From Modicisalibacter luteus DSM 23508 (GTDB lineage Bacteria > Pseudomonadota > Gammaproteobacteria > Pseudomonadales > Halomonadaceae), in the NCBI RefSeq assembly GCF_000378505.1, contig NZ_KB899990.1:248001-312000 (forward strand): a DNA stretch of 64,000 nt. The letters run 5' to 3'. The position numbers and the translations under genes were made by a program. Positions 1 to 64,000 of this stretch are shown piece after piece. Position 1 is the stretch's first letter, and every line of letters begins with the position of its first letter. The notes beneath the pieces were generated by a model. That model had not been told where the DNA came from. It ran no database searches and saw only the letters and a list, made by a program, of their open reading frames with translations.

Positions 1-1
1 G

Positions 2-250
2 CAGCACAATGCCGAGAGTTTTTCGCGATTCGAGCAGGCCGTACGTGACACGCCCGAGGTCACCGAATGTGTGGCGGTGGGTGGGGGCGTCGATTACCTG
101 GTCAAGGTCGAGGCCGAGTCTATTGACGCCTACCAGCGCCTGATCGACGACTGGTTGATCTCCGATCTCGGTATCGAGCGTTATTTCACCTACATCGTGA
201 CAAAGACCGTTAAACAGCAGTCGCCGCCGCTGGGGTTCGATGCGGAGTGA
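2..250 (+). CDS. Lrp/AsnC family regulator, C-terminal part (5' end outside window)
   Basis: An open frame runs from the window edge to a TGA and encodes 82 residues. They match the ligand-sensing (RAM) half of Lrp/AsnC regulators: an alpha/beta pattern with the turn VAVGGGVDYLVKVEA and the typical ending YIVTKTVKQ. The DNA-binding domain lies upstream of the window. In Halomonas an AsnC/Lrp regulator called DoeX controls ectoine degradation, and doeC/doeD/eutBC-like genes follow here, so doeX is a good candidate identity. That is inference from context; the upstream doeA/doeB genes cannot be seen. Confidence 0.8.
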   Translation, partial: QHNAESFSRFEQAVRDTPEVTECVAVGGGVDYLVKVEAESIDAYQRLIDDWLISDLGIERYFTYIVTKTVKQQSPPLGFDAE

Positions 251-333
251 ATGCCGTGTCGCGTCTATTCCGGGTTGGCGCCTCCGCACTTTCGGCCGTA
301 AGCTGATACGAAGACCGCGTCAATGGATCTGTC

Positions 334-1140
334 ATGTCTCTTGGTTCCTCTCCTCCCATTATCGAGTCAGCTGCTTCCGATGAGGAGGCCGCTCGGCTCT
401 GTTATGAAGACCAACGTCAGCGCCCGCTGCGTGAATTCGAAGGTCCCAGCGAGCTGCCGATCACGCTGATCCTCAATGACACGGCCATGGCTACCCTGTT
501 GGCCACACCCGAATCTCTTGAGGCGTTGGCCATCGGCCATGCCTATACGGCGGGGTGGATCGAGCGATACGAGCAGATCGAGCGGCTGGAGCGTTCGCGT
601 CTGCGGCACGGCTTGGCCATTCGCATGACAGTCCCCCCACGCTTGGCTGCCCAGGCCGCCGAGCATGCTCCGCGTGAGGCTTCAGTCTCGAGTTGTGGTG
701 CGTGTGGCGCAGCGGAAGAGGCTCAGATCATGGCGGGTCTGGTGCGGCTGCGGACCGTACCACCGTTATCTCCTGTCGCATTGCAGCGTGGTCTGGCACT
801 GCTAAAGGATCATTCCCGCCGTGGCCAGCATTGCGCGCTGGGGTTGGACGATTCCGGAGAGGTAATGTCGGTAGGCGTGGACATCGGGCGTCACAATGCC
901 CTCGATCGTGTCATCGGCGACAGCCTGCGCAGTGGAGAATGGCCCCGAGCGGTACTGCTTTCCAGTCGTTGTAGCCTGGAATTGGTCCAGAAAACCGTGC
1001 GTGCGGGAATTACCACCCTGGCAACCCTGTCTTCCCCGTCAGCGATGGCGGTTGAGGTTGCCCGTGCCTGCGACCTCAACTTGATCTGCTGTCACCGAGG
1101 CAGCCGACTCGAGTTGCTGAGCGGCCAGGCGCCTGACTGA
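334..1140 (+). CDS. fdhD: FdhD, formate dehydrogenase accessory sulfurtransferase
   Basis: A 268-residue protein of the FdhD/NarQ family. FdhD carries sulfur from the cysteine desulfurase IscS to the molybdenum cofactor of formate dehydrogenases, which need the sulfurated cofactor. The family CxxC pair is visible as C121 and C124 in SSCGACG, and the conserved HNALDRVIG segment follows near residue 190. Length fits the family. No formate dehydrogenase gene lies in the window, so its client is elsewhere. Its position between the Lrp-type regulator and the ectoine genes is odd; it may simply be a separate unit in the same orientation. Confidence 0.9.
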   Translation: MSLGSSPPIIESAASDEEAARLCYEDQRQRPLREFEGPSELPITLILNDTAMATLLATPESLEALAIGHAYTAGWIERYEQIERLERSRLRHGLAIRMTVPPRLAAQAAEHAPREASVSSCGACGAAEEAQIMAGLVRLRTVPPLSPVALQRGLALLKDHSRRGQHCALGLDDSGEVMSVGVDIGRHNALDRVIGDSLRSGEWPRAVLLSSRCSLELVQKTVRAGITTLATLSSPSAMAVEVARACDLNLICCHRGSRLELLSGQAPD

Positions 1141-1323
1141 GGCACTCGGCGGTGCCACCCCTCATGAGGCCAGGCCCACAGAAAATTCTTCATCGCCAGT
1201 GCCCAACTCCAAAAAAAACCGGGCTTCCGCCCTGAGGGGACAAAAAGTCTCCGTTGCGTAGAGCGCGTACCCTGAACATCAAGACAAGCCGATAACGGTG
1301 TCTGTGTTTCAGGGAGGTGCAGC

Positions 1324-2793
1324 ATGAAGCTCAACGATCCGCGTCTATTTCGCCAGTATGCCTACATCGACGGCAAGTGGACCCATGGTGACGGCGGTCG
1401 CGAAGAGGCCGTGATCGATCCGGCGACCGAAGAAACGCTGGGCCACATTCCGCTGCTCGAGTCGCATCAGATCCGTGCCGCGGTGGAAGCTGCCGATCAG
1501 GCATTCGTACAGTGGCGTGCATTGCGGGCCGACGAGCGTTGCGAACGGCTGCTCGCCTGGTATGACCTGCTACAGGCCAACCGCGAGGACTTGGCCATCA
1601 TCATGACCCTGGAGCAGGGCAAGCCGTTGCCGGACGCACGGGGCGAGGTCGAGTATGGTGCCAGTTTCGTGCGTTGGTTTGCCGAAGAAGGCAAGCGCAC
1701 CTTTGGGCAGACCATTCCCAGCCACATCCCCAATGCGGCGTTGGGCACCATCAAGGAGCCGGTCGGCGTCGCTGCGCTGATCACGCCTTGGAACTTTCCG
1801 CTGGCAATGATCACCCGTAAGGCCGCCGCGGCGATGGCCGCCGGCTGTACCGTGGTCGTCAAGCCGGCCAGCGAGACCCCGTTCTCTGCGCTGGCGCTGG
1901 CCGAGCTGGCCGAGCGTGCGGGAATTCCCGCTGGCGTATTCAATGTGGTGCTGGGCGATGCGGCACAGGTTTCCGACGTGTTGTGCCATGAGGACCGCGT
2001 CAAGGCCTTGTCGTTCACCGGTTCTACCCCGGTAGGGCGCCTGTTGCTCGAGCAGTCCGCCAGCACCGTCAAGCGGGTCTCGCTTGAGTTGGGTGGCAAC
2101 GCACCGTTCATCGTCGGCCCAGACGTCAATCCCAAGGAAGCCGCCTTCGCCGCCGTGGCCGCCAAGTTCCAGACCGCAGGACAGGATTGCCTGGCCGCCA
2201 ACCGTATCCTGGTGCACGAAGACGTCCACGATGAATTCGTCGAGTATTTTGCCGAGCGCATGAAGGCCCTCAAGGTCGGCAATGGCTTGGTCAGCGAGAT
2301 CGATATCGGCCCGCTGATTCACCGGCGCGCCGTGGAAAAGGCGGCGAGCATTGTCGATGATGCCCTGTCGCGGGGGGCAACTCTGGTGCATGGCGACCAG
2401 TCCATGGCGCCGGGCCCCAACTTCTTCATGCCGACGCTGATTACGGACGTCACGTCCGAAATGAAGATCTGGCGCGAGGAAAACTTCGCGCCGGTCGCCG
2501 GGGTTACGCGTTACTCGACCGATGAAGAGGCCATCGAGATGGCCAACGATACCGAATATGGGCTGGCCGCCTATGTCTTCACTCACGATATCCGTCGCAT
2601 CTGGACGATGCTGCGTGCCCTGCAGAACGGCATGGTGTCGATCAATACCGTGAAGATGACCGGCCCACCCATTCCGTTCGGTGGCGTGAAGCAGTCCGGG
2701 CTGGGACGTGAAGGCGGCACCGCGGGGATCGAGGAATTCCTCGACACGAAGTATTACTGCCTGGGTGGCCTGGGCTCCGTATCGGGAAGCTGA
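1324..2793 (+). CDS. doeC: NAD(P)-dependent aldehyde dehydrogenase, DoeC/GabD-like
   Basis: A 489-residue aldehyde dehydrogenase. The oxyanion Asn is in TPWNFPL (N157), the cofactor Lys is K180, the general base is E255 in ELGGN, and the catalytic Cys is C289 in AGQDCLAANR. The closest family is succinate-semialdehyde dehydrogenase. Next to a diaminobutyrate-type transaminase and eutBC it is best read as DoeC, oxidising aspartate semialdehyde to aspartate in ectoine breakdown. An AGGGAGG ribosome site sits just before the ATG. By sequence alone it could equally be GabD; context decides. Confidence 0.8.
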   Translation: MKLNDPRLFRQYAYIDGKWTHGDGGREEAVIDPATEETLGHIPLLESHQIRAAVEAADQAFVQWRALRADERCERLLAWYDLLQANREDLAIIMTLEQGKPLPDARGEVEYGASFVRWFAEEGKRTFGQTIPSHIPNAALGTIKEPVGVAALITPWNFPLAMITRKAAAAMAAGCTVVVKPASETPFSALALAELAERAGIPAGVFNVVLGDAAQVSDVLCHEDRVKALSFTGSTPVGRLLLEQSASTVKRVSLELGGNAPFIVGPDVNPKEAAFAAVAAKFQTAGQDCLAANRILVHEDVHDEFVEYFAERMKALKVGNGLVSEIDIGPLIHRRAVEKAASIVDDALSRGATLVHGDQSMAPGPNFFMPTLITDVTSEMKIWREENFAPVAGVTRYSTDEEAIEMANDTEYGLAAYVFTHDIRRIWTMLRALQNGMVSINTVKMTGPPIPFGGVKQSGLGREGGTAGIEEFLDTKYYCLGGLGSVSGS

Positions 2794-2971
2794 TTGACAC
2801 TGGCTGCGCTCGGCCAGGCGTTGTTGAGCCACTGGCTTGAAATGCTCAGGGACTTCAGTCCACTCCGCTTTTCCGTCAGTGACTCGCCTAGACAGCGTGT
2901 CCCGGCCTGGCCATTGCTCGCTCAGTTTCAGTTGTAATAACGAATTAATAATATTCACTAAGGAGGCTGCT

Positions 2972-4378
2972 GTGAGCGCCCATCAGGATCTGATCGATCG
3001 CGACCGCAAGGTTACTTTTCACGCGTCTACCCACCTGCGCGACTTTGCCCACGGCGATGCCCCGGGCCGCGTGATCAGCGGTGGTAAGGGTATTCGTATC
3101 GTCGACAAGGAGGGCCGCGAGTTCATCGATGGCTTTGCCGGGTTGTACTGCGTGAACATCGGCTATGGGCGCACCGAGATGGCTGAGGCGATCTACAAGC
3201 AGGCGCTGGAGCTGTCCTATTACCATACCTATGTAGGCTCCACCAACGAACCGTTGATCGAACTCTCCGAGAAGATCATCGGGCTTGCCGGCATGGGAAT
3301 GTCCAAGGTCTACTACGGCATGTCGGGGTCCGATGCCAACGAGACCCAGTTGAAGATCGTGCGCTATTACAACAACGTGCTGGGCCGGCCGCACAAGAAG
3401 AAGGTCATTTCGCGCAATCGCGGTTATCACGGCTCCGGCATCGCCTCTGGTTCATTGACCGGTCTGGCGGCGTTCCACGACCATTTCGATCTGCCTATCG
3501 AGACCATCCGGCACACCGAGGCACCGTATTACTACCGGCGCAGCGATGCCCAGGCCAACATGAGCGAACGTGAATTCGCACAGCACTGCGCGCTCAAGCT
3601 CGAGGAGATGATTCTCGCCGAAGGGCCGGACACCGTGGCTGCTTTCATCGGTGAGCCGGTACTCGGGACCGGGGGGATCGTGCCCCCGCCGGAAGGCTAT
3701 TGGGAGGCGATCCAGCAGGTGCTGGCCAAGTACGACGTGCTGCTCATCGCCGATGAGGTGGTCTGCGGCTTCGGACGTATCGGTACCGATTTCGGGTCGC
3801 ATTTCTACGGCATGAAGCCTGATCTGATCACCGTGGCCAAGGGCCTGACCAGTGCCTACCAGCCGCTGTCCGGGGTTATTGTCGGCGACAAGGTGTGGCA
3901 GGTGCTTGAGCAGGGCACCGGTGAATACGGTCCGATCGGCCACGGTTGGACCTACTCCGGTCATCCATTGGGCGCTGCCGCTGCACTGGCCAACCTGGCG
4001 ATCATCGAGCGCGAGGGGCTGACCCGGAATGCCGCCGAAACCGGGGCCTATCTTCAGCAACGGATGCAGGCGACCTTTGCGGAACATCCGCTGGTTGGCG
4101 ATGTGCGCGGCGTCGGGCTGCTGGCCTCGTTGGAGTTCTCGCCCAACAAGCTCAAGCGCGAGCACTTCGACCCGGCATTAAAGGTGGGGCCGCGCATTAG
4201 CGCTGCCGCGTTGGAGCAGGACCTGATCGCTCGGGCCATGCCACATGGCGACATCCTCGGTTTTGCACCGCCGCTGGTGGTCAGCCGCGACGAAGTAGAC
4301 GACATCGTGGCGCGGGCCAAGCGAGCGGTGGACAAGGTAACCGATGAATTAACGAAATCGGGCGATTTCAAGGTTTGA
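2972..4378 (+). CDS. doeD: class III aminotransferase, DoeD-like (diaminobutyrate transaminase)
   Basis: A 468-residue PLP-dependent class III aminotransferase. D261 in LLIADEVVCGFGR contacts the PLP ring nitrogen and K290 in VAKGLTSAYQPLS is the Schiff-base lysine. The GTG start at 2972 is chosen because a strong AAGGAGG lies 6 bases upstream; the frame is open further up but that part is unlike the family. Following the aldehyde dehydrogenase, the likely role is conversion of 2,4-diaminobutyrate to aspartate semialdehyde, as DoeD does in ectoine catabolism. Putrescine or omega-amino acid:pyruvate transaminase activity is the alternative. Confidence 0.8.
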   Translation: MSAHQDLIDRDRKVTFHASTHLRDFAHGDAPGRVISGGKGIRIVDKEGREFIDGFAGLYCVNIGYGRTEMAEAIYKQALELSYYHTYVGSTNEPLIELSEKIIGLAGMGMSKVYYGMSGSDANETQLKIVRYYNNVLGRPHKKKVISRNRGYHGSGIASGSLTGLAAFHDHFDLPIETIRHTEAPYYYRRSDAQANMSEREFAQHCALKLEEMILAEGPDTVAAFIGEPVLGTGGIVPPPEGYWEAIQQVLAKYDVLLIADEVVCGFGRIGTDFGSHFYGMKPDLITVAKGLTSAYQPLSGVIVGDKVWQVLEQGTGEYGPIGHGWTYSGHPLGAAAALANLAIIEREGLTRNAAETGAYLQQRMQATFAEHPLVGDVRGVGLLASLEFSPNKLKREHFDPALKVGPRISAAALEQDLIARAMPHGDILGFAPPLVVSRDEVDDIVARAKRAVDKVTDELTKSGDFKV

Positions 4379-4422
4379 GCGTCTAGCCAGCGTTGATGTT
4401 TAAAACCTGAGCCCGACCCTTG

Positions 4423-4444
4423 GCGCCGCAATCTTTTGCGGCGC
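4423..4444. terminator. hairpin between doeD-like and eutB-like genes
   Basis: A perfect 9-base inverted repeat (GCGCCGCAA / TTGCGGCGC) with a TCTT loop, 44 bases after the transaminase stop. Only a weak T-rich stretch (ACTGTTTGTGTTG) follows, so it may be a leaky terminator or an mRNA-stabilising stem separating doeCD from eutBC. Confidence 0.45.
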
Positions 4445-4482
4445 TACTGTTTGTGTTGAGCCGACCAGTTTCCGGAGGAGCC

Positions 4483-5481
4483 ATGAACCCACCCAGCCAT
4501 GGAGTGACCCTGGCATCGATCTACGAGGCACGCGCGCGCATCCAGGGGCAAGTGGCGCGAACGCCGCTGGTACGGTCGTTGACGTTGTCCGAGCGTTTCG
4601 ATGCCGAGGTCTACCTCAAGCTCGAGAACCAGCAACCCAGCGGGGCGTTCAAGCTGCGCGGCGCGACAAACATGATCGCGGCATTGATGGACCGCGATGG
4701 CCTCGAGGCCCTGCAGCGTGGGGTAACTACCGCATCCACTGGCAATCATGGGCGCGCAGTAGCCTTTGCGGCAGCCCGCCTGGGAGTGCCGGCGGTCGTC
4801 TGCCTATCGGAGCTGGTGCCAGCCAACAAGGCACATGCCATCGAGGCGCTGGGCGCCGAGGTGCGCCGCGTCGGGCGTAGCCAGGATGAGGCTTTTCAGG
4901 AGGTGGCGCGACTCGTCAATGAACAGGGCATGACACTGGTCCCGCCCTTCGATGATCCACTGATCGCCAGCGGGCAGGGTACCATCGGGGTAGAGCTGCT
5001 CGAGGATCAGCCCGCCCTGGACCGAGTCATTGTCGGCTTGTCGGGAGGGGGGCTGCTTGGCGGCATAGGCGCCGCCGTCAAGGGCATTCGCCGGGGCGTG
5101 CAGGTTACCGGCGTGAGCCTGTCGCAGGGGGCGGCGATGTGGGAGAGCCTCCAGGCCGGCCAGCCGGTGGATGTAGAGGAAGTCGCGAGCCTGGGCGATT
5201 CGCTGGGCGGCGGTATCGGGCTCGATAACGTCTGTACGTTCGCCTTGGTGCGTGAGGTCATGGACGATCACGTTCAGGTCTCGGAAGGTGCCATCGCCCG
5301 GGCCATGGTCGATCTACTCCAACATGAGAAGATTCTGGTCGAAGGTGCGGCCGCCGTCGGTCTGGCGGCTATCGACGAGCACGGCCTGGACATCCGCGGC
5401 CAGAAGGTGGCCCTGATCGTATCCGGTAATGGTGTCGACCTTGCCACGTTTGACAGGGCCCGGTCGCTCGCAGGACGGTGA
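4483..5481 (+). CDS. eutB: EutB, threonine dehydratase-like PLP enzyme of (hydroxy)ectoine catabolism
   Basis: A 332-residue fold-type II PLP enzyme of the serine/threonine dehydratase family. K58 in SGAFKLRG is the PLP lysine, TGNHG at 86-90 and the glycine loop SGGG at 187-190 bind the cofactor. Start at 4483 has TCCGGAGGAG upstream. It lacks a C-terminal ACT regulatory domain, so it is not the biosynthetic IlvA. Paired with an ornithine-cyclodeaminase-like gene, it matches EutB, proposed to act on hydroxyectoine-derived hydroxy-diaminobutyrate. The exact reaction is inferred. Confidence 0.78.
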   Translation: MNPPSHGVTLASIYEARARIQGQVARTPLVRSLTLSERFDAEVYLKLENQQPSGAFKLRGATNMIAALMDRDGLEALQRGVTTASTGNHGRAVAFAAARLGVPAVVCLSELVPANKAHAIEALGAEVRRVGRSQDEAFQEVARLVNEQGMTLVPPFDDPLIASGQGTIGVELLEDQPALDRVIVGLSGGGLLGGIGAAVKGIRRGVQVTGVSLSQGAAMWESLQAGQPVDVEEVASLGDSLGGGIGLDNVCTFALVREVMDDHVQVSEGAIARAMVDLLQHEKILVEGAAAVGLAAIDEHGLDIRGQKVALIVSGNGVDLATFDRARSLAGR

Positions 5482-5526
5482 ACATCTCATCGCTTATTCA
5501 CGAAGAAAACGATCATGGAGAGTGCC

Positions 5527-6471
5527 ATGCAGCTTTATCAGCGCGACGCCATAGAGGCGGTGGTCAAGATCGACCACGATGCCCTGGCCACGGTAGAAGC
5601 CGGCTTTGCGGCACTGGGGCGCGGAGAGGTAGTTCAACCACCCATCCTTTCGATGGCCATCGAAGAGTCCAACGGCGAGGTCGACGTCAAGACAGCGCAC
5701 ATTCGGGGCTTCGAGCGCTTCGCCATCAAGGTCAGTCCCGGTTTCTTCGATAATCCCAAGCTCGGGCTACCGAGTCTCAATGGCCTGATGATGGTGTTCT
5801 CGGCCAAGACAGGCCTGGTCGATGCCGTGCTGTTCGATGAGGGCTACCTGACTGCGGTGCGCACCGCCCTGGCTGGGGCCATCGCTGCCAAGCATCTATC
5901 CCGCGATGACAGCCGCCGTGTTGCCGTACTCGGTGCTGGCGAGCAGGCCGAGCTGCAGGTACGGGCACTGCAACTGGTCCGGGACATAGACACCCTGGAT
6001 GTCTGGGCGCGCAGGCACGAACAGGCCGAAGCCTATGCGGAACGCCTTCGGGCACAGGGCTTGACGGTCAACGTGCACGATAGCGTCAAGGCCGCCTGTG
6101 CCGAGGCGGACATCGTGGTTACCACCACGCCGTCCCGTGAAGCGCTCCTGACTGCCCAGGATCTGCCGGAAGGCGTACATGTCACGGCGATGGGCTCGGA
6201 CAGCCCAGAAAAGCGCGAGCTCGACGAATCCGCCATGACCCGGGCCGATGCCTTCGTCTGCGATACACGCGCCCAGAGTGAGCACAATGGCGAGCTCAAG
6301 GCGTATGCAGGCGGCGAGCCACCCTTCAAGATCTACGAACTGGGCCGTGTCATCGCCGACAAGCAGCGTCTGCGCGTTTCGCCGTCCAGCATCACGGTCT
6401 GTGACCTGACCGGGACCGGAGTGCAGGATACGGCAATAGCCAATTATGCCCTGAGCCGCTTGACCCAGTAG
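5527..6471 (+). CDS. eutC: EutC, ornithine cyclodeaminase/mu-crystallin family protein
   Basis: A 314-residue member of the ornithine cyclodeaminase/mu-crystallin family, with the Rossmann motif VLGAGEQAELQ around residue 140 and the family ending DLTGTGVQDTAIA. The start at 5527 is preferred over an in-frame ATG at 5515 because GGAGAG sits 4-6 bases before it. It follows eutB by 45 bases and the pair is characteristic of hydroxyectoine catabolism, where EutB and EutC work in succession. Ketimine reductase or alanine dehydrogenase activity is possible for the family. Confidence 0.78.
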   Translation: MQLYQRDAIEAVVKIDHDALATVEAGFAALGRGEVVQPPILSMAIEESNGEVDVKTAHIRGFERFAIKVSPGFFDNPKLGLPSLNGLMMVFSAKTGLVDAVLFDEGYLTAVRTALAGAIAAKHLSRDDSRRVAVLGAGEQAELQVRALQLVRDIDTLDVWARRHEQAEAYAERLRAQGLTVNVHDSVKAACAEADIVVTTTPSREALLTAQDLPEGVHVTAMGSDSPEKRELDESAMTRADAFVCDTRAQSEHNGELKAYAGGEPPFKIYELGRVIADKQRLRVSPSSITVCDLTGTGVQDTAIANYALSRLTQ

Positions 6472-6555
6472 ACTGGACCTTTGCCAGCCGGGACGACGGC
6501 TTCCGGTTGGCGCAGACACATGCTACACATGGAAAATATGGCTCAAGGATGAGAC

Positions 6556-7878
6556 ATGCTTAGAGGTGTATTGGTCAGTTGCGGCATTATCGTGGTGTTC
6601 CTGCTGGTGCTGCTGGGGGCAGTAAGGCTATTCGGGGCGGAAACCTACGATCGACTGATGAATCGCATTGCGGCCGACCCCGAAGCGCCAGCACCCACGG
6701 CCGAAGACAAGGCGTTGCATGAGTCATTGTTCATTGCCGACCTGCATGCCGATACCTTGAAGTGGAATCGCGACCTGTTGGAGCGTAACGGGCAGGGGCA
6801 TGTCGATCTGCCTCGCCTGGTGGAGGGCAATGTTGCGCTGCAGGCCTTCACCATCGTCACTCAAAGCCCGTTACCGTACGGTAGCCGCGAGCGCTATCAG
6901 AATGACGAGAAGTGCGTCAGTGGTGGTAGTGTCGATATGGCTGCTTTGCTGGCCGCGTCGCAGGGAAGACCGGCCTTTAGTACCCGCGAGCGTGCCATCA
7001 ATCAGATCGAGCGACTCAAGAATGCCATTGAACGCTCCAGGCAGGGAGAAGGGCCGGAACTGCGCCTGATTCGCAACGTCGACGACCTGCGTCAGCTAAT
7101 GGCCGATCGTCAGGCAGGGACGCAGGTCGTGGGGGCTGTGATGGGTATCGAAGGGGGGCATTGGGTCGGCAACAGCCCGAACGACCTGCAGAGGGTCGAA
7201 GAGGATATGCAGGAGCTGTTCGACCTCGGAGTGCGTCAGCTCGCGCCCAATCATCGCTTCGACAATGCGCTTTCCGGCTCGGGGGAAGGCTGCGAGCGTT
7301 ACGGTCTGACCGCGATGGGCGAACGTGCACTGAAGACCGCAGAGCAGCTGGGCATCGCCATAGACGTGGCGCACATCTCCCAGAAGGGCATGGACGATGC
7401 TGCGCGGATTCTCAGTAAGCCATTCATGGTCTCGCACACCGGGGTCAAAGGCAGTTGCGAGGATCCTTGCCGGCCGGCACGTAACCTAAGTGATCGGCAG
7501 ATCGAATCCGTGCTCGAGCATCGCGGTATCATCGGCATCGGCTACTGGCCTTACGCCGTTGGCCCCAGCGTCTGGAATATCGCCGATGCCATGCAACACG
7601 TCATGCAGGTCGCCGACAGGATGGGGCTGGAACCGGGGCGTCATGTCGCTTTCGGCTCGGACTACGACGGCTCGGTGACGCCGTTCTTCGACGTCAGTGA
7701 TCTCGATATTCTCACTGCGGTGATGCGTCAACGTGAGCAACCCTTCGACGAGCGTACCATCCGCAACATTGCCGGCCTCAATGTCTGCCGCTTCTTCGCC
7801 CGCGTACTGCCGGGCGGCAGCGAGCAGGCCGCCGAGGAAATCTGTTCGCCGACACCGTTGCCGAGCTCTAACGTTTAG
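6556..7878 (+). CDS. membrane dipeptidase (peptidase M19, renal dipeptidase family)
   Basis: A 440-residue zinc dipeptidase of family M19. One hydrophobic helix at residues 4-25 anchors it in the inner membrane or acts as an uncleaved signal. Zinc ligands are visible: HAD at H64/D66, the GIEGGH segment near 197-202, VAHIS and VSHTG around 275-300, and FGSDYDG near 370. It begins 84 bases after eutC and may be read with it. Members hydrolyse dipeptides, often with a D-residue; no link to ectoine use is visible beyond position. Confidence 0.85.
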   Translation: MLRGVLVSCGIIVVFLLVLLGAVRLFGAETYDRLMNRIAADPEAPAPTAEDKALHESLFIADLHADTLKWNRDLLERNGQGHVDLPRLVEGNVALQAFTIVTQSPLPYGSRERYQNDEKCVSGGSVDMAALLAASQGRPAFSTRERAINQIERLKNAIERSRQGEGPELRLIRNVDDLRQLMADRQAGTQVVGAVMGIEGGHWVGNSPNDLQRVEEDMQELFDLGVRQLAPNHRFDNALSGSGEGCERYGLTAMGERALKTAEQLGIAIDVAHISQKGMDDAARILSKPFMVSHTGVKGSCEDPCRPARNLSDRQIESVLEHRGIIGIGYWPYAVGPSVWNIADAMQHVMQVADRMGLEPGRHVAFGSDYDGSVTPFFDVSDLDILTAVMRQREQPFDERTIRNIAGLNVCRFFARVLPGGSEQAAEEICSPTPLPSSNV

Positions 7879-7889
7879 GCAAGGAGTAT

Positions 7890-7912
7890 CGCCGCCCTCG
7901 AGAAAGGCGGCG
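7890..7912. terminator. short GC hairpin after the dipeptidase gene
   Basis: Perfect 7-base arms CGCCGCC / GGCGGCG with a 9-base loop, 12 bases after the stop codon. There is no following T-run, so termination is only suggested by position between convergent genes. Confidence 0.35.
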
Positions 7913-7923
7913 AGCGTGGTTCA

Positions 7924-8013
7924 GGCAAGGCAAAAAGCGGCGAAGGCGCTGAGTTTACTTAGCGTAAATGAAGCGCTTGAGCCGATTTTTAACACAGCAT
8001 GAACGAGCGCAGC
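7924..8013. repeat. dispersed intergenic element, copy A
   Basis: A non-coding stretch of about 90 bases between two convergent genes. It resembles the stretch at 14769-14854: both have a lysine-codon-like A-rich start, AGTTTAC, a GTAA followed by TGA/GAGCG, a GAGCC with a T-rich tail, and AGCGCAG at the end. It can fold: GGC near 7945 pairs with GCC near 7980, and TTTAC pairs with GTAAA around a short loop. Two diverged copies suggest a genome-wide small repeat family. Confidence 0.5.
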
Positions 8014-8019
8014 CCCTTT

Positions 8020-9171
8020 TTACTTACGACGTAAAGGAGAAAGGCGAAGATTGGTCAAGCACCTCCACACCCACTCCATAGGCCCCATCTTGAACGGCTT
8101 CAGCCAGAGGCGACTCAGCACGAGTGCCACGGTATAGATTGCGACCGCCAGCAACAGAATTTCGGTAGAACCGAGATTACCGATCCAACCCAGCCCCCAG
8201 CCATAGAACAGTACCTGGCCGACCAGGCCATAAGCGAGATAGTTGGTCAGGGCCAGACGTCCAGGTGACGCCAGCCAGGTGCGCATGCTCTGTGCTCCAG
8301 GGCGGCTGAGCAGCAGGGCGGCCAGCGACATGTAACCCACCGCCAATATCGGCGCACCGATACGCATCACCGTGGTGAGAGGGTTGCCGTTGGGCATCAC
8401 TTCCCATAGTACGCTCAGCAACAGGCCCACCGGCAGACAGATCGAGGCCACGCTGCGCAGTAAAGTTCGGTTTTCTTCGACCCGATGCGGAATCTGCGCG
8501 CGTCCGGCCCACAGGCCCAGCAACAACATGCCGTAGACGTTGGTATGGTCCCACAGCTCGATCAGGTTGCCCGACGCTCCTAGACCGAAGTACAGGCCCA
8601 GGCCTTGGGCGACATCCGGCCAGTAGGCAGGATGGCTGAAAGTCTGCAGGGCATCGAGTTCGGTGGATGTCTGGACCTCGCCTCCGCGTACGGCACCCAG
8701 CATGGCCAGGACCACCGGCGCGCCGAACAGGAACGCCGCTGACAGACTCAACAGCAACCATTGCGGCAGGCGCACCATCAGTACTAGCGTGGTGCCGAAT
8801 ACGGCATAGACCAGCAAGATATCGGCCCAATACAGGAAGGCGATATTGATCAGGCCGAAGCCGGCCAAGGCCAGCAAGCGGCGAAAGTACATGGCCAGAA
8901 AGCCCGGCTGGTCCGACTTGCGTTCGAGAAGGAGATAAAAGCTCAAACCGAAGAGAAACGAGAACGAGGACAGGAACTTCTCGTCGAAAACGACATGCAG
9001 CAGAAAGTCGACGGCTTCGTCGACCGGGCCCTGCAGGGAGGCCAGTGCTTCCGCCGTTAAAAAGTTCAACCCCGACATGTCCCGCAGGTTCATGACCAGT
9101 ACGCCGAACAGGGCCAGGGCCCTGACGGCGTCAACGACTTGTAGGCGACCCTTGTCCTTGGATCCTGACAT
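8020..9171 (-). CDS. DUF418 domain-containing membrane protein (YeiB family)
   Basis: A 383-residue polytopic membrane protein. The N-terminus RLQVVDAVRALALFGVLVMNL is the usual opening of DUF418/YeiB proteins, and several hydrophobic segments follow, with the DUF418 region in the C-terminal half (LTNYLAYGLVGQVLFYGWGLG). AAGGA lies 8 bases before the ATG. The family has no established function; it is related in topology to membrane acyltransferase-like proteins. It stands alone between two convergent or divergent neighbours. Confidence 0.82.
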   Translation of the reverse strand: MSGSKDKGRLQVVDAVRALALFGVLVMNLRDMSGLNFLTAEALASLQGPVDEAVDFLLHVVFDEKFLSSFSFLFGLSFYLLLERKSDQPGFLAMYFRRLLALAGFGLINIAFLYWADILLVYAVFGTTLVLMVRLPQWLLLSLSAAFLFGAPVVLAMLGAVRGGEVQTSTELDALQTFSHPAYWPDVAQGLGLYFGLGASGNLIELWDHTNVYGMLLLGLWAGRAQIPHRVEENRTLLRSVASICLPVGLLLSVLWEVMPNGNPLTTVMRIGAPILAVGYMSLAALLLSRPGAQSMRTWLASPGRLALTNYLAYGLVGQVLFYGWGLGWIGNLGSTEILLLAVAIYTVALVLSRLWLKPFKMGPMEWVWRCLTNLRLSPLRRK

Positions 9172-9261
9172 ATGGCAATCCTTGCCTTGTATTGTCTATG
9201 AACGAATATTCCCTGGCATTCCCTCAATTCCAAGGTAATTAAGGCCCTCGGAAAGGACAAA

Positions 9262-10203
9262 CTACAGGCCGGTGGCTTCGTCCATGCCGAGGTGAATGTT
9301 CATTGATTGCACAGCAGCGCCGGCCGCGCCCTTGCCGAGGTTGTCCAGCCGGGCAACCAGGGCCAGGCGCTCTTCGCCACCGAACACGAAGATATCGACC
9401 CGGTTGGTGTCGTTGGCTCCCTGAACATCGAAGAAGCCGTTATCCAGATTGGCCGCATCGTCGAGTGGCATGATCTGGATGAACCGTTCGCCCTGGTAGT
9501 GCGTGAGGTAGGCCTCGCGTATCGCTTCGGCATCGACGCCTGGGGCCAGATGAGACACATGCAGGGGCACTGTCACGGCCAGTCCCTTGAGGAACGGGCC
9601 GACGACAGGATTGAACACCGGCGCCGATGCCAGCCCGCCGTGAAGACGCATTTCCGGTAAATGCTTATGGCCCAGCGGCAAGGCATACGGGCGCGGTGCA
9701 GCTAGGCGGTTGTCGGTGTCGTTCTCATACTCGGCGATCAGCGTCTTGCCGCCACCGCTGTAACCTGTCAGTGAGAAGGCCGAGAGCGGATAGTCCGGAG
9801 GCAGAAGGCCAGCATCCACCAAGGGCCGGGTCAGCAGCACGAAGGCGCTGGCATGGCAGCCGGGGTTGGCGATGCGCTTGCTGGTCTGGATGCGCTCACG
9901 CTGCCCGGGGGCCAGCTCCGGTAGCCCGTAGACCCAATCGTCTGCCGTGCGAAATGCGGTGCTGGCATCTATCAGGCAGGTATCGGGGTTCTCCAGCATA
10001 TCGACAGCCTCGCGTGAGGCGTCGTCAGGCAGGCAGAGAAAAGCGACATCGGCGGCATTGAGTAACCGGGCGCGTTCTCGAGCGTCCTTGCGCTTGTCGC
10101 TGTCGATGCGCAGCAGTTCGATATCGTTGCGGCCGTTGAGGTAATCGAACAGGCGCAGCCCGGTAGTGCCTTCCTGTCCGTCCACGTAGATCTTGAATGC
10201 CAT
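9262..10203 (-). CDS. argC: N-acetyl-gamma-glutamyl-phosphate reductase (type 2)
   Basis: A 313-residue ArgC of the short type. It reduces N-acetylglutamyl phosphate to the semialdehyde in arginine synthesis, using NADPH. The catalytic Cys is in [10 protein letters not shown], and GHKHLPEM carries the conserved His. The start at 10203 ([12 protein letters not shown]) is preferred over an in-frame upstream codon because a GAGG site precedes it and the family begins there. It is a single-gene unit here, away from other arg genes. Confidence 0.93.
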
Positions 10204-10373
10204 CTTGGTGCCTCGAGTCAACCCCGATGCAGGGTCATGCGAAAATGGATGAAACGAAAACTATTATATTGTGCGGGGATATCCTGCGTTTGTCATATCG
10301 GCATAGCGAAAGCTTGCCGGGACCGGGGAAAATGGTCAGTTTGTAGGTGAGTTTTACCAACTGGAGCCCTGTC

Positions 10374-11045
10374 ATGAAGAAAGTGTTGGCCTTCGATGTC
10401 TATGGAACACTGATCGACACACACGGTGTCATCGAGGAACTCAGTAGCCAGGTAGGGGATCAAGCGAGGGTCTTTTCCCAGCGCTGGCGTGACCGGCAGC
10501 TCGAGTATGCGTTTCGCCGTGGGTTGATGGGGGCCTATGCCGACTTTGCCCAGTGCACTCGCGAGGCACTGGAGTATGTCGATCGGGCCATGGGGACGCG
10601 ACTCTCCGACCATGCCAAGGATCATCTGATGGAAACCTATACGACACTTCCGGCTTTCCCTGATGCCGCCGACGCGGTGGCGCGCATTGCCGATAGCCGC
10701 CAGGTGCGTTGTGTGGCGTTTTCCAATGGCAGCCGTCAGGCAGTGTCCAAACTCCTCGAAGGCGCCGGCATCCTAAAGCACTTCGACGATATCGTCAGTG
10801 TTGAGGAGGTGCGGCGTTTCAAGCCGGATCCGGCGGTCTACGCGCATTTACGGGCTCGCGTCGAAGCGGCGGCCAATGATACCTGGCTGGTTTCATGCAA
10901 CCCTTTCGACGTGATCGGTGCCAAGCATGCAGGCCTGCATGCCGCCTGGCTGCGGCGTAGCGCCGAAGCGCCTTTCGACCCTTGGGGCGATGAGCCGGAC
11001 CTGACGGTGAGCGATCTCGACGAGTTGTTGGATCGACTGTCCTGA
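10374..11045 (+). CDS. haloacid dehalogenase, type II ((S)-2-haloacid dehalogenase family)
   Basis: A 223-residue HAD-superfamily protein. The nucleophile Asp is in FDVYGTLID, followed by FSNGSRQAV and KPDPAVY, and the type II ending NPFDVIGAKHAGLHAAW. ATG 10374 is chosen because GGAG lies upstream and the catalytic motif is then at the usual N-terminal position. Family members replace the halogen of (S)-2-haloacids with hydroxyl through an aspartyl ester. Whether this one has such a substrate in the cell is unknown. Confidence 0.85.
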   Translation: MKKVLAFDVYGTLIDTHGVIEELSSQVGDQARVFSQRWRDRQLEYAFRRGLMGAYADFAQCTREALEYVDRAMGTRLSDHAKDHLMETYTTLPAFPDAADAVARIADSRQVRCVAFSNGSRQAVSKLLEGAGILKHFDDIVSVEEVRRFKPDPAVYAHLRARVEAAANDTWLVSCNPFDVIGAKHAGLHAAWLRRSAEAPFDPWGDEPDLTVSDLDELLDRLS

Positions 11046-11129
11046 AGTCAGGCGCGTCATGGCCGTTACTTTCCCTTCCGGCCATGAAGTGGCTATGGTT
11101 AGCGCAGAATTGCCATCAAGGAGGAAGGC

Positions 11130-11639
11130 ATGAACCGTTATCTCGCCGGAGCGATCGGTGGGCTGCTCGCTACCGTGCCCATGACCCTCGTCATGGAGAG
11201 CCTGTACCGGCGCCTACCCCGTGAAGCGCGCTATCCACTCCCGCCGCGTGAAGTGACCGAAAACATTGCCGGCAAGATGGGGTACGACCAGCACTTGGAC
11301 GAAGACCGACTCATCGAGTCGAGCCTGCTGTCCCACTTCGCCTATGGCGCAGCAACCGGTGCGCTGTATCCCTTGGTGCTTCGAGAGCCAGTCCGGCATC
11401 CGGTGGTATACGGTAGTGGCTATGGAATGGCGATCTGGGCTGCCAGCTATCTGGGCTGGGTGCCGGCATTCAACGTACTGGAGCCGGCTACTCGGCAGCC
11501 GGCCAGCCGGCGCCGGCTGATGCTCTGTGCTCATGTTGTCTGGGGAGCAGGGACCCTGCTGATCGCCGAACGGATAACGCATTCAGACGACACTCCTTGG
11601 CGAGGAGAGACGCCTCCCGGCGGCTGGCAGAGGCCATGA
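11130..11639 (+). CDS. small membrane protein, YagU/DUF1440-like
   Basis: A 169-residue protein with hydrophobic segments at about residues 5-22, 70-85, 95-112 and 130-146. The opening MNRYLAGAIGGLLATVPMTLVME and the SHFAYGAATGALYPL segment resemble inner-membrane proteins of the YagU type. A GGAGGAAGG ribosome site precedes the ATG. The function is not known and the family assignment is tentative. Confidence 0.65.
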   Translation: MNRYLAGAIGGLLATVPMTLVMESLYRRLPREARYPLPPREVTENIAGKMGYDQHLDEDRLIESSLLSHFAYGAATGALYPLVLREPVRHPVVYGSGYGMAIWAASYLGWVPAFNVLEPATRQPASRRRLMLCAHVVWGAGTLLIAERITHSDDTPWRGETPPGGWQRP

Positions 11640-11649
11640 CGGCCGCGCC

Positions 11650-13158
11650 CTAGGGTTCGCAGTTGACCATGTGACGTAGCCGCAGGCGACGGCGCAGGGC
11701 GCGGGCCACACTGTCGACGCCAATGTTGAGCAGGGCGGTGATCACGATCAGCACCAGGGCACGATCGAAGCGCAGTTCCTGAATGGCGCTATCGACATAA
11801 AAGCCCAATGTGGCGATACCCAGAATGCCCAGAATCGCCGTCTCTCGCATGATGATTTCCCAGCGGTAGAAGAGAAAGGCAAGGAACGGCCCGTAGAGAC
11901 GCGGCACTATCTCGTAGGCGTAGCGGTCGACCCCGCGGGATGCGTCGAGGCGTAGCGTCATCTCGTTGCTGCGTCGGCCGATCAGATGGCCGATGATGCC
12001 GCCGTTGTGAAGCGCCAGGGCCACGATGGCGGGCAGCATCGAGGGTCCCCAGAGCTGCAGCAGGACGTAGGCGAGCAGGTATTCCGGTGTCGAGCGGGCC
12101 ACGACCAGTGCGACGTGACCGAGCATGCTGCCGGGGCGTGTAGTGAAGTGCCGCGAGATCAACGGAAAGGTCAGCAGCGCAATGACTCCGGTGCCGACCA
12201 GCGCAATCTGGGTAAGCACCACGGTGGTCCATAAACCGGGCAGGGCCTCGGTGAGCAGCAGGTCGCTGAACCAGTGCCAGAGGGCTGCCCAGCCTTCGCC
12301 ATGGCGTAGCGGCGCCGGCACGATGTCCTCGGTGAAGAAGCGCGTCACGTTGCCCCACATGATCGGCAGGCCGTTACCGAGCAGGAACGGGGACACAACG
12401 ACGTAAAGCGGCACCAGCCAAGGGCGGACCCAAAAGCGCAGGGTGGCAATCAGCACGAAGAACACCAGCAGCAAAGCGCCGACCTCGGAATAATAACCCT
12501 GCGCGAACGACGACTGCAGCGCAAAGCCCAGTGTGGGCATGCCGACGAAGCCGAGCACCGCACTGGAGCGTAAGCCGCATTCCAGACGGTAGGCAGTGTA
12601 GCTGACCAAGTGTTGCCAAGCGTCAGGCACGCGGGCGAACAGGAAGCTGGAAATCAGTCCCGTACCTGCCGGTACCACCTGCATGGGCAGTGGGTCGGCT
12701 TCGTCGAGAATCTCCGAATAGACTTTGGCGAACACGCCAGCGTAGGGCAGGGCAATCGCCAGTACTCCGGTCAATGGATGCAGGCCGAAGAATTGCAGGA
12801 AGATCAACGCCCAGAAAAGCTCATGAATGGCACGCACGAAGGCGCAGAGCGTGCGCACCGCTCGAAGATGGAAGACCAGTGCCAGCAGAAACCCCGCCGA
12901 TGCTCCCAGGGCGACTCCGACGAAGGCGAAGGCCACCGTACGCATCAACGCCGTGCCGATCGACGCAGGATCGCTGAAGTCCGGCGTGACCAGGCCGATC
13001 ACCAGCCTTCCCAGCTCGCGCCATGGCGCTACAGTCGTGACCTGGATGTCGGCGATTGCCAGACACAACAATGCCACGCCCACAAACCCGAGGCTGGTGC
13101 GAACCGTCGCGGATCGGCGGAGGCCGGAATGGGCGGTATCAGACGACGAGCGAAACAT
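11650..13158 (-). CDS. ABC transporter permease, duplicated PhnE-like protein (phosphonate/selenate type)
   Basis: A 502-residue permease built of two PhnE-like halves, roughly residues 60-270 and 295-490, each with the DAWQHLVSYTAYRLE- or GVDRYAYEIVPRLYG-type coupling loop. One polypeptide thus supplies both membrane domains. Its ATG overlaps the TGA of the ATPase gene by one base, so the three transporter genes are translationally coupled. Fused permeases of this size occur in the putative selenate/phosphonate transporter group. The substrate is not shown by sequence. Confidence 0.8.
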   Translation of the reverse strand: MFRSSSDTAHSGLRRSATVRTSLGFVGVALLCLAIADIQVTTVAPWRELGRLVIGLVTPDFSDPASIGTALMRTVAFAFVGVALGASAGFLLALVFHLRAVRTLCAFVRAIHELFWALIFLQFFGLHPLTGVLAIALPYAGVFAKVYSEILDEADPLPMQVVPAGTGLISSFLFARVPDAWQHLVSYTAYRLECGLRSSAVLGFVGMPTLGFALQSSFAQGYYSEVGALLLVFFVLIATLRFWVRPWLVPLYVVVSPFLLGNGLPIMWGNVTRFFTEDIVPAPLRHGEGWAALWHWFSDLLLTEALPGLWTTVVLTQIALVGTGVIALLTFPLISRHFTTRPGSMLGHVALVVARSTPEYLLAYVLLQLWGPSMLPAIVALALHNGGIIGHLIGRRSNEMTLRLDASRGVDRYAYEIVPRLYGPFLAFLFYRWEIIMRETAILGILGIATLGFYVDSAIQELRFDRALVLIVITALLNIGVDSVARALRRRLRLRHMVNCEP

Positions 13159-13829
13159 CAGGCGGCCGGGGCGGAAACGTCATAAAGGAAGCGCAGGTCG
13201 CCGGTGCTGAGGCGTTCACTTGCTCTATCCAGGGCGATGCCGCCGTCACGAATGCCGACGATGCGCGTGCTGTGGCGCAGAGCGAGCTCGACGTCATGTA
13301 ATGCGATCACACTGGTCTCGAAATGCTGGGTCAGGGCCTGCATGACCGATTCTGCACGTGGCCCGTCCAGCGCTGACACTGGCTCATCGGCAAGCAGCAC
13401 GCTGGCCGGTTGATTGAGCGCACGTGCGATGGCGGTGCGCTGGCGTTGACCTCCCGAGAGCTCACCCGCCGGCGACCATAGCTTGTCGACCATATCCAGT
13501 GTCTCGAGCACTTGGCGCACGCGGTGGACTTCTTTCGGCAACGGCCGGATCAGGTTGGCCAGGTTGTAGAGAGTGGAATGGGCCGCCAGGCGACCCATGT
13601 AGACGTTGTGAAACACACTAAGCGTCTGCACCAGGCCCAGGTCCTGAGGCAGCAGGGCGATATCTCGACGCCGCTTGTCGTACAACAAACTGAGTAGCGT
13701 GGACTTGCCCGCGCCGCTATGGCCGACCAAGGCGACCTTCTCGCCACGGGCGACGTGCAACGTCAGCGGGCCGAGGACACGCTGTTCGCCATAAGCGGCA
13801 CTGATTCGCTCGAGAGCTAGAGCCGTCAT
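13158..13829 (-). CDS. ABC transporter ATP-binding protein (PhnC-like)
   Basis: A 223-residue ATPase with Walker A GHSGAGKST, a Q-loop region around LLPQDLG, signature LSGGQRQR and Walker B VLLADEP. The ATG at 13829 overlaps the stop of the binding-protein gene (TGATG); an in-frame TTG one codon earlier is less likely. It drives the permease encoded next to it. PhnC-type ATPases serve phosphonate, phosphite or selenium-oxyanion-type importers. Confidence 0.85.
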   Translation of the reverse strand: MTALALERISAAYGEQRVLGPLTLHVARGEKVALVGHSGAGKSTLLSLLYDKRRRDIALLPQDLGLVQTLSVFHNVYMGRLAAHSTLYNLANLIRPLPKEVHRVRQVLETLDMVDKLWSPAGELSGGQRQRTAIARALNQPASVLLADEPVSALDGPRAESVMQALTQHFETSVIALHDVELALRHSTRIVGIRDGGIALDRASERLSTGDLRFLYDVSAPAA

Positions 13830-14689
13830 CAATCGATCAGATCCAGCGCCTGCGCAGTATCGCGAATGCCCTGATAGTCATCGTTGCTGGCCGGGATGAA
13901 ACCCTCGCGGGGGAAGCTGGCGAGAAGTTTCGGGTCGTCCATGTTGACCAGCGCCTTGCGAACACGCTCCTTGAAACCCGCGCCGAAGCGTTCATCGACA
14001 TCGCCGCGAATGGTCCATTGATAGTCGGCATAAGTGGGCGTTTCCCAGATCACCTTGACGGCATCGGTATTCACGTTACCGGCGGCGACCTCGCTCTCCC
14101 ATACGGCGAAGTTGAGCGCACCGGTCTGGTAGGTACCCGACTCGACCAGATCGATGGTGCGAGAATGGTTGCCGCTGAAGCCGACTCGGCTGAATACCTC
14201 CTCGGGAGAGGCGTCGAACTGCTGGCGAATGTAATACTCGGGCATCAAGCGTCCGGAGGTTGAGCCCTTCGAGCCGAAGGTGAAGGTCATGCCTTGAATG
14301 GACTCCGGCAGTTGGTCCGAGGCCTCTAGTCCCGTACTTTCATGGGCAATGAAATAGGTACGGAACTGGGCATCTTCGACGCCTTGAGCCAGCGCCTCGG
14401 AACCGGGGACGAGCTGACGCGCCTGAACGCCGGAGAGCCCGCCGAACCATGCCAACTGGACCTGATTGTTTCGGAAGGCAGTCACGGCAGCGGCATAGGA
14501 TTTCACCGGCACGAAGCGGACCTCGGTGTCGAGTTCTTCGGCCAGGTAGTCTGCGACCTTCTGGAAACGCTCGCGCAGTTTGGTTTCGTCCTGATCGGGA
14601 ATAGCGGTAAACACCAGCGGCTCGGCGGCGGCCACCGGTGCGACCAAAGCCAGGGTGAGCATGAGCTTGCGCAGCGTGTCCTTGAACAT
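13829..14689 (-). CDS. periplasmic binding protein, PhnD-like (putative selenate/phosphonate)
   Basis: A 286-residue secreted binding protein with a signal peptide ending in AAAEP near residue 22. It has the PhnD-family features IPDQDETKL, YAAAVTAFRNNQVQLAWFGG and GSKGSTSGRLMPEYY. This pattern, especially IPDQ followed by the AAVTAF and WFGG blocks, recalls the subgroup named putative selenate-binding. The nearby radical SAM gene and selenodomain-associated transferases fit a selenium role, but phosphonate or phosphite remain open. Confidence 0.78.
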   Translation of the reverse strand: MFKDTLRKLMLTLALVAPVAAAEPLVFTAIPDQDETKLRERFQKVADYLAEELDTEVRFVPVKSYAAAVTAFRNNQVQLAWFGGLSGVQARQLVPGSEALAQGVEDAQFRTYFIAHESTGLEASDQLPESIQGMTFTFGSKGSTSGRLMPEYYIRQQFDASPEEVFSRVGFSGNHSRTIDLVESGTYQTGALNFAVWESEVAAGNVNTDAVKVIWETPTYADYQWTIRGDVDERFGAGFKERVRKALVNMDDPKLLASFPREGFIPASNDDYQGIRDTAQALDLID

Positions 14690-14768
14690 CGGTGTTTCCT
14701 TCTTGGATAAGCGATGGAAAGCGGAGACGACCCAGTTGGTGTCGGAACGTCGCGAGCAGCGGCCAGCC

Positions 14769-14854
14769 AGGGCAAGAACAGGTGAAAAGGCGCAGTTTAC
14801 AAGAAGTAAGTGAGCGTCATGAGCCTATTCAACGCTGGATCGACTAGCGCAGCA
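14769..14854. repeat. dispersed intergenic element, copy B
   Basis: A non-coding stretch in the 230-base gap between the binding-protein gene and the oxidoreductase gene. It is a diverged copy of 7924-8013: AGGCGCAGTTTAC, then GTAAGTGAGCG, GAGCCTATTCAACGC and AGCGCAGCAG occur in the same order. AGGC near 14788 can pair with GCCT near 14822 to form a stem like that of copy A. Confidence 0.5.
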
Positions 14855-14919
14855 GTGTTGATACAGCGCTGGATCAGCGGGGTCGCGTCACGCAGTATAC
14901 AAGAAGCTTACCCCGCTTA

Positions 14920-17082
14920 TCATTGCTGTCGGTCGTGGCGCCGCCAGGCGAAGTAGCGTCCCAGCCAGCGCAGTAGACGCTCGGGCTTGTGAGCGTTCTT
15001 CCATTGTCCTGCTGCCGCCTTGTTGGCTTCGGACAGGGTCGGGTAGGGATGTACGGTGCCCAGTAACTTGCTCAGCCCGATACGGTGCTTCATCGCCAAG
15101 GTGATTTCGGCCAGCCACTCCCCGGCATTTTCCCCGACCAGCGTGGCGCCCAGGATGCGATCCTTGCCGGGCTCGGTCAAAATCTTGACGAATCCCTCAG
15201 TTGCACCCTCGGTGATGGCGCGGTCGTTTTCTCGCAAGGCGTAATGCGTCACTTCGTACTCGATGCCTTCGGCCTGTGCCTGACGCTCATTGAGACCGAC
15301 ACGGGCAACCTCGGGCTGCGTATAAGTCACGGCAGGAATGACGCGATAGTCGACCGCGAAGCTCCTCACGTCGCCGAACAAGGCATTAACGGCAGCATGC
15401 CAGGCCTGGTGCGCTCCGGCATGCGTCAACTGATAGGGGCCGCAGACATCGCCACATGCCCAGACACTGGGGCAACGGGTCCGCAGACATTCGTTGGTTT
15501 CCAGTGTGCCCTGGTCGGTAGTGACGATGCCCAGCGATTCGAGGCCGAGCCCTTCGACATTGGCCTGGCGGCCAAAACAGACCAGCAGCCGGTCGAAGGG
15601 CACCTTGTTGCGTTCGCCGTCATGCTCGACGATCAGGGCATGCTGTCCCGTCTCGTTGGTTTCCACACCTACGGCGCGGGAGCCGAGGCGCAGAGTGACT
15701 CCTTCCGCGATCAACCGCTGCTGGACGAGATCGCTGACGTCATCGTCTTCCCTGGCCAACAGGCCAGCCTCGCCCTCGACCAGGGTGACGTTGCTGCCCA
15801 GGCGCGCGAAGGTCTGGCCGAGTTCGCAGCCGATGGTGCCGCCACCCAGGATCGCCAGTCGTTCGGGCAGGGACTCCAGGGTCCAGAGATTTTCCGATGT
15901 CAGCACGTCGACATGTTCGAGCCCGGGCAGGTCGGGCAGGCGCGGCCGGGCGCCGGTAGCAATGATGATATGCCGCGCGGCGAGCCGGCGCTCGCCGGCT
16001 CGCACCATCCAGGGCGATTCGAGAGTGGCTTCTTCTGGGATCACATCGATGCCTAGGCCAGTGCAGCGTTCAACACTGTCATGCGGGGCGACCTTGGCGA
16101 TGGCGTCATGAACATGGGCCATGACGGCGGCGAAGTCGATACGCGGCTCGCCGAACCCGTTTGTGCCATGAATCCCGAAGCGTGAGGCTGTACGCACTTC
16201 GTGAGCGGCTCGTGCCGCACGGATCAATGCCTTCGAAGGCACACAGCCGGTATTCAGGCAGTCGCCCCCCATGCGGCGCTTTTCGACCAGTGCCACCTTG
16301 GCCTTGACCGCGCTAGCGATATAACTGGCCATCAGGCCGGCCGAGCCCGCACCGACCACTACGATGTCATAGTCGAACCGGCGCGGTCGTGGATATCGGC
16401 TTCGCTGCCGACGCAGGTTCATGCCATCGACGATCTTCTTGCCGACCAAGGGAAACAAACCCAGCAGAATTAGCGATAACAGCAGTTCAGGCGACAGGAT
16501 CCCCTCGAGTGATTCCAGCTCGCTCAACTGCTTCCCGGCGTTGGCGTACACCGCAGTGCCGGGCAACATCCCCAGTTGACTGACCCAATAGAAGGTACGC
16601 GTTTTCAGGCGAGTCACGCCCATCGCCAGGTTGACCATGAAGAATGGGAAGATCGGGACCAGGCGCAGACTGAACAGGTAAAACGGTCCGTCACTTTCCA
16701 GGCCGCGATTAACTTTAGCCAGCACCCCTTTGAAGCGCCTCTCGATGATGCTACGCAGCAGGGTGCGGGAAAGGAGAAAGGCCAGTGTGGCACCGATGGC
16801 ACTGGCAAACGAGGCGATCAGCAGACCCTTGCCCAGGCCGAACAACGCGCCTGATAAAAGTGTCAGAAGGGCGGCGCCTGGCAATGACAAGCCTGCAGCG
16901 GTCACGTAAACCAGAAAAAAACCACCCGCCATCAGCCAGGGCGAGTCGTCGAACCAGTTACGGAAGTTGCCGAGTTGGTCACGCAGGAACCCGAGTTCGA
17001 GCAGGTCGTCACCGCCCAGGACAAAAAACAGGCCGATGCCCAGACCCACGAGAAGCAGCAGGAAAAGCTTGTTACGTTTCAA
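14920..17082 (-). CDS. fusion of TVP38/TMEM64 (VTT) membrane domain and FAD disulfide reductase
   Basis: A 720-residue two-part protein. Residues 1-225 form a VTT/TVP38 (DedA-like) membrane domain with AAGLSLPGAALLTLLSGALFG and the LRLVPIFPFFMVN motif. Residues 236-720 are a group I pyridine nucleotide-disulfide oxidoreductase related to mercuric reductase, with GAGSAG for FAD, redox Cys C275 and C280 in CLNTGC, an NAD-binding GGGTIGCE and the HPYPTLSE dimer-interface ending. It lacks a C-terminal Cys pair and an N-terminal metal-binding domain as in MerA. The start is a TTG with AAGG upstream. A membrane-tethered thiol or metal(loid) redox role is inferred. Confidence 0.88.
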   Translation of the reverse strand: MKRNKLFLLLLVGLGIGLFFVLGGDDLLELGFLRDQLGNFRNWFDDSPWLMAGGFFLVYVTAAGLSLPGAALLTLLSGALFGLGKGLLIASFASAIGATLAFLLSRTLLRSIIERRFKGVLAKVNRGLESDGPFYLFSLRLVPIFPFFMVNLAMGVTRLKTRTFYWVSQLGMLPGTAVYANAGKQLSELESLEGILSPELLLSLILLGLFPLVGKKIVDGMNLRRQRSRYPRPRRFDYDIVVVGAGSAGLMASYIASAVKAKVALVEKRRMGGDCLNTGCVPSKALIRAARAAHEVRTASRFGIHGTNGFGEPRIDFAAVMAHVHDAIAKVAPHDSVERCTGLGIDVIPEEATLESPWMVRAGERRLAARHIIIATGARPRLPDLPGLEHVDVLTSENLWTLESLPERLAILGGGTIGCELGQTFARLGSNVTLVEGEAGLLAREDDDVSDLVQQRLIAEGVTLRLGSRAVGVETNETGQHALIVEHDGERNKVPFDRLLVCFGRQANVEGLGLESLGIVTTDQGTLETNECLRTRCPSVWACGDVCGPYQLTHAGAHQAWHAAVNALFGDVRSFAVDYRVIPAVTYTQPEVARVGLNERQAQAEGIEYEVTHYALRENDRAITEGATEGFVKILTEPGKDRILGATLVGENAGEWLAEITLAMKHRIGLSKLLGTVHPYPTLSEANKAAAGQWKNAHKPERLLRWLGRYFAWRRHDRQQ

Positions 17083-17215
17083 TAAGCACCACCTTCATCA
17101 TCCTTGAAAGTAATGGAACGGCCATCCTTGCCGCTGGTCAGTGGTTATACGCTATCGCGTTTCCTGGCCGAACGCGCGGGCCATCGTCGTTATCGATACC
17201 TTTGGGAGTGTATCC

Positions 17216-18181
17216 ATGACATTACCAGATACTGCGTCTGTGCAAGGTAGAATCCCCGCTATCGATGCGACGCCCTACCAGGCACTGCGCGGGGCATGGA
17301 CGCACACGCGGGCTGGGGAACCGCGCGGCTACGTCGATTTTCAACGTCTCGATGAGCTGTGGCTGCATACCGGTACCGCCTGCAATCTGTCATGTCCCTT
17401 TTGCCTGGAAGGATCCCGTCCGGGCGATGGCCGGCTCGACGCCATGCGCCTTGCCGATGTTCAGCCCTTTCTGGATGAAGCCGTAGAACTGGGCGTGAAG
17501 CAGTTTTCCTTCACCGGCGGCGAGCCCTTCGTCATCAAGGGGGTTATCGATATCCTGCGTTATGCCAGCGAGCGTCGTCCTTGCTTCGTGTTAACCAATG
17601 CCACCGACCCGCTGCTGCGTCGAACTCATCAGCTGTTACCGCTGGTGTCACAACCATTTCCGATTCGCTTCCGGGTCAGTCTCGATCATCCCGACCCGGT
17701 GCGTCACGATCGAGACCGGGGAGAAGGCAGCTTCGCCAAGGCGTTGCAGGGCATTCGCTGGCTTCACGAGCATGGCTTCGAGGTTTCGGTGGCTCGGCAG
17801 CAATCGACCGATGAGAACGCCGAGGCTGTCGAGGCAGCTTTCCGAACGATCTTTCGGCGTGAAGGCCTGCCCGACAATCTGGCGTTCACCGCCTTTCCCG
17901 ATTTCGGCACGCCGGGCAGCGACGACAATTCGCCTGAAATCACAGAAAAATGCATGGAAAAGTACCCGACAGAGACAAGTCGGGCGCATTTCATGTGCAG
18001 CTACAGCCGCATGTTGGTCAAGGAGCAGGGGCACGTAAAAGTCTACGCTTGTACGTTAGTGGATGACGATCCCGATTATGCGGTGGATACCCTGCGTGAC
18101 AGTCTCGATACCCGAGTCATGCTACGCCATCACCGCTGTTTCAGTTGCTATCGTTTTGGGGCCAGCTGCAGCACGCCCTGA
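17216..18181 (+). CDS. radical SAM protein with Cys-rich C-terminus
   Basis: A 321-residue radical SAM enzyme. C56, C60 and C63 (CNLSCPFC) bind the SAM-cleaving iron-sulfur cluster, and FTGGEPFV is the SAM-contact motif. Cysteines at 261, 279, 308, 311 and 318 suggest an auxiliary cluster of the SPASM/twitch kind. The ATG at 17216 follows TTTGGGAG. It is divergent from the VTT-reductase fusion across about 130 bases and leads a plus-strand group. Its substrate is unknown; the neighbourhood suggests a selenium- or arsenic-linked modification. Confidence 0.85.
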   Translation: MTLPDTASVQGRIPAIDATPYQALRGAWTHTRAGEPRGYVDFQRLDELWLHTGTACNLSCPFCLEGSRPGDGRLDAMRLADVQPFLDEAVELGVKQFSFTGGEPFVIKGVIDILRYASERRPCFVLTNATDPLLRRTHQLLPLVSQPFPIRFRVSLDHPDPVRHDRDRGEGSFAKALQGIRWLHEHGFEVSVARQQSTDENAEAVEAAFRTIFRREGLPDNLAFTAFPDFGTPGSDDNSPEITEKCMEKYPTETSRAHFMCSYSRMLVKEQGHVKVYACTLVDDDPDYAVDTLRDSLDTRVMLRHHRCFSCYRFGASCSTP

Positions 18182-18225
18182 CCGGAAAGACAGGACGTAC
18201 GATATTCGACGCGAAGGAGCGGTTC

Positions 18226-19527
18226 ATGACCGAGCTGGAAACGACACTGGGCGATGCCCAGTCGCGCCTGGAAGCGATCTATGACGATCTCGATGCCGAT
18301 GAGGATGTGCGCCAGCGCCTTGCCCAACCCAGGCTGAGCATTCGCGTCAGTGTTCCCGTTCGCATGGATGACGGTTCGCTGCGTGTTTTTCAGGGCTGGC
18401 GGGTGCAGTACGACGACACCCGGGGGCCGGCCAAGGGCGGCATCCGCTTTCATCCCGATGTCGATGAAGACGAAGTCACGGCGCTGGGTTTCTGGATGGC
18501 GATCAAGTGCAGTGTGCTCGGTCTGCCGTTCGGCGGGGCCAAGGGCGGCGTATGCGTCGATCCCAAGAAGCTGTCGCGTCTCGAACTGGAACGGCTGTCT
18601 CGCGGCTACATTCGCGCCATTCACGACATCATCGGCCCCGACCGCGATATCCCTGCGCCCGACGTGAATACCAATCCCACCGTGATGGGCTGGATGACCG
18701 ACGAGTACGATCAGATCGCCCGCCGACAGGTACCGGCGGTGATTACCGGCAAGCCGCTTGGCCTTGGCGGGTCAGAAGGGCGCGTGGCGGCGACCGGGCG
18801 CGGAGCGTTGCAGGTGTTGAACCTGTGGGTGCAGCGCCAGGGCAAGACACCTCAGGACATGACCGTTGCTGTTCAGGGATTCGGCAATGCCGCCTACCAT
18901 TTTGCCCGCCTGGCCAGGCAGGGTGGCTACCGCATCGTGGCACTGTCGGACTCGAAAGGTGCCATCCTGTCGCGTGACGGGCTCGACCCCGACCCCATCC
19001 ATGAGCACAAGCACGCCACGCGTGAACTCAAGGGCATGCTGTACTGCGAGTCCTCGCTGTGCGAGGAATCCGGCGTGGAGCACATGAGCAACGAGGATCT
19101 GCTGGCGCTCGATGTCGACGTGCTGGTGCTGGCAGCCATGGAAAATCAGATCGACGAGAACAACGTCGACCGGGTGCGCGCCGACAGCATTCTGGAAATC
19201 GCCAATGGCCCGGTAACCTCGGGAGCCGATGCCCGTCTCGAGGAGCGCGGCGTCACCGTGCTGCCGGATGTGCTGGCCAATGCCGGCGGGGTGGTCGTCA
19301 GCTACTACGAATGGGTCCAGAATCGTACCGGCGATTACTGGTCCGCCGACGAGATCGAAGCAAGGCTGGCCGAACGGATTGACCGTGAGGCCACGCGTTG
19401 CTTCGACCTGGCCGAGGAAAAGCGGTTCTCCCTGCGCACCGCGGCCTATCGGCAGGGGCTGGGGCGCATTGCCGATGCCATGACACAGCGTGGCACCCGC
19501 CGTTTCTTCAATGGCGATGCTGGTTGA
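18226..19527 (+). CDS. Glu/Leu/Phe/Val dehydrogenase (glutamate dehydrogenase-like)
   Basis: A 433-residue amino-acid dehydrogenase. The substrate Lys is in PFGGAKGGV, the FRVQ-like segment GWRVQYDDTRGPAKGGIRFHP is typical of GDH, and the NAD(P)-binding motif is VAVQGFGNAA. Length matches hexameric glutamate dehydrogenases of the GdhA/RocG kind. ATG 18226 has AAGGAG before it; the frame continues upstream into the radical SAM gene but overlap there would be long. It deaminates glutamate or a related amino acid to the keto acid. Confidence 0.87.
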   Translation: MTELETTLGDAQSRLEAIYDDLDADEDVRQRLAQPRLSIRVSVPVRMDDGSLRVFQGWRVQYDDTRGPAKGGIRFHPDVDEDEVTALGFWMAIKCSVLGLPFGGAKGGVCVDPKKLSRLELERLSRGYIRAIHDIIGPDRDIPAPDVNTNPTVMGWMTDEYDQIARRQVPAVITGKPLGLGGSEGRVAATGRGALQVLNLWVQRQGKTPQDMTVAVQGFGNAAYHFARLARQGGYRIVALSDSKGAILSRDGLDPDPIHEHKHATRELKGMLYCESSLCEESGVEHMSNEDLLALDVDVLVLAAMENQIDENNVDRVRADSILEIANGPVTSGADARLEERGVTVLPDVLANAGGVVVSYYEWVQNRTGDYWSADEIEARLAERIDREATRCFDLAEEKRFSLRTAAYRQGLGRIADAMTQRGTRRFFNGDAG

Positions 19528-19560
19528 TACGGCGACCACCCATTTCATGGAGAAACTGTC

Positions 19561-20049
19561 ATGACACTACGTATCCCAGCCGGTCACCGCGCATCGCTCA
19601 GCGCCCTGCTGTTGACCCTCACGCTGGGCGTTGCCCAGGCAGCAACAACTGAAGGTCCCTTTCCAGGTATCGAGCATGTGACCAGCCAGGAGTCGGTCAA
19701 CGAGGTCGAGGCGAAGCTACGCAAGGCCCTGGAATCGCGTGGCTTGACGCTGTTCACGGTCATTGATCATGCCCAGGGGGCCGTAGATGCCGGCCAGGAA
19801 TTGCCGCCCACGTTGACCGTGATCTTTGGCAATCCCAAGGTAGACACGCCGATGCTGCAGTGCCAGGGAAGTGCGGCGCTCGACCTGCCGCAAAAGATGG
19901 TGATTCGCAAGGTCGATGACGGGACGCGTATCGAGTGGAATTCCCCGGCTTATCTGGCCGAACGCCACGGCTTGCAGGACTGCGATCTGCCACTGGACGA
20001 CATGGCCGGCGTGGTGGGTGAGATGGCGCACGAAGCGGCGGGCAAGTGA
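19561..20049 (+). CDS. DUF302 domain-containing secreted protein
   Basis: A 162-residue protein with a signal peptide cleaved near AQAATTEG (about residue 27). The rest matches DUF302: LESRGLTLFTVIDHAQGA, LTVIFGNPKVDTPMLQ and IEWNSPAYLAERH. DUF302 proteins form small alpha/beta folds and often lie near redox or metal-stress genes, but no activity is established. It begins 33 bases after the dehydrogenase and is convergent with the next gene across 5 bases. Confidence 0.85.
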   Translation: MTLRIPAGHRASLSALLLTLTLGVAQAATTEGPFPGIEHVTSQESVNEVEAKLRKALESRGLTLFTVIDHAQGAVDAGQELPPTLTVIFGNPKVDTPMLQCQGSAALDLPQKMVIRKVDDGTRIEWNSPAYLAERHGLQDCDLPLDDMAGVVGEMAHEAAGK

Positions 20050-20054
20050 CCCGG

Positions 20055-20690
20055 TCAGATAGAGTCTTGGTGCCAGGCTTGCCAGCGCGCCAGATCTTCG
20101 GGACGATCGATATCCCAGACCACGGCAGGGCAGGCGCACCGCCAGCCGAGTGCGTCGATATGCTCCCGTGTCTGTTGCATGACTCGAGCGCTTCCCCAGT
20201 CGACGCCCTCGAATATCTGGCGGTTGGCACGGCGCAAGCCGACCAGCGCATAGCCGCCATCCTCGGCAGGCAGGAAGACACATTCCACCGTTTCCAGCGC
20301 GACATGGCAACGCTTCAGCAGATCGGGAGTCAATACCGGACAATCGCTACCAATTACCAGGCCAGGACTTGGCATGGCTGCCAAGGCGGCGTACATGCGC
20401 CGGCCCAGGTCTCCGGTTGGCTGTTCACACAGCCGGATGCCGAAGCGTTCGCGACAGGTCTCGAAAAAGGCATATTCCGGTGAGCCTGGGTGGGCCAGCG
20501 AAGTCCATAGAGTGATCGAAGCCGGGGGCGTGGTTGCTACTACAGTTTCCAGCGTCTGCCAGACCAACTGACGATGTAGCTCGGCGGCCCCTTCTGCACC
20601 TAGTTGCGGGATGAGACGTGTCTTGGCCTGGCCGGGGATGGGGGCCTTGGCGAGAATCGCCAGGGGGAACGCGGCGTCAGCGTACGTCAT
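20055..20690 (-). CDS. TIGR04282-type glycosyltransferase-like protein (transferase 1, rSAM/selenodomain-associated)
   Basis: A 211-residue nucleotidyl/glycosyl-transferase-fold protein. It has AKAPIPGQAKTRL at the N-terminus (the CofC/MobA-like nucleotide loop), GSDCPVLTPDLL and PAEDGGYALVGL. This is the pattern of DUF2064/TIGR04282 proteins, found beside arsenosugar or selenium-associated radical SAM genes. The start at 20690 overlaps the end of the upstream transferase gene by 14 bases, so they are coupled. The sugar donor and acceptor are not known. Confidence 0.82.
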   Translation of the reverse strand: MTYADAAFPLAILAKAPIPGQAKTRLIPQLGAEGAAELHRQLVWQTLETVVATTPPASITLWTSLAHPGSPEYAFFETCRERFGIRLCEQPTGDLGRRMYAALAAMPSPGLVIGSDCPVLTPDLLKRCHVALETVECVFLPAEDGGYALVGLRRANRQIFEGVDWGSARVMQQTREHIDALGWRCACPAVVWDIDRPEDLARWQAWHQDSI

Positions 20691-21366
20691 GATATTCCTC
20701 TGCCAGGGTCCGGCTGTCGACGCCTCGCCAGTAGCGGTAGCGCAACCGCCACATCTGAAAGATGGTACGCCAGGTCCCCTGGGCCTCCCAGCGCCGGCCC
20801 GAACTGACGACACGCTCTCGCAGGCATACGGGCGGAGAAAGTCGATTCAGGCGGCGACAAAGCTCGATGTCTTCCATCAGGGGCTGTTCCGGAAAGCCGC
20901 CGACTGTCTCGAAGGCATCACGCGTCATGAACAAAGCCTGGTCGCCGGTGGCTATGCCGGTCAGCCGTGAACGCAGGTTCATGCCAAGTGACACCATCGA
21001 TAGCCAAGGCGAATGTCCTTCCAGGCGGATGTCGAACCGTCCCCACACATGACCATCGACCAAGGCGGCAAGCACTCGTTTGTCGGCTCGGCGTGGCAGG
21101 CGCGTGTCGGCATGCAAGAACAGCAACCGCTCACTTCGGCTGGCACGCGCACCGGCGTTCATCTGAGCCGCTCGACCGGGACGGCTGGTGATGACAAGGC
21201 TGGCATAAGGCGCGGCGAGTCGGCGAGTCTCGTCGGTACTGCCCCCGTCGACGACGATGATTTCGCAGCCACACACCCACAGACCCAGCAACGACGATAG
21301 CTGCGACTCGATGGCCGCAGCCTCGTTGAGGGTAGGGATGATGATGCTGAGTGTCGGCACGTTCAC
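20677..21366 (-). CDS. TIGR04283-type family 2 glycosyltransferase (transferase 2, rSAM/selenodomain-associated)
   Basis: About 229 residues of a GT2-fold transferase: LSIIIPTLNEAAAIE, EIIVVDGGSTDET, LLFLHADTRLP and the acceptor-side GDQALFMTRDAFETVGGFPE. This matches the TIGR04283 group, which pairs with TIGR04282 as here. The start is uncertain: GTG at 21366 or 21360 gives the family N-terminus, and no clear ribosome site precedes either. It lies 44 bases after the GntR gene on the same strand, so read-through from there is possible. Confidence 0.8.
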   Translation of the reverse strand: MNVPTLSIIIPTLNEAAAIESQLSSLLGLWVCGCEIIVVDGGSTDETRRLAAPYASLVITSRPGRAAQMNAGARASRSERLLFLHADTRLPRRADKRVLAALVDGHVWGRFDIRLEGHSPWLSMVSLGMNLRSRLTGIATGDQALFMTRDAFETVGGFPEQPLMEDIELCRRLNRLSPPVCLRERVVSSGRRWEAQGTWRTIFQMWRLRYRYWRGVDSRTLAEEYHDVR

Positions 21367-21410
21367 TATATGGGGTCGTCCGCCATCCTGGCGATGCCTG
21401 CGTAGCGTAT

Positions 21411-22103
21411 TTAGCGATGACCCAGGCGCATGTTGTAGAGGTTGATATAGCGATCCTTGGAAATTCCCAAGTGGTTGCGGCAAAGCCGAATGAGTTCGTC
21501 CCTGTCGCCAGCCTTGAGCGCCTCGATCATAGCGATATGCTCCTGGCGGGCACGCTGAACGCTTGCTTGGTCTGAGGTACCGATCGAACGTATGGCATAG
21601 ACTTTCTGGGCATATTCGTTGATCGTTTCCGACAGGTATTGGTTGCCACAAGCGGCGAACAACGTGCGATGAAAGGCGATGTTGTAGTGGAACACGGCCG
21701 GCAGATCGCCACGGTCCACGGCCTCGTTATGGTGGCGCTGGATTTCTTCCAGTTCGGCCATCACTGTTTTGGGAGCAGGCATGGGAATGCGCTCGGCACT
21801 GGCGATTTCCAGTATCTCGCGCATCGCATAAATGGCTTCGACTTCCTCGGGCGTATAGGATTTTACGAAGGCCCCTCGGTTCTTAATGCGTTCGACTAGC
21901 CCCGTGGTTTCCAACTGAAAGAGGGCCTGCCGGACCATATGACGTTTGCAGTCGAAGCGGACCATGAGGTCCTCCTCTACCAGGCGCTCCTTGGGAAACA
22001 GGCGGCCAATCACGATATCTGCTTCGAGCGCGGCCACGATATCTTCCACACTGGCGGCTTGTCTCATTGGCTCGGCGGAGTTGGTCAAGGGCATTCGTGT
22101 CAT
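21411..22103 (-). CDS. GntR family regulator, FadR/FCD subfamily
   Basis: A 230-residue regulator with an N-terminal winged helix (residues 20-80, ERLVEEDLMVRFDCKRHMVRQAL) and a C-terminal FCD ligand domain (MREILEIASAER, FHRTLFAACGNQYL, EHIAMIEALKAGD). The FCD His residues suit a metal-dependent carboxylate sensor. It sits downstream of a sugar-acid dehydratase and near the divergent transporter, so it probably controls that catabolic cluster through the palindrome at 23967-23990. Start at 22103 follows CCCGGAAGC. Confidence 0.87.
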   Translation of the reverse strand: MTRMPLTNSAEPMRQAASVEDIVAALEADIVIGRLFPKERLVEEDLMVRFDCKRHMVRQALFQLETTGLVERIKNRGAFVKSYTPEEVEAIYAMREILEIASAERIPMPAPKTVMAELEEIQRHHNEAVDRGDLPAVFHYNIAFHRTLFAACGNQYLSETINEYAQKVYAIRSIGTSDQASVQRARQEHIAMIEALKAGDRDELIRLCRNHLGISKDRYINLYNMRLGHR

Positions 22104-22122
22104 TGCAAGCTTCCGGGAAACG

Positions 22123-22146
22123 GCAGGCCGACCCTGGTCGGCCTGC
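22123..22146. terminator. strong hairpin between dehydratase and GntR genes
   Basis: Perfect 11-base arms GCAGGCCGACC / GGTCGGCCTGC around two bases, 16 bases after the dehydratase stop on the minus strand. Only three T residues follow, so it may be an attenuator or a processing signal lowering gntR expression, or a partial terminator. Confidence 0.5.
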
Positions 22147-22162
22147 GAAACGTACTTTACAT

Positions 22163-23881
22163 CTATCTTGGTACGGACTGAGTCATGGGCGGACGGCTGA
22201 AACGAAAATCGCAACCCTCCTCCGCCTGAAGTATCTCTTCCAAGAACAGACGGCGATAGCCAAGGGCCTCTTGGGTTACTAGCGCCGGAGATAGCGATTG
22301 CCGGCGGCGCTCGAGCTCCGCGTCATCTACCAGTAAGGTCAGCTCCCTGGCCCGAGTATCGAGGCGGATAAGGTCGCCATTTCTGACTAGAGCCAGTGGT
22401 CCACCGGCGGCAGCTTCCGGAGAAACGTGCAACACGACAGTGCCTGCGGCGGTGCCACTCATGCGTCCGTCGGAGATACGTACCATGTCCTTGACGCCGC
22501 GACTGGCCAGCTTTTTAGGAATCGGCAAGTAACCAGCTTCGGGCATGCCGGGGGCGCCTTTGGGTCCGATATTCTGTAATACCAGCACGTCGTCAGGGGC
22601 GACGTCCAGCTCAGGGTCGTCGATTCGATTTGCCAGATCATCCATGGAACTGAAGACCACGGCGCGGCCTGTGTGCTGCATTAATTCTGGATGAGCGGCA
22701 GACTGCTTGATGATAGCGCCGTTAGGGGCCAGATTGCCTCTCAGAACAGCAATTCCACCTTGCGGATAGATAGGGTTGTCGTGAGGACGCACCACTTGTT
22801 GATCGATAATTTCTGGCGTGGCGTCGATATTCTCGCCGAGGGTTCGGCCGTTAATTGTCATCGCATCCTCGTGAAGAAGATGCCGGATGGGACGCAGCAG
22901 GGCGGCGAGGCCACCTGCACGATGCAGATCCTCCATGTAGTGCTGCCCCGAAGGCTTGAGGTCGACGAGGACAGGCGTATCACGTCCCAGCCGGTCGAAA
23001 GCCTCCAAGTCTAAGTCGAACCCCAGACGACCGGCGATGGCGGCCAGGTGGACCACGGCATTGGTAGAGCCGCCCAGGGCCAGCAGGACGCGCATTGCAT
23101 TCTCGAAAGCCTGGGGAGTCATAATCAGTGCAGGAGTGACTTTCTCAGCTGCGATACGTACCGCTTCGGTGCCGGTGAGTTCGGCGATCCGGCGTCGATC
23201 TGCCGTGACGGCCGGGGCTGCGGCGCTACCGGGTAGCATCATTCCCATGGCCTCGGCCAGGCAAGCCATGGTGCTTGCCGTTCCCATCACCGAACAGGTC
23301 CCGACGGTAGGAACCAACTGATCATTGACCTCGATGATTTCCTGATCATCGACTTCCCCGGCACGGTAGGCGGCCCAGAAACGCCGGCAGTCAGTACAGG
23401 CGCCCACCCTCGTGCCTCGGTGCGAGCCTACCAGCATGGGCCCCGTCACCAGTTGGATCGCCGGAATACCGGCACTGGCAGCAGCCATCAACTGGGCCGG
23501 CACCGTCTTATCGCAGCCGCCAATCAGGACAACGGCGTCCATGGGCTGGGCGCGGATCATTTCCTCGGTATCCAGCGCCATGAGATTGCGCAGATACATG
23601 CTGGTGGGGTGTGCGAAGGATTCATGCAGCGAGATGGTTGGAAAATCTACCGGGAGGCCGCCGGCCAGCATCACGCCACGCTTAACGCTCTCGACAAGAT
23701 CGTTCACGTTGCCATGGCAGGCATTATATCCGCTGAATGTATTGGCGATGCCAATAACTGGGCGTGACAGCGCATCGTCCGTGTATCCCATGCCCTTAAT
23801 GAAAGCCTTGCGCAGGAAAAGAGAGAATCCTTCGTCACCGTAATTGGTCAGCCGTGTCGACATGCCTTTCTTGTTGGTCAT
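22163..23881 (-). CDS. IlvD/Edd family dehydratase (sugar-acid dehydratase-like)
   Basis: A 572-residue iron-sulfur dehydratase. Likely cluster cysteines lie in YNACHGNVNDL, GGCDKTVPA and GTCSVMGTAST. The start at 23881 has AGGAG 6 bases upstream. Members are dihydroxyacid dehydratase (IlvD), 6-phosphogluconate dehydratase (Edd) and pentonate/hexonate dehydratases. Divergence from a TTT transporter and an aldolase cluster, with a GntR gene behind, argues for a sugar-acid dehydratase giving a 2-keto-3-deoxy acid rather than branched-chain synthesis. The substrate cannot be told. Confidence 0.85.
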   Translation of the reverse strand: MTNKKGMSTRLTNYGDEGFSLFLRKAFIKGMGYTDDALSRPVIGIANTFSGYNACHGNVNDLVESVKRGVMLAGGLPVDFPTISLHESFAHPTSMYLRNLMALDTEEMIRAQPMDAVVLIGGCDKTVPAQLMAAASAGIPAIQLVTGPMLVGSHRGTRVGACTDCRRFWAAYRAGEVDDQEIIEVNDQLVPTVGTCSVMGTASTMACLAEAMGMMLPGSAAAPAVTADRRRIAELTGTEAVRIAAEKVTPALIMTPQAFENAMRVLLALGGSTNAVVHLAAIAGRLGFDLDLEAFDRLGRDTPVLVDLKPSGQHYMEDLHRAGGLAALLRPIRHLLHEDAMTINGRTLGENIDATPEIIDQQVVRPHDNPIYPQGGIAVLRGNLAPNGAIIKQSAAHPELMQHTGRAVVFSSMDDLANRIDDPELDVAPDDVLVLQNIGPKGAPGMPEAGYLPIPKKLASRGVKDMVRISDGRMSGTAAGTVVLHVSPEAAAGGPLALVRNGDLIRLDTRARELTLLVDDAELERRRQSLSPALVTQEALGYRRLFLEEILQAEEGCDFRFSRPPMTQSVPR

Positions 23882-23966
23882 TACCGTCTCCTGATCGAGC
23901 GTTAGCGCGTCTTCGCATCGAGTTAATTGTCTTTGTGAGGCGACATTCGCCTTTAGTTTTATGGTT

Positions 23967-23990
23967 AACAAAATTATTGACAATTTTGTT
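23967..23990. promoter_or_regulatory. palindromic operator candidate upstream of tctC-like gene
   Basis: Perfect inverted repeat AACAAAATT-N6-AATTTTGTT between the divergent dehydratase and TctC-like genes. It overlaps a TTGACA -35-like hexamer at 23978-23983. The AT-rich palindrome in a GC-rich setting and the adjacent GntR/FCD gene make it the likely operator for both directions. Confidence 0.55.
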
Positions 23991-24050
23991 GTAAGAATAC
24001 TAGGTTTCAAACGGCACGCAACAAATACAATGCAAATTGGAGACGCCGAA

Positions 24051-25031
24051 ATGAGATTAAAAACGCTAACTGCCGCACTCGTTGCTGGAATAACCGTATC
24101 CATTACCCCAATGATGGCGAGCGCTGACTACTCTGCAGCCGAGGAGGTCAAGGTGCTCATCGGATTCAAGCCTGGTGGGGGCAGCGACACCCTGGCCCAA
24201 CTCGTCCAGCCCTACCTGAGCGAGAGCCTGGGAGTGAATTTCGTCAACGAGTATCTGCCTGGCGCAGCCGGCGCTATTGCTTGGACACGGCTTACCACCC
24301 AGTCGCCCAAGGATGGCTCGGTTATCAGCGTGACGAATACGCCTATGCTGATGACCAATTACGTCATGAACGATGCCATCTCCTACCGCCAGGATGACTT
24401 CACGCCACTGGCCAATGTCGTCACCGATCCGGCCATCATCGTGGTCTCCAATGACAGCCCCTTCAAGACATTTGCGGACCTCAAGCAAGCCGCAGAGAAA
24501 AAACCTGGAACGGTCACAGTCGGCAATTCTGGCGTCGGTGGTGATGACCACTTCTCGACATTGCTCGTCGAGAACAAGGCGGGTATTGAGTTCAAGAAAG
24601 TGCCCTTCCAAGGCGACAGCCCGTCTGCAACGGCAGCCATGGGCGGCAAGATCGATGCCAGCTTCAACAATGTGGGTACCGTCTACAACCAGATCGAGGC
24701 AGGAAACCTACGCGCCCTGGCTGTGCTGGCCAACGAGCGTCTCGACATCTTGCCTGACGTCCCGACCCTCAAGGAGCAGGGGATTGATGTGGTAGCCGGC
24801 TCCTCCCGTGGCTATAGCGCGCCTGCCGGTATTCCCGAGGAAGCACGCAAGCAACTGGTCGCGGCCTTCGACAAGCTCGCAACCAATGAGGAGTTCCTGG
24901 CTGAGGCCAAGAAGCGCGCTCTCAATGTGGACTTGGTAACGGGGCAGGAATACGACCAGATGTTCCAAGACGTGGAAAGTCAGGTCAAGGAAATGTGGGC
25001 GAACATGGAAGCCAGCGATTCCCAGAAGTAA
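24051..25031 (+). CDS. TctC/Bug family periplasmic binding protein
   Basis: A 326-residue binding protein with a signal peptide cleaved near MMASADYSA (about residue 26). The family pattern is clear: VKVLIGFKPGGGSDTLAQ, the PGAAGAIAW loop and LPDVPTLKEQGID. It captures a carboxylate for the TTT-type importer encoded next. Start 24051 follows TTGGAGA. In this cluster the ligand is likely a sugar acid or other hydroxy-carboxylate. Confidence 0.9.
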   Translation: MRLKTLTAALVAGITVSITPMMASADYSAAEEVKVLIGFKPGGGSDTLAQLVQPYLSESLGVNFVNEYLPGAAGAIAWTRLTTQSPKDGSVISVTNTPMLMTNYVMNDAISYRQDDFTPLANVVTDPAIIVVSNDSPFKTFADLKQAAEKKPGTVTVGNSGVGGDDHFSTLLVENKAGIEFKKVPFQGDSPSATAAMGGKIDASFNNVGTVYNQIEAGNLRALAVLANERLDILPDVPTLKEQGIDVVAGSSRGYSAPAGIPEEARKQLVAAFDKLATNEEFLAEAKKRALNVDLVTGQEYDQMFQDVESQVKEMWANMEASDSQK

Positions 25032-25066
25032 CCGGCGAAATAGCTTGAAATAGAGAGGGGTATGTC

Positions 25067-25543
25067 ATGAACGTTAGCCGTGTATTCCTGGGTATCTCTG
25101 GAGTAGGCGTCGCTGTGTTGTTCTATGTGAATGCACTGGAATATCCAGATGCGGCTGCACAGATGCCCCTCATCTATTCAGTGACGGTCGGGCTGCTGTC
25201 TCTGGCCATGGTGGTGTCCGAAATTTGGAAAAGGAAGATAGCCAGCGGGCCCGACACGGTGGGTGAAGACGAGCCCCAAGCAACCGAAGAAGAGAAGGGG
25301 CGCATGCGGGGAAAGGTTTCTGCCGCCCTCGTCTTCGCCCTGGCCGTCCTTTATGTTCCGCTCATAAATGTGCTGGGCTATTTGATCGCTACCGTGCTGT
25401 TCATGGTGGCTACCTTGGCGATGATTCGCACCGTATCGCTCAAGGTGGCGGCCATCGGTATTGCCGTATTGGTTACGGTCATTTGCCTGGTATTTATCGC
25501 ATTCCTCGGCCTTCCCATACCGTTGCTGCCGTCATTCGTCTGA
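25067..25543 (+). CDS. TctB-type small permease subunit of TTT transporter
   Basis: A 158-residue membrane protein with four hydrophobic segments at about 7-24, 31-50, 83-103 and 115-150, separated by a charged loop EDEPQATEEEKGRMRGK near residue 68-84. Size and position between TctC- and TctA-like genes identify the small TctB subunit, which is poorly conserved in sequence. A GAGAGGGG ribosome site precedes the ATG. Confidence 0.85.
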   Translation: MNVSRVFLGISGVGVAVLFYVNALEYPDAAAQMPLIYSVTVGLLSLAMVVSEIWKRKIASGPDTVGEDEPQATEEEKGRMRGKVSAALVFALAVLYVPLINVLGYLIATVLFMVATLAMIRTVSLKVAAIGIAVLVTVICLVFIAFLGLPIPLLPSFV

Positions 25544-25573
25544 CGTTGCACTCACTCGCTTCAGGTAAAGAAT

Positions 25574-27082
25574 ATGGATACGTCACTAGTCATGACGGGG
25601 CTGACCAATGTCCTCACCTTGACAAATATTGCCTTTGTCGTCGGGGGCACATTGCTGGGGCTATTCGTTGGTACCATGCCGGGGCTCTCGGCGACGATGG
25701 CGCTGGCCCTACTGCTGCCGCTGACGTTCACCTTCGACCCTGCCACCGGGTTGAGCATGCTGGCCTCCATCTACGTCGGGGCCTCCTATGGCGGTTCCAT
25801 CGCTGCCATCCTGTTGAAAACACCAGGCACGCCGGCCGCTGCTGCAACGGTCCTCGACGGCTACCCGCTGTCGCAGCAGGGCCAGGCCGGAAAGGCGCTG
25901 GGTATTTCGTTGTTCGCATCCTTCTTCGGCGGGCTGATGAGCGGTGCGGCGCTCCTGCTGGCAGCTCCGTTGCTGGGCAGCCTGGTCGTCGAGTTCGGCC
26001 CGGTGGAACTGTTCGCCATCGCTGTGCTGGGCATCACCATCATCGGTTCGTTGGCCCAGGGGTCGGTCATCAACGGGCTGTTCTCCGGTGCACTGGGCCT
26101 ATTGATCAGCATCATCGGGATGGACCTGACCACGGCCACACCGCGCATGACCTTCAATAACATCAATCTGTTCTCGGGCGTCGAGTTCACCATTGCCCTG
26201 ATCGGCCTGTTCTCTATTCCCCAGGCGCTGACGCTGATCGAGAACGCACATCGCGACAATAAGGTCGCCAGTCGCATCACCGACCGGCTGGTGCCGCGGT
26301 TCGCCGAACTGAAGGCGCTGATGCCCAATATTCTGCGCTCGGGAGGTATTGGCATCGCTACCGGCCTGATTCCCGGTACTGGCGGTGATACTGCCAGTTG
26401 GTTCGCCTACAACGAGGCCAAGCGCTTCGCCAAGGACAAGAGCCGATTCGGCCAGGGCGACATCGCCGGGGTCGCCGCCCCCGAAGCGGCCAACAATGCG
26501 GTGGTCGGTGGTGCGCTAATTCCCACCATCGCCTTGGGCATCCCGGGCAGTTCTTCCACGGCGATCCTGCTGGGTGCACTGATGGTGCACGGCATTCTGC
26601 CCGGACCCAACCTGCTGACCGAGCATGGCGATGTCACCTACACCCTGATCTGGGCGGTCATGCTGTCCACTGTCTCCCTGCTGATCGTCGGGCTGCTGTT
26701 TACCAAGGCCAGCGTCAGCGTGACCAAGATTCCCGATGGATTCGTCGCCTGCGCCATCATTACGCTGTGCATCATCGGCTCGTTCGCCATCAACAACCGG
26801 ATCTTCGATGTGGGATTGATGCTGGCCTTTGGTCTGTTCGGCTACTGGTTGAAGAAGGCCGATGTATCACCCGCGCCGATGGTGATCGGTCTGATTCTCG
26901 GCCCGGTCATGGAAAACGGTTTCCACCAGTCGATGCTGATCGGTAATGGCAGCTACGGCGTCTTCCTGGAAAGCCCGATCGCCGTGGTGCTATTGGGCAT
27001 CGCCTTGATCTCGGTCCTGCAGGCCACTCCTTTGTTCCGCTGGTTACGCGCGCCGTTCAAGCGCCGCCTCAAACACGGTTGA
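25574..27082 (+). CDS. TctA-type large permease subunit of TTT transporter
   Basis: A 502-residue polytopic membrane protein of the TctA family, with the paired motifs GTMPGLSATMALALLLPLT near residue 36 and GLIPGTGGDTASWFAYNEAKRF near residue 260, and GIPGSSSTAILLGALMVHG. It is the ion-coupled transport subunit; with TctB and TctC it imports a carboxylate across the inner membrane. It overlaps no neighbour and is 27 bases before the enolase-superfamily gene. Confidence 0.92.
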   Translation: MDTSLVMTGLTNVLTLTNIAFVVGGTLLGLFVGTMPGLSATMALALLLPLTFTFDPATGLSMLASIYVGASYGGSIAAILLKTPGTPAAAATVLDGYPLSQQGQAGKALGISLFASFFGGLMSGAALLLAAPLLGSLVVEFGPVELFAIAVLGITIIGSLAQGSVINGLFSGALGLLISIIGMDLTTATPRMTFNNINLFSGVEFTIALIGLFSIPQALTLIENAHRDNKVASRITDRLVPRFAELKALMPNILRSGGIGIATGLIPGTGGDTASWFAYNEAKRFAKDKSRFGQGDIAGVAAPEAANNAVVGGALIPTIALGIPGSSSTAILLGALMVHGILPGPNLLTEHGDVTYTLIWAVMLSTVSLLIVGLLFTKASVSVTKIPDGFVACAIITLCIIGSFAINNRIFDVGLMLAFGLFGYWLKKADVSPAPMVIGLILGPVMENGFHQSMLIGNGSYGVFLESPIAVVLLGIALISVLQATPLFRWLRAPFKRRLKHG

Positions 27083-27109
27083 TCGACCCCGATTCAGGAG
27101 ACTTTTTCA

Positions 27110-28228
27110 ATGACACGTATTACCGATGTCCAGGCCAGAACCGTCAGCGTACCGCTCGATACTCCTACCAGTTTCTCCAATCGCCAGGTGTTCAAGCGCG
27201 ACTACGCCTTGGTGAAGGTGACAGGGGACGACGGCGTGACCGGGATCGGCTTCTGTTACGGTGGAAACAATGCCGGCGAGCTAGTAACCCGCGCCGTACG
27301 CGACCTGCTGCGTCCGGTGTTGGTGGGGCAGGACGCCCATCACGTCGAAGGCCTGTGGCAGGCGATGTATCAGGAAAGCCTGTTGCATGGCCGCACCGGT
27401 TCCGTGATGCGGGCCATCAGCATCCTTGATACCGCCTTGTGGGATCGCAATGCCCGGGCCTCCAACCTGCCACTTTACAAGTTTCTGGGGGCTTACACCG
27501 ACAGCGTGCCGGCCTACGCCAGCGGTGGCTACTACCTGGACGGCAAAACTCCCGACAGACTCGCTGACGAGATGCGCCACTACGTGTCACTGGGCTTCAA
27601 GGCCGTAAAGATGAAGGTTGGCCGCGAGGACCTGAAAGGCGAGGAGGCGCGCCTGGCTGCGGTGCGAGAAGCCGTCGGCGACGACGTCATCGTCATGCTG
27701 GACGCCAACAACGCCTGGCGGGACCTGCCGTCGGCGCTGGCTTTCATGCGCATGGCCGAGCCCTACGCGCCGTACTGGATAGAGGAGCCGTTCAGCCCCG
27801 ACGACATCGACAACCACCGCCGCCTGGCCGAACGCACCCCGGTGCCGGTCGCCACTGGCGAGATCGAGGCAGGACGTTGGCGCTTCAAGGAGCTGCTCGA
27901 CAAGGAAGCGGCAATGATCCTACAGACCGATGCTGCGGTATGCGGCGGCATCAGCGAATTCCGGCGTATCGCAGCAACGGCGGCCAGCTATGGCGTCGAT
28001 CTGTGCCCGCACTGGTTCCATGATCTGCATGCGCACCTCGTCGCCTCGACACCCAACGCCTCCTATGTCGAGTTCTTCGCCGATGACCAGGTACTTAACT
28101 TCCGAAAGTTGATCGACCATCAACTGGAATTCGTCGATGGTCAGCTGCTCTTGCCGCAGCGGCCCGGGCTGGGCTTCGATTTCGATCCGGACGTGCTCGA
28201 CCGTTACGCCCAGGCACCGTGGGGCTGA
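27110..28228 (+). CDS. mandelate racemase/muconate lactonizing enzyme family dehydratase
   Basis: A 372-residue enolase-superfamily enzyme. Visible catalytic residues are K167 and K169 (KMKVGR), metal ligands D198, E225 and E251 (LDANN, IEEPF, TGEIE), and a C-terminal HWFHDLH with H301/H304. Members abstract the alpha-proton of sugar acids and usually dehydrate or epimerise them. It follows TctA and precedes a DapA-like aldolase, so a sugar-acid dehydratase is most likely. CAGGAG lies 9 bases before the ATG. Confidence 0.87.
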   Translation: MTRITDVQARTVSVPLDTPTSFSNRQVFKRDYALVKVTGDDGVTGIGFCYGGNNAGELVTRAVRDLLRPVLVGQDAHHVEGLWQAMYQESLLHGRTGSVMRAISILDTALWDRNARASNLPLYKFLGAYTDSVPAYASGGYYLDGKTPDRLADEMRHYVSLGFKAVKMKVGREDLKGEEARLAAVREAVGDDVIVMLDANNAWRDLPSALAFMRMAEPYAPYWIEEPFSPDDIDNHRRLAERTPVPVATGEIEAGRWRFKELLDKEAAMILQTDAAVCGGISEFRRIAATAASYGVDLCPHWFHDLHAHLVASTPNASYVEFFADDQVLNFRKLIDHQLEFVDGQLLLPQRPGLGFDFDPDVLDRYAQAPWG

Positions 28229-28267
28229 GCTGGCAGCCATAGAGAAAAATAGACAAGAGGAACAACG

Positions 28268-29191
28268 ATGAGTATCGATACAGGGCGCGTATGGTCGCCG
28301 GTCATTACCCCATTCACGGCGGACCTTGCGCCGGACACAGCGCGCTTCGTGGCGCATTGCCGCTGGCTGCTGGACAACGATGTGGGCCTGGCCGTGTTCG
28401 GCACCAATTCCGAGGCCAATTCGCTGTCGGTGGACGAGAAGTGCAAGTTGCTGGACGCACTGATCGATGACGGCATTCCTGCCGAACGGCTGATGCCGGG
28501 AACCGGCAGCTGTGCGATTCCCGACGCTGTGGCATTGACCCGGCACGCCGTGGACAAGGGGGTGGAAGGCGTGCTGATGCTGCCGCCGTTCTACTACAAG
28601 GGCGTCTCCGACGAAGGGCTGTTCCGTTACTTTGCCGATGTCATCGAGCGGGTGGGGGATGAGCGGTTGCGCATCTACCTGTACCACATTCCGCCGGTCT
28701 CCCAGGTACCGATCTCGCTGTCGCTGATCGAACGGCTGCTCGCGGCCTATCCCGGCACCGTGGTCGGCGTGAAGGACAGCTCGGGGGACTGGGACAACAC
28801 CAAGGCGATGATTGATAGCTTCGGTGCCGACGGCTTCCAGGTATATGCCGGCAGCGAGCCGTTCCTGCTCGATACGCTGCGTGCCGGCGGGGCGGGATGC
28901 ATCAGCGCCACGGCCAATGTCAATCCCGGACCGATCGCGGCGCTGGCCAGGCAATGGCAGGACGACGATGCCGACGACCAGCAGGCGGCCCTGATCCGTA
29001 CCCGGCGCATCTTCGAGAGCGTGCCGATGATTCCGGCACTCAAGGCGGCCACGGCGCGCTATAGCGGCATGGATAGCTGGGCTCGCCCGCGCCCGCCGCT
29101 GGTCGAACTCAATGCCGAACAGCGACAGACGTTATTCTCGCGTCTGGATGATATCGGCTTCGATATGCCCGGCGTGCCGACAGGCAACTGA
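28268..29191 (+). CDS. DapA/NAL family aldolase (dihydrodipicolinate synthase-like)
   Basis: A 307-residue Schiff-base aldolase or lyase of the DapA family. K169 in VGVKDSSGD forms the imine with the keto acid and Y139 in YLYHIPP is the proton relay. The GTNSEA segment at 45-50 differs from the GTTGE of DapA, which argues against lysine synthesis. In this cluster it probably cleaves or decarboxylates a 2-keto-3-deoxy sugar acid made by one of the dehydratases. Confidence 0.87.
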   Translation: MSIDTGRVWSPVITPFTADLAPDTARFVAHCRWLLDNDVGLAVFGTNSEANSLSVDEKCKLLDALIDDGIPAERLMPGTGSCAIPDAVALTRHAVDKGVEGVLMLPPFYYKGVSDEGLFRYFADVIERVGDERLRIYLYHIPPVSQVPISLSLIERLLAAYPGTVVGVKDSSGDWDNTKAMIDSFGADGFQVYAGSEPFLLDTLRAGGAGCISATANVNPGPIAALARQWQDDDADDQQAALIRTRRIFESVPMIPALKAATARYSGMDSWARPRPPLVELNAEQRQTLFSRLDDIGFDMPGVPTGN

Positions 29192-29205
29192 TCGAGGGCA
29201 ATCCC

Positions 29206-30207
29206 ATGAACAGCAAACGTGTCGTTGCCGTGCGCCGGTTGAAGCCATGGCATCTCGATCGGCTGCAAGAGCGGTTCCACGTCGACTATTTCGAGGAGCC
29301 CGATCACGACCCCATGGCTTACCGGGAAGCGCTGCACAAGGCGCATGGCCTGATTGGCGGCAAGTTGCAGGTCTCGCCAGGCACGCTGGACGATGCACCG
29401 CATCTGGAAGCCGTTGCCACCATCTCGGTGGGGTACGACAACCTGCCGGTCGATGAGATGAACCGACGCGGCATCGTGTTGACCAATACCCCTGACGTAC
29501 TGACCGAGACCACTGCCGATACCGGCTTCCTGCTGCTCATGGCCACGGCGCGACGGTTGGTGGAATTGACCGATTTCGTTCGGCAGGGGCACTGGACACA
29601 GCATGTCAGCGAGGCACAGTTCGGCCACGACGTGCATGGCAAGACGCTGGGTCTGGTCGGGATGGGGCGCATCGGGCAGGCCATTGCCAGGCGTGCGCTG
29701 GGCTTCGGTATGCAGGTGCGTTATACCCACGCCTCACCCAAGCCGGAATTCGAATCGCGCTGGGGCGTCGAGCGCCGCGATTGCGAGACGCTGCTCGGCG
29801 AGTCGGACTTCGTCTGCCTGACCGTGCCTTTGACGCCCCAGACCGAATATCTCATCGGCGCCGATCAACTGCGGTGCATGAAGCCATCGTCGATACTGAT
29901 CAATATCGCCCGTGGCCGTGTCGTCGACGAGGCGGCGCTGGTCCACGCCTTGAAGGAAGGCGTCATCGCCGGGGCCGGCCTCGACGTGTACGAACGCGAG
30001 CCCCTGCCGGCCGACTCGCCTCTGCCGAGGATGTCGAATGTCGTGGCCCTGCCGCATGTCGGCTCCGCGACCTTCGAGACACGTGATGCGATGGCGCGCT
30101 GTGCCGTTGATAACCTGTGCCAGGCACTGGATGGTGAGAAACCTCACGATCTGGTCAATGCCGAAGCATGGGCGTTGCGCCAAGGGCACGGCTCGCTAGC
30201 CACATGA
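29206..30207 (+). CDS. D-2-hydroxyacid dehydrogenase (glyoxylate/hydroxypyruvate reductase-like)
   Basis: A 333-residue D-isomer-specific 2-hydroxyacid dehydrogenase. The Rossmann motif is GLVGMGRIGQ, the catalytic Arg is in NIARGRVVDE, the Glu in DVYEREP and the His in LPHVGSAT. Substrates in the GhrB-like group are glyoxylate, hydroxypyruvate and 2-ketogluconate. Located 14 bases after the aldolase, it may reduce a keto product of the cleavage step, but the product is unknown. Confidence 0.88.
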   Translation: MNSKRVVAVRRLKPWHLDRLQERFHVDYFEEPDHDPMAYREALHKAHGLIGGKLQVSPGTLDDAPHLEAVATISVGYDNLPVDEMNRRGIVLTNTPDVLTETTADTGFLLLMATARRLVELTDFVRQGHWTQHVSEAQFGHDVHGKTLGLVGMGRIGQAIARRALGFGMQVRYTHASPKPEFESRWGVERRDCETLLGESDFVCLTVPLTPQTEYLIGADQLRCMKPSSILINIARGRVVDEAALVHALKEGVIAGAGLDVYEREPLPADSPLPRMSNVVALPHVGSATFETRDAMARCAVDNLCQALDGEKPHDLVNAEAWALRQGHGSLAT

Positions 30208-30226
30208 AATGACTCAGGGACCTGCC

Positions 30227-31510
30227 ATGTCCGGTTTACGCTCTCGACGCCTGGCGTCGATACTGAATTTCGAGGATTTCGAGAAGGCGGCGCGACGCCA
30301 TCTGCCGCGTCCGATCTTCGGTTATGTGGCCAATGCCGCCGAGGATCGCAAGACGCTGTCAGCCAACCGCAGCGCCTTCGACGATTATTGCTTCGTGCCG
30401 CGGGCATTGGTCGATGTCTCCCGGGTATCGCTGGAGACCGATCTGCTCGGCAAGCGATACAGTGCGCCCTTCGGTATTGCACCGATGGGCATCAGCGCGC
30501 TCTCGGCCTACCGGGGCGACATCGTCCAGGCTCAGGCTGCGGTCAGGGCCGGTATTCCCATGATACTCAGTGGCACCTCGCTGATTCCCATGGAGGAAGT
30601 GGCAGCAACGGGAGGGACGGACTGGTTCCAGGCTTACCTGCCCGGCGATCCGGCAGGCATCGAGGCACTCATCGAGCGCGTCAGGCAGGCAGGCTTCAGT
30701 AAACTGGTCATCACTGTGGACTATCCTGTACCGCCCAACAGTGACAACAACAAGCGCAGTGGTTTTTCCTCGCCATTGCGACCCAGCCTACGCCTGGCGT
30801 TCGACGGGCTCATTCGGCCCCGCTGGCTGTTTGGCACTTTCCTGCGCACGCTCTACAAGCATGGTATTCCGCATTTCGAGAACAATTACGCCACGCGCGG
30901 TATTCCGGTCATTTCTACGAACGTCAACCGTGACTTCTCCGGCCGCAGCCATCTCAACTGGCAGTACCTCGAGCTGGTCCGGCGAATCTGGCCGGGACAA
31001 CTGATCGTCAAGGGTATCCTGAACCCCGAGGATGCCCGGAAGGCGCGCGATGCCGGGGTTGATGGCATCATCGTTTCCAACCATGGCGGACGCCAGCTAG
31101 ACAGTACCATCGCTGCGCTGCGGGCGTTGCCGGCCGTGGTCGACGCCGTCGGCGACCTACCGGTCATGGTCGATAGTGGCTTTCGGCGTGGCACCGATGT
31201 GCTCAAGGCCCTGGCGCTGGGAGCGAAGTTCGTATTCATCGGGCGACCCTTCAACTACGCGGCGGCCTATGCCGGAGAAGCGGGAGTCTCGCATGCGATT
31301 CGCCTGATGCAGGATGAGGTGGCCCGCAACATGGCACTGCTGGGCGCGACATGTATCGAGGAAGTTACCCCGGATCGGCTTTGCGTCAACGGACACGGTC
31401 CGGCCGGCCTTCCAGCAACCGCTGCCCAGCCTGGCGTCCCGGCGTATCGTCCCGGTGAGGCAGCACAGTCCCGGCCGACGTCGGACCAGTCCCTCGGATC
31501 AATGACTTGA
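30227..31510 (+). CDS. FMN-dependent alpha-hydroxy acid dehydrogenase (LldD/glycolate oxidase family)
   Basis: A 427-residue FMN enzyme. The active-site His is in SNHGGRQLD, FMN contacts are at PFGIAPMG, TVDYPVPP and DSGFRRGTDVLKALALGAKFVFIGRP. The ATG at 30227 is preferred to one at 30209 because CAGGGA precedes it; both are close to the previous stop. Members oxidise L-lactate, glycolate or mandelate and pass electrons to quinone or oxygen. A tail of about 40 residues after the catalytic domain is rich in Pro/Ser and of no known role. Confidence 0.87.
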   Translation: MSGLRSRRLASILNFEDFEKAARRHLPRPIFGYVANAAEDRKTLSANRSAFDDYCFVPRALVDVSRVSLETDLLGKRYSAPFGIAPMGISALSAYRGDIVQAQAAVRAGIPMILSGTSLIPMEEVAATGGTDWFQAYLPGDPAGIEALIERVRQAGFSKLVITVDYPVPPNSDNNKRSGFSSPLRPSLRLAFDGLIRPRWLFGTFLRTLYKHGIPHFENNYATRGIPVISTNVNRDFSGRSHLNWQYLELVRRIWPGQLIVKGILNPEDARKARDAGVDGIIVSNHGGRQLDSTIAALRALPAVVDAVGDLPVMVDSGFRRGTDVLKALALGAKFVFIGRPFNYAAAYAGEAGVSHAIRLMQDEVARNMALLGATCIEEVTPDRLCVNGHGPAGLPATAAQPGVPAYRPGEAAQSRPTSDQSLGSMT

Positions 31511-31587
31511 TCTGAGTCTACACGGCGATGCCCTGGAGTAAGCTACAGTGGTAGCAGGATCAGGATTTTCCTGGCCGGGAGGTCGCC

Positions 31588-33018
31588 GTGCTGAATCCCA
31601 TCCGCGCTTCAAGCGCCTTGCGTTGTGTCGGCTGGATAGTCGCGTTGATCTGTGGAGCGTTGCTGGCCTGGGTGGCCGGCGCCCAGGAGACGCGCCAGAC
31701 TGCAGTGGTCATGACTATCGATGGCAGTATCAGCCCGGCCACCAGTGATTACTTCCAGCGTGGATTGCAACGCGCCCAGGCCCAGGATGCCGAACTCGTG
31801 ATCCTGCGCCTGGATACCCCCGGCGGCCTGGATGCGGCAATGCGCGACATGATCGGGGCCATGCTCGTTTCCGACGTTCCGGTCGTCGTCTATGTTGCGC
31901 CGCAGGGCGCCCGCGCCGCCAGTGCCGGTACCTACCTGCTGATGGCCAGCCATGTAGCGGCCATGGCGCCAGCTACCCATTTGGGATCGGCCACACCGGT
32001 ACGCATTGGTGGCGGTGGCCCGCCCGGCGGTGGCGACGAGCGCTCCGAGGATCCGGCCGGACCCGAGCAGGACGGGAACGATAATCCGGAGACCAGCGAG
32101 CCACGCCGGGGTGATACGGCAATGGAGCGCAAGGTTCTCGAAGATGCCGTGGCCTATATTCGTAGCCTGGCCGAGCGCCACGGGCGCAACGCCGACTGGG
32201 CTGAACGTGCCGTGCGCGAGGCGGTGAATCTCACGGCGCGCCAGGCACTGGAGCAGGACGTTGCCGATGTGGTGGCGACCGACATCGAAGACCTGCTGGC
32301 GCAGATCGATGGTCGTGAGGTGGTCATGCGCGACGGGACGCTGACTCTGGATACCGCGGGGCTGACTCTCGAGCGCGTCGAGCCCGACTGGCGAACCGAG
32401 CTTCTGTCGATCATCGCCGATCCCAATGTCGCCTATCTGCTGATGATCGCCGGCTTCTATGGACTCCTGTTCGAACTAATCAATCCCGGTGCCATGGTGC
32501 CGGGCGTTATCGGCGCGATCTGCCTGCTGCTGGCGTTGTTCGCATTCCAGGTACTGCCGGTCAATTATGCCGGCCTGGCCCTGGTATTGCTGGGGCTGGG
32601 GCTGATCGTCGGTGAAGCATTGATGCCCAGTTTCGGCATTCTGGGGATCGGGGGGATCGTCGCCTTCGTGGTCGGCTCGGTCATCCTGATGGACGATCGC
32701 AACATGGCGGTGTCGGTGCCATTGATCGGGGGGGTGGCCCTGGTGGCGTCCGGGTTCATGTTATGGGCGGTGATCGGCTTCGTCAGGATGCGGCGAAAAC
32801 GGCCGCGTACCGGTCAAGACGAGCTGCTGGGTGCAGAGGCGGTGGCACTCGAGGATTTCACTAGCCGCGGGCATGTTCGCCTTCGCGGCGAGCGTTGGAA
32901 TGCGCGGAGTCGCCAGCCGGTGCACAAGGGGCAGCAGTTGAAGGTCGTCGCTGTCGATGGTTTGACCCTCGAGGTTATGCCGCTCGGTAGTGCATCCGCC
33001 CCGTTCAGCTCTGGCTAA
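31588..33018 (+). CDS. NfeD family membrane serine protease (ClpP-class)
   Basis: A 476-residue protein: signal peptide (1-32), a ClpP-like protease domain with LDTPGG and the Ser in RAASAGTYL (about residues 38-240, interrupted by a Pro/Glu-rich insert), four hydrophobic segments (about 285-400), and a C-terminal OB-fold NfeD domain (VRLRGERWNARS). The GTG start has GGGAGG 6 bases upstream. The next gene encodes an SPFH protein, the usual partner: such proteases cleave the SPFH protein or act at membrane microdomains. Confidence 0.9.
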   Translation: MLNPIRASSALRCVGWIVALICGALLAWVAGAQETRQTAVVMTIDGSISPATSDYFQRGLQRAQAQDAELVILRLDTPGGLDAAMRDMIGAMLVSDVPVVVYVAPQGARAASAGTYLLMASHVAAMAPATHLGSATPVRIGGGGPPGGGDERSEDPAGPEQDGNDNPETSEPRRGDTAMERKVLEDAVAYIRSLAERHGRNADWAERAVREAVNLTARQALEQDVADVVATDIEDLLAQIDGREVVMRDGTLTLDTAGLTLERVEPDWRTELLSIIADPNVAYLLMIAGFYGLLFELINPGAMVPGVIGAICLLLALFAFQVLPVNYAGLALVLLGLGLIVGEALMPSFGILGIGGIVAFVVGSVILMDDRNMAVSVPLIGGVALVASGFMLWAVIGFVRMRRKRPRTGQDELLGAEAVALEDFTSRGHVRLRGERWNARSRQPVHKGQQLKVVAVDGLTLEVMPLGSASAPFSSG

Positions 33019-33083
33019 TCCTGTAAGAATGTCGGTGTAACCCGCTAACCATCGCTCATGCAAGCGTCGCTTGGAGGTGGCCC

Positions 33084-33914
33084 ATGATGATTTCCTATCT
33101 TGTCCCCGTCGTGCTGGTCGTGCTGCTGATCGCGGCTTCGATCCGCATCCTGCCCGAGTACAAGCGAGGCGTGGTGTTCTTCCTGGGACGCTACCAGGCG
33201 GTAAAGGGACCGGGGCTGTTCTTTATTATTCCGTTGATCCAGAAGATGGAGGTGGTCGATCTGCGGGTCATCACCATGGATGTACCGGAACAGGACGTGA
33301 TTTCCCGCGACAACGTCACTGTGCGCGTCAATGCCGTGCTTTATTTCCGCGTCGTCGACCCCGAAAAGGCCATCATTCAGGTCGAGAACTTCGTCGTTGC
33401 CACCAGCCAATTGGCGCAGACCACGCTGCGCTCGGTTCTCGGCAAGCATGATCTCGACGAGATGCTCTCCGAGCGCGACAGGCTCAACAATGATATCCAG
33501 GAAATCCTCGATACCCAGACCGAGGATTGGGGCATCAAGGTTGCCAATGTCGAGATCAAGCATGTCGATCTCGACGAGAGCATGATTCGCGCCATCGCCC
33601 GCCAGGCCGAGGCCGAGCGTGAGCGGCGTGCCAAGGTGATCCATGCCGAGGGCGAGCTGCAAGCGTCACAGAAACTGGTCGAGGCGGCCAACGTCATGTC
33701 CGAGAATGGCGCAGCACTTCAGTTGCGCTACCTGCAGACCATGAGCGACATGAGCAACCGTAACTCTTCGACAATCGTGTTCCCTCTGCCCATGGACATC
33801 ATGGAGGCTTTCAAGGCGATGGGACAGGGGGGCGCTCGCACAACGCTGTCGGAGCGGGCACCTTCTTCCTCGCAGCGTACCGAACAGGGCGGCGATGGCA
33901 CAGATCTGGGCTGA
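33084..33914 (+). CDS. slipin / SPFH (stomatin-like) family protein
   Basis: A 276-residue membrane-anchored SPFH protein: one helix at about 3-18, then the SPFH domain with [20 protein letters not shown] and [13 protein letters not shown], a helical region ([23 protein letters not shown]) and a flexible Ser/Thr-rich tail. It is encoded 65 bases after its usual protease partner NfeD. GGAGG stands before the ATG. Such proteins build oligomeric membrane rings. Confidence 0.93.
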
Positions 33915-33969
33915 GTCTCGGCCCGGCTTGCCTACGGCATGAAATGCGTTCAGGCTGAGCGGCTGATCG

Positions 33970-34920
33970 TTGCCGACCGAGAGGTTGTCCTTGTCGTTCT
34001 CTTCGTTGTCCTTGCGCCAGAAAGGCCTGCTGATGACGGCGGCTGGCCCGCTGATCATTTCTCCCGATGCGCTGCTGATCAAGCTGGTCGGAATGCCCGA
34101 CAGTCAGGTCCTGTTCTGGCGAGGTGCGCTGTTTGCGCTGGGTATGCTGATCGTGCTGCTACTGCGCAGCGGACGTCGCATCGGTACGATGTTTCGACGT
34201 TGTGGGCTCACCGGACTGGGAGTGGCCGTGTTCTTCGGCCTTTCCAATCTTGGCTTCGTGCTGGGCAATCAATACACCAAAGGCGGCAATGTATTGATGA
34301 TCCTGGCTGGTACGCCATTGATCGCCGCCTTGCTGTCGCGTTTCTTCCTGCATGAGCGGCTGCCGTGGCGGACCTGGCTGTCGATTCTGCTGTGCCTGGC
34401 GGGGACGTCGCTGATCGTGCTTGACGATGCCGGCCCCGGCTCGTGGCTGGGCAATGCCTTCGCTCTGCTCTCGGCCGTTTCGATGGCGGCGAATTTCACC
34501 CTATGCCGAACCCGCCCCGATATCGACATGAGTCCTATGCTGGCCGTGTCGGGACTGTTTCTCATTGTCGTGGCCTGGCCCATGGCGACGATGATGGGCG
34601 GGATACTGCTGCCGTCAGTGACGCAGGCAGGTTGGCTAGCGTTACTTTGCCTGGTCCTGCTTCCTCTGGGCTTTACTTTGATCCAGCGCGGGCCGCTCTA
34701 TCTGTCAGCAGCCGACGTCAGCTTGTTGATGCTGCTCGAGACTGTGGCCGGGACGCTGTGGGTGTGGTGGATCCTTGAGGAACAGCCCTCATTACTGGCG
34801 TTTATCGGCGGCACTGTGGTTCTGGGCACGCTACTGGGCAAAAGCCTGATCGAACGCCGCCTGGAGCGTCAGGCTGGTGGTTCATCGCCCAGTGATGCCC
34901 GTTCCGCCGCTCGGCCGTGA
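33970..34920 (+). CDS. EamA/DMT family transporter
   Basis: A membrane protein of up to 316 residues with ten hydrophobic segments in two EamA repeats (EPS: LPWRTWLSILLCLAGTSLIV and AFIGGTVVLGTLLG). Drug/metabolite transporters of this kind export or import small metabolites; the substrate cannot be inferred. The start is uncertain: TTG at 33970, 33985 or 33991 is possible, with GAGAGG at 33979-33984 favouring 33991, and an in-frame ATG at 34033 would cut the first helix. Confidence 0.8.
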   Translation: MPTERLSLSFSSLSLRQKGLLMTAAGPLIISPDALLIKLVGMPDSQVLFWRGALFALGMLIVLLLRSGRRIGTMFRRCGLTGLGVAVFFGLSNLGFVLGNQYTKGGNVLMILAGTPLIAALLSRFFLHERLPWRTWLSILLCLAGTSLIVLDDAGPGSWLGNAFALLSAVSMAANFTLCRTRPDIDMSPMLAVSGLFLIVVAWPMATMMGGILLPSVTQAGWLALLCLVLLPLGFTLIQRGPLYLSAADVSLLMLLETVAGTLWVWWILEEQPSLLAFIGGTVVLGTLLGKSLIERRLERQAGGSSPSDARSAARP

Positions 34921-35262
34921 ACGGGGTGGGTAAAACCTGCTAGAATCCGCCACTTGTTGATTGGACGAACGCGACTTTTGTCGCATGCGTCGATGATATT
35001 CATGACCGGAAGCGTAACCCAATGTCTTCATCCCACACTGGCTGCAGTCCACCCTAGCGTCTGACCCTCCCCGCATGCTCCCTGCATGCTGCGATGGCAT
35101 GAGCTCGTCTCGTCATTCTCCGCTCATGGCCAGCGCGTCAATCTGCTTTACGACGGTAGCGCATGTGCCTGCCTATTTTCGAAATCCAGCCTCGTGTTCT
35201 TCCTTCAGTGGGCGTCATGCTCACAGCGGGAACGTGAACGGCTGACAATCACGGAATCGAGA
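34921..35262 (+). other. 341-base region without a gene, leader of the SulP gene
   Basis: No convincing coding region. It has the promoter candidate at 34938-34946, a small hairpin GCGAC-TTTT-GTCGC at 34971-34984, and two GCATGC palindromes near 35083-35098. The frame leading into the SulP gene is open from 35086 but that part is not like the family, so translation from 35263 is preferred. No known riboswitch was recognised. Confidence 0.4.
34938..34946 (+). promoter_or_regulatory. extended -10 promoter candidate upstream of sulP
   Basis: TGCTAGAAT is an extended -10 element with a weak -35-like GTGAAC 18 bases upstream. It directs transcription towards the SulP-type gene through a long leader (about 310 bases). 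Confidence 0.35.
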
Positions 35263-36753
35263 ATGATCCGCTCCCTACAACAGACCTGGTTTTCCAATAT
35301 CAAGAACGATTCCCTTGCCGGTATCGTCGTCGCCTTGGCGTTGATACCCGAGGCCATCGCTTTTTCCATCATTGCCGGGGTCGACCCCAAGGTCGGTCTC
35401 TACGCCTCGTTCTGTATCGCTGTGATCACCGCCTTCGCCGGCGGGCGACCGGCGATGATCTCGGCGGCCACCGGTGCCATGGCGCTACTTATGGTGACCC
35501 TGGTGCGTGAGCATGGTCTCGAGTACCTGCTCGCGGCCACACTGTTGACCGGCGTGCTACAGATCGTTGCCGGCTACCTGCGCCTGGGCGAGCTGATGCG
35601 CTTCGTGTCGCGCTCTGTAGTGACCGGCTTCGTCAATGCCCTGGCAATTTTGATTTTCATGGCCCAGCTGCCCGAACTGATCGGCGTGACCTGGCATGTC
35701 TATGCCATGACCGCTGCAGGGCTTGGCATCATCTACCTGTTTCCGCTGCTGCCCAAGATCGGCAAGACGGTACCGTCTCCGCTGGTGTGTATCGTTGTGC
35801 TGACCCTCGTTTACATGATGAGCGGCATGGACATCCGTACCGTCGGCGACATGGGCGAATTGCCCGATACTCTGCCGGTCTTCCTGTGGCCGGACGTACC
35901 GCTGACCCTCGAAACCATGATGATCATCTTCCCCTATGCGATCATGCTGAGTGTGGTCGGTTTGCTCGAGTCGATGATGACGGCAACCATTGTCGATGAG
36001 TTGACCGATACTCCCAGTGACAAAAACCGTGAGTGCAAGGGGCAAGGGCTGGCCAACATCGGCGCCGGTCTGTTCGGCGGCATGGCCGGCTGCGCGATGA
36101 TCGGCCAGTCGGTGATCAATGTGAAATCCGGTGGTCGTACGCGTCTGTCGACCCTGATCGCCGGTGTCGTGTTGCTGCTGATGGTAGTGTTCCTCAGTGA
36201 CTGGGTATCGCAGATACCCATGGCCGCACTGGTAGCGGTGATGATCATGGTCTCGATCGGTACGTTCAGCTGGGATTCACTGCGCGACCTGAAGAAGCAC
36301 CCCATGAGCACCAACATCGTCATGCTGGCTACGGTAGTCGTGGTAGTCCTCACCCATAACCTGGCTATAGGCGTATTCGTCGGGGTACTGCTGGCCTCGC
36401 TGTTCTTTGCCAATAAGGTGGGGCGGGTACTCTACATTAGCAGCGAGATGAGCAATGACGGGCGCGCCCGTAACTATCAGGTCGTCGGTCAGGTGTTCTT
36501 CACTTCAGCGGATCGCTTCGTCGATGCCTTCGACTTCAAGGAAACCCTCGAGCGGGTACGCATTGATCTGTCGCGGGCCCATTTCTGGGACATTACCGCT
36601 GTAGGCGCGCTGGATAAGGTGGTGATCAAGTTCCGTCGCGAAGGCACCGAGGTCGAGATAGTGGGGCTGAACGAAGCCAGCGCGACGATCGTCGATCGGT
36701 TCGCTGTTCACGACAAGCCCGAGGCGGTCGAGAAGATGATGGGGGGGCATTAG
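35263..36753 (+). CDS. SulP family inorganic anion transporter
   Basis: A 496-residue transporter of the SLC26/SulP family. The opening [32 protein letters not shown] is diagnostic, followed by about eleven hydrophobic segments and a C-terminal STAS domain ([29 protein letters not shown], about residues 400-496). SulP carriers move sulfate, bicarbonate or other anions, with Na+ or H+. A universal stress protein gene follows by 66 bases, a pairing common for bicarbonate-type SulP; the substrate here is not proven. Confidence 0.92.
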
Positions 36754-36819
36754 GATTCCCTGGCGGCATGCGGGCATGCATCCTAGAACGACGCGAGACG
36801 ACAAGAAGGAATGAGCACG

Positions 36820-37674
36820 ATGAGCGAACACGTAACGGCATGCATCGATGGCTCCGGCTATGCCACCGCCGTCTGCGACTATGCGACCTGGGCCAGCCAG
36901 CGACTCGAGGCGCCACTGACCTTCCTGCATGTGCTGGACAACCACCCGCCCCCCAACGAGGGCGACCTGTCGGGCAGCATCGGCCTTGGTAGTCGCGAAC
37001 ATCTGCTCGAGGAGCTTGCCTCGTTGGATGAAAAGCGCGCGCGCCTGGCCCAGGAGCAGGGGCGCATGATGCTCGAGGCTGCGCGTGAGCGCGCCATCGA
37101 GCACGGGGTCGAGTCGGCCAAGGCGCGTCAGCGCAACGGCGAGCTGGTCGCTACCTTGAGCGAACTGGAGTCGGAAATCCGTCTGTTGGTGATGGGTAAA
37201 CGCGGCGAGGCAGCGCATAAGGCCAGCGAACATCTCGGTTCCAACCTGGAGCGCGTGGTACGCGCCCTGCATCGCCCGATTCTGGTCGTTCCCGAGGCAT
37301 TCAAGCGACCTGAGCGGGTACTGATCGCCTTCGATGGCAGCAAGACCACCTGCAAGGGCATCGAGACGCTGGCGGCCAGCTCCTTTCTGCAAGGCATGAC
37401 CTGCCATGTCGTGACGGTGGGGGCGGAGATCGCAGATGTCCAGGCGCAACTGGACTGGGCAGTGCGTACGCTCGAGAAGGGAGGAGTCGATGCCCGTGGC
37501 GAGATTCGTGCCGGTGAAGTCGAGCCGACCTTGCATGCCTATCAGCAGGAACACGACATCGACCTGCTGGTGATGGGTGCCTACGGCCACTCGCGCATTC
37601 GCCACCTGCTGGTCGGCAGCACCACGACAGGCATGTTGCGTAACACGTATATTCCGCTGCTATTGCTTCGCTAA
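36820..37674 (+). CDS. tandem universal stress protein (UspA)
   Basis: A 284-residue protein with two UspA domains (about 4-140 and 155-284). The second has GAYGHSRIRHLLVGSTT, the ATP-binding G-2x-G-9x-G(S/T) pattern; the first keeps VMGKRGEAAHK, a degraded form. The start at 36820 is chosen over 36811 because AAGAAGGA lies 9 bases before it. Placed directly after SulP it may modulate that transporter, as suggested for similar pairs; that is inference. Confidence 0.9.
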   Translation: MSEHVTACIDGSGYATAVCDYATWASQRLEAPLTFLHVLDNHPPPNEGDLSGSIGLGSREHLLEELASLDEKRARLAQEQGRMMLEAARERAIEHGVESAKARQRNGELVATLSELESEIRLLVMGKRGEAAHKASEHLGSNLERVVRALHRPILVVPEAFKRPERVLIAFDGSKTTCKGIETLAASSFLQGMTCHVVTVGAEIADVQAQLDWAVRTLEKGGVDARGEIRAGEVEPTLHAYQQEHDIDLLVMGAYGHSRIRHLLVGSTTTGMLRNTYIPLLLLR

Positions 37675-37698
37675 CCCATCATCATTCAGGAATCCAAT

Positions 37699-38058
37699 AT
37701 GATCCAGCGTCACGATACCAAGGCTCGTATGAGCCGAGCCGTCATTCATAACGGCGTCGCCTATCTGTGCGGCCAGGTGGCAGGGCCCGAAGCCCGCCAC
37801 GGCGACATTCAGGAGCAGACACGCAGCATGCTGGCACGCGTCGATGCGTTGCTTGCGGAGATCGGCTCCGACCGTAGCCGCCTGTTGACGGCGACGATCT
37901 ACCTGAAAGAGGGGGGCGACTTCGCGGCCATGAACGAGGTTTGGGACGCCTGGGTTCCTGATGGGCATGCGCCGGCGCGGACCTGCGTGACCGCCCCCAT
38001 GCCGGCGGACGAGCTCAAGGTGGAAATCACCGTCACGGCCGTGGTCGAGGGTTACTGA
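37699..38058 (+). CDS. RidA family protein (YjgF/YER057c/UK114)
   Basis: A 119-residue RidA-superfamily protein: [13 protein letters not shown] at the start, [20 protein letters not shown] in the helix and PARTCVTAP with the conserved Arg. RidA proteins hydrolyse reactive enamine/imine intermediates from PLP enzymes. The exact subgroup is not clear; the C-terminus lacks the exact IEIEA of RidA itself ([12 protein letters not shown]). It is convergent with, and overlaps by 7 bases, the next gene. Confidence 0.9.
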
Positions 38059-38660
38059 GCCTCGGTTTCTCTAAGCCTGGGTGGTTGCGGCTGGAAGCGC
38101 AGGAACGCGACCAGCCGCTCCTCATCAACTTCGCCGATGCGGCACAGTTGCTCGGCGATCTCCGCATACTGACGCAACACGGGATCGATCAGACGCATTC
38201 GGGCGCCATCGCCCTTGGCCTCGTCGGCCTCATCCGCCAGCCACTCGAACAATCGGCCCAGTCGATGATAGTTTGGATCGCCGCGTCCCGTATTGCCGCG
38301 CAGGGCATCGACTGCGAGGCAGCGCTGAACGCTGCGCTTGTTGGGGTCGAGGCTATCCTTTTCGAGCAGCAGCTCGGCTTGGTGGACAAAGTGTTCCATC
38401 AACTGGGCGGTTTCCAGGCTGCGCTGCTGGCGGCGCTGGGCATCGAGGCTTTCCAGCAGAGAGCGTTGCTGGCGCCCTTGATGGGAAACCAGGGCTACCA
38501 GTAACAGCAGTACGCTCATGCCGACTATCAGCGCTAGAGCAAAGAACCCCAGCGACACCAGGGCATCGGATGACAGTGGCCAGGACAGATCGCTGACGGC
38601 AATGCCTGATGCGCCCAGCGCCAGCGTCGCCAGTACAACGATAACGATCGCAATTCTCAC
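38052..38660 (-). CDS. hypothetical membrane protein with cytosolic helical region
   Basis: A 202-residue protein with two hydrophobic segments (about 3-20 and 35-60) and then a long polar part rich in Glu, Arg and Gln ([17 protein letters not shown] onwards) likely forming coiled helices. No family is recognised. It lies downstream of the second LolA-like gene on the same strand with 91 bases between. A function cannot be given. Confidence 0.6.
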
Positions 38661-38751
38661 GGACTTCTCCAGGTTCGTTACAGCGACGTCTTGCTGACAT
38701 AGATCGCGCTCTAACGGTTATCGGCGCTTGGCCCTGAAAACTTAGCCCTGG

Positions 38752-39462
38752 TTAGCCATCCGAAGCGGTTTTATGCGATGAAGTGGTTTCGCCAGTTTCA
38801 GTATTGCCCTCGGCGGCTTCTTTGGCACTGGCGGTGGTTTCAGCGATCAGCGATTCCTGAAGCCGTTGGGCGCCCTGAGCATCGACCAGTGGCTGGAAAT
38901 TGCTCAATGCCAGCGTCAATTCATTGCCGCCCGAGGCCACGAAGCGTAGCGATTCGATGAAGGCCCCACCCTTGACGGCAATTTTTTTGAGGGCGTCCTC
39001 GCTGCGGTCGCGAGGTAGCAATACCAGCTGCCAGTCTTCGCGCTCGCCTTCGAACAGCATGTGGTATCGCTCACGCAGGGTGGCGAGATCGCCCTGCAGA
39101 AGTCGAAACAGCAGGCGCGCAACCTGAGGTTCCTTGGGCAGGCCATCTGTAATCTCGCCCAGAGGAGAAAGGGAAAGAGCGGGTACGTCAGTGGCCAGTT
39201 CCGCAAACTGGCCAGCGACATCGAGCGTGACGATACGGGGCTGAGGCGAGACCCAGTGCCAGGCCAGCGATTGCGTCGGCGTGAACAGGATCTCGCCATC
39301 GGCGTGAACACGTATCTCAGCCTCGGGAAGCCAGCGACTCTGCTCGACCCGGCTCTGAAAGGCCGGCGTATCGCCCTGCCACGTTTGCCATTCTTCCGGT
39401 GTTACGGCCTGAGCAACAAGGGGCATCAGCACGAGAAGCAGGCCGCAAGTCAGTCGATTCAT
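38752..39462 (-). CDS. second LolA-like outer-membrane lipoprotein-carrier-related protein
   Basis: A 236-residue secreted protein with a signal peptide cleaved near AQAVTPEEW (about residue 19). From about residue 95 it aligns with the LolA-like protein at 46099-46665: LLFRLLQGDLATLRERYHMLFEGEREDWQLVLLPRD matches LLDLLGGDWQALEDRFHLELSGDGRGWQVRLAPKN, and FIESLRFVASGGNELTLALSNF matches YLNELTLHAANGDRLHIRLFD. The N-terminal half matches less closely (LFTPTQSLAWHWVSP versus VVWVLESP), and a Ser/Thr-rich tail is added. It follows the APE operon by 77 bases on the same strand. Confidence 0.72.
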   Translation of the reverse strand: MNRLTCGLLLVLMPLVAQAVTPEEWQTWQGDTPAFQSRVEQSRWLPEAEIRVHADGEILFTPTQSLAWHWVSPQPRIVTLDVAGQFAELATDVPALSLSPLGEITDGLPKEPQVARLLFRLLQGDLATLRERYHMLFEGEREDWQLVLLPRDRSEDALKKIAVKGGAFIESLRFVASGGNELTLALSNFQPLVDAQGAQRLQESLIAETTASAKEAAEGNTETGETTSSHKTASDG

Positions 39463-39539
39463 GAGGGTGTCCTGAGCTTGCTTGGTCGGGGCATTCTACC
39501 CGAGGGAGGGCGCACTTCGCAGGCGCATTTATCGCCGCT

Positions 39540-40265
39540 CTAGCACATCCCCCCATTGACGGCGATCACTTGGCGAGTGATGTAGGCGGCATCGCTGGAG
39601 CACAGGAAACTGACCGCGCCAGCGACTTCCTCACTGGTGCCGGTGCGCTGCATGGGGATCACCTTGAGCGCTTCCGCGCGGACCCGCTCGTCGGTCATGT
39701 CGGTGTCGATCATTCCCGGCGCCACGCAGTTGACCGTGATTCGACGCTTGGCGAGCTCCACCGCGAGCGCCTTTACGGCACCAATCAGGCCAGCCTTGGC
39801 GGCACTGTAGTTGACCTGGCCTCGGTTGCCCATAAGGCCCGAGACCGACGACATCACCACGATACGCCCTGGGGCGCGGCGGCGGATCATGGGCATGACC
39901 AGCGGCTTCACCACGTTGTAGAAGCCGTCGAGGTTGGTATGAATGACGCTGTCCCAGGCATCATCGGTCAGTGCGGGGAAAGCGCCGTCGGCGGTAATGC
40001 CGGCATTGCAGACGATACCGTAATAGGCGCCATGGTTGTCGGTGTCGGCCTCGAGCGCCTCATGTGCGGCGCGCCTGTCGGTCACGTCGAAGCATAAGAT
40101 ACGTGCCTGGCGTCCCAGAGCGCGAATCTCGCTTGCTACGCCCTCCGCCGCCTCGCGGCTACGCCGGCAGTGCAGCACGATATCGTAGCCGTCATGGGCC
40201 AGGCGCAGGGCGGTGGCGCGTCCGATGCCACGGCTCGATCCGGTAACCAGGATGGTGTCGGTCAT
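39540..40265 (-). CDS. apeQ: 3-ketoacyl-ACP reductase of the APE operon (ApeQ/FabG-like)
   Basis: A 241-residue short-chain dehydrogenase. NADP is bound through TGSSRGIGRA (residues 7-16), NAGIT is present, and the catalytic Ser and YSAAK (YxxxK) follow, with a 3-residue family ending typical of FabG. It reduces the beta-keto group of the growing polyene chain. Its ATG overlaps the dehydratase stop by 4 bases. It is the last gene of the coupled run. Confidence 0.9.
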   Translation of the reverse strand: MTDTILVTGSSRGIGRATALRLAHDGYDIVLHCRRSREAAEGVASEIRALGRQARILCFDVTDRRAAHEALEADTDNHGAYYGIVCNAGITADGAFPALTDDAWDSVIHTNLDGFYNVVKPLVMPMIRRRAPGRIVVMSSVSGLMGNRGQVNYSAAKAGLIGAVKALAVELAKRRITVNCVAPGMIDTDMTDERVRAEALKVIPMQRTGTSEEVAGAVSFLCSSDAAYITRQVIAVNGGMC

Positions 40266-40744
40266 GATGACGCTCGCGAAGTCGAAAGATTGTCAGGATG
40301 CGATGGCGTTGGCACGTAGATGGTCAGGCTGCCTTCGGCCAATGGGGTCGTGTCGTTCTCTATCACGCCACGAAACTGACCCAGCCCGTTGTCAGCCCGA
40401 AAATCGAGGCTGACCGATACCCGGTAAGGTTGTACCAGTGGGAACGCGTCGACAGCGGCCTCGAATCGCCGTGTGCCGACCAGAAAACCCACGGCGGGCG
40501 ACTCTCCACGTGTTGCGGCTTGCCAGCCAGCCCACGCCGCCACCGCTTGAGCCATCCACTCCAGGCCTACCCAGGCAGGAATGCTGCCGTCGATGCAGAA
40601 CAGATCCTGCGCTTCGGGCATCACATCGGCGACTAGATGTTCCTCGCCGACCTCGACGATACGATCGAGCAGGCACATTCCTTGGGCATGGGGAACGAAA
40701 GGTGCGATCGGGCAGGGCAGCTTGGGCAAGGTGAGGCGGGTCAT
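40262..40744 (-). CDS. apeP: hotdog-fold dehydratase of the APE operon (ApeP-like)
   Basis: A 160-residue FabZ/FabA-type protein with FVPHAQGMCLLDRI near the N-terminus and PAWVGLEWMAQAVAAWAGW, the typical ApeP region with catalytic Glu/His. It dehydrates the 3-hydroxyacyl intermediate to the conjugated enoyl chain. The 4-base overlaps at both ends show translational coupling with ketosynthase and reductase genes. Confidence 0.85.
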   Translation of the reverse strand: MTRLTLPKLPCPIAPFVPHAQGMCLLDRIVEVGEEHLVADVMPEAQDLFCIDGSIPAWVGLEWMAQAVAAWAGWQAATRGESPAVGFLVGTRRFEAAVDAFPLVQPYRVSVSLDFRADNGLGQFRGVIENDTTPLAEGSLTIYVPTPSHPDNLSTSRASS

Positions 40745-41925
40745 ACCATACGCCCCAACAGCAGAGCGGCATTGTTGCCGCCGAAAGCGAACGAGTTGCT
40801 CAATGCCAGGCGCGGCTTGGCATCGTCGGGCCTGGTGACCAGAGGTAATGGCGGCAATGCGGGGTCGTACTGCTCATCGTAGACGTGCAGGGGCAGTTGC
40901 TGGTAATGCAGGGCCAGCCAGCAAAAAGCGGCTTCCAGAGCGCCGGCCGCTCCCAGGGTATGGCCGGTAAGCGCCTTGGTGGAACTGCAGGGCGGCGCGG
41001 ATGCGAATAGCTCGTGGATGGCCCTGGCTTCCATGCTGTCGTTGTGCGGAGTGCCGGTACCGTGCAAATTGAGATAATCCACCTGGTCGGCCCTGCGTCC
41101 GGCCTGGCGCAGGGCCGCCTGCATCGCGGCCAAGGCACCGCTGCCGTCGGGGCGCGGGGCAGAGACGTGGTAGGCGTCCGCGCTTTCGCCGACGCCCTCG
41201 AGCTGAATGCCGCCGGGGTCACGGGTCATCACGAACAGGGCCGCGGCCTCGCCGAGGTTGATGCCGTCACGATTGGCAGAAAATGGCAGGCATGGATGAT
41301 CGCTGACCGCCTCGAGGCTGGCGAAGCCGTTGATCGTGAGTCGGCAGAGCGTATCGGCGCCGCCCGTGATTACCGCATCGCATTCGCCGGCCAGCAGCAG
41401 ACGGCGGGCGCTGGCCAAGGCACGGGCGCTGGAACTACAGGCTGTGGATAGCACATAGACGGGACCTTCCAACCCCAGTCGTTCAGCTACGAACCGTGCC
41501 GGATCACCGAGTTCCTGATGGGCGTAGCGAAAGTTTTCAGGCAACGGAGCGTCACGCCCGGTTAGCGCCAGGGCACGTTCGGTTTCGCCGATGCCCGACG
41601 TACTGGTGCCAATGACTACGCCGATCCGCGACCGGGGGTAGCGGCTCAAGACAGTCTTAAGGGTATCTCCCAAGCGTTCGAGCGCCGCTGCCAGCAGCCG
41701 GTTGTTGCGGCTGCGCTGATGGATCGGCCAGTCGCGGTCGTCGGGCAAATCGTTCAGGACGCTACCCAAAGGCAGGCGACGGCCAGGCGTGTAGGCATCG
41801 CTCACGCTCAGGCCGCGGCGACCCTCGAAAAGGGCGTCTGCAATGGTGTCGTGCGTATCACCCAGACTACAGACCACACCGGGAGATGACAGGCGACAGG
41901 GCATGTGGGGATGACGCTCGTTCAT
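40741..41925 (-). CDS. apeO: beta-ketoacyl-ACP synthase of the APE operon (ApeO-like)
   Basis: A 394-residue condensing enzyme with an intact catalytic set: C163 in STACSSSA, H288 in LHGTGTPHND and H322 in KALTGHTLGAAGA, with K317. It makes the polyene chain with malonyl-ACP and should pair with the chain-length factor encoded at 51835-52524. It overlaps both neighbours by 4 bases. It is the only ketosynthase with a full triad in the operon; the second one (ApeR) of related clusters is missing here. Confidence 0.88.
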   Translation of the reverse strand: MNERHPHMPCRLSSPGVVCSLGDTHDTIADALFEGRRGLSVSDAYTPGRRLPLGSVLNDLPDDRDWPIHQRSRNNRLLAAALERLGDTLKTVLSRYPRSRIGVVIGTSTSGIGETERALALTGRDAPLPENFRYAHQELGDPARFVAERLGLEGPVYVLSTACSSSARALASARRLLLAGECDAVITGGADTLCRLTINGFASLEAVSDHPCLPFSANRDGINLGEAAALFVMTRDPGGIQLEGVGESADAYHVSAPRPDGSGALAAMQAALRQAGRRADQVDYLNLHGTGTPHNDSMEARAIHELFASAPPCSSTKALTGHTLGAAGALEAAFCWLALHYQQLPLHVYDEQYDPALPPLPLVTRPDDAKPRLALSNSFAFGGNNAALLLGRMV

Positions 41926-42518
41926 GGCGCGGCCTCCTCGAGCGGGGTGATGCGCAAACGATACCGGCCCTGGCGGTCATCGAGCAGCACCTCCCGTGTG
42001 CTGCCAGCGCTTACCGAGGCCGGGGTGATTCGGGCGATGACCTTATCATGATGGCGGATGACACGGGCCCCGTCGCTGACGGTAATTGACCAGTCGCTGC
42101 CGGCAAAAGCGTCGCGTAACGCGGCGACCGGCCACAGGCTCCATTGCAGACGCGAGGCAAGCCAGTCGGCGGGCAGGGGGAGCTTTTCCTGCACCGTCTC
42201 CTGCGCCACGTCCCCGACGAGGTAACGGCTGCCCCCGGTATCGCTTACCAGCGTGACAAGGCGCTGGCCGTAAGGTGTCAGCAGTACAGCACGCAATTCA
42301 TGCTCAGCGATGCGAATCAGACCGATCAGTGTCTGTGGGGCCTGGCTGTCGTCGTCGGGCATGAAGGTCAAGCGACGCTTGAGGGTGGCGGTGGTAGGTA
42401 CGCTGTCGAATGTCGGCGATGGCGATACCGGCGGTGCGAGCGAACAGCCGGCCAGGCCTAGCGCAACCATACCGAGTACGCCCAGGCAGAGCCGCAAGAA
42501 GACATGCTTTCCGGTCAT
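41922..42518 (-). CDS. DUF3261 lipoprotein of the APE operon
   Basis: A 198-residue lipoprotein: signal peptide with lipobox LAGC at about residue 22-25 (GLAGCSLAPP), followed by a DUF3261 domain (TLIGLIRIAEHELRAVLLTPYGQRLVTL). Such lipoproteins are a standard part of aryl-polyene clusters, presumably helping deposit the pigment at the outer membrane with LolA-like and MMPL proteins. It overlaps both neighbours by 4 bases. Confidence 0.85.
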   Translation of the reverse strand: MTGKHVFLRLCLGVLGMVALGLAGCSLAPPVSPSPTFDSVPTTATLKRRLTFMPDDDSQAPQTLIGLIRIAEHELRAVLLTPYGQRLVTLVSDTGGSRYLVGDVAQETVQEKLPLPADWLASRLQWSLWPVAALRDAFAGSDWSITVSDGARVIRHHDKVIARITPASVSAGSTREVLLDDRQGRYRLRITPLEEAAP

Positions 42519-43780
42519 GGGTTTTCTCCCGGTACGGCCTGAGTGTGACCGCAGAGTTCGGCCAGTGTGGTCAGGCGCCTCTGGGCGCCGCTGACGAAGG
42601 GGTTAGCCGTGTCCCAGGCATAACCGGCCAGTACCGAGCTGATCATTCGCTTGATAGTGGCGGGATGCGCATCGTGAAAGATGATCGACGGCAAGCGACC
42701 GTCGTACCAGGCCTCCACGAAGGCGCGAAAGGTCTCGATGCCTTGGCGCAGGGGGCGCTCGAATTCATTGTGCCAGTCGATGGTGTCGCCGCGAAGCTGG
42801 CGCGCAACTAGTGGCGCCGCCTGGTGTGCTGAACGTAGGGCGATGGTGACACCGGATGAGAACACTGGGTCGAGGAACTCCCCGGCGTTGCCGAGCAGGG
42901 CATACCCCGGCCCATGAAGGCGGGACACGTCGGCTGAATAACCCTGTAGCGAGGCTACCGGACGTGTCGTGCGGGCCCCGCGGAGCAGCTTGCTAAAGCG
43001 GGGTTCGGCATCGATCAACTGCTGCCAGCGTCGCTCCGAATCGCCGCCCCCTGCGCTCAAGGCTTGCATACTGCCGACGACTCCCACCGAGGCTCGCCCA
43101 TGGGCGAAAGGGATCAGCCAGTACCATAGCGAGTCATCATCGGGATGGACGCCGATCAGGATTTTGTCACGATCGAAGGTCGGCTCACGAATCTGTTCCT
43201 CGACATGGGCGAACAAGGCCATGCGCGTCTCAAGGCGTGGGTCACGGCCGAGTCCGAGCAGGCGGGCCAGAACTCGGCCGTAGCCGCTGGCATCGAGTAC
43301 GAAACCTGCTGTCAGCGTCGTCTCTTGCCCACTCTCGTCGATGTACGTCAGGCTGGGGCGCTGTGGATCGGGGCGAAACGACGTGACCGTAACGCCGAAC
43401 GCGACCCGGGCGCCCTGAGCGGCGGCCGCCTCGATCAGGCGCTGGTCGAAGTCGGCGCGTTCGACCTGATAGGTGGTACCCCAACCGTCAGTGAACTTGT
43501 CGCGAAAGTCGATGACCGCCTCGTGATCGCGGCGGGTGAACACAGCGCCATTCTTGGGCTGGAATCCGCCCGCCTCGACGGCCGTCAGCAGGCCCGCATC
43601 GTCGAGGTAATGCATGCATTGGGGTAGCAGGCTCTCACCGATCGAAAAGCGTGGAAAATGACTGCGCTCGAGTACCTGAACCTTCAGGCCGCAGCGCACC
43701 AATAGCGCAGCGGCCATGGCCCCGGCAGGGCCGGCACCAATGACCGCCACGTCGGTGTCGACATCAATGTCAGATTTCAT
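42515..43780 (-). CDS. FAD-dependent oxidoreductase with flavin-halogenase signature
   Basis: A 421-residue flavoenzyme. FAD is bound by GAGPAG (residues 15-20), GESLLP (48-53) and a GNAGEFLDPVFSSGV stretch at 298-312. W219, W221, I223 and P224 (WYWLIP, DNA 43109-43126) fit the WxWxIP signature of flavin-dependent halogenases, and GExxxP-type GESLLP also fits. It could be a halogenase or a related reductase/hydroxylase. Start 43780 is used because the upstream open part is unlike the family; it overlaps the MMPL gene by 11 bases. Halogenated polyene pigments (xanthomonadins) have such genes nearby. Confidence 0.82.
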   Translation of the reverse strand: MKSDIDVDTDVAVIGAGPAGAMAAALLVRCGLKVQVLERSHFPRFSIGESLLPQCMHYLDDAGLLTAVEAGGFQPKNGAVFTRRDHEAVIDFRDKFTDGWGTTYQVERADFDQRLIEAAAAQGARVAFGVTVTSFRPDPQRPSLTYIDESGQETTLTAGFVLDASGYGRVLARLLGLGRDPRLETRMALFAHVEEQIREPTFDRDKILIGVHPDDDSLWYWLIPFAHGRASVGVVGSMQALSAGGGDSERRWQQLIDAEPRFSKLLRGARTTRPVASLQGYSADVSRLHGPGYALLGNAGEFLDPVFSSGVTIALRSAHQAAPLVARQLRGDTIDWHNEFERPLRQGIETFRAFVEAWYDGRLPSIIFHDAHPATIKRMISSVLAGYAWDTANPFVSGAQRRLTTLAELCGHTQAVPGENP

Positions 43781-46112
43781 CTTGTCTTTCCAGGTGGCTG
43801 TCAAAAGAGCTATGGCAGGGCCGCACCCAGGGAACCAGCAGCCATACCAGGGCCAGGCCGACAAGACAGGACAGCCCAAGATAGTGCAGGGCGGGCGTGG
43901 CACTGAAAGCCAGCAGCCCGAAGGCCAGCAGGCTGGTAAGGGTCGACAGGCTGATGGCCAGCCAAGTCTCGGCGCGATGCGCGTGTTCGACGCTGAAGAT
44001 ACCGGCATCGAGGCCAATGCCGAGCACTAGCAGCAGCCCCAACTGGCTGAAGACATTGAGCGGAATGCCGGCCAGGGCATACGCCGCAAGCACCCCGAGA
44101 ATGGCGCCCAAGGGCGGGGTCAGCACGCGCCATGTTCGGCGACGATAGCGCCAGGCCAGTAGTAAGGATAGCCCGGCCACTGCGGCAATCACCCACCAGG
44201 CGATGTGCGTGCGTAGCTCACCCAGCAGACCGGAAAGACGCTCGACGCGGTCGACGTAGGAGATGCCTTCGTGCGTTTGCGCCAGCCTCTCGAGCCGCGG
44301 CACGACGTTTGCCTCAACATCGGCAAGCGGCAGCATGGCAGCAAAGCGGACAGGCGTATCTGAAACACTGCCGAGCCACAGGCGGGCCTGGCCTTGTCCG
44401 GCCGACGTTGCCAGCCAGGTCGCCACATCGAGGATGGGTACGTTCTGCAGTTGCTGACGTGCCTTTTCGGCTAGATGAGCAGAAAGCCCGGCGCGCTCGA
44501 ACAACGTCGATAGCGGGCCGCCATAAAGCTGGCGAACCTGAGCCAGATTGGCCTGCTGAACGTCAGGCGGAGGTACGCTGTCGGCCAGGTTGGTGTAACG
44601 CAGGGAGATGTCATCTTCCTTCCACTGCTCCAGGTTGTCGCCGAGCTCGGCCAGGCGGACCAACACCTCGGCCTCGCTGGGGGCAGTGACCAGAAAGTAG
44701 CGATCACCGGTGTTGCTTCCCATCAGTCGCTGCACATGACGCTCTTGTTCGAGTAACCAGGCAGGCGACGGGTTGAGTAGACGTAGGCTGTCATCGGCCT
44801 TGAGTTGCCAGCCGACGATGCCGGTAAGTGCCAGCGCGAGGCTTATTGCCAGAGCGGGAGCCAGACGCCTGCGCGGCATCGTGAGCTGCCACAGGCGCTG
44901 AGCCAGACGGCCTGTGAATGGATGCACAGGTGTGGTCAGGCGTGGCAACCATAGCACCACGGTAAGCCATGCCCCCAGCAGGCCCATGGCGGCGAACATG
45001 GCCATCTGGCGCAATCCCGGCAATGGTGTCAGCGCCTGGGCGAGATAGGCGAGCAGGCTGGAGACAAGGCCCAGCGTCAAGCCCGGCAGCAGCGGGCGCA
45101 AACGAAAGTGCACGCTCTGAATGGTGCGATGACTCTGTACATGCAGTGCATAATCGATGGCGATACCGATCAGGCTGGCCCCGAAGGCCAGCGTCAACAG
45201 GTGCAACTGGCCGAACACGAGCAGCGTAAGAGGCAGCGCGAACAGCACCCCGCCAGCTAGCGGCAACAGCATATAGGCAAGCACGCGTACCGAGCGGAAC
45301 ACGAACCATAGGATGGCCACCAAGCCGGTCAGCGCGCCCAGGCCAATAGTGGTGATTTCCTGGCGTGCCTGATGTGCCCCGGCGGCGGCATGAAAGACTA
45401 GCCCTGAGCGCAGCAAGGAAACATCGGGATGACGATGCTCGAAACTGGCAATGGCATCTGTCAGGGCTTGCTGTGCCTCCAGATCGTAAGGGGAGCGAGC
45501 CAGTTGGCCGACCAGCAGCGCATGGGTCCGATTGTCATTAGTGAGGGTCAGCAAGCCATTGCTAGGCTGTATGGGGCTTTTATCAAGCTGTCCCAGCCAG
45601 CGGTCGAGTAGTCCGAAGGGGTCGACCACCGGTTGGGGTTGGCCGGTCGGTGCAAAGAGGTCACGCAGAGCCGAGTCGACCAATGCCTGACCACCATCGT
45701 CGATGATCGCCTGGCGTAGCGAGGGGGCGAGGAGGCGGTAGCGGTACTTGCCGAGATCGTCTCGCGGGTCCTGATCGGCAAGGTCAGTGTCGCGCCAGTC
45801 GAGACGAGCCAGCCAGGGCTGGTCTGCATTATCGTTGGCCGTGGTCAGGGCTTGCACCAACGCCCGGGTGTCGGCGCTCAGGGTGGGTGAGCTGAACAGC
45901 AGGACGAAGCGGTCTTCGAAAGACTGGCCCAGTTGCATGTCGGCACGCTCGATCAGCGGCGACTGGCGATCCTCGGGCAGCATGGCCGTCAGGCGCGTAT
46001 CGGCGGGCAGGCCGTCACGCAATAACGCGGCCAGCCCCAGGGCGCAGGTCAGCAGCACGCCGCCCCATAACCAGGCTCCTAGCCACGCCAAGGTCCGCTC
46101 ACGGTGAGGCAT
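43770..46112 (-). CDS. MMPL/RND-family exporter of the APE operon
   Basis: A 780-residue RND-superfamily transporter of the MMPL kind, with two blocks of hydrophobic segments (about 15-35 and 250-420; then 430-450 and 640-780) and two large periplasmic loops. The block near GVLFALPLTLLVFGQLHL and IGIAIDYALHVQSHR is the MMPL core. It is expected to move the polyene lipid across the inner membrane or towards LolA. The ATG at 46112 overlaps the LolA-like gene by 14 bases. Confidence 0.87.
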   Translation of the reverse strand: MPHRERTLAWLGAWLWGGVLLTCALGLAALLRDGLPADTRLTAMLPEDRQSPLIERADMQLGQSFEDRFVLLFSSPTLSADTRALVQALTTANDNADQPWLARLDWRDTDLADQDPRDDLGKYRYRLLAPSLRQAIIDDGGQALVDSALRDLFAPTGQPQPVVDPFGLLDRWLGQLDKSPIQPSNGLLTLTNDNRTHALLVGQLARSPYDLEAQQALTDAIASFEHRHPDVSLLRSGLVFHAAAGAHQARQEITTIGLGALTGLVAILWFVFRSVRVLAYMLLPLAGGVLFALPLTLLVFGQLHLLTLAFGASLIGIAIDYALHVQSHRTIQSVHFRLRPLLPGLTLGLVSSLLAYLAQALTPLPGLRQMAMFAAMGLLGAWLTVVLWLPRLTTPVHPFTGRLAQRLWQLTMPRRRLAPALAISLALALTGIVGWQLKADDSLRLLNPSPAWLLEQERHVQRLMGSNTGDRYFLVTAPSEAEVLVRLAELGDNLEQWKEDDISLRYTNLADSVPPPDVQQANLAQVRQLYGGPLSTLFERAGLSAHLAEKARQQLQNVPILDVATWLATSAGQGQARLWLGSVSDTPVRFAAMLPLADVEANVVPRLERLAQTHEGISYVDRVERLSGLLGELRTHIAWWVIAAVAGLSLLLAWRYRRRTWRVLTPPLGAILGVLAAYALAGIPLNVFSQLGLLLVLGIGLDAGIFSVEHAHRAETWLAISLSTLTSLLAFGLLAFSATPALHYLGLSCLVGLALVWLLVPWVRPCHSSFDSHLERQDEI

Positions 46113-46665
46113 CCACGCCCTCCGACGGGGGATGCTGATCGAATAACCGGATGTGCAAGCGGTCGCCATTGGCGGCATGCAGTGTCAGTTCGTTCAGGTA
46201 TTGGCCGCCTTCCAGGCGAATCAGGGATAGCCTGTCCCGCAGCGCATCGTTCTTGGGGGCCAGACGGACCTGCCAGCCCCGTCCATCGCCGCTCAGCTCA
46301 AGGTGGAAGCGGTCTTCCAGTGCCTGCCAGTCGCCCCCCAGCAGGTCGAGCAGCAAGGCTGCCACCTGGTCCCGGCCGCGCCGGTCTCCGCCCAGCGTCT
46401 CATCGATATCCGCCGCGGAGTCGGGCGTGAACTCCAGGCGATCCTGAATGGGCGACTCCAGCACCCAGACGACGCGTTCATCGCGCCGGTAGCGGAAGTG
46501 ACCACGGCTGGTCAGCTGAGCGTCCAGATCGGCCAGATGACGTCGTTGCTCAAAGCGCCCGTCAAGCGCTTGAGTACGGTTCAGGCGGGTCTGAAGGTCA
46601 TCCAGGGTGAAGGCCAGCGCGTTTCCTGGCAGGCAGAGCAGCAGCAGAAATAGTATACGAATCAT
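46099..46665 (-). CDS. LolA-like periplasmic carrier of the APE operon
   Basis: A 188-residue secreted protein with signal peptide cleaved near ALAFTLDD (about residue 18). It has the LolA beta-sheet pattern: FEQRRHLADLDAQLTSRGHFRYRRDERVVWVLESP, then the mid and C-terminal blocks shared with 38752-39462. LolA-like proteins in APE clusters are thought to carry the lipidated polyene to the outer membrane. A 67-base gap separates it from the acyltransferase upstream. Confidence 0.87.
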   Translation of the reverse strand: MIRILFLLLLCLPGNALAFTLDDLQTRLNRTQALDGRFEQRRHLADLDAQLTSRGHFRYRRDERVVWVLESPIQDRLEFTPDSAADIDETLGGDRRGRDQVAALLLDLLGGDWQALEDRFHLELSGDGRGWQVRLAPKNDALRDRLSLIRLEGGQYLNELTLHAANGDRLHIRLFDQHPPSEGVDASP

Positions 46666-46732
46666 CGGTGATGCCTCGTGTTGCCTCGATCCATCTCAGA
46701 AGCGTAAAGCCCTTCGGCGATAGCGGGCAGGG

Positions 46733-47686
46733 TCAGCCATCGTGTCGATCATCGGTCAACCAGAAGGGAAAGAAGTTGAACCATTGCAACGGGTAGCGCC
46801 GGCATTGGTCGGTGAGCCACTCCACATAACGCTGCATGGCATCTTCGCGCCAAGTGTCACGCTCGGCGCGGCGCAGGTGAGTCGTGTCGTCAAAAGGGCG
46901 GAACTCGATATAGTGGGATTCGCCTTCTCGCAGACAGCTCAATGTATAGACGGGACAACGCAGCAAGGCCGCCAGCCAGAACGGACCTTCGGGAAACGGC
47001 GCGGGGGCGCCAAGGAAGTCGAGGTGACATACCCGTCCATCCTCGCTGACCGGCACACGGTCGGCGGCAATCACCACGAATCCGCCTGCATTGATGCGTT
47101 CGGCCAGGCGCATGGCCGTGGCCGGGGTGATTTCGCTGACTTCGATGATCTCGGGGCCGCGACGCAGCGTGGTACGGTCCAGCATCTGATTGAACTTGCG
47201 AGCGTTGCGGGTGTGCATCAGTTGGGTAACATGAAAATCTTCGCGTGTATCGCTCATGGCGCTGCAGATTTCCAGGTTGCCGATGTGCGAGACCAGCATC
47301 AGACCACCTCGGCCGCTGCGTATAGCCTGGTCAAGGCAGGCGCGATCCTCGGGCGTGAAGCGTATGTCGAGAGGTATTCCACTCCAGGCATCGACCTTGT
47401 CCATAAGCGACTGGCCAAAAGCCATGAAATGGCGCAGGCCCAGCAGGAATGCGCCACGTAGCGGACGCCCGGCATGCAGTGGCCAGATACGCTCGAGATA
47501 ACGGCGTGACGCCCGGCGTGGCAGCGCGCGTGAGATGTAGTAGTAAGCGATCACCAAACCCAGCGCCAGGCGAAATGGCAGACGTCCGAGGCGACGGCGA
47601 ATCCAGACCATGGCGCGCATGCCAGCCACGGTGCCCGACTCCTGAATACGCGCCCAGTGCTGCGGGTGATCGGAATAGGTGGTCAT
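46733..47686 (-). CDS. lipid A biosynthesis-type acyltransferase (LpxL/HtrB family) of the APE operon
   Basis: A 317-residue membrane acyltransferase with an N-terminal hydrophobic segment (about residues 35-52) and the HX4E motif HIGNLE near 130. The C-terminal half keeps the LpxL-like pattern PVYTLSCLREGESHYIEF. It probably acylates the polyene head or its glycosylated form. The ATG at 47686 overlaps the glycosyltransferase stop by 4 bases. Confidence 0.83.
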   Translation of the reverse strand: MTTYSDHPQHWARIQESGTVAGMRAMVWIRRRLGRLPFRLALGLVIAYYYISRALPRRASRRYLERIWPLHAGRPLRGAFLLGLRHFMAFGQSLMDKVDAWSGIPLDIRFTPEDRACLDQAIRSGRGGLMLVSHIGNLEICSAMSDTREDFHVTQLMHTRNARKFNQMLDRTTLRRGPEIIEVSEITPATAMRLAERINAGGFVVIAADRVPVSEDGRVCHLDFLGAPAPFPEGPFWLAALLRCPVYTLSCLREGESHYIEFRPFDDTTHLRRAERDTWREDAMQRYVEWLTDQCRRYPLQWFNFFPFWLTDDRHDG

Positions 47687-48444
47687 TGATTCTTCCTTGA
47701 TGAGTGCCGCCTCGATAGTAGGCGGGGCAAGCGTCGAAGCATGCCGAAGAACAGCCGGGCGTGCATCATTGCCAGCTGGGTATTGTCGCGCCACAGCGCA
47801 AAGTGCGATATGCCATCCAATGGGTAGTGAACGCGTACCGGCAGGTTGCGTACCGCTAGACCGGCCCATAGCCAGCGCACCGGAAGTTCGGTGTCGAACT
47901 GCATGCGGTTGCCGCAACCGTGACGACTCACCAGGCGATTGGTCTCAAGGACCGGATAGAGTTTTACGCCGCACATGGTATCGCGCAGCGTGAATGACAG
48001 GGTATTGAGCCAGACCAGCAGATGCGTGGCGTAACGGGCATAGAAGCGATGCCGGGGAACGCTGGCATCGAAACGCGGATAGCCGATACGCAGCTCCCTG
48101 CTCCTGGCGCTAAGCCCGTCCAGAAATTGGGGCAAATCTTCGGGGGCGTGCTGGCCATCGGCATCCACCTGCAGGGCGTGGGTAAAGCCCAGGCGCTCGG
48201 CTTCGCGAAGGCCGGCCTTGACCGCTGCGCCCTTGCCGCGATTGCCCGGCAGGCGGATCAGGGTTACGTCTGCAGCCTCGGCCAACGCGTCGAGAACGGT
48301 GGCGCATTCATGATCGCTGCCGTCATCGACGAGCAGCAGGGGCACGCCCAGGCGGCGCGCGCCCTCGCAAGTCCATTCGATGGCCGCTGCGTGATTGTAG
48401 ACGGGGATGAGTACGCATGGCCGGGCCGGGGCGTCATGAGGCAT
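47683..48444 (-). CDS. family 2 glycosyltransferase of the APE operon
   Basis: A 253-residue GT2 enzyme: LIPVYNHAAAIEWT, LLLVDDGSDHE and LQVDADGQHAPEDLP with the DxD-like metal site. The start at 48444 is chosen because the upstream open part is unlike the family and the 11-base overlap with the ligase gene fits the operon style. It probably adds a sugar or phosphosugar to the polyene lipid. Confidence 0.87.
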   Translation of the reverse strand: MPHDAPARPCVLIPVYNHAAAIEWTCEGARRLGVPLLLVDDGSDHECATVLDALAEAADVTLIRLPGNRGKGAAVKAGLREAERLGFTHALQVDADGQHAPEDLPQFLDGLSARSRELRIGYPRFDASVPRHRFYARYATHLLVWLNTLSFTLRDTMCGVKLYPVLETNRLVSRHGCGNRMQFDTELPVRWLWAGLAVRNLPVRVHYPLDGISHFALWRDNTQLAMMHARLFFGMLRRLPRLLSRRHSSRKNQ

Positions 48445-50191
48445 CGCCGATCTCCGTAGCGACGTAATGCATCCTGCCACTGGCATGACAGCCGCGCTGT
48501 CCCGACAGATCGATGACCAGGCGGCCGCCCTCGGCATCTGGTCGCCATGTCAGGCTCAGCCAAACGCGATCGCCGGGCAGCAATAACTGTGGGAATTTGA
48601 CCCGCTCGAGACGATGGAAGCTGCCGTCCAGGCCCAAATGCCGGCGCGCCAGTGAAGCAGCCCACTGTAGTGTGACCACGCCCGGAACCACCGGCTGCCC
48701 GGGGAAGTGCCCCTGACAGTAGGCAAGCCGCTCGGGCACTTCGAGTGCCACCCGACACGCCTGGGCACCGTTGTTTTCCACACCTAGCCAACGTGGCAGT
48801 CGTCGATCCTGCAAGTCGGCGAACAGCAGTGCGACAATTTCGGCCGACAGCTTGCCCTGGGCATTGGTCGGCCAGGTCTCAACGAAGCGCCAGTAACGTG
48901 GAATGACGGTCGGCTCAAAGGCGGACAGAAGTCGAGCACGCAGGGCCTGGATCAGCTCGCGGCGTGTCGCATGGTCATGCGGGATGCACTCGGCGGCGAG
49001 CTGCACGATGGCACCTAATCGGTTGTCACGGGTCGCCAAGGGCAGGGTGCGTGCCTGAAGTACGCCGTGGCAGGTTTCCAGGCTCCGGTCCATGCCGGTC
49101 AGCGACAGGCGCTTGCCACCTACCTTGGCGATACGGTCGCTGCGACCGAGCAGGCGAAAGCCGTCGGCGACCGGGGCGATGCGGTCGGCTTGGCATTCCC
49201 AGGCGCTCGGGTCGGCCAGAAAAGGCGAGCGAAGCCACAGGCGGCCCTCGGCATCGTTGCGGATTTCAATGCCGGGCAGGGGCGCCCAATGATCATTGAA
49301 TTGCTGGTCGCGCCAGGCTATCCCGCCGGTTTCCGAGCTACCGTAGATTTCGCTGACACCAATGCCTAGCACGGTGCGTGCATGGGCACTGGCGGCGGCA
49401 CTCAGAGGGGCACCGGAGGAGTGGATGCGGGCCAGTCGCTCACGGGCGGGGTGCCAGTCGAGTTCGGCGGGCAGGCGCTCGAGAGGTGGTGGTGCGCTGA
49501 TCAACACGGCACTACGTGGCGCCTGGATATCATCCTCGGAGACGTTGTCCAGCCGCTGCAGCCAAGCGCTGAGCGTCTCTGGATAACGGCACGCGCGCGT
49601 GGCCATTGGCGCGCCTTCACACAGTGGGCGAAGGATGGCGAACAGTAACCCATAGATGTGCTGATGGCTGACCTGACTAATGACCAGCCGGCCGTCTAGT
49701 GGCCACAATGCCAAGTGGGCTGCCAGTTCGGCGTCAAGCTGGGCAAAGCTCTTGTCGAGCTGTTTCGGGTCGCCGGTCGACCCGGAAGTGAACAATGAGA
49801 CGGCAACCCGGTCCGGGCGAAGATCGCCCCAGCGAGGCGCTTGGTCCACATCTGCCAAGAGCCCGCCAGTGACCTCGCCCAGCCGTGCAGTGGCGAGGCG
49901 GGAAAGGGTATCGAGCGTCTCTGGCCGGTCATCGGCCGGAAGCACGGCACTGTCGCCGCGCTCCCAGAGGGCGATCAGGGCAGCGGCAAACGCGACGGGG
50001 TCGCTGTGGTACAACAGCCAGCGCTGTCCTGGAGGCGCCAGCTTGTCCAGCCGACGCTGCCAGGCACCGATTCGCTCACGGAATCCGGCCCAACTGATAC
50101 GGGATCCGCCGAAATCGCCATTCCAGCCCATGGTCCCCTGAGAGGGCGCATGACGCCAGGGGGCGTCAACCAGTCGCCTCTGCCGCGTCAA
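48434..50191 (-). CDS. fused AMP-ligase (ApeH-like) and hotdog dehydratase (ApeI-like)
   Basis: A 585-residue two-part protein. Residues 1-460 are an acyl-adenylating ligase (SLFTSGSTGDPK, EIYGSSETGGIAW, GRSDRIAKVGGKR) that should activate an aryl acid and load it on the ACP. The last ~100 residues are a FabA/FabZ-like dehydratase (GHFPGQPVVPGV at about 494-505). In E. coli-type clusters ApeH and ApeI are separate. The TTG start at 50191 is chosen because AGGAG lies 6 bases upstream and TTGA overlaps the stop of the preceding gene. Confidence 0.87.
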   Translation of the reverse strand: MTRQRRLVDAPWRHAPSQGTMGWNGDFGGSRISWAGFRERIGAWQRRLDKLAPPGQRWLLYHSDPVAFAAALIALWERGDSAVLPADDRPETLDTLSRLATARLGEVTGGLLADVDQAPRWGDLRPDRVAVSLFTSGSTGDPKQLDKSFAQLDAELAAHLALWPLDGRLVISQVSHQHIYGLLFAILRPLCEGAPMATRACRYPETLSAWLQRLDNVSEDDIQAPRSAVLISAPPPLERLPAELDWHPARERLARIHSSGAPLSAAASAHARTVLGIGVSEIYGSSETGGIAWRDQQFNDHWAPLPGIEIRNDAEGRLWLRSPFLADPSAWECQADRIAPVADGFRLLGRSDRIAKVGGKRLSLTGMDRSLETCHGVLQARTLPLATRDNRLGAIVQLAAECIPHDHATRRELIQALRARLLSAFEPTVIPRYWRFVETWPTNAQGKLSAEIVALLFADLQDRRLPRWLGVENNGAQACRVALEVPERLAYCQGHFPGQPVVPGVVTLQWAASLARRHLGLDGSFHRLERVKFPQLLLPGDRVWLSLTWRPDAEGGRLVIDLSGQRGCHASGRMHYVATEIGDAS

Positions 50192-50745
50192 GACCGTCTC
50201 CTTATTCGTTGTCGAACACACCACTCGATGGCGAACAGCAGGGCGCATAGCCCGTAGGCGATCCCGCCGTTATACAAGGACCAGGTGGCCAGGTCGGCAT
50301 ACAGTGCGGTCCAGAGGGCCGCGGCGCCATTGCACAGGAAGAAGACGCACCAGACCTGGGTGACCCGCCTGGTGTAGGCCACGCCGTGCGGGGGGAGGTC
50401 CGGCTCCTGGCGTCGAGCCAGTCGCTCGATCATGCTCTGCGGCTGGCGCAAGCTCCAGGCGAAGACGCTCAGCAAGGTCGCATTGACGATGACCGGCCAA
50501 GCACGTACGCCCAGCTCGGCATGGCCGAGCTGGGTCGTCAAGAGTGCCGCCAGCCCCAACAATACACTCCAGTGCTTACGGCCCGCAGGCAATCGCCAGC
50601 AGGCCAGTGCCACTGCCGCCACGAGCAGAGGCCATGGGCCGATGAGAGGTACCAGCAAAAGCGCCAATAGCGGCCAGGCCAGCCCCAGCAGGCCGAGTAG
50701 CATCGGGCCACGGGACAGGGGGGGAGCACGACGCAGGGAATGCAT
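50188..50745 (-). CDS. COG4648 membrane protein of the APE operon
   Basis: A membrane protein of about 185 residues with six hydrophobic segments (about 14-50, 60-78, 85-100, 135-155 and 160-175) typical of the COG4648 family found in every APE cluster. The ATG at 50745 is used; GTG at 50766 is possible. The stop overlaps the ligase start (TTGA). The role is unknown but its presence marks the pathway. Confidence 0.78.
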   Translation of the reverse strand: MHSLRRAPPLSRGPMLLGLLGLAWPLLALLLVPLIGPWPLLVAAVALACWRLPAGRKHWSVLLGLAALLTTQLGHAELGVRAWPVIVNATLLSVFAWSLRQPQSMIERLARRQEPDLPPHGVAYTRRVTQVWCVFFLCNGAAALWTALYADLATWSLYNGGIAYGLCALLFAIEWCVRQRIRRRS

Positions 50746-50776
50746 GACAGTCTCTAGGCTCCGCACCGGACAGCGG

Positions 50777-51040
50777 TTACTTGACGCGCCGCGCTTCCAC
50801 TAGCGCCGCGAGGCTTTTTAGATTGGCGAAATGTCGGCGAGTTTCCTCGCTGTCGGCCTCGAGCTTGATGCCATACGTCTTTTGCAGTGCAAGACCCAGC
50901 TCCAGGGCATCGATGGAATCGAGCCCCAGGCCCTCGACGAACAGCGGCTCATCCGGATCGATATCCTCCGGGGTGACGTCCTCAAGTTCCAAGGTATCGA
51001 TGATCAGCTGCTTAAGCTCAGTTTCCAGCGCGTTCGTCAT
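50777..51040 (-). CDS. acyl carrier protein of the APE operon
   Basis: An 87-residue acyl carrier protein. The phosphopantetheine Ser is in GLGLDSIDALELG. The start at 51040 (MTNALETELKQ) is preferred because AAGGA lies about 11 bases before it; the ATG at 51052 would have no spacing. It is the only ACP in the operon, whereas E. coli-type clusters have two (ApeE, ApeF). Confidence 0.88.
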   Translation of the reverse strand: MTNALETELKQLIIDTLELEDVTPEDIDPDEPLFVEGLGLDSIDALELGLALQKTYGIKLEADSEETRRHFANLKSLAALVEARRVK

Positions 51041-51054
51041 CGGCGGTTTCATCC

Positions 51055-51819
51055 TTACACGGCGTTAATGAAATGGATTTCGAGCCGGCGGTTAAGTTCA
51101 TCCACTGCCGGCATTGACATGTTCTCGCTGTCGTCGTGCTGCACGAGCCTTCCCACATCGAAGGTGAAACTCGGGCGACGCGGCGGCACACGATACCAAG
51201 GGCTGCCCTTGAGCAAGGTCGGCGGCTCGCAGCGAATGCGCACCGGAATGATGGGTGCGCGGCTCATGGCAGCGATCATGGCGCCGTTACGGCGCAGGCG
51301 GATCGGTTGGCCCGGTATCGATCTCGTTCCCTCGGGGAACAGAATTACCGACTGGCCATTTTCCAGCGCTTCACTGGCGGCTGCAATCACGCGACGGGGA
51401 TTGGGATCGGCAATGAAGCCTGCCGCGCGGATAACGCTGCGTGTCACGAAGTGGTTCGCCAAGCCGCCCTTGGCCACACAGATGGCATCGGGAGCAGTGG
51501 CGAGCAGGAACAGGGCATCGAGTAGTGTCGGGTGGTTGGCCAGCACCAGGCTGCCCGGCCGCTGCAGCCGTTCGGCATGAATGAAGCGATAATCGATCAG
51601 GCGCAGCCCCTTGAGCAGGGTGATGAAGCCCCGACATGTCGCTTTGACGCTACGCCGGACACGACGCTGGGCCAGGGCGCGATTACCGCTGCACAGACGG
51701 GCCAGGGGAGCAATGACAAGCCCAACCCCCAGCGCGCAGAGAGCAAACAGTGTAAAGCCGAGGGCGGTGGCGAAGTAGCGCCAACTGCGGTCAATACCGG
51801 CCGCGAGTATCACTAGCAT
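51055..51819 (-). CDS. 1-acylglycerol-3-phosphate-type acyltransferase of the APE operon
   Basis: A 254-residue membrane acyltransferase of the PlsC family: NHPTLLD is the HX4D motif, FPEGTRS is the second signature, and two hydrophobic segments at about 18-38 and 150-165 anchor it. It lies between the chain-length factor and ACP genes, 15 bases after the former. It likely attaches the polyene chain to a lipid acceptor. Confidence 0.88.
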   Translation of the reverse strand: MLVILAAGIDRSWRYFATALGFTLFALCALGVGLVIAPLARLCSGNRALAQRRVRRSVKATCRGFITLLKGLRLIDYRFIHAERLQRPGSLVLANHPTLLDALFLLATAPDAICVAKGGLANHFVTRSVIRAAGFIADPNPRRVIAAASEALENGQSVILFPEGTRSIPGQPIRLRRNGAMIAAMSRAPIIPVRIRCEPPTLLKGSPWYRVPPRRPSFTFDVGRLVQHDDSENMSMPAVDELNRRLEIHFINAV

Positions 51820-51834
51820 GGGCAGCGTCCGGTC

Positions 51835-52524
51835 TCAGGGCGATAAGGTCCAGGTCAGCCGCCGTGAGGGGCAGACCAGCGGTGCCTCATCCAGCAGCCA
51901 GGCAATGAGGTCGCTGGGCTGGGGAGAGCGGGCTTGTCCGGCTTGAGAGGCGTCGCAGGGCCGCGTATGTATTTCCCTTCCGCCACTCGCCGATAGGAGC
52001 AGGGCAACCACAGCCAATTCGGTCGGCTCGGTAACATGAGCGGCAAAGCGCTCCGGCACCGGCGCATCGCTGAACACGGCAATGACGTCACGCTCGCCTT
52101 CCGCGAAATAGCCGCGTGTTTCGCTGAACAGGGCGGCAACTTCGGCACCTCCGGCGGCGATCGCTTGAAGTGAGTGACGATTGCCACTGGCAATGGAGTG
52201 TACGCCGAGGGTGGCATTGTGAACCGACATGCCGAAGCGGGCAGGCGAGAGCGGCTCCTGCTCGGCCAATGCATACAGCATTTCCAGTGTGCGATCGCCA
52301 TCGCCATGGCGCGAGGCGTAGATCAGGACTCGCCTCGCCTCGGGATCCAGCTCACTGAGCATGTCGCAGACGACTCGGCCGGAAGCATTGAGGCGGCGGC
52401 GCAGCATGGCAGGCACCGAGGCGCCACGTGGCTGAGGGTCCACCGACAGACGGGAGTCGGCATGCGGGGCGCGGCCCGGGTGCCACGCCCGCCAATCCTG
52501 AAGAGTTATCGAGACTGTCGTCAT
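51835..52524 (-). CDS. apeC: chain-length factor-type ketoacyl synthase (ApeC-like)
   Basis: A 229-residue protein related to the N-terminal half of ketosynthases (Ketoacyl-synt_2 type; YASRHGDGDRTLEML, LSPARFGMSVHNATLGV). It lacks an active-site Cys, which marks it as the chain-length partner of the ketosynthase at 40741-41925. Start 52524 follows GGAAACGGAACG. It is the first gene of the operon. Confidence 0.83.
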   Translation of the reverse strand: MTTVSITLQDWRAWHPGRAPHADSRLSVDPQPRGASVPAMLRRRLNASGRVVCDMLSELDPEARRVLIYASRHGDGDRTLEMLYALAEQEPLSPARFGMSVHNATLGVHSIASGNRHSLQAIAAGGAEVAALFSETRGYFAEGERDVIAVFSDAPVPERFAAHVTEPTELAVVALLLSASGGREIHTRPCDASQAGQARSPQPSDLIAWLLDEAPLVCPSRRLTWTLSP

Positions 52525-52540
52525 CAAGCGTTCCGTTTCC

Positions 52541-52565
52541 GGTCGCTTCAAGGCATGAAGCGACC
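52541..52565. promoter_or_regulatory. perfect palindrome/hairpin just upstream of the APE operon start
   Basis: Perfect 10-base arms GGTCGCTTCA / TGAAGCGACC with a 5-base loop, 16 bases before the ApeC-like ATG and 73 bases after the hexR stop. It may end hexR transcripts, or act as an operator or 5' leader stem for the pigment operon. No T-run follows on either side. Confidence 0.5.
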
Positions 52566-52637
52566 CATGAGCGTAACGGGAAACCCTACGCGTATGGCCA
52601 TGCCTGAATGGCATCGGCGATTTTTCGCGTCAGGGTA

Positions 52638-53501
52638 TCACTCCGTTTCACTCAGCGGAAAGCGTGTGGCCTTGAGACTATCCTTTATCTTCTTGAGATG
52701 TGGCAGGAAATCCTCGCCACGGCGCAGCGTCACACCGGTAGCCAGGACATCGATCAGGGCCAGGTGAATCATGCGTGATGTCATCGGCATGTAGACGTCG
52801 GTATCTTCCGGCGTCACGACATATAGCGTTTCGGTGCACTCTGCAGCCAGTGGCGAGCCGGGCGCCGTAATGCCCAACACGACTGCTCCATTCTCGCGGG
52901 CCAATCTGGCGATTTCGACCAGCTCGCGGGTACGCCCAGTATAGGAAATGATGACGATGACATCGCCGGTATGACTGGCCGCGGCCACCATGCGCTGCAT
53001 CAATACATCTTCGTAGGCGATGACCGGGAGGTTGAAACGGAAGAACTTGTGTTGTGCATCCTGGGCGACCGGGCCCGATGCTCCCAGCCCGAAGAAACTG
53101 ATCTGCTTGGCCTGGATCAGATAATCGACGGCGCGCTCGACACGGCGTGAATCCAGGGCGCGCCGGGCATCGTCGAGTGCGGCGATGGTCGCGCCGAAGA
53201 TCTTGTCACCATAGCTTGCCGCATCGTCGTCGCGCTCGACATTACGGCTGACATAAGGGGTACCACCTGCCAGGCTCTGGGCTAGTTTGATCTTGAAGTC
53301 AGGGTAACCCTTGGCATTGAAGGTGCGGCAGAAACGGTTGACTGTCGGTTCGCTGACCGAGGCGGCCTGTGCCAGCGTCGCTATACTCAGACCCGTGGCG
53401 GTCGCCGGGTCCTGCAGTATGACGTCAGCCACCTTGCGCTCGGAGCGATTGAGTTCGTCCAGGCGCTCACGAATACGTTCCAGAAGATCATGGCTGGCCA
53501 T
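52638..53501 (-). CDS. hexR: HexR, RpiR-family regulator of sugar catabolism
   Basis: A 287-residue RpiR-family protein: N-terminal helix-turn-helix ([22 protein letters not shown]) and a C-terminal SIS sugar-phosphate domain ([27 protein letters not shown]). Divergent from zwf with palindromic sites between, it matches HexR, which represses Entner-Doudoroff genes and is released by 2-keto-3-deoxy-6-phosphogluconate. The ATG is at 53501. Confidence 0.92.
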
Positions 53502-53524
53502 TAAGTTACTCCGTGCAAGTCATG

Positions 53525-53544
53525 ATGTAGTTATTAAACTACAT
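53525..53544. promoter_or_regulatory. HexR operator candidate 1
   Basis: Inverted repeat ATGTAGTT-ATTA-AACTACAT, perfect arms of 8 bases. It resembles the TGTA-AT-rich-TACA HexR sites of other gammaproteobacteria. It lies 24 bases upstream of hexR and on the far side of zwf, so it may give autoregulation. Confidence 0.65.
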
Positions 53545-53606
53545 GTTGACCGAATCGTAGCGTGCTACACAGGACACGGCCATAGCCAAGAGTGGTAGCG
53601 CATGCT

Positions 53607-53625
53607 TTGGTAGTAAAGTTACCAA
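53607..53625. promoter_or_regulatory. HexR operator candidate 2, zwf side
   Basis: TTGGTA-N7-TACCAA inverted repeat with a central GTAAAGT, about 70 bases before the zwf ATG. A weaker related half-site GGTAATTTAACC is at 53664-53675. Together these could control zwf. Confidence 0.5.
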
Positions 53626-53695
53626 TATATTTGCATTTTTGCCGTTGAATGGCATATTTTATCGGTAATTTAACCAGATTGAAGGGGTCCTCGGC

Positions 53696-55171
53696 ATGAT
53701 TCAAGACACCACGCCCGACATCGATCTGGCGTTGTTCGGCGCCATGGGCGACCTGGCGCTGCGCAAGCTCTATCCGGCCTTGTACCACCTTGACCGGGAT
53801 GGTCTGCTCGCTGATGAAACGCGGATCTTGGGGCTGGCACGTCAGGATATCGACGCCGAGGCATTCCGCAAGCGGGTCCAGGAATCCCTCAAAAAATACG
53901 TGAAGCCGGCTGAGCTCGAGTCGACTTGTCTCAAGCGCTTTCTTGACCGTCTCGATTACACCAAGCTCGACTTCACTGATGTCGAGGGCTATAGGGCCAT
54001 CCGCGAGTGGCATGAGGGTGCCGGGCGGCCGATGACCGTCTATCTGGCCGTACCGGCCAGTATCTATGGGTCGATCTGCAGCAACTTGCAGTCCAGCGGC
54101 AGCCTCGACGACGAATCGCGGGTTGTCGTCGAGAAGCCTATCGGTTACGACCTTAAATCCTCGCAGGAAATCAACGACGCCATCGGTGCGGTGTTCCCCG
54201 AATCGCGTGTCTACCGCATCGATCATTATCTGGGCAAGGAGACGGTCCAGAACCTGATTGCGTTGCGCTTCGCCAACCCGTTGTTCGGTACCCAGTGGAA
54301 CCAGAACCACATTTCGCATGTGGAAATCACGGTGGCCGAGCAGGTGGGCATCGAAGGGCGCTGGGGCTATTTCGACAAGGCGGGTCAATTACGCGACATG
54401 GTGCAGAACCACCTGTTGCAGCTGTTGTGCCTGATCGCCATGGATCCACCGTCCAATCTGGATGCCGATGCGATTCGCGACGAGAAGGTCAAGGTGCTCA
54501 AGGCGCTGAAGAAGTTCAATCGCGAGAATGTCAGTCGCGACGTGGTGCGCGGGCAGTACATAGCCGGCTCGATCATGGGTAACAGTGTGCCTGGCTACCT
54601 CGAGGAGGAGGGCGCAAATACCGACAGCCGTACGGAAACCTTCGTGGCCATGCGTACCGAGGTGTCCAACTGGCGCTGGGCAGGTGTGCCGTTCTACCTG
54701 CGTACCGGTAAGCGGATGCCTGAGAAGGTGTCTCAGATCGTCATCCACTTTCGGCAGCAGCCCCACTACATTTTCGACCCGGACCAGCGCAACCTGGCCG
54801 CAAACAAGTTGATCATTCGCCTGCAGCCGGAAGAAGGCATCGCGCTGGAAGTGCTGACCAAGGATGGAGGGCTCGACAAGGGCATGCGTCTGCGGCCCGG
54901 TCCGCTACACCTGGATTTCAACAGTGCTTTCCCCAAGGCAAGGATTCCTGACGCCTACGAGCGTTTGCTGCTTGAAGTGATGAAAGGCAACCAGTACCTG
55001 TTCGTACGTCGCGACGAGGTCGAGTTTGCCTGGCGCTGGGCCGACCAGTTGGTGGAAGCCTGGGAGCAGCTCGATCGCCCGCCGCGTCGCTATCCGTCCG
55101 GATCCTGGGGGCCGGTGGCCTCGATCGCCATGATCACGCAGGACGGGCGCTCCTGGTACGAGGATTATTGA
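53696..55171 (+). CDS. zwf: glucose-6-phosphate 1-dehydrogenase
   Basis: A 491-residue glucose-6-phosphate dehydrogenase. The N-terminus has [18 protein letters not shown] for NADP, and RIDHYLGKE carries the catalytic His. Glucose-6-phosphate is oxidised to the lactone, feeding the Entner-Doudoroff path and making NADPH. It is separated from pgl by one base and controlled through the divergent region with hexR. Confidence 0.95.
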
Positions 55172-55172
55172 T

Positions 55173-55865
55173 ATGAGCAATACGGTCTCTTGCGGCACGC
55201 CCGAAGCGCCTCGCGATCAGTTGGCCGCGCAGCTCGCCGAAGCCGTGGCCGGTGCGTTGCTCGCCGATCTGGCGACGCAGGAACGCGTCTTGCTGGTGGT
55301 GTCCGGTGGCTCGACGCCAGTGCCGTTCTTTCATCGCCTCGCCTCCATGGATCTGCCTTGGGAGCGGGTCGATGTGACACTGGCCGATGAACGCTGGGTC
55401 GCCGAGGACGCCAAGGACAGCAATGCACGTCTGGTCCGTGAAAATCTGCTCCAAGGGCCGGCGGCGGCGGCGAGTTTCCATTCGCTGACGACGGCAGACA
55501 GCACGCCGGAGGTGGGTGCGCCGCAGGTGGCCAGCCGAATCGCCGACCTGCCATGGCCGGCCAGCGTCGTCATCCTGGGCATGGGGAGCGACGGGCATAC
55601 CGCCTCGCTGTTTCCCGACAGTGGCGAGTTGGGGCTGGCACTGAGTACCGATGAAGCCACGGTTGCGGTGCGTGCACCAAGCGTGCCCCAGCCACGCATT
55701 ACCCTGAGTGCAGGGCTACTGCATCAGGCGCGTCGCCACGTACTCCACATCGCCGGTGACGACAAGCGTAGCGTGTTGGCCAGGGCGATGGCCGGCGACG
55801 ATGTTCGTGAATTGCCCATTCGCGCCTTTCTAGCCTGTCCTCTTGCCGTTTACTGGGCGCCCTGA
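55173..55865 (+). CDS. pgl: 6-phosphogluconolactonase
   Basis: A 230-residue lactonase of the PGL/DevB kind: VSGGSTPVPFF near residue 49, DERWV and the GMGSDGHTASLFP motif. It hydrolyses the lactone from zwf to 6-phosphogluconate. It is read with zwf, starting one base after its stop. Confidence 0.94.
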   Translation: MSNTVSCGTPEAPRDQLAAQLAEAVAGALLADLATQERVLLVVSGGSTPVPFFHRLASMDLPWERVDVTLADERWVAEDAKDSNARLVRENLLQGPAAAASFHSLTTADSTPEVGAPQVASRIADLPWPASVVILGMGSDGHTASLFPDSGELGLALSTDEATVAVRAPSVPQPRITLSAGLLHQARRHVLHIAGDDKRSVLARAMAGDDVRELPIRAFLACPLAVYWAP

Positions 55866-55884
55866 ACCGTTTCCGGAGCCAGAT

Positions 55885-56544
55885 ATGACCATCGAAAAAC
55901 AATTGCCATCGACCCGCACGTCCGAGCTTGACAGCATCTGTTCCAAGGCGGAAATCATTCCTGTACTCACCATCGAGCGTCTGGAAGACGCCGTGCCGCT
56001 GGGGCGTGCCCTGTTCGAGGGTGGCCTGCCGGTCCTTGAGGTTACCCTGCGCACCGATTGCGCCCTGGAGGCTATACGACGCATGCGCGAGGCACTGCCG
56101 AAGGCCAGCATCGGGGCGGGAACTATCCTGACCACTGCTCAGTACCGTCAAGCCGAGCAGGCCGAGGTGGATTTCGTGGTGACGCCGGGGGCGACCGATG
56201 CCCTGTATCGCTATGGCGTGAGCAGCCCGGTACCGATGTTACCGGGCGTGGCCACCATTTCCGAGCTGATGAACGGCTGGCAGTACGGCTACCGGCGTTT
56301 CAAGTTCTTCCCGGCCGAGTCTAGCGGCGGCGCTGCAGCACTCAAGTCGTTTGCCGGTCCGATCTCCGAGGCAAAGTTCTGCCCCACCGGCGGCATCACG
56401 CCGGATAACGCGCAGGACTATCTCAAGCTGCCCAACGTCATGTGCGTGGGCGGCTCCTGGATCACGCCGAAGAAGCTGGTCGACGCCGGAGACTGGGACG
56501 GCATTTGTCAGTTGGCCCAGGAGGCCGTCGCCCGCTTCAGCTGA
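55885..56544 (+). CDS. eda: 2-keto-3-deoxy-6-phosphogluconate aldolase
   Basis: A 219-residue KDPG/KHG aldolase: IIPVLTIERLEDAVPLGRAL, GGLPVLEVTLRTD with the catalytic Glu, and FFPAE preceded by FK with the Schiff-base Lys. It cleaves KDPG to pyruvate and glyceraldehyde-3-phosphate. Start 55885 follows CCGGAGCC, 19 bases after pgl. 6-phosphogluconate dehydratase (edd) is not in this block; the IlvD/Edd protein at 22163-23881 sits in another cluster. Confidence 0.95.
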   Translation: MTIEKQLPSTRTSELDSICSKAEIIPVLTIERLEDAVPLGRALFEGGLPVLEVTLRTDCALEAIRRMREALPKASIGAGTILTTAQYRQAEQAEVDFVVTPGATDALYRYGVSSPVPMLPGVATISELMNGWQYGYRRFKFFPAESSGGAAALKSFAGPISEAKFCPTGGITPDNAQDYLKLPNVMCVGGSWITPKKLVDAGDWDGICQLAQEAVARFS

Positions 56545-56593
56545 GCCGATCACGACGACACTAGCACTCTCTCGACAGCCTGAGCTGTTGTTC

Positions 56594-56619
56594 GGCCCGC
56601 CACTGGCGGGCCTTTTTTT
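56594..56619 (+). terminator. rho-independent terminator after eda
   Basis: GGCCCGCC-ACT-GGCGGGCC stem followed by seven T residues, 50 bases after the eda stop. It ends the zwf-pgl-eda transcript. The 56545-56805 gap holds no other visible signal. Confidence 0.9.
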
Positions 56620-56805
56620 GGTGATGCGCCTTCGCAACACTCCAAAGCCCTGGAGACAACCCACGCATATCCTGACGGGCCTCGATCATGCACTACCGGC
56701 AGATATGCTCCCTGAGCGACAGGAATCGAGCCTCTCGATAACGGCATGTACCGTCGTTTTGGCATAGCCTATGGGAAGATGCTTCATAATGAACGGGAGG
56801 ATTGG

Positions 56806-57441
56806 ATGCAGAGCATGGATTCAATAAGCGGTGCTGAACGTCTTTCCAGCCCCGCTGCGGCACGCAATCGAGAGCCTATCCTGGCCGTATTGAGGGAGGT
56901 GTTGCCCGAGCGCGGCAGAGTACTGGAAATCGCCAGTGGCAGCGGTGAGCACGCGCTTCACTTCGCGCGTCATCTGCCGTCTTTGCAATGGCAGCCGAGC
57001 GATCCCAGCGTTCAGGCATTGGATTCGATCACCGCCTGGCGCGACGCTGAACCGCTCACCAACCTTCTCGGACCGATCAGGCTGGATGTCACCGAACGGC
57101 CCTGGCCATGCCGGGACTTCGACGCTTTGGTCTGCATCAATATGCTCCACATTTCGCCTTGGCAGGCAGCTCAGGCCCTGCTGGCCGAAGCCGGTGAGCG
57201 TCTGCCCGCCGATGGTACGCTTTACCTGTATGGGCCGTTCCAACATCGTGACCAGCCACTGGCGCCAAGCAATGCCGACTTCGATGCCGACTTGCGGCGC
57301 CGCAATTCGCAATGGGGCATTCGCCACCTGGAGGATGTTCAGGCGGAAGGTGAGCGCCATGGTCTTGTGCTGGAACGCATCGTCGAGATGCCGGCCAATA
57401 ATCTGAGCGTGGTGCTGCGACGCCGGAACGAGGATGCTTGA
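56806..57441 (+). CDS. DUF938 SAM-dependent methyltransferase-like protein
   Basis: A 211-residue protein of the DUF938 family, a class I SAM-binding fold: VLEIASGSGEHALHFARHLPSLQWQPSDPS carries the SAM loop and acidic residue, and CINMLHISPW follows. The ATG at 56806 has GGGAGG upstream. The substrate is unknown. It stands alone between two terminators' regions. Confidence 0.87.
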   Translation: MQSMDSISGAERLSSPAAARNREPILAVLREVLPERGRVLEIASGSGEHALHFARHLPSLQWQPSDPSVQALDSITAWRDAEPLTNLLGPIRLDVTERPWPCRDFDALVCINMLHISPWQAAQALLAEAGERLPADGTLYLYGPFQHRDQPLAPSNADFDADLRRRNSQWGIRHLEDVQAEGERHGLVLERIVEMPANNLSVVLRRRNEDA

Positions 57442-57532
57442 TTAATCGGCCGCTGGCCCAAAGACTATGAGAACAAGGAAGGGTATCTGGCCAAGCTTGC
57501 CCGATGCGACAGACCATGAAAGGAGGCTTTCC

Positions 57533-57778
57533 ATGACCGATTTTTCCACGGAGTTTCGCATGCCCAAGGGTTGCCCCAGCTGCGGCAGCCATCTCATGCG
57601 AGTCTCCAAGGCGCGTGATCCGGACGATAAAGTGTTCTGTGCATCCTGCAACTCCTACGTCTGTCTGTATCGGGAGGCTGAAGATCGTCTCGACAACGAT
57701 CACAAGAGCCAGGCCGAGGATATGATTGAGAAGGTGACCAACAAGGACGAACGCGAGCTACCGCCGAAGCGTTCCTGA
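57533..57778 (+). CDS. small zinc-ribbon protein
   Basis: An 81-residue protein with two Cys pairs, CPSC (GCPSCG, residues 14-17) and CASC (FCASCN, about residues 36-39), consistent with one zinc ribbon, and a charged C-terminus. AAAGGAGG precedes the ATG. No family name is recognised. It ends 22 bases before the terminator at 57801-57838. Confidence 0.75.
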   Translation: MTDFSTEFRMPKGCPSCGSHLMRVSKARDPDDKVFCASCNSYVCLYREAEDRLDNDHKSQAEDMIEKVTNKDERELPPKRS

Positions 57779-57800
57779 GTACGAAGTCCGTTGGGATATG

Positions 57801-57838
57801 AAACGCAGACAGCCCGCCTAGGCGGGCTGTCTGCGTTT
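57801..57838. terminator. bidirectional terminator, 18-base stem
   Basis: Perfect inverted repeat of 18 bases (AAACGCAGACAGCCCGCC and its complement) around a TA loop, with T residues on one side and A on the other. It ends both the zinc-ribbon gene and the convergent PIN-PhoH gene. Confidence 0.92.
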
Positions 57839-57854
57839 TGCAGTAACAAAGTCG

Positions 57855-59261
57855 TTAGAGCAGGTCTTCTGCCGCCAGGGCCAGGCGTGAACGCTCGACA
57901 CTCTTGAGCGTAACGTGTCCGGCATGTGGCCAGTCGCGGAATCGCTCCACGACGGCCGCCATGCCACAGGTATTGGCGGTCAGGTAAGGGGTATCGATCT
58001 GACCGACGTTGCCCAGGCAGACGATCTTGGTGTTGCGCCCGGCCCTCGAGATCAGGGACTTGAGCTGCTTGGGTGTGAAGTTCTGCGCCTCGTCGATGAT
58101 CAGAAAAGTATCGTTCAGCGTTCGCCCGCGCATGAACGTAGGTGAACGAATCTGCACGCGTGAGCCGATCAATTGCCGCGTGGCGCCCTCGCTCCAACTC
58201 GAGGTGCCATCTTTTTCGTCGCGTAGCAGGTTGTCCATGTTGTCATGAAAGGCCCCCATCCAGGGCGACATCTTCTCCTCTTCGGTCCCCGGCAGAAAGC
58301 CGATGTCTTCGCCCATGGGAATCGGCGCCCGGGTGAACACGATGCGTTCGAAGAGCTTGGCGTCGAGCGTCTGCTGAAACGCCGCGGCCAGGGTCATGAA
58401 CGTCTTGCCGGTGCCGGCGTTGCCGGCGATGGTGACCAGGTCGATTTCCGGGTCCATCAGCAGGTTGAGCGTAAAGTTCTGGCGACTGTCATGGGCATGC
58501 ACGCCCCAGACGCCGGCATGGTGTCGATAGTTGGTCAGCAATTGCAGGCGTGCACGGCTGGGTGTCAGCTCGCGGACGATGGCCTCGAAGTCTGCCCCGT
58601 TATCGCTGTCGGACACCAGCATGCCGACATGCCAATCTTCCGGCATGTCGCCGCTGAGTTCGTAGAAGGTGTGGTGGTCGACGCGCTCTACCTGGACCTC
58701 GACGTTGAGCGCCTCCCATAGGCTCTTGCCGTCGCGGGTCGGCGTGTAGACCTTGACGCCATCGATCATCGCATCGCTATCGCTGAATACGCGATCGTTC
58801 AGATAATCCTCGACCGGCACGTTGAGAGCGGCGGCCTTGACGCGCAGGTTGATGTCCTTGGAAACGAGGATGACGGAAGCATCGGGGCGTTCGTCGCGCA
58901 GACGGCAGGTTTCCGCCAACAGTCGGTTGTCGGGGCTGTCGTCCAGGTGGTCCAGGGGTTTGAGGTCGTTGTAGCACAGAAAGCGCAGGCGTCCGGTCTG
59001 GCCGGTGCCGGGCAGGGGAATGCCACGCTGAATTTCGTCGAATGAAACATCGGAAGTGAGTTCGGAAAGGGTACGGCTTATCTGGCGGGCGGTGCGGGCA
59101 ATTTCACGAATGCCGTTCTTGTGTTTGTCGAGCTCCTCGAGCACGGTCATCGGGATGACTACGTCATGTTCCTCGAACTGGTATAGGGCGGCGGGGTCGT
59201 GGATAAGGACGTTGGTGTCGAGTACATAGAGGCGGTTCGCTTTCTTGTCGATTCGGACCAT
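57855..59261 (-). CDS. PIN-PhoH protein (YlaK/PhoH2 type)
   Basis: A 468-residue protein: N-terminal PIN-like nuclease domain (LYVLDTNVLIHDPAAL, residues 10-150) and C-terminal PhoH ATPase with Walker A GNAGTGKT, and LIIDEAQNFTP. Such PhoH2-like proteins unwind and cut RNA. ATG 59261 is used; the open frame upstream is unlike the family, and AAGGAG lies 13 bases before the ATG. Confidence 0.9.
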   Translation of the reverse strand: MVRIDKKANRLYVLDTNVLIHDPAALYQFEEHDVVIPMTVLEELDKHKNGIREIARTARQISRTLSELTSDVSFDEIQRGIPLPGTGQTGRLRFLCYNDLKPLDHLDDSPDNRLLAETCRLRDERPDASVILVSKDINLRVKAAALNVPVEDYLNDRVFSDSDAMIDGVKVYTPTRDGKSLWEALNVEVQVERVDHHTFYELSGDMPEDWHVGMLVSDSDNGADFEAIVRELTPSRARLQLLTNYRHHAGVWGVHAHDSRQNFTLNLLMDPEIDLVTIAGNAGTGKTFMTLAAAFQQTLDAKLFERIVFTRAPIPMGEDIGFLPGTEEEKMSPWMGAFHDNMDNLLRDEKDGTSSWSEGATRQLIGSRVQIRSPTFMRGRTLNDTFLIIDEAQNFTPKQLKSLISRAGRNTKIVCLGNVGQIDTPYLTANTCGMAAVVERFRDWPHAGHVTLKSVERSRLALAAEDLL

Positions 59262-59692
59262 CGGCGCAAGCACTCCTTGAAGTAACGGCAATAACGACGC
59301 TGACAGGTCAATATGACCGCCGGATGACCGGCTCCGGCGCATTGTCGGCATCGCCTCCTGACGTCGGCTTTTCTTGTGGTGGGGTTCCTCCTCGCATTGG
59401 CCTAACTCTCAAGATGCTATGTATGCTCCCGCTTCGCCAGTAGATTCTTTTAACGCTAGCGAGACGGCACCACAGACAAACCTCATCGATATACAGTGTT
59501 GGTTGTTCTTTCGAGTCCATGATGCTGGGCCAGCCAATGCTTGGCGGCCTGCTGCCCCACTATCGTGAAATGTGCAAAAAACGATCCTTCGCCGTTGAAT
59601 GTGCTCGGAGCTGAAGTGCTTGCATGCGTAGCCAGCCCCTACGTACGGATAGGGGCTGGCAGAGCGATGTGAGAGCCGACCATCGGCTTGGG
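59262..59692. other. 430-base region without a convincing gene
   Basis: Both flanking genes run on the minus strand. It holds the PIN-PhoH promoter/leader and a hairpin at 59631-59660 after the GH gene. Short open frames exist but no ribosome site or family match supports them. A small CCGG-rich inverted repeat (GCCGG-N4-CCGGC) is at 59319-59332. Confidence 0.4.
59631..59660 (-). terminator. hairpin after the glucosidase gene
   Basis: Perfect 11-base arms GCCAGCCCCTA / TAGGGGCTGGC with an 8-base loop, 33 bases after the stop at 59693 on the minus strand. There is no T-run after it on that strand, so it is a terminator candidate by position only. Confidence 0.55.
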
Positions 59693-61855
59693 CTAGACCA
59701 GCACGCTGACCTGAATGTCACCCTGCTTGCGTTTCACATTGACGCTGACATCGTTCTCATGGCGTGCCAACGCCAGGTCGAGGACGGCATGGCCGACTCG
59801 CAAGCTGCGTATCTCCAAGGTGTTGATCCAGGTTGGCAACAGGGGGTGATCGAAGCGAAGACGCGGGGCGTCAGCGGAGAAATGCAGTCCAAGGCATGCC
59901 TGCAGAAGGTGGAACACGGCCCCTGCCGCCCACGCCTGGGGAGAACAGGCGACAGGATAGCGCGTGGGCCCTTGGCCCGGCTCGCGTGCGAAGCCACAGA
60001 ACAATTCGGGAAGCCTGAAATCCTCCATGTGCATGGCCGCATCGAACAATCCGGTGATGACCCTGACTGCGGCAGCATGCTGGCCATAGCGGGCCAGGCC
60101 CTGGGCGATCATTGCATTGTCGTGTGGCCAGATCGAACCGTTGTGATAGGCCATCGGGTTGAAACGGGCTTCGCCTTCAGCCACCGTCCTGATGCCGAAT
60201 CCGTTGAAGCTCTTGTCGTTCAGCAAGGTCTCGGCCAGGCGAGCAGCGCGGGAGGGCAGTGCAATACCGCTCCATAACGCATGCCCGGCGTTAGAGCTGC
60301 GTATCTTGCAGGGTCGCTTGTTGCCATCGAGCGCCAAGGCATAGCTGCCGATATCATCACACCAGAAGGCCTCGTCGAAGCGCTGGCGTAGCCGTTCGGC
60401 CTGCGCCTGGAGCTGCTCGGCTTGGTGTGTCAGACCGAGCAGATGGGCCAGCCGGGCGGCTCCCAACTTGGCGGCATATACATAACCCTGTACTTCACAG
60501 AGGGCGATCGGCCCTGTGGCATCACTGCCATCCGCGTTGAAGACGGAGTCGGCGGAATCCTTCCAGCCTTGCTGGATCAGCCCGCCATGCCGGCTTGCCT
60601 CATATTCGATGAATCCGTCGCTGTCGATATCACCGTGTTGATCGATCCAGGCCAGGGCCTGCTCGATCGCCGGCCAGAGGTTCTCGATGAAGTCCCGGTC
60701 ACCCGTACGTGCGTAGTAGGCCTCGGCCAGCACCACGAATAACGGTGTCGAATCGATGCTGCCGTAGTAGTGCCGAAACGGCACCTCGCCGAGACGAGCC
60801 ATCTCACCATCTCGGGTTTCGTGCAGTATCTTGCCAGGCGTCGCATCCTTCCCCACATTCTCAGTCGTTGACTGAGTAGCAGCGAGATAGCCGAGCACAC
60901 CGCGGGCGAGGTCAGGGGCGAGCCAAAGTGTCTGCAGCGCAGTGATTAGCCCATCCCGACCGAATGCGGTACTGAACCAGGGCACTCCCGCATAAGGGTA
61001 AGGCCCGTGGGAAGTTTCGCTGACCAGCATATGCAGGTCGGCAGCTGACCGGTTCAGCCACTCATTGAACTGCTCATTATCGGAATAGAGTGCCCCAATC
61101 AAGGCGTAATCGCGATCCTTGCGCGTCTCGTGTGCCTGCATCACGGCATCGAAATCGTGGACTTGCTGCCGGGTGTCATCCGTGTCGCAGGCGACTGTGA
61201 TAGTCAGTGCCTGCGATTGGTGTGGCGAAAGCGTCAGCACAAAGACCAGTCTATGGCCCGCCTCATGAGGCTCGACACTCTGCGGCGCACGGTCAAAACG
61301 TACACGGGTATGGCGTAACCGGGCATCCAGGCCATGATAGCCAAGGCAGACTTCACGTTCGCCGTAGGACGGTTCAAGTCCCGTACCCCGCTGCGGGCGA
61401 GTATTGCCACGGACCTCGAAGATATCGGCATAGTCCCCATCCAAGGTCATGCCCAAGCGTAGCGTGATCGTGTCGTTGCCGTAATTCTTGGCTGTAATGC
61501 GCTCATACAGCACACCATGCCAGAGCGTTTTGGTGCGGCGAAGGTGCACCGTGTCCTCGGCGATATGGGGCGTGGAGGCCAAGGTCTGGTCGACCGAGAA
61601 GCGCTGGTTGTCCCGGCTAACGGCCGAGTTGAGTAGCACGGGCTGCTGGCCATCGACATCGAGTTCCAGGCGTGACAGATAGCGAGTACCTTCGTGATAG
61701 AGCCCCTGCTCGCCGAGCCCGACCGGCAGGATATCTCCCAGCCGGTCGAACAGGGCGAATGACTCGCCGTGCTTGAGCACTCGGGTTCGGGCATCGGCGC
61801 GCGAGGAACTGGCATTGACGTACCACTGCTCGTTGACGCGAATCATGTCGTCCAT
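59693..61855 (-). CDS. amylo-alpha-1,6-glucosidase/glycogen-debranching-like glycoside hydrolase
   Basis: A 720-residue protein with an N-terminal GDE-like beta domain (FALFDRLGDILPVGLGEQGLYHEGTRYLSRLELDVDG) and a C-terminal (alpha/alpha)6 domain with GVPWFSTAFGRDGLITALQ and NPMAYHNGSIWPHDNAMIAQG. The ATG at 61855 has AAGGAG 8 bases upstream and lies 11 bases after the GT4 stop. It probably acts on a short or branched glucan or a glucosyl solute. The precise substrate is unknown. Confidence 0.87.
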   Translation of the reverse strand: MDDMIRVNEQWYVNASSSRADARTRVLKHGESFALFDRLGDILPVGLGEQGLYHEGTRYLSRLELDVDGQQPVLLNSAVSRDNQRFSVDQTLASTPHIAEDTVHLRRTKTLWHGVLYERITAKNYGNDTITLRLGMTLDGDYADIFEVRGNTRPQRGTGLEPSYGEREVCLGYHGLDARLRHTRVRFDRAPQSVEPHEAGHRLVFVLTLSPHQSQALTITVACDTDDTRQQVHDFDAVMQAHETRKDRDYALIGALYSDNEQFNEWLNRSAADLHMLVSETSHGPYPYAGVPWFSTAFGRDGLITALQTLWLAPDLARGVLGYLAATQSTTENVGKDATPGKILHETRDGEMARLGEVPFRHYYGSIDSTPLFVVLAEAYYARTGDRDFIENLWPAIEQALAWIDQHGDIDSDGFIEYEASRHGGLIQQGWKDSADSVFNADGSDATGPIALCEVQGYVYAAKLGAARLAHLLGLTHQAEQLQAQAERLRQRFDEAFWCDDIGSYALALDGNKRPCKIRSSNAGHALWSGIALPSRAARLAETLLNDKSFNGFGIRTVAEGEARFNPMAYHNGSIWPHDNAMIAQGLARYGQHAAAVRVITGLFDAAMHMEDFRLPELFCGFAREPGQGPTRYPVACSPQAWAAGAVFHLLQACLGLHFSADAPRLRFDHPLLPTWINTLEIRSLRVGHAVLDLALARHENDVSVNVKRKQGDIQVSVLV

Positions 61856-61866
61856 GCGTAGACTCC

Positions 61867-62940
61867 TTACGCGGCCCGTAGACGGGTATTGCCACGAGGC
61901 CCGTTGCCAGAGTCGAGCAGCCGTTCGTAGCAGTGGACGTAGTTGCGTGCCATCGTGGATGCCGAGAAGCGTTGCTCGAAATACTGCCGGCAAGCGCGCC
62001 GATCGATGTTGTCGAGTTGGTCGAGCGCAGCGATAGCCTGCTCGACATCGTCGACCACGAAGCCGGAAACCCCCTCCTGCATGACTTCCGGCACGGAACC
62101 CTGGCGAAAGGCGATGACCGGGGTGCCGCAGGCCATTGCCTCGATCATGACCAGCCCGAATGGCTCTGGCCAAGTGATAGGAAACAGAAGCGCCTTGGCG
62201 TTGCCCAGGAAATCGTTCTTCTCACGCTCTCCGATCTCGCCGATAAAGTCGACCAGGGGATGTGAGAGCAGGGGCCGTACCTTCGTGTTGAAATATTCTT
62301 CGTCTACCTGGCTGTCGGTCGGCTTTGCCGCGATCCTGATTGGCGTACCGGTGCGCAGGGCGATTTCAATAGCGGTATGGGGCGCTTTTTCTGGCGAGAA
62401 GCGGCCAATGAAGGCGAGGTAATCGCCAGGCGCTTCGTTTAGCCGGTACAGCGTTTCGGGCAAGCCATGGTAGACGGTATCGAGCCAATTGACGTTCTTG
62501 AGTGGCAAGCGCTGGTGATTGGAAATCGACACCAGGGGCTCATTGGGGAAGCGCGCGAACAACGGATAGGCGTCTGCTATATCGAGACGACCATGAAGTG
62601 TGGTGAGGTGGGGCACGTCGAGATAGCGCAGGGGCAAAAAGTGGGCATGATAATCGGTGTGAAAGTGGATTACGTCGAAATCGCCGGCACGCTGCAGCAC
62701 GGTATCGATCTGGGCCAACAGGTGCGAGACACGATCGATGACACTGCTGTCGGTACGCAGCGAACGCTCCCTCAAGGGGACGAGAGTGGCCGATGTCTGT
62801 GAGTCGCCGCTGGCGAACAGCGTGACATCATGGCCCAGCGCAACCAACTCCTCGGTGAGATAGGAAACGACACGTTCGGTACCGCCGTACTGTTTGGGGG
62901 GAATGGCTTCGGTAAGCGGCGGAACTTGAGCGATCTTCAT
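61867..62940 (-). CDS. family 4 glycosyltransferase
   Basis: A 357-residue GT4 enzyme: N-terminal PPKQYGGTERVVSYLTEELVALGHDVTLFASGDS with the acceptor loop, DFDVIHFHTDYH, and a donor domain ending in FGLVMIEAMACGTPVIAFRQGSVPEVM (the EX7E motif). It makes an alpha-glucosyl or mannosyl product; with the glucosidase it could form a synthesis/turnover pair. Start codon 62940 is the ATG. Confidence 0.88.
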   Translation of the reverse strand: MKIAQVPPLTEAIPPKQYGGTERVVSYLTEELVALGHDVTLFASGDSQTSATLVPLRERSLRTDSSVIDRVSHLLAQIDTVLQRAGDFDVIHFHTDYHAHFLPLRYLDVPHLTTLHGRLDIADAYPLFARFPNEPLVSISNHQRLPLKNVNWLDTVYHGLPETLYRLNEAPGDYLAFIGRFSPEKAPHTAIEIALRTGTPIRIAAKPTDSQVDEEYFNTKVRPLLSHPLVDFIGEIGEREKNDFLGNAKALLFPITWPEPFGLVMIEAMACGTPVIAFRQGSVPEVMQEGVSGFVVDDVEQAIAALDQLDNIDRRACRQYFEQRFSASTMARNYVHCYERLLDSGNGPRGNTRLRAA

Positions 62941-63035
62941 CCTGAATATTCCTCCGATAAGTCACAACGGAAAAATGCCTACCAGAATGAAGCGAGTGTG
63001 GCAGCGAGCTAGACGGGGTTGCTTCATGCCGCACT

Positions 63036-63050
63036 CGCGCCTTCGGCGCG
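63036..63050. repeat. REP-like GC hairpin
   Basis: CGCGCC-TTC-GGCGCG perfect 6-base stem in the non-coding 62941-63234 stretch. It lies between the GT4 gene and nirD, close to two other inverted repeats. REP-type status is a guess. Confidence 0.35.
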
Positions 63051-63107
63051 GGCAAGCCTGCCGAGGGCGAGCTAAGCAATGAGGGTTCCAGATGAAAAAA
63101 TCAAGAG

Positions 63108-63153
63108 CGATACGCAGCGAAGCGAAACATGAGCGCTATCTCGCTGCGTATCG
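63108..63153. repeat. 13-base perfect inverted repeat with 20-base loop
   Basis: CGATACGCAGCGA and its complement TCGCTGCGTATCG, with a further AGCG/CGCT pair inside the loop. Located between nirD and GT4. It could be a mobile-element remnant, a REP/BIME-type repeat, or an RNA structure. Nothing in the surrounding sequence identifies it. Confidence 0.55.
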
Positions 63154-63184
63154 GAAGGAGTACATCGTCAGGGCTGAAGAGACA

Positions 63185-63225
63185 CTGCCACACCTGAACA
63201 GCGGTGCACGATTCGGGTGTGGCAG
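63185..63225 (-). terminator. hairpin just after nirD
   Basis: Perfect 10-base arms CTGCCACACC / GGTGTGGCAG, extended by TGAA/TTCG-type near pairs, 10 bases after the nirD stop. No T-run follows on the minus strand. Its position suggests an end for nirBD transcripts. Confidence 0.6.
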
Positions 63226-63234
63226 GAGAGGGCA

Positions 63235-63621
63235 CTAATGGGACAGCTTGACCATTACCTGGTCGCCGTCGAACCTGACGGGCCAAGTGCGTAGCTTCAC
63301 TGAATCATCCTCTACGCAGCGGCCATCCTTGAGGCGATAGTGCTGCTTGTAGAGCGGTGAGGCCACTACCGGCTCACCTTTTACGTCACCGATGATGCCG
63401 CGAGCGATGACGTTGGCCTTGCCTAGTGGATCGTGATTATCGACGGCGAACAGCTCGGTCTCGTAACCCGGTATGTAGAACAGGGCGACCTGGGCGGGGC
63501 CTGTCTCGGTTTCCAGCCAGGCGGCCACGCCGGAAAACTCGACCAGATCCGCCCAGGTGCACAATGCTTGCCAGTTCACGTCGGTCCCGGTCTTGGATTT
63601 GAGTGCGGTTGCAGTGCTCAT
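63235..63621 (-). CDS. nirD: nitrite reductase [NAD(P)H] small subunit
   Basis: A 128-residue NirD, a Rieske-like small subunit of assimilatory nitrite reductase: WADLVEFSGVAAWLE, LFAVDNHDPLGKANVIARGIIGDVKGEPVVASPLYKQHY. The iron-sulfur Cys/His pairs of true Rieske proteins are replaced, as is normal for NirD. It follows nirB by 15 bases and completes the NADH-dependent nitrite to ammonium enzyme. Confidence 0.95.
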   Translation of the reverse strand: MSTATALKSKTGTDVNWQALCTWADLVEFSGVAAWLETETGPAQVALFYIPGYETELFAVDNHDPLGKANVIARGIIGDVKGEPVVASPLYKQHYRLKDGRCVEDDSVKLRTWPVRFDGDQVMVKLSH

Positions 63622-63636
63622 GGTTCTCTCCTCGAA

Positions 63637-63999
63637 TTAAGCCGGACGCAGCTGGCCGCGCTCTTCCGTCACGATAATGTCCGGATCGGGGCGCTGATCA
63701 TTGACGAAGCTCCGGAAACGCTTGAGTTTCTCCGGGTCCTTGATCGCATTGGCCCACTCGCATTCGTAGTTGTCGATGACGGTCTGCATCTGGCTTTCGA
63801 GGTCCTCGGCCAGGCCCAGACTGTCGTTGATTACCACGTCCTTGATGTAATCGAGGCCGCCCTCGAGATTCTCGCGCCATACCGAGGTGCGTTGCAGACG
63901 GTCGGCGGTGCGCACGTAGAACATCAGGAAGCGGTCGATGTATTTGACCAGTGTCTCGTCATCGAGGTCGGTGGCGAGCAGTTCGGCATGGCGCGGGCG
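63637..63999 (-). CDS. nirB: nitrite reductase [NAD(P)H] large subunit, C-terminal end (5' part outside window)
   Basis: An open frame reaches the window edge and encodes 120 residues before the stop. The sequence LVKYIDRFLMFYVRTADRLQRTSVW and NDSLGLAEDLESQM is the typical C-terminal end of NirB, the FAD, iron-sulfur and siroheme subunit that reduces nitrite to ammonium. The catalytic cysteines lie beyond the window. Confidence 0.92.
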   Translation of the reverse strand, partial: RPRHAELLATDLDDETLVKYIDRFLMFYVRTADRLQRTSVWRENLEGGLDYIKDVVINDSLGLAEDLESQMQTVIDNYECEWANAIKDPEKLKRFRSFVNDQRPDPDIIVTEERGQLRPA

Positions 64000-64000
64000 C

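Follow-up and report, generated by a model that had tools for sequence, protein, structure and literature searches.

A candidate head-group halogenase of the flavin-dependent family in the aryl-polyene operon of Modicisalibacter luteus

Aryl-polyene pigments and the operon in M. luteus

Aryl polyenes (APE) are yellow pigments of the outer membrane. To our knowledge, halogenated members are known from xanthomonads (bromine) and among some flexirubins (chlorine), and not from halophiles such as the one studied here or from other proteobacteria. The flexirubins of Bacteroidota vary in the chlorination and methylation of the ring (available part of PMC3992019). The APE cluster of E. coli carries the methyltransferase ApeB, whose target is likely the head group; for xanthomonadin the tailoring step named is halogenation (PMC8253772). 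In Azoarcus BH72 the APE cluster includes arcA, annotated as a halogenase, and the pigment, arcuflavin (C41H52O4), is described as nonbrominated (PMC3949708), which weighs against assuming a halogenated pigment wherever such a gene is present. We found no assay behind the 'halogenase' annotation in APE clusters in those parts of the literature that were available.

The window, that is, the whole stretch of 64,000 nucleotides that was analysed, holds an APE operon on the minus strand. From its upper end downward the operon encodes a chain-length-factor-like ketosynthase (ApeC-like, 51835..52614, PF13723), an acyltransferase (ApeD-like, 51055..51819, PF01553), an acyl carrier protein (50777..51052, PF00550), a membrane protein in the ApeG position (50188..50766), which had no Pfam match and is represented by homologues in the corresponding position of other loci, and an AMP-binding ligase fused to an ApeI-like dehydratase (48434..50248, PF00501 and PF22818). 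These are followed by a family 2 glycosyltransferase (mechanical ORF, 47683..48537, PF00535), a protein of the lipid A acyltransferase type (mechanical ORF 46733..47917 with the true start probably further in, PF03279), a LolA-like carrier (ApeL-like, 46099..46665, PF19574/PF03548) and an MMPL/RND-type exporter (ApeM-like, 43770..46178). The exporter had no Pfam match at 0.001 and was named from its position and from genes at the same place annotated as 'transporter' (L078) and 'MMPL family transporter' (L114). Below the flavoenzyme lie a DUF3261 lipoprotein (ApeN-like, 41922..42518, PF11659), a beta-ketoacyl-ACP synthase (ApeO-like, 40741..41925), an ApeP-like dehydratase (40262..40744, PF22817) and a FabG-like ketoreductase (ApeQ-like, 39540..40265). 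Ketosynthase, chain-length factor, acyl carrier protein, ketoreductase, dehydratases, aryl-ACP ligase and exporter of an APE cluster are thus present; no second ketosynthase, second acyl carrier protein, thioesterase or ammonia-lyase was recognised in the APE stretch of the window, and there was no ammonia-lyase in the genome.

The flavoenzyme gene is a single ORF of 421 codons on the minus strand, from 43780 to 42515, between the exporter and DUF3261 genes; the plus strand of the same interval is interrupted by stops. Its start overlaps the end of the MMPL-type ORF (43770) by 11 bases and its stop overlaps the start of the DUF3261 gene (42518) by 4 bases, so that it lies inside the APE operon, as the original prediction had placed it. 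In the E. coli cluster the MMPL gene is followed directly by the DUF3261 gene with nothing between them.

Family membership and active-site residues

Judged from its sequence, the flavoenzyme (P0001) is a member of the flavin-dependent halogenase family, in an APE clade of its own. The PF04820 (Trp_halogenase) profile, proposed as a check when the gene was first singled out, exceeded its cut-off of 21 with 75.6 bits and was also found in 21/21 members of alignment A1 (at 0.001), and the family signal is therefore not due to chance. Searched against solved chains, the A1 profile placed 3nix first (488 bits), and the next 13 chains, from 10 proteins, were all halogenases (230 to 101 bits). The geranylgeranyl reductase 3oz2 came after these with 66 bits, and the MalA-type halogenases (5wgr-5wgv) scored below it with approximately 52-53 bits. 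The AlphaFold2 model (pLDDT 90.6) gave a TM of 0.93 with 3nix, and among the best 50 fold matches ranks 7-38 were halogenases (PltA, ChlB4, Mpy16, FasV, RadH, Bmp2, CmlS, CndH, CtcP and PltM), with 4-hydroxybenzoate hydroxylase first appearing at rank 39. In the tree, the clade of P0001 together with 3nix had an SH-aLRT of 99 and a position among the halogenases. The PHROGs gave weak matches only, one of them named tryptophan halogenase (26.5 bits). None of the curated NCBIfam halogenase models matched at its cut-off, the CmlS-type model NF033113 reaching 140.7 bits of 900. The halogenase-family reading of the original prediction stands on PF04820, the nearest assigned solved relatives, the fold, the aligned lysine, the conserved motifs and the tree. 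Among the members of the clade we came across none whose activity or product has been demonstrated.

The possibility that the enzyme is a geranylgeranyl-reductase-like protein, or another oxidoreductase that saturates, desaturates or epoxidises the polyene chain, is very improbable. The geranylgeranyl reductase model TIGR02032 did match with 109 bits, but this is under its cut-off of 158.8, and membership of that family was rejected; moreover, 3oz2 scored far below the 13 halogenase chains and the halogenase motifs are all present. The best match to a geranylgeranyl reductase or to a hydroxylase devoid of halogenase residues, named beforehand as the result that would speak against a halogenase, did not occur.

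The three motifs noticed at first were all found: GAGPAG, the GxGxxG motif at residues 15-20, GESLLP, with GES at 48-50, and WYWLIP at 219-224 (W219, W221, I223, P224). To these we add a lysine at the aligned active-site position at the end of the tunnel, K76, and the tunnel motif Fx.Px.Sx.G (FLDPVFSSG, 302-310), which lies within GNAGEFLDPVFSSG at 297-310. Both WxWxIP and Fx.Px.Sx.G are described motifs of flavin-dependent halogenases in PMC8407142, which puts the tunnel at approximately 10 A. Among the clade sequences examined, the columns of WxWxIP were W, W, I and P and those of the tunnel motif F, P, S and G in 61/61, and K76 was kept in all 60 sequences covering the position, as were G15, G17 and G20 of GxGxxG, a motif that is not specific to halogenases. 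K76 aligns with a lysine of 3nix, Mpy16, ChlB4, PltA and FasV, and, through the Streptomyces protein L077, an equivalent lysine was found in CndH, CmlS, RadH and a Bmp2 mutant. A LodB-family relative, used as a single negative control and itself below its own cut-off, was without the lysine, WxWxIP and the phenylalanine. As the clade sequences are 41-84% identical to P0001, the invariance of the catalytic residues argues against a lost activity.

One feature sets the clade apart. Position 298, at the FAD site, is Asn in 61/61 clade members and Asp in L077 and in 13/13 of the lower-band enzymes, that is, the flavoenzymes of 27-37% identity in the survey (the XAN group beside XanB2). This change of GD to GN separates the clade from the halogenases compared, and it could be taken to favour a halogenase-derived flavin monooxygenase, which would convert the 4-hydroxyphenyl head to 3,4-dihydroxyphenyl. 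The fold is able to hydroxylate, as the halogenase-like flavoprotein QhpG dihydroxylates peptidyl tryptophan, with W181 and W183 lining its re-face channel (available part of PMC7876137), P0001 has a weak match to the QhpG monooxygenase model NF049967 (115.5 bits, with a cut-off of 240), and 4-hydroxybenzoate hydroxylase shares the fold with a TM of approximately 0.7. In 114 genomes the QhpG model had no match, and neither had the control. We nevertheless consider hydroxylation unlikely. QhpG/LodB membership was rejected on scores below the cut-offs and on the one LodB-like control lacking the key residues. WxWxIP, suggested to prevent monooxygenation (PMC8407142; PMC12871659), is complete throughout the clade, K76 is kept where the LodB-like relative lacks it, the 13 best halogenase chains precede any hydroxylase among the solved chains, as do the halogenases at ranks 7-38 among the best 50 fold matches, and the hydroxyl of the head group commonly derives from the precursor (PMC8253772).

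Linkage to aryl-polyene clusters and the ApeB methyltransferase

In Halomonadaceae the flavoenzyme was on the same contig as the chain-length factor in 74/75 genomes with that factor, at a distance of 5.7-11.7 kb. This linkage and the position within the operon, with overlapping ORFs, point to the pigment as the substrate. Of 40 flavoenzyme neighbourhoods compared, 33 had an MMPL gene adjoining the flavoenzyme. One genome of the same genus had an APE operon without the flavoenzyme.

An ApeB-type methyltransferase was found in 0/40 flavoenzyme neighbourhoods, and the operon position together with this absence suggests that P0001 is a tailoring enzyme. Across the full set of 33 genomes in which a chain-length factor was detectable, the co-occurrence counts of the two genes were 13/1/13/6 (p = 0.195), and the exclusivity of ApeB was thus not significant; with the 12 genomes carrying a lower-band flavoenzyme or XanB2 removed, an exclusion decided after the data were seen, they were 13/1/1/6 (p = 0.00085). 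Both p values are indicative only because the genomes are related. ApeB-type matches at 1e-10 occurred in 25 genomes, of which the 17 with E <= 1e-70 were counted and eight weaker ones dropped (G272, G345, G269, G415, G492, G470, G463 and G363); in G463 and G363 the weak match was 13-14 kb from a lower-band flavoenzyme. The only genome with both genes (G312) had the methyltransferase on a separate contig, with only a ketoreductase-like match in its vicinity (L128). Five Kushneria loci combined the flavoenzyme with a different small methyltransferase, and a Bacteroidota member (L076) had an annotated methyltransferase domain approximately 7 kb away.

Proposed role and comparison with known systems

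Our favoured reading, with a probability of roughly 60%, is that P0001 is an APE-clade flavin-dependent halogenase acting on the 4-hydroxyphenyl head group of the pigment. Given its fold and signature residues, in clusters without the methyl-adding enzyme of related bacteria, chlorine or bromine may be present on the pigment. For the chemistry, ring position, form of the substrate and choice of halide we infer the following scheme. A separate flavin reductase would supply FADH2; a flavin reductase domain is encoded at another place in the genome. The bound FADH2 would react with oxygen to a flavin C4a-hydroperoxide, which would oxidise chloride or bromide to hypohalous acid, and this would travel through the Fx.Px.Sx.G tunnel to Lys76. 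Halogenation would then take place at the activated ring carbon beside the phenol hydroxyl (C3, perhaps C3 and C5) of either the 4-hydroxybenzoyl starter on the ACP or the polyene, during its growth or after completion, with WxWxIP holding the substrate off the flavin. The halogen would thereby take the tailoring role that the methyl group from ApeB has in E. coli-type clusters.

It is also conceivable, although we regard it as unlikely, that the enzyme is a halogenase by ancestry and that no halogenated pigment is made in practice, the enzyme being conditional (bromide only) or redundant or having another target, for instance a phenol that diffuses. The arcA gene notwithstanding, arcuflavin carries no bromine, Xanthomonas pigments occur with 0 to 2 bromines (available part of PMC3691225), and one APE operon within the genus does without the gene. 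Against this stand the overlapping ORFs within the operon, the near-complete linkage and the invariant catalytic residues. The original prediction had also seen the halide-rich habitat as an attraction of the halogenase reading. This argument is weak, since plasmid records of two soil bacteria, Cupriavidus campinensis and Acinetobacter junii, also contain the clade.

More tentatively, and with somewhat less than even confidence, we propose that in the 4-hydroxybenzoate/coumarate branch methylation by ApeB and halogenation by this clade are interchangeable at the same ring position, and that the APE producers of Halomonadaceae and many other proteobacteria display halogenated outer-membrane polyene lipids, a widespread and unrecognised class of natural organohalogens arising from the halogenase clade with the GN signature. 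If the clade halogenates, the chemistry extends to the aryl polyenes of a halophile family and of further proteobacteria. The old 'halogenase' annotation of APE clusters has become directly testable, as there are relatives that carry the gene, one that lacks it, and strains in which ApeB replaces it, and a halogenase for carrier-protein-bound phenols from a halophile could serve as a salt-tolerant biocatalyst.

The closest solved relative is 3nix from Cytophaga hutchinsonii, deposited only as 'flavoprotein/dehydrogenase'. It falls in the clade of P0001 (SH-aLRT 99) with 42% identity and a TM of 0.93, and shares the lysine, WxWxIP, FLDPxFSSG and GN in place of GD, but originates from Bacteroidota. 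The xanthomonadin-type 'halogenases' of the XAN group resemble P0001 in halogenase family, APE-like clusters and all motifs, whereas they are only 27-37% identical, form a separate clade (SH-aLRT 99) and have GD for GN. ArcA and the Xanthomonas gene were assigned to this group from gene order (arcA beside arcB/XanB2) and not from their sequences. XanB2 was within 3 kb of the flavoenzyme in 20/40 XAN-type cases versus 0/16 in the clade of P0001. The M. luteus genome gave no match to TIGR04444 (XanB2-type chorismatase) at 1e-15, a search in which no control matched and all matches were under the family cut-off. With its separate clade and no XanB2-type match, P0001 was rejected as a xanthomonadin halogenase. 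PltA, Mpy16 and ChlB4, halogenases whose substrates are pyrrole or 6-methylsalicylate on a carrier protein, are among the best assigned solved relatives in both sequence and fold and have the lysine and motifs in common with P0001, but differ in identity (26-29%), clade, GD and substrates. ApeB of the E. coli cluster, the alternative cluster type, is alike in its apparent role in head-group tailoring, and differs as an unrelated protein that adds a methyl group and not a halogen and is encoded at another position in the cluster.

Gene, operon and family membership

The flavoenzyme P0001 lies at 42515-43780; the original prediction gave these coordinates without a strand, and it is the minus strand that reads 421 residues without an internal stop, whereas the plus strand does not. 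The motifs GAGPAG (from residue 15), GESLLP (from residue 48) and WYWLIP (residues 219-224) are at their predicted places. The gene does belong to the aryl-polyene (APE) operon, as it is flanked by APE genes and overlaps both neighbours, its start sharing 11 bases with the end of the MMPL-type exporter ORF and its end 4 bases with the start of the DUF3261 gene. Around it are the APE chain-length factor, acyltransferases, ACP, a ligase-dehydratase fusion, a glycosyltransferase, LolA, a ketosynthase, an ApeP-like dehydratase and a ketoreductase. The source genome, 4.53 Mb in 42 contigs, is placed in the Halomonadaceae by its relatives. In its APE operon (39540-52614, minus strand) ligase and ApeI dehydratase form a fusion, and no second ACP, thioesterase, ammonia-lyase or second ketosynthase, all found in Pseudoalteromonas (L073), was recognised. 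A second, weak LolA_3-like protein (38752-39462, minus strand; 20.9 bits, cut-off 23) follows the ketoreductase at the operon end.

It is very likely that P0001 is a member of the halogenase family. The proposed comparison with PF04820 (tryptophan halogenase) gave 75.6 bits (cut-off 21), with FAD_binding_3 second among Pfam families (71.8 bits), and all 21 members of the family alignment matched PF04820. None of the NCBIfam cut-offs was reached among the 25 of 126 families listed (CmlS halogenase 140.7 against 900, QhpG 115.5 against 240, geranylgeranyl reductase subfamily 109 against 158.8). The best match among PDB sequences was 3nix, a Cytophaga protein named flavoprotein/dehydrogenase (E 5.3e-101), followed by Mpy16, ChlB4, PltA, FasV (8zop), CndH, CmlS, Bmp2 and RadH. 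With a 21-sequence profile, 3nix scored 488 bits and 13 halogenase chains (10 proteins) 230 to 101 bits, above the geranylgeranyl reductase 3oz2 (66 bits), which in turn scored above a further halogenase (5wgr-5wgv, 52-53 bits). In the best 50 of 1974 Foldseek matches to an AlphaFold2 model (mean pLDDT 90.6, pTM 0.91), 3nix ranked first (TM 0.93), halogenases took ranks 7-38 and 4-hydroxybenzoate hydroxylase appeared from rank 39.

A general halogenase profile is described as weakly matching some monooxygenases too, and the advice is to trust motifs over bit scores (PMC12871659); WxWxIP and Fx.Px.Sx.G are the motifs named in PMC8407142, and a lysine is described as both conserved and crucial in halogenases (PMC8407142, PMC7336383). 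The original prediction had left this lysine to be checked, and K76 of P0001 (FQPKNGAVF) aligned with it in Mpy16 and PltA (FPKKFGAAW), ChlB4 (FPKKYGAAW), FasV (FQRKYGGSL) and 3nix (FQQKFGAKF). In CndH, CmlS, RadH and a Bmp2 mutant the equivalent lysine was present by alignment to a Streptomyces protein (L077) whose own lysine aligns with K76. Conservation was examined in 61 sequences of the APE clade, P0001 and 60 loci 41-84% identical to it (20 from a named scan, 35 among the matches listed in genome surveys and 5 from plasmids), including one identical pair, L035 of the same-genus genome G019 and L003 of Halomonas sp. EAR18. K76 was lysine in 60/60 sequences covering the position (the ORF of L059 as called starts after it), and W219, W221, I223, P224, F302, P305, S308 and G310 were invariant in 61/61. 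The motif columns discriminate, on a single control, because a LodB-family maturase relative (itself below its NCBIfam cut-off) is without the lysine and has WWYTAI for WxWxIP and serine for the phenylalanine (SVDPLSSQG). Two records of the plasmid collection labelled Neisseria gonorrhoeae (H14, H16) are chromosome-sized, about 2.17 Mb, with the flavoenzyme match in two pieces.

Flavoenzyme and methyltransferase in APE clusters

MMPL adjoined the flavoenzyme in 33 of 40 neighbourhoods (20 named-scan loci, 4 and 15 further loci and the window; exceptions L019, L075, L094, L097, L105, L106 and L107), and the ApeB-type ring methyltransferase was found in 0/40; most neighbourhoods extended some 10 kb to either side and a few were shorter, and genes farther off would have escaped. 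Outside the 40, the Bacteroidota locus L076 has an annotated methyltransferase domain nearby, with no ApeB match. Conversely, 17 methyltransferase loci (the E. coli cluster L114 and 16 surveyed, 11 of which show MMPL and KS) had no APE-clade flavoenzyme, and one (L129) had a flavoenzyme of the lower identity band (27-37%). In the methyltransferase-bearing E. coli cluster MMPL is followed by DUF3261 with nothing between, and the two adjoin in all five methyltransferase loci with both recognised (L114, L125, L127, L134, L136). ApeB is described as a likely methylase of the head group, and halogenation as the tailoring of xanthomonadin (PMC8253772). When genomes with the chain-length factor were limited to the 21 that hold neither a lower-band flavoenzyme nor a XanB2-type chorismatase, 13 had the flavoenzyme only, 6 the methyltransferase only, one both (G312) and one neither (p = 0.00085, indicative only, as the genomes are related and this subset was chosen after seeing the data); over all 33 genomes with the chain-length factor, p = 0.195.

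The divergent clade members L106 and L107 (43-44%; G273, G388) stand beside an ORF of about 446 aa with no recognisable APE genes, and may act on another substrate. In Kushneria (L010, 14338-14937; homologues L011, L012, L013, L021) a small methyltransferase-like protein follows the ketoreductase, above the Methyltransf_11 cut-off in L010 and just under it in L013; none was found in the part of the window compared.

The chain-length factor was detected in 75 of 141 Halomonadaceae genomes, and 74 of these carry the flavoenzyme on the same contig at a distance of 5.7 to 11.7 kb; two further flavoenzyme genomes, G142 and G144, are absent among the chain-length-factor matches listed. The sole exception is the same-genus genome G091 (L141), in which eleven APE genes and no flavoenzyme match were recognised, and where the MMPL-to-KS gap is about the size of DUF3261 (itself not recognised). 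The gene is therefore dispensable for persistence of the core operon, as expected of a tailoring step. Unrecognised parts aside, the flavoenzyme is the one compared gene missing from L141, making it a natural comparison strain.

Starter unit and pigment

Neither an aromatic ammonia-lyase (matched in 5/14 control genomes, and inside the APE operon in some relatives) nor a XanB2-type chorismatase was matched in the source genome; chorismate-derived 4-hydroxybenzoate, the starter described for E. coli (PMC8253772), is therefore the probable starter here too. Our main reading, to which we give a probability of roughly 0.6, is that in the cell P0001 adds halogen to the head group of the APE. Halogenases have been annotated in APE clusters before, since the gene is reported in clusters of two Xanthomonas species, whose genus makes pigments with 0 to 2 Br, and a figure legend shows further genomes with such genes close to the KS pair (PMC3691225). 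The Lysobacter cluster is described there as without the gene, its pigment being non-brominated, and flexirubins are described as varying in the chlorination and methylation of their ring (PMC3992019). The Azoarcus pigment arcuflavin, from a cluster that carries arcA, is reported as a nonbrominated aryl-heptaene, C41H52O4 (PMC3949708), a formula we read as an ester, one free phenol and one methoxy group, with no room for an extra ring hydroxyl either. This counts against a halogenated pigment, but arcA probably belongs to the other lineage. Among the papers listed on aryl polyenes and Halomonas, with most subscription journals outside the coverage, no title or abstract opening announces a halogenated halophile pigment.

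Two flavoenzyme lineages

Matches in 369 genomes of the class fell into two identity bands: 16 places besides the window's own at 43-57%, and 40 places, spread over 39 genomes, at 27-37%. A XanB2-type chorismatase lay within 3 kb in 20/40 of the lower band and 0/16 of the upper, all such matches being under that model's cut-off and neighbours possibly hidden on short contigs. Halogenase-like proteins stand beside these chorismatases in many of the gammaproteobacterial families surveyed (L060-L072, L090-L093). A tree built by a quick method from 59 sequences (35 APE-clade rows out of 61, all 13 lower-band rows fetched, L077, nine PDB fragments and a single outgroup, L002 as an intended second one being absent) separated the lineages, with SH-aLRT 99 for the lower band and 99 for the APE clade with 3nix. 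PltA/Mpy16/ChlB4 and Bmp2 joined the APE clade with a support of 88; long branches lead to the outgroup, Bmp2, RadH and CmlS.

The lower-band order of flavoenzyme and XanB2-type chorismatase is that of Azoarcus, where arcA ('halogenase') is reported beside arcB (XanB2) (PMC3949708). In contrast to the other halogenases seen here, the APE clade has asparagine at residue 298 (G-N-A, 61/61, as in 3nix), whereas aspartate is found in 13/13 lower-band enzymes, L077 and the nine halogenase fragments aligned; the clade departs at this one feature. Within a known type of enzyme, the APE clade is distinct and uncharacterised and has a flavin-site signature of its own; we propose that it is exchanged for ApeB between clusters.
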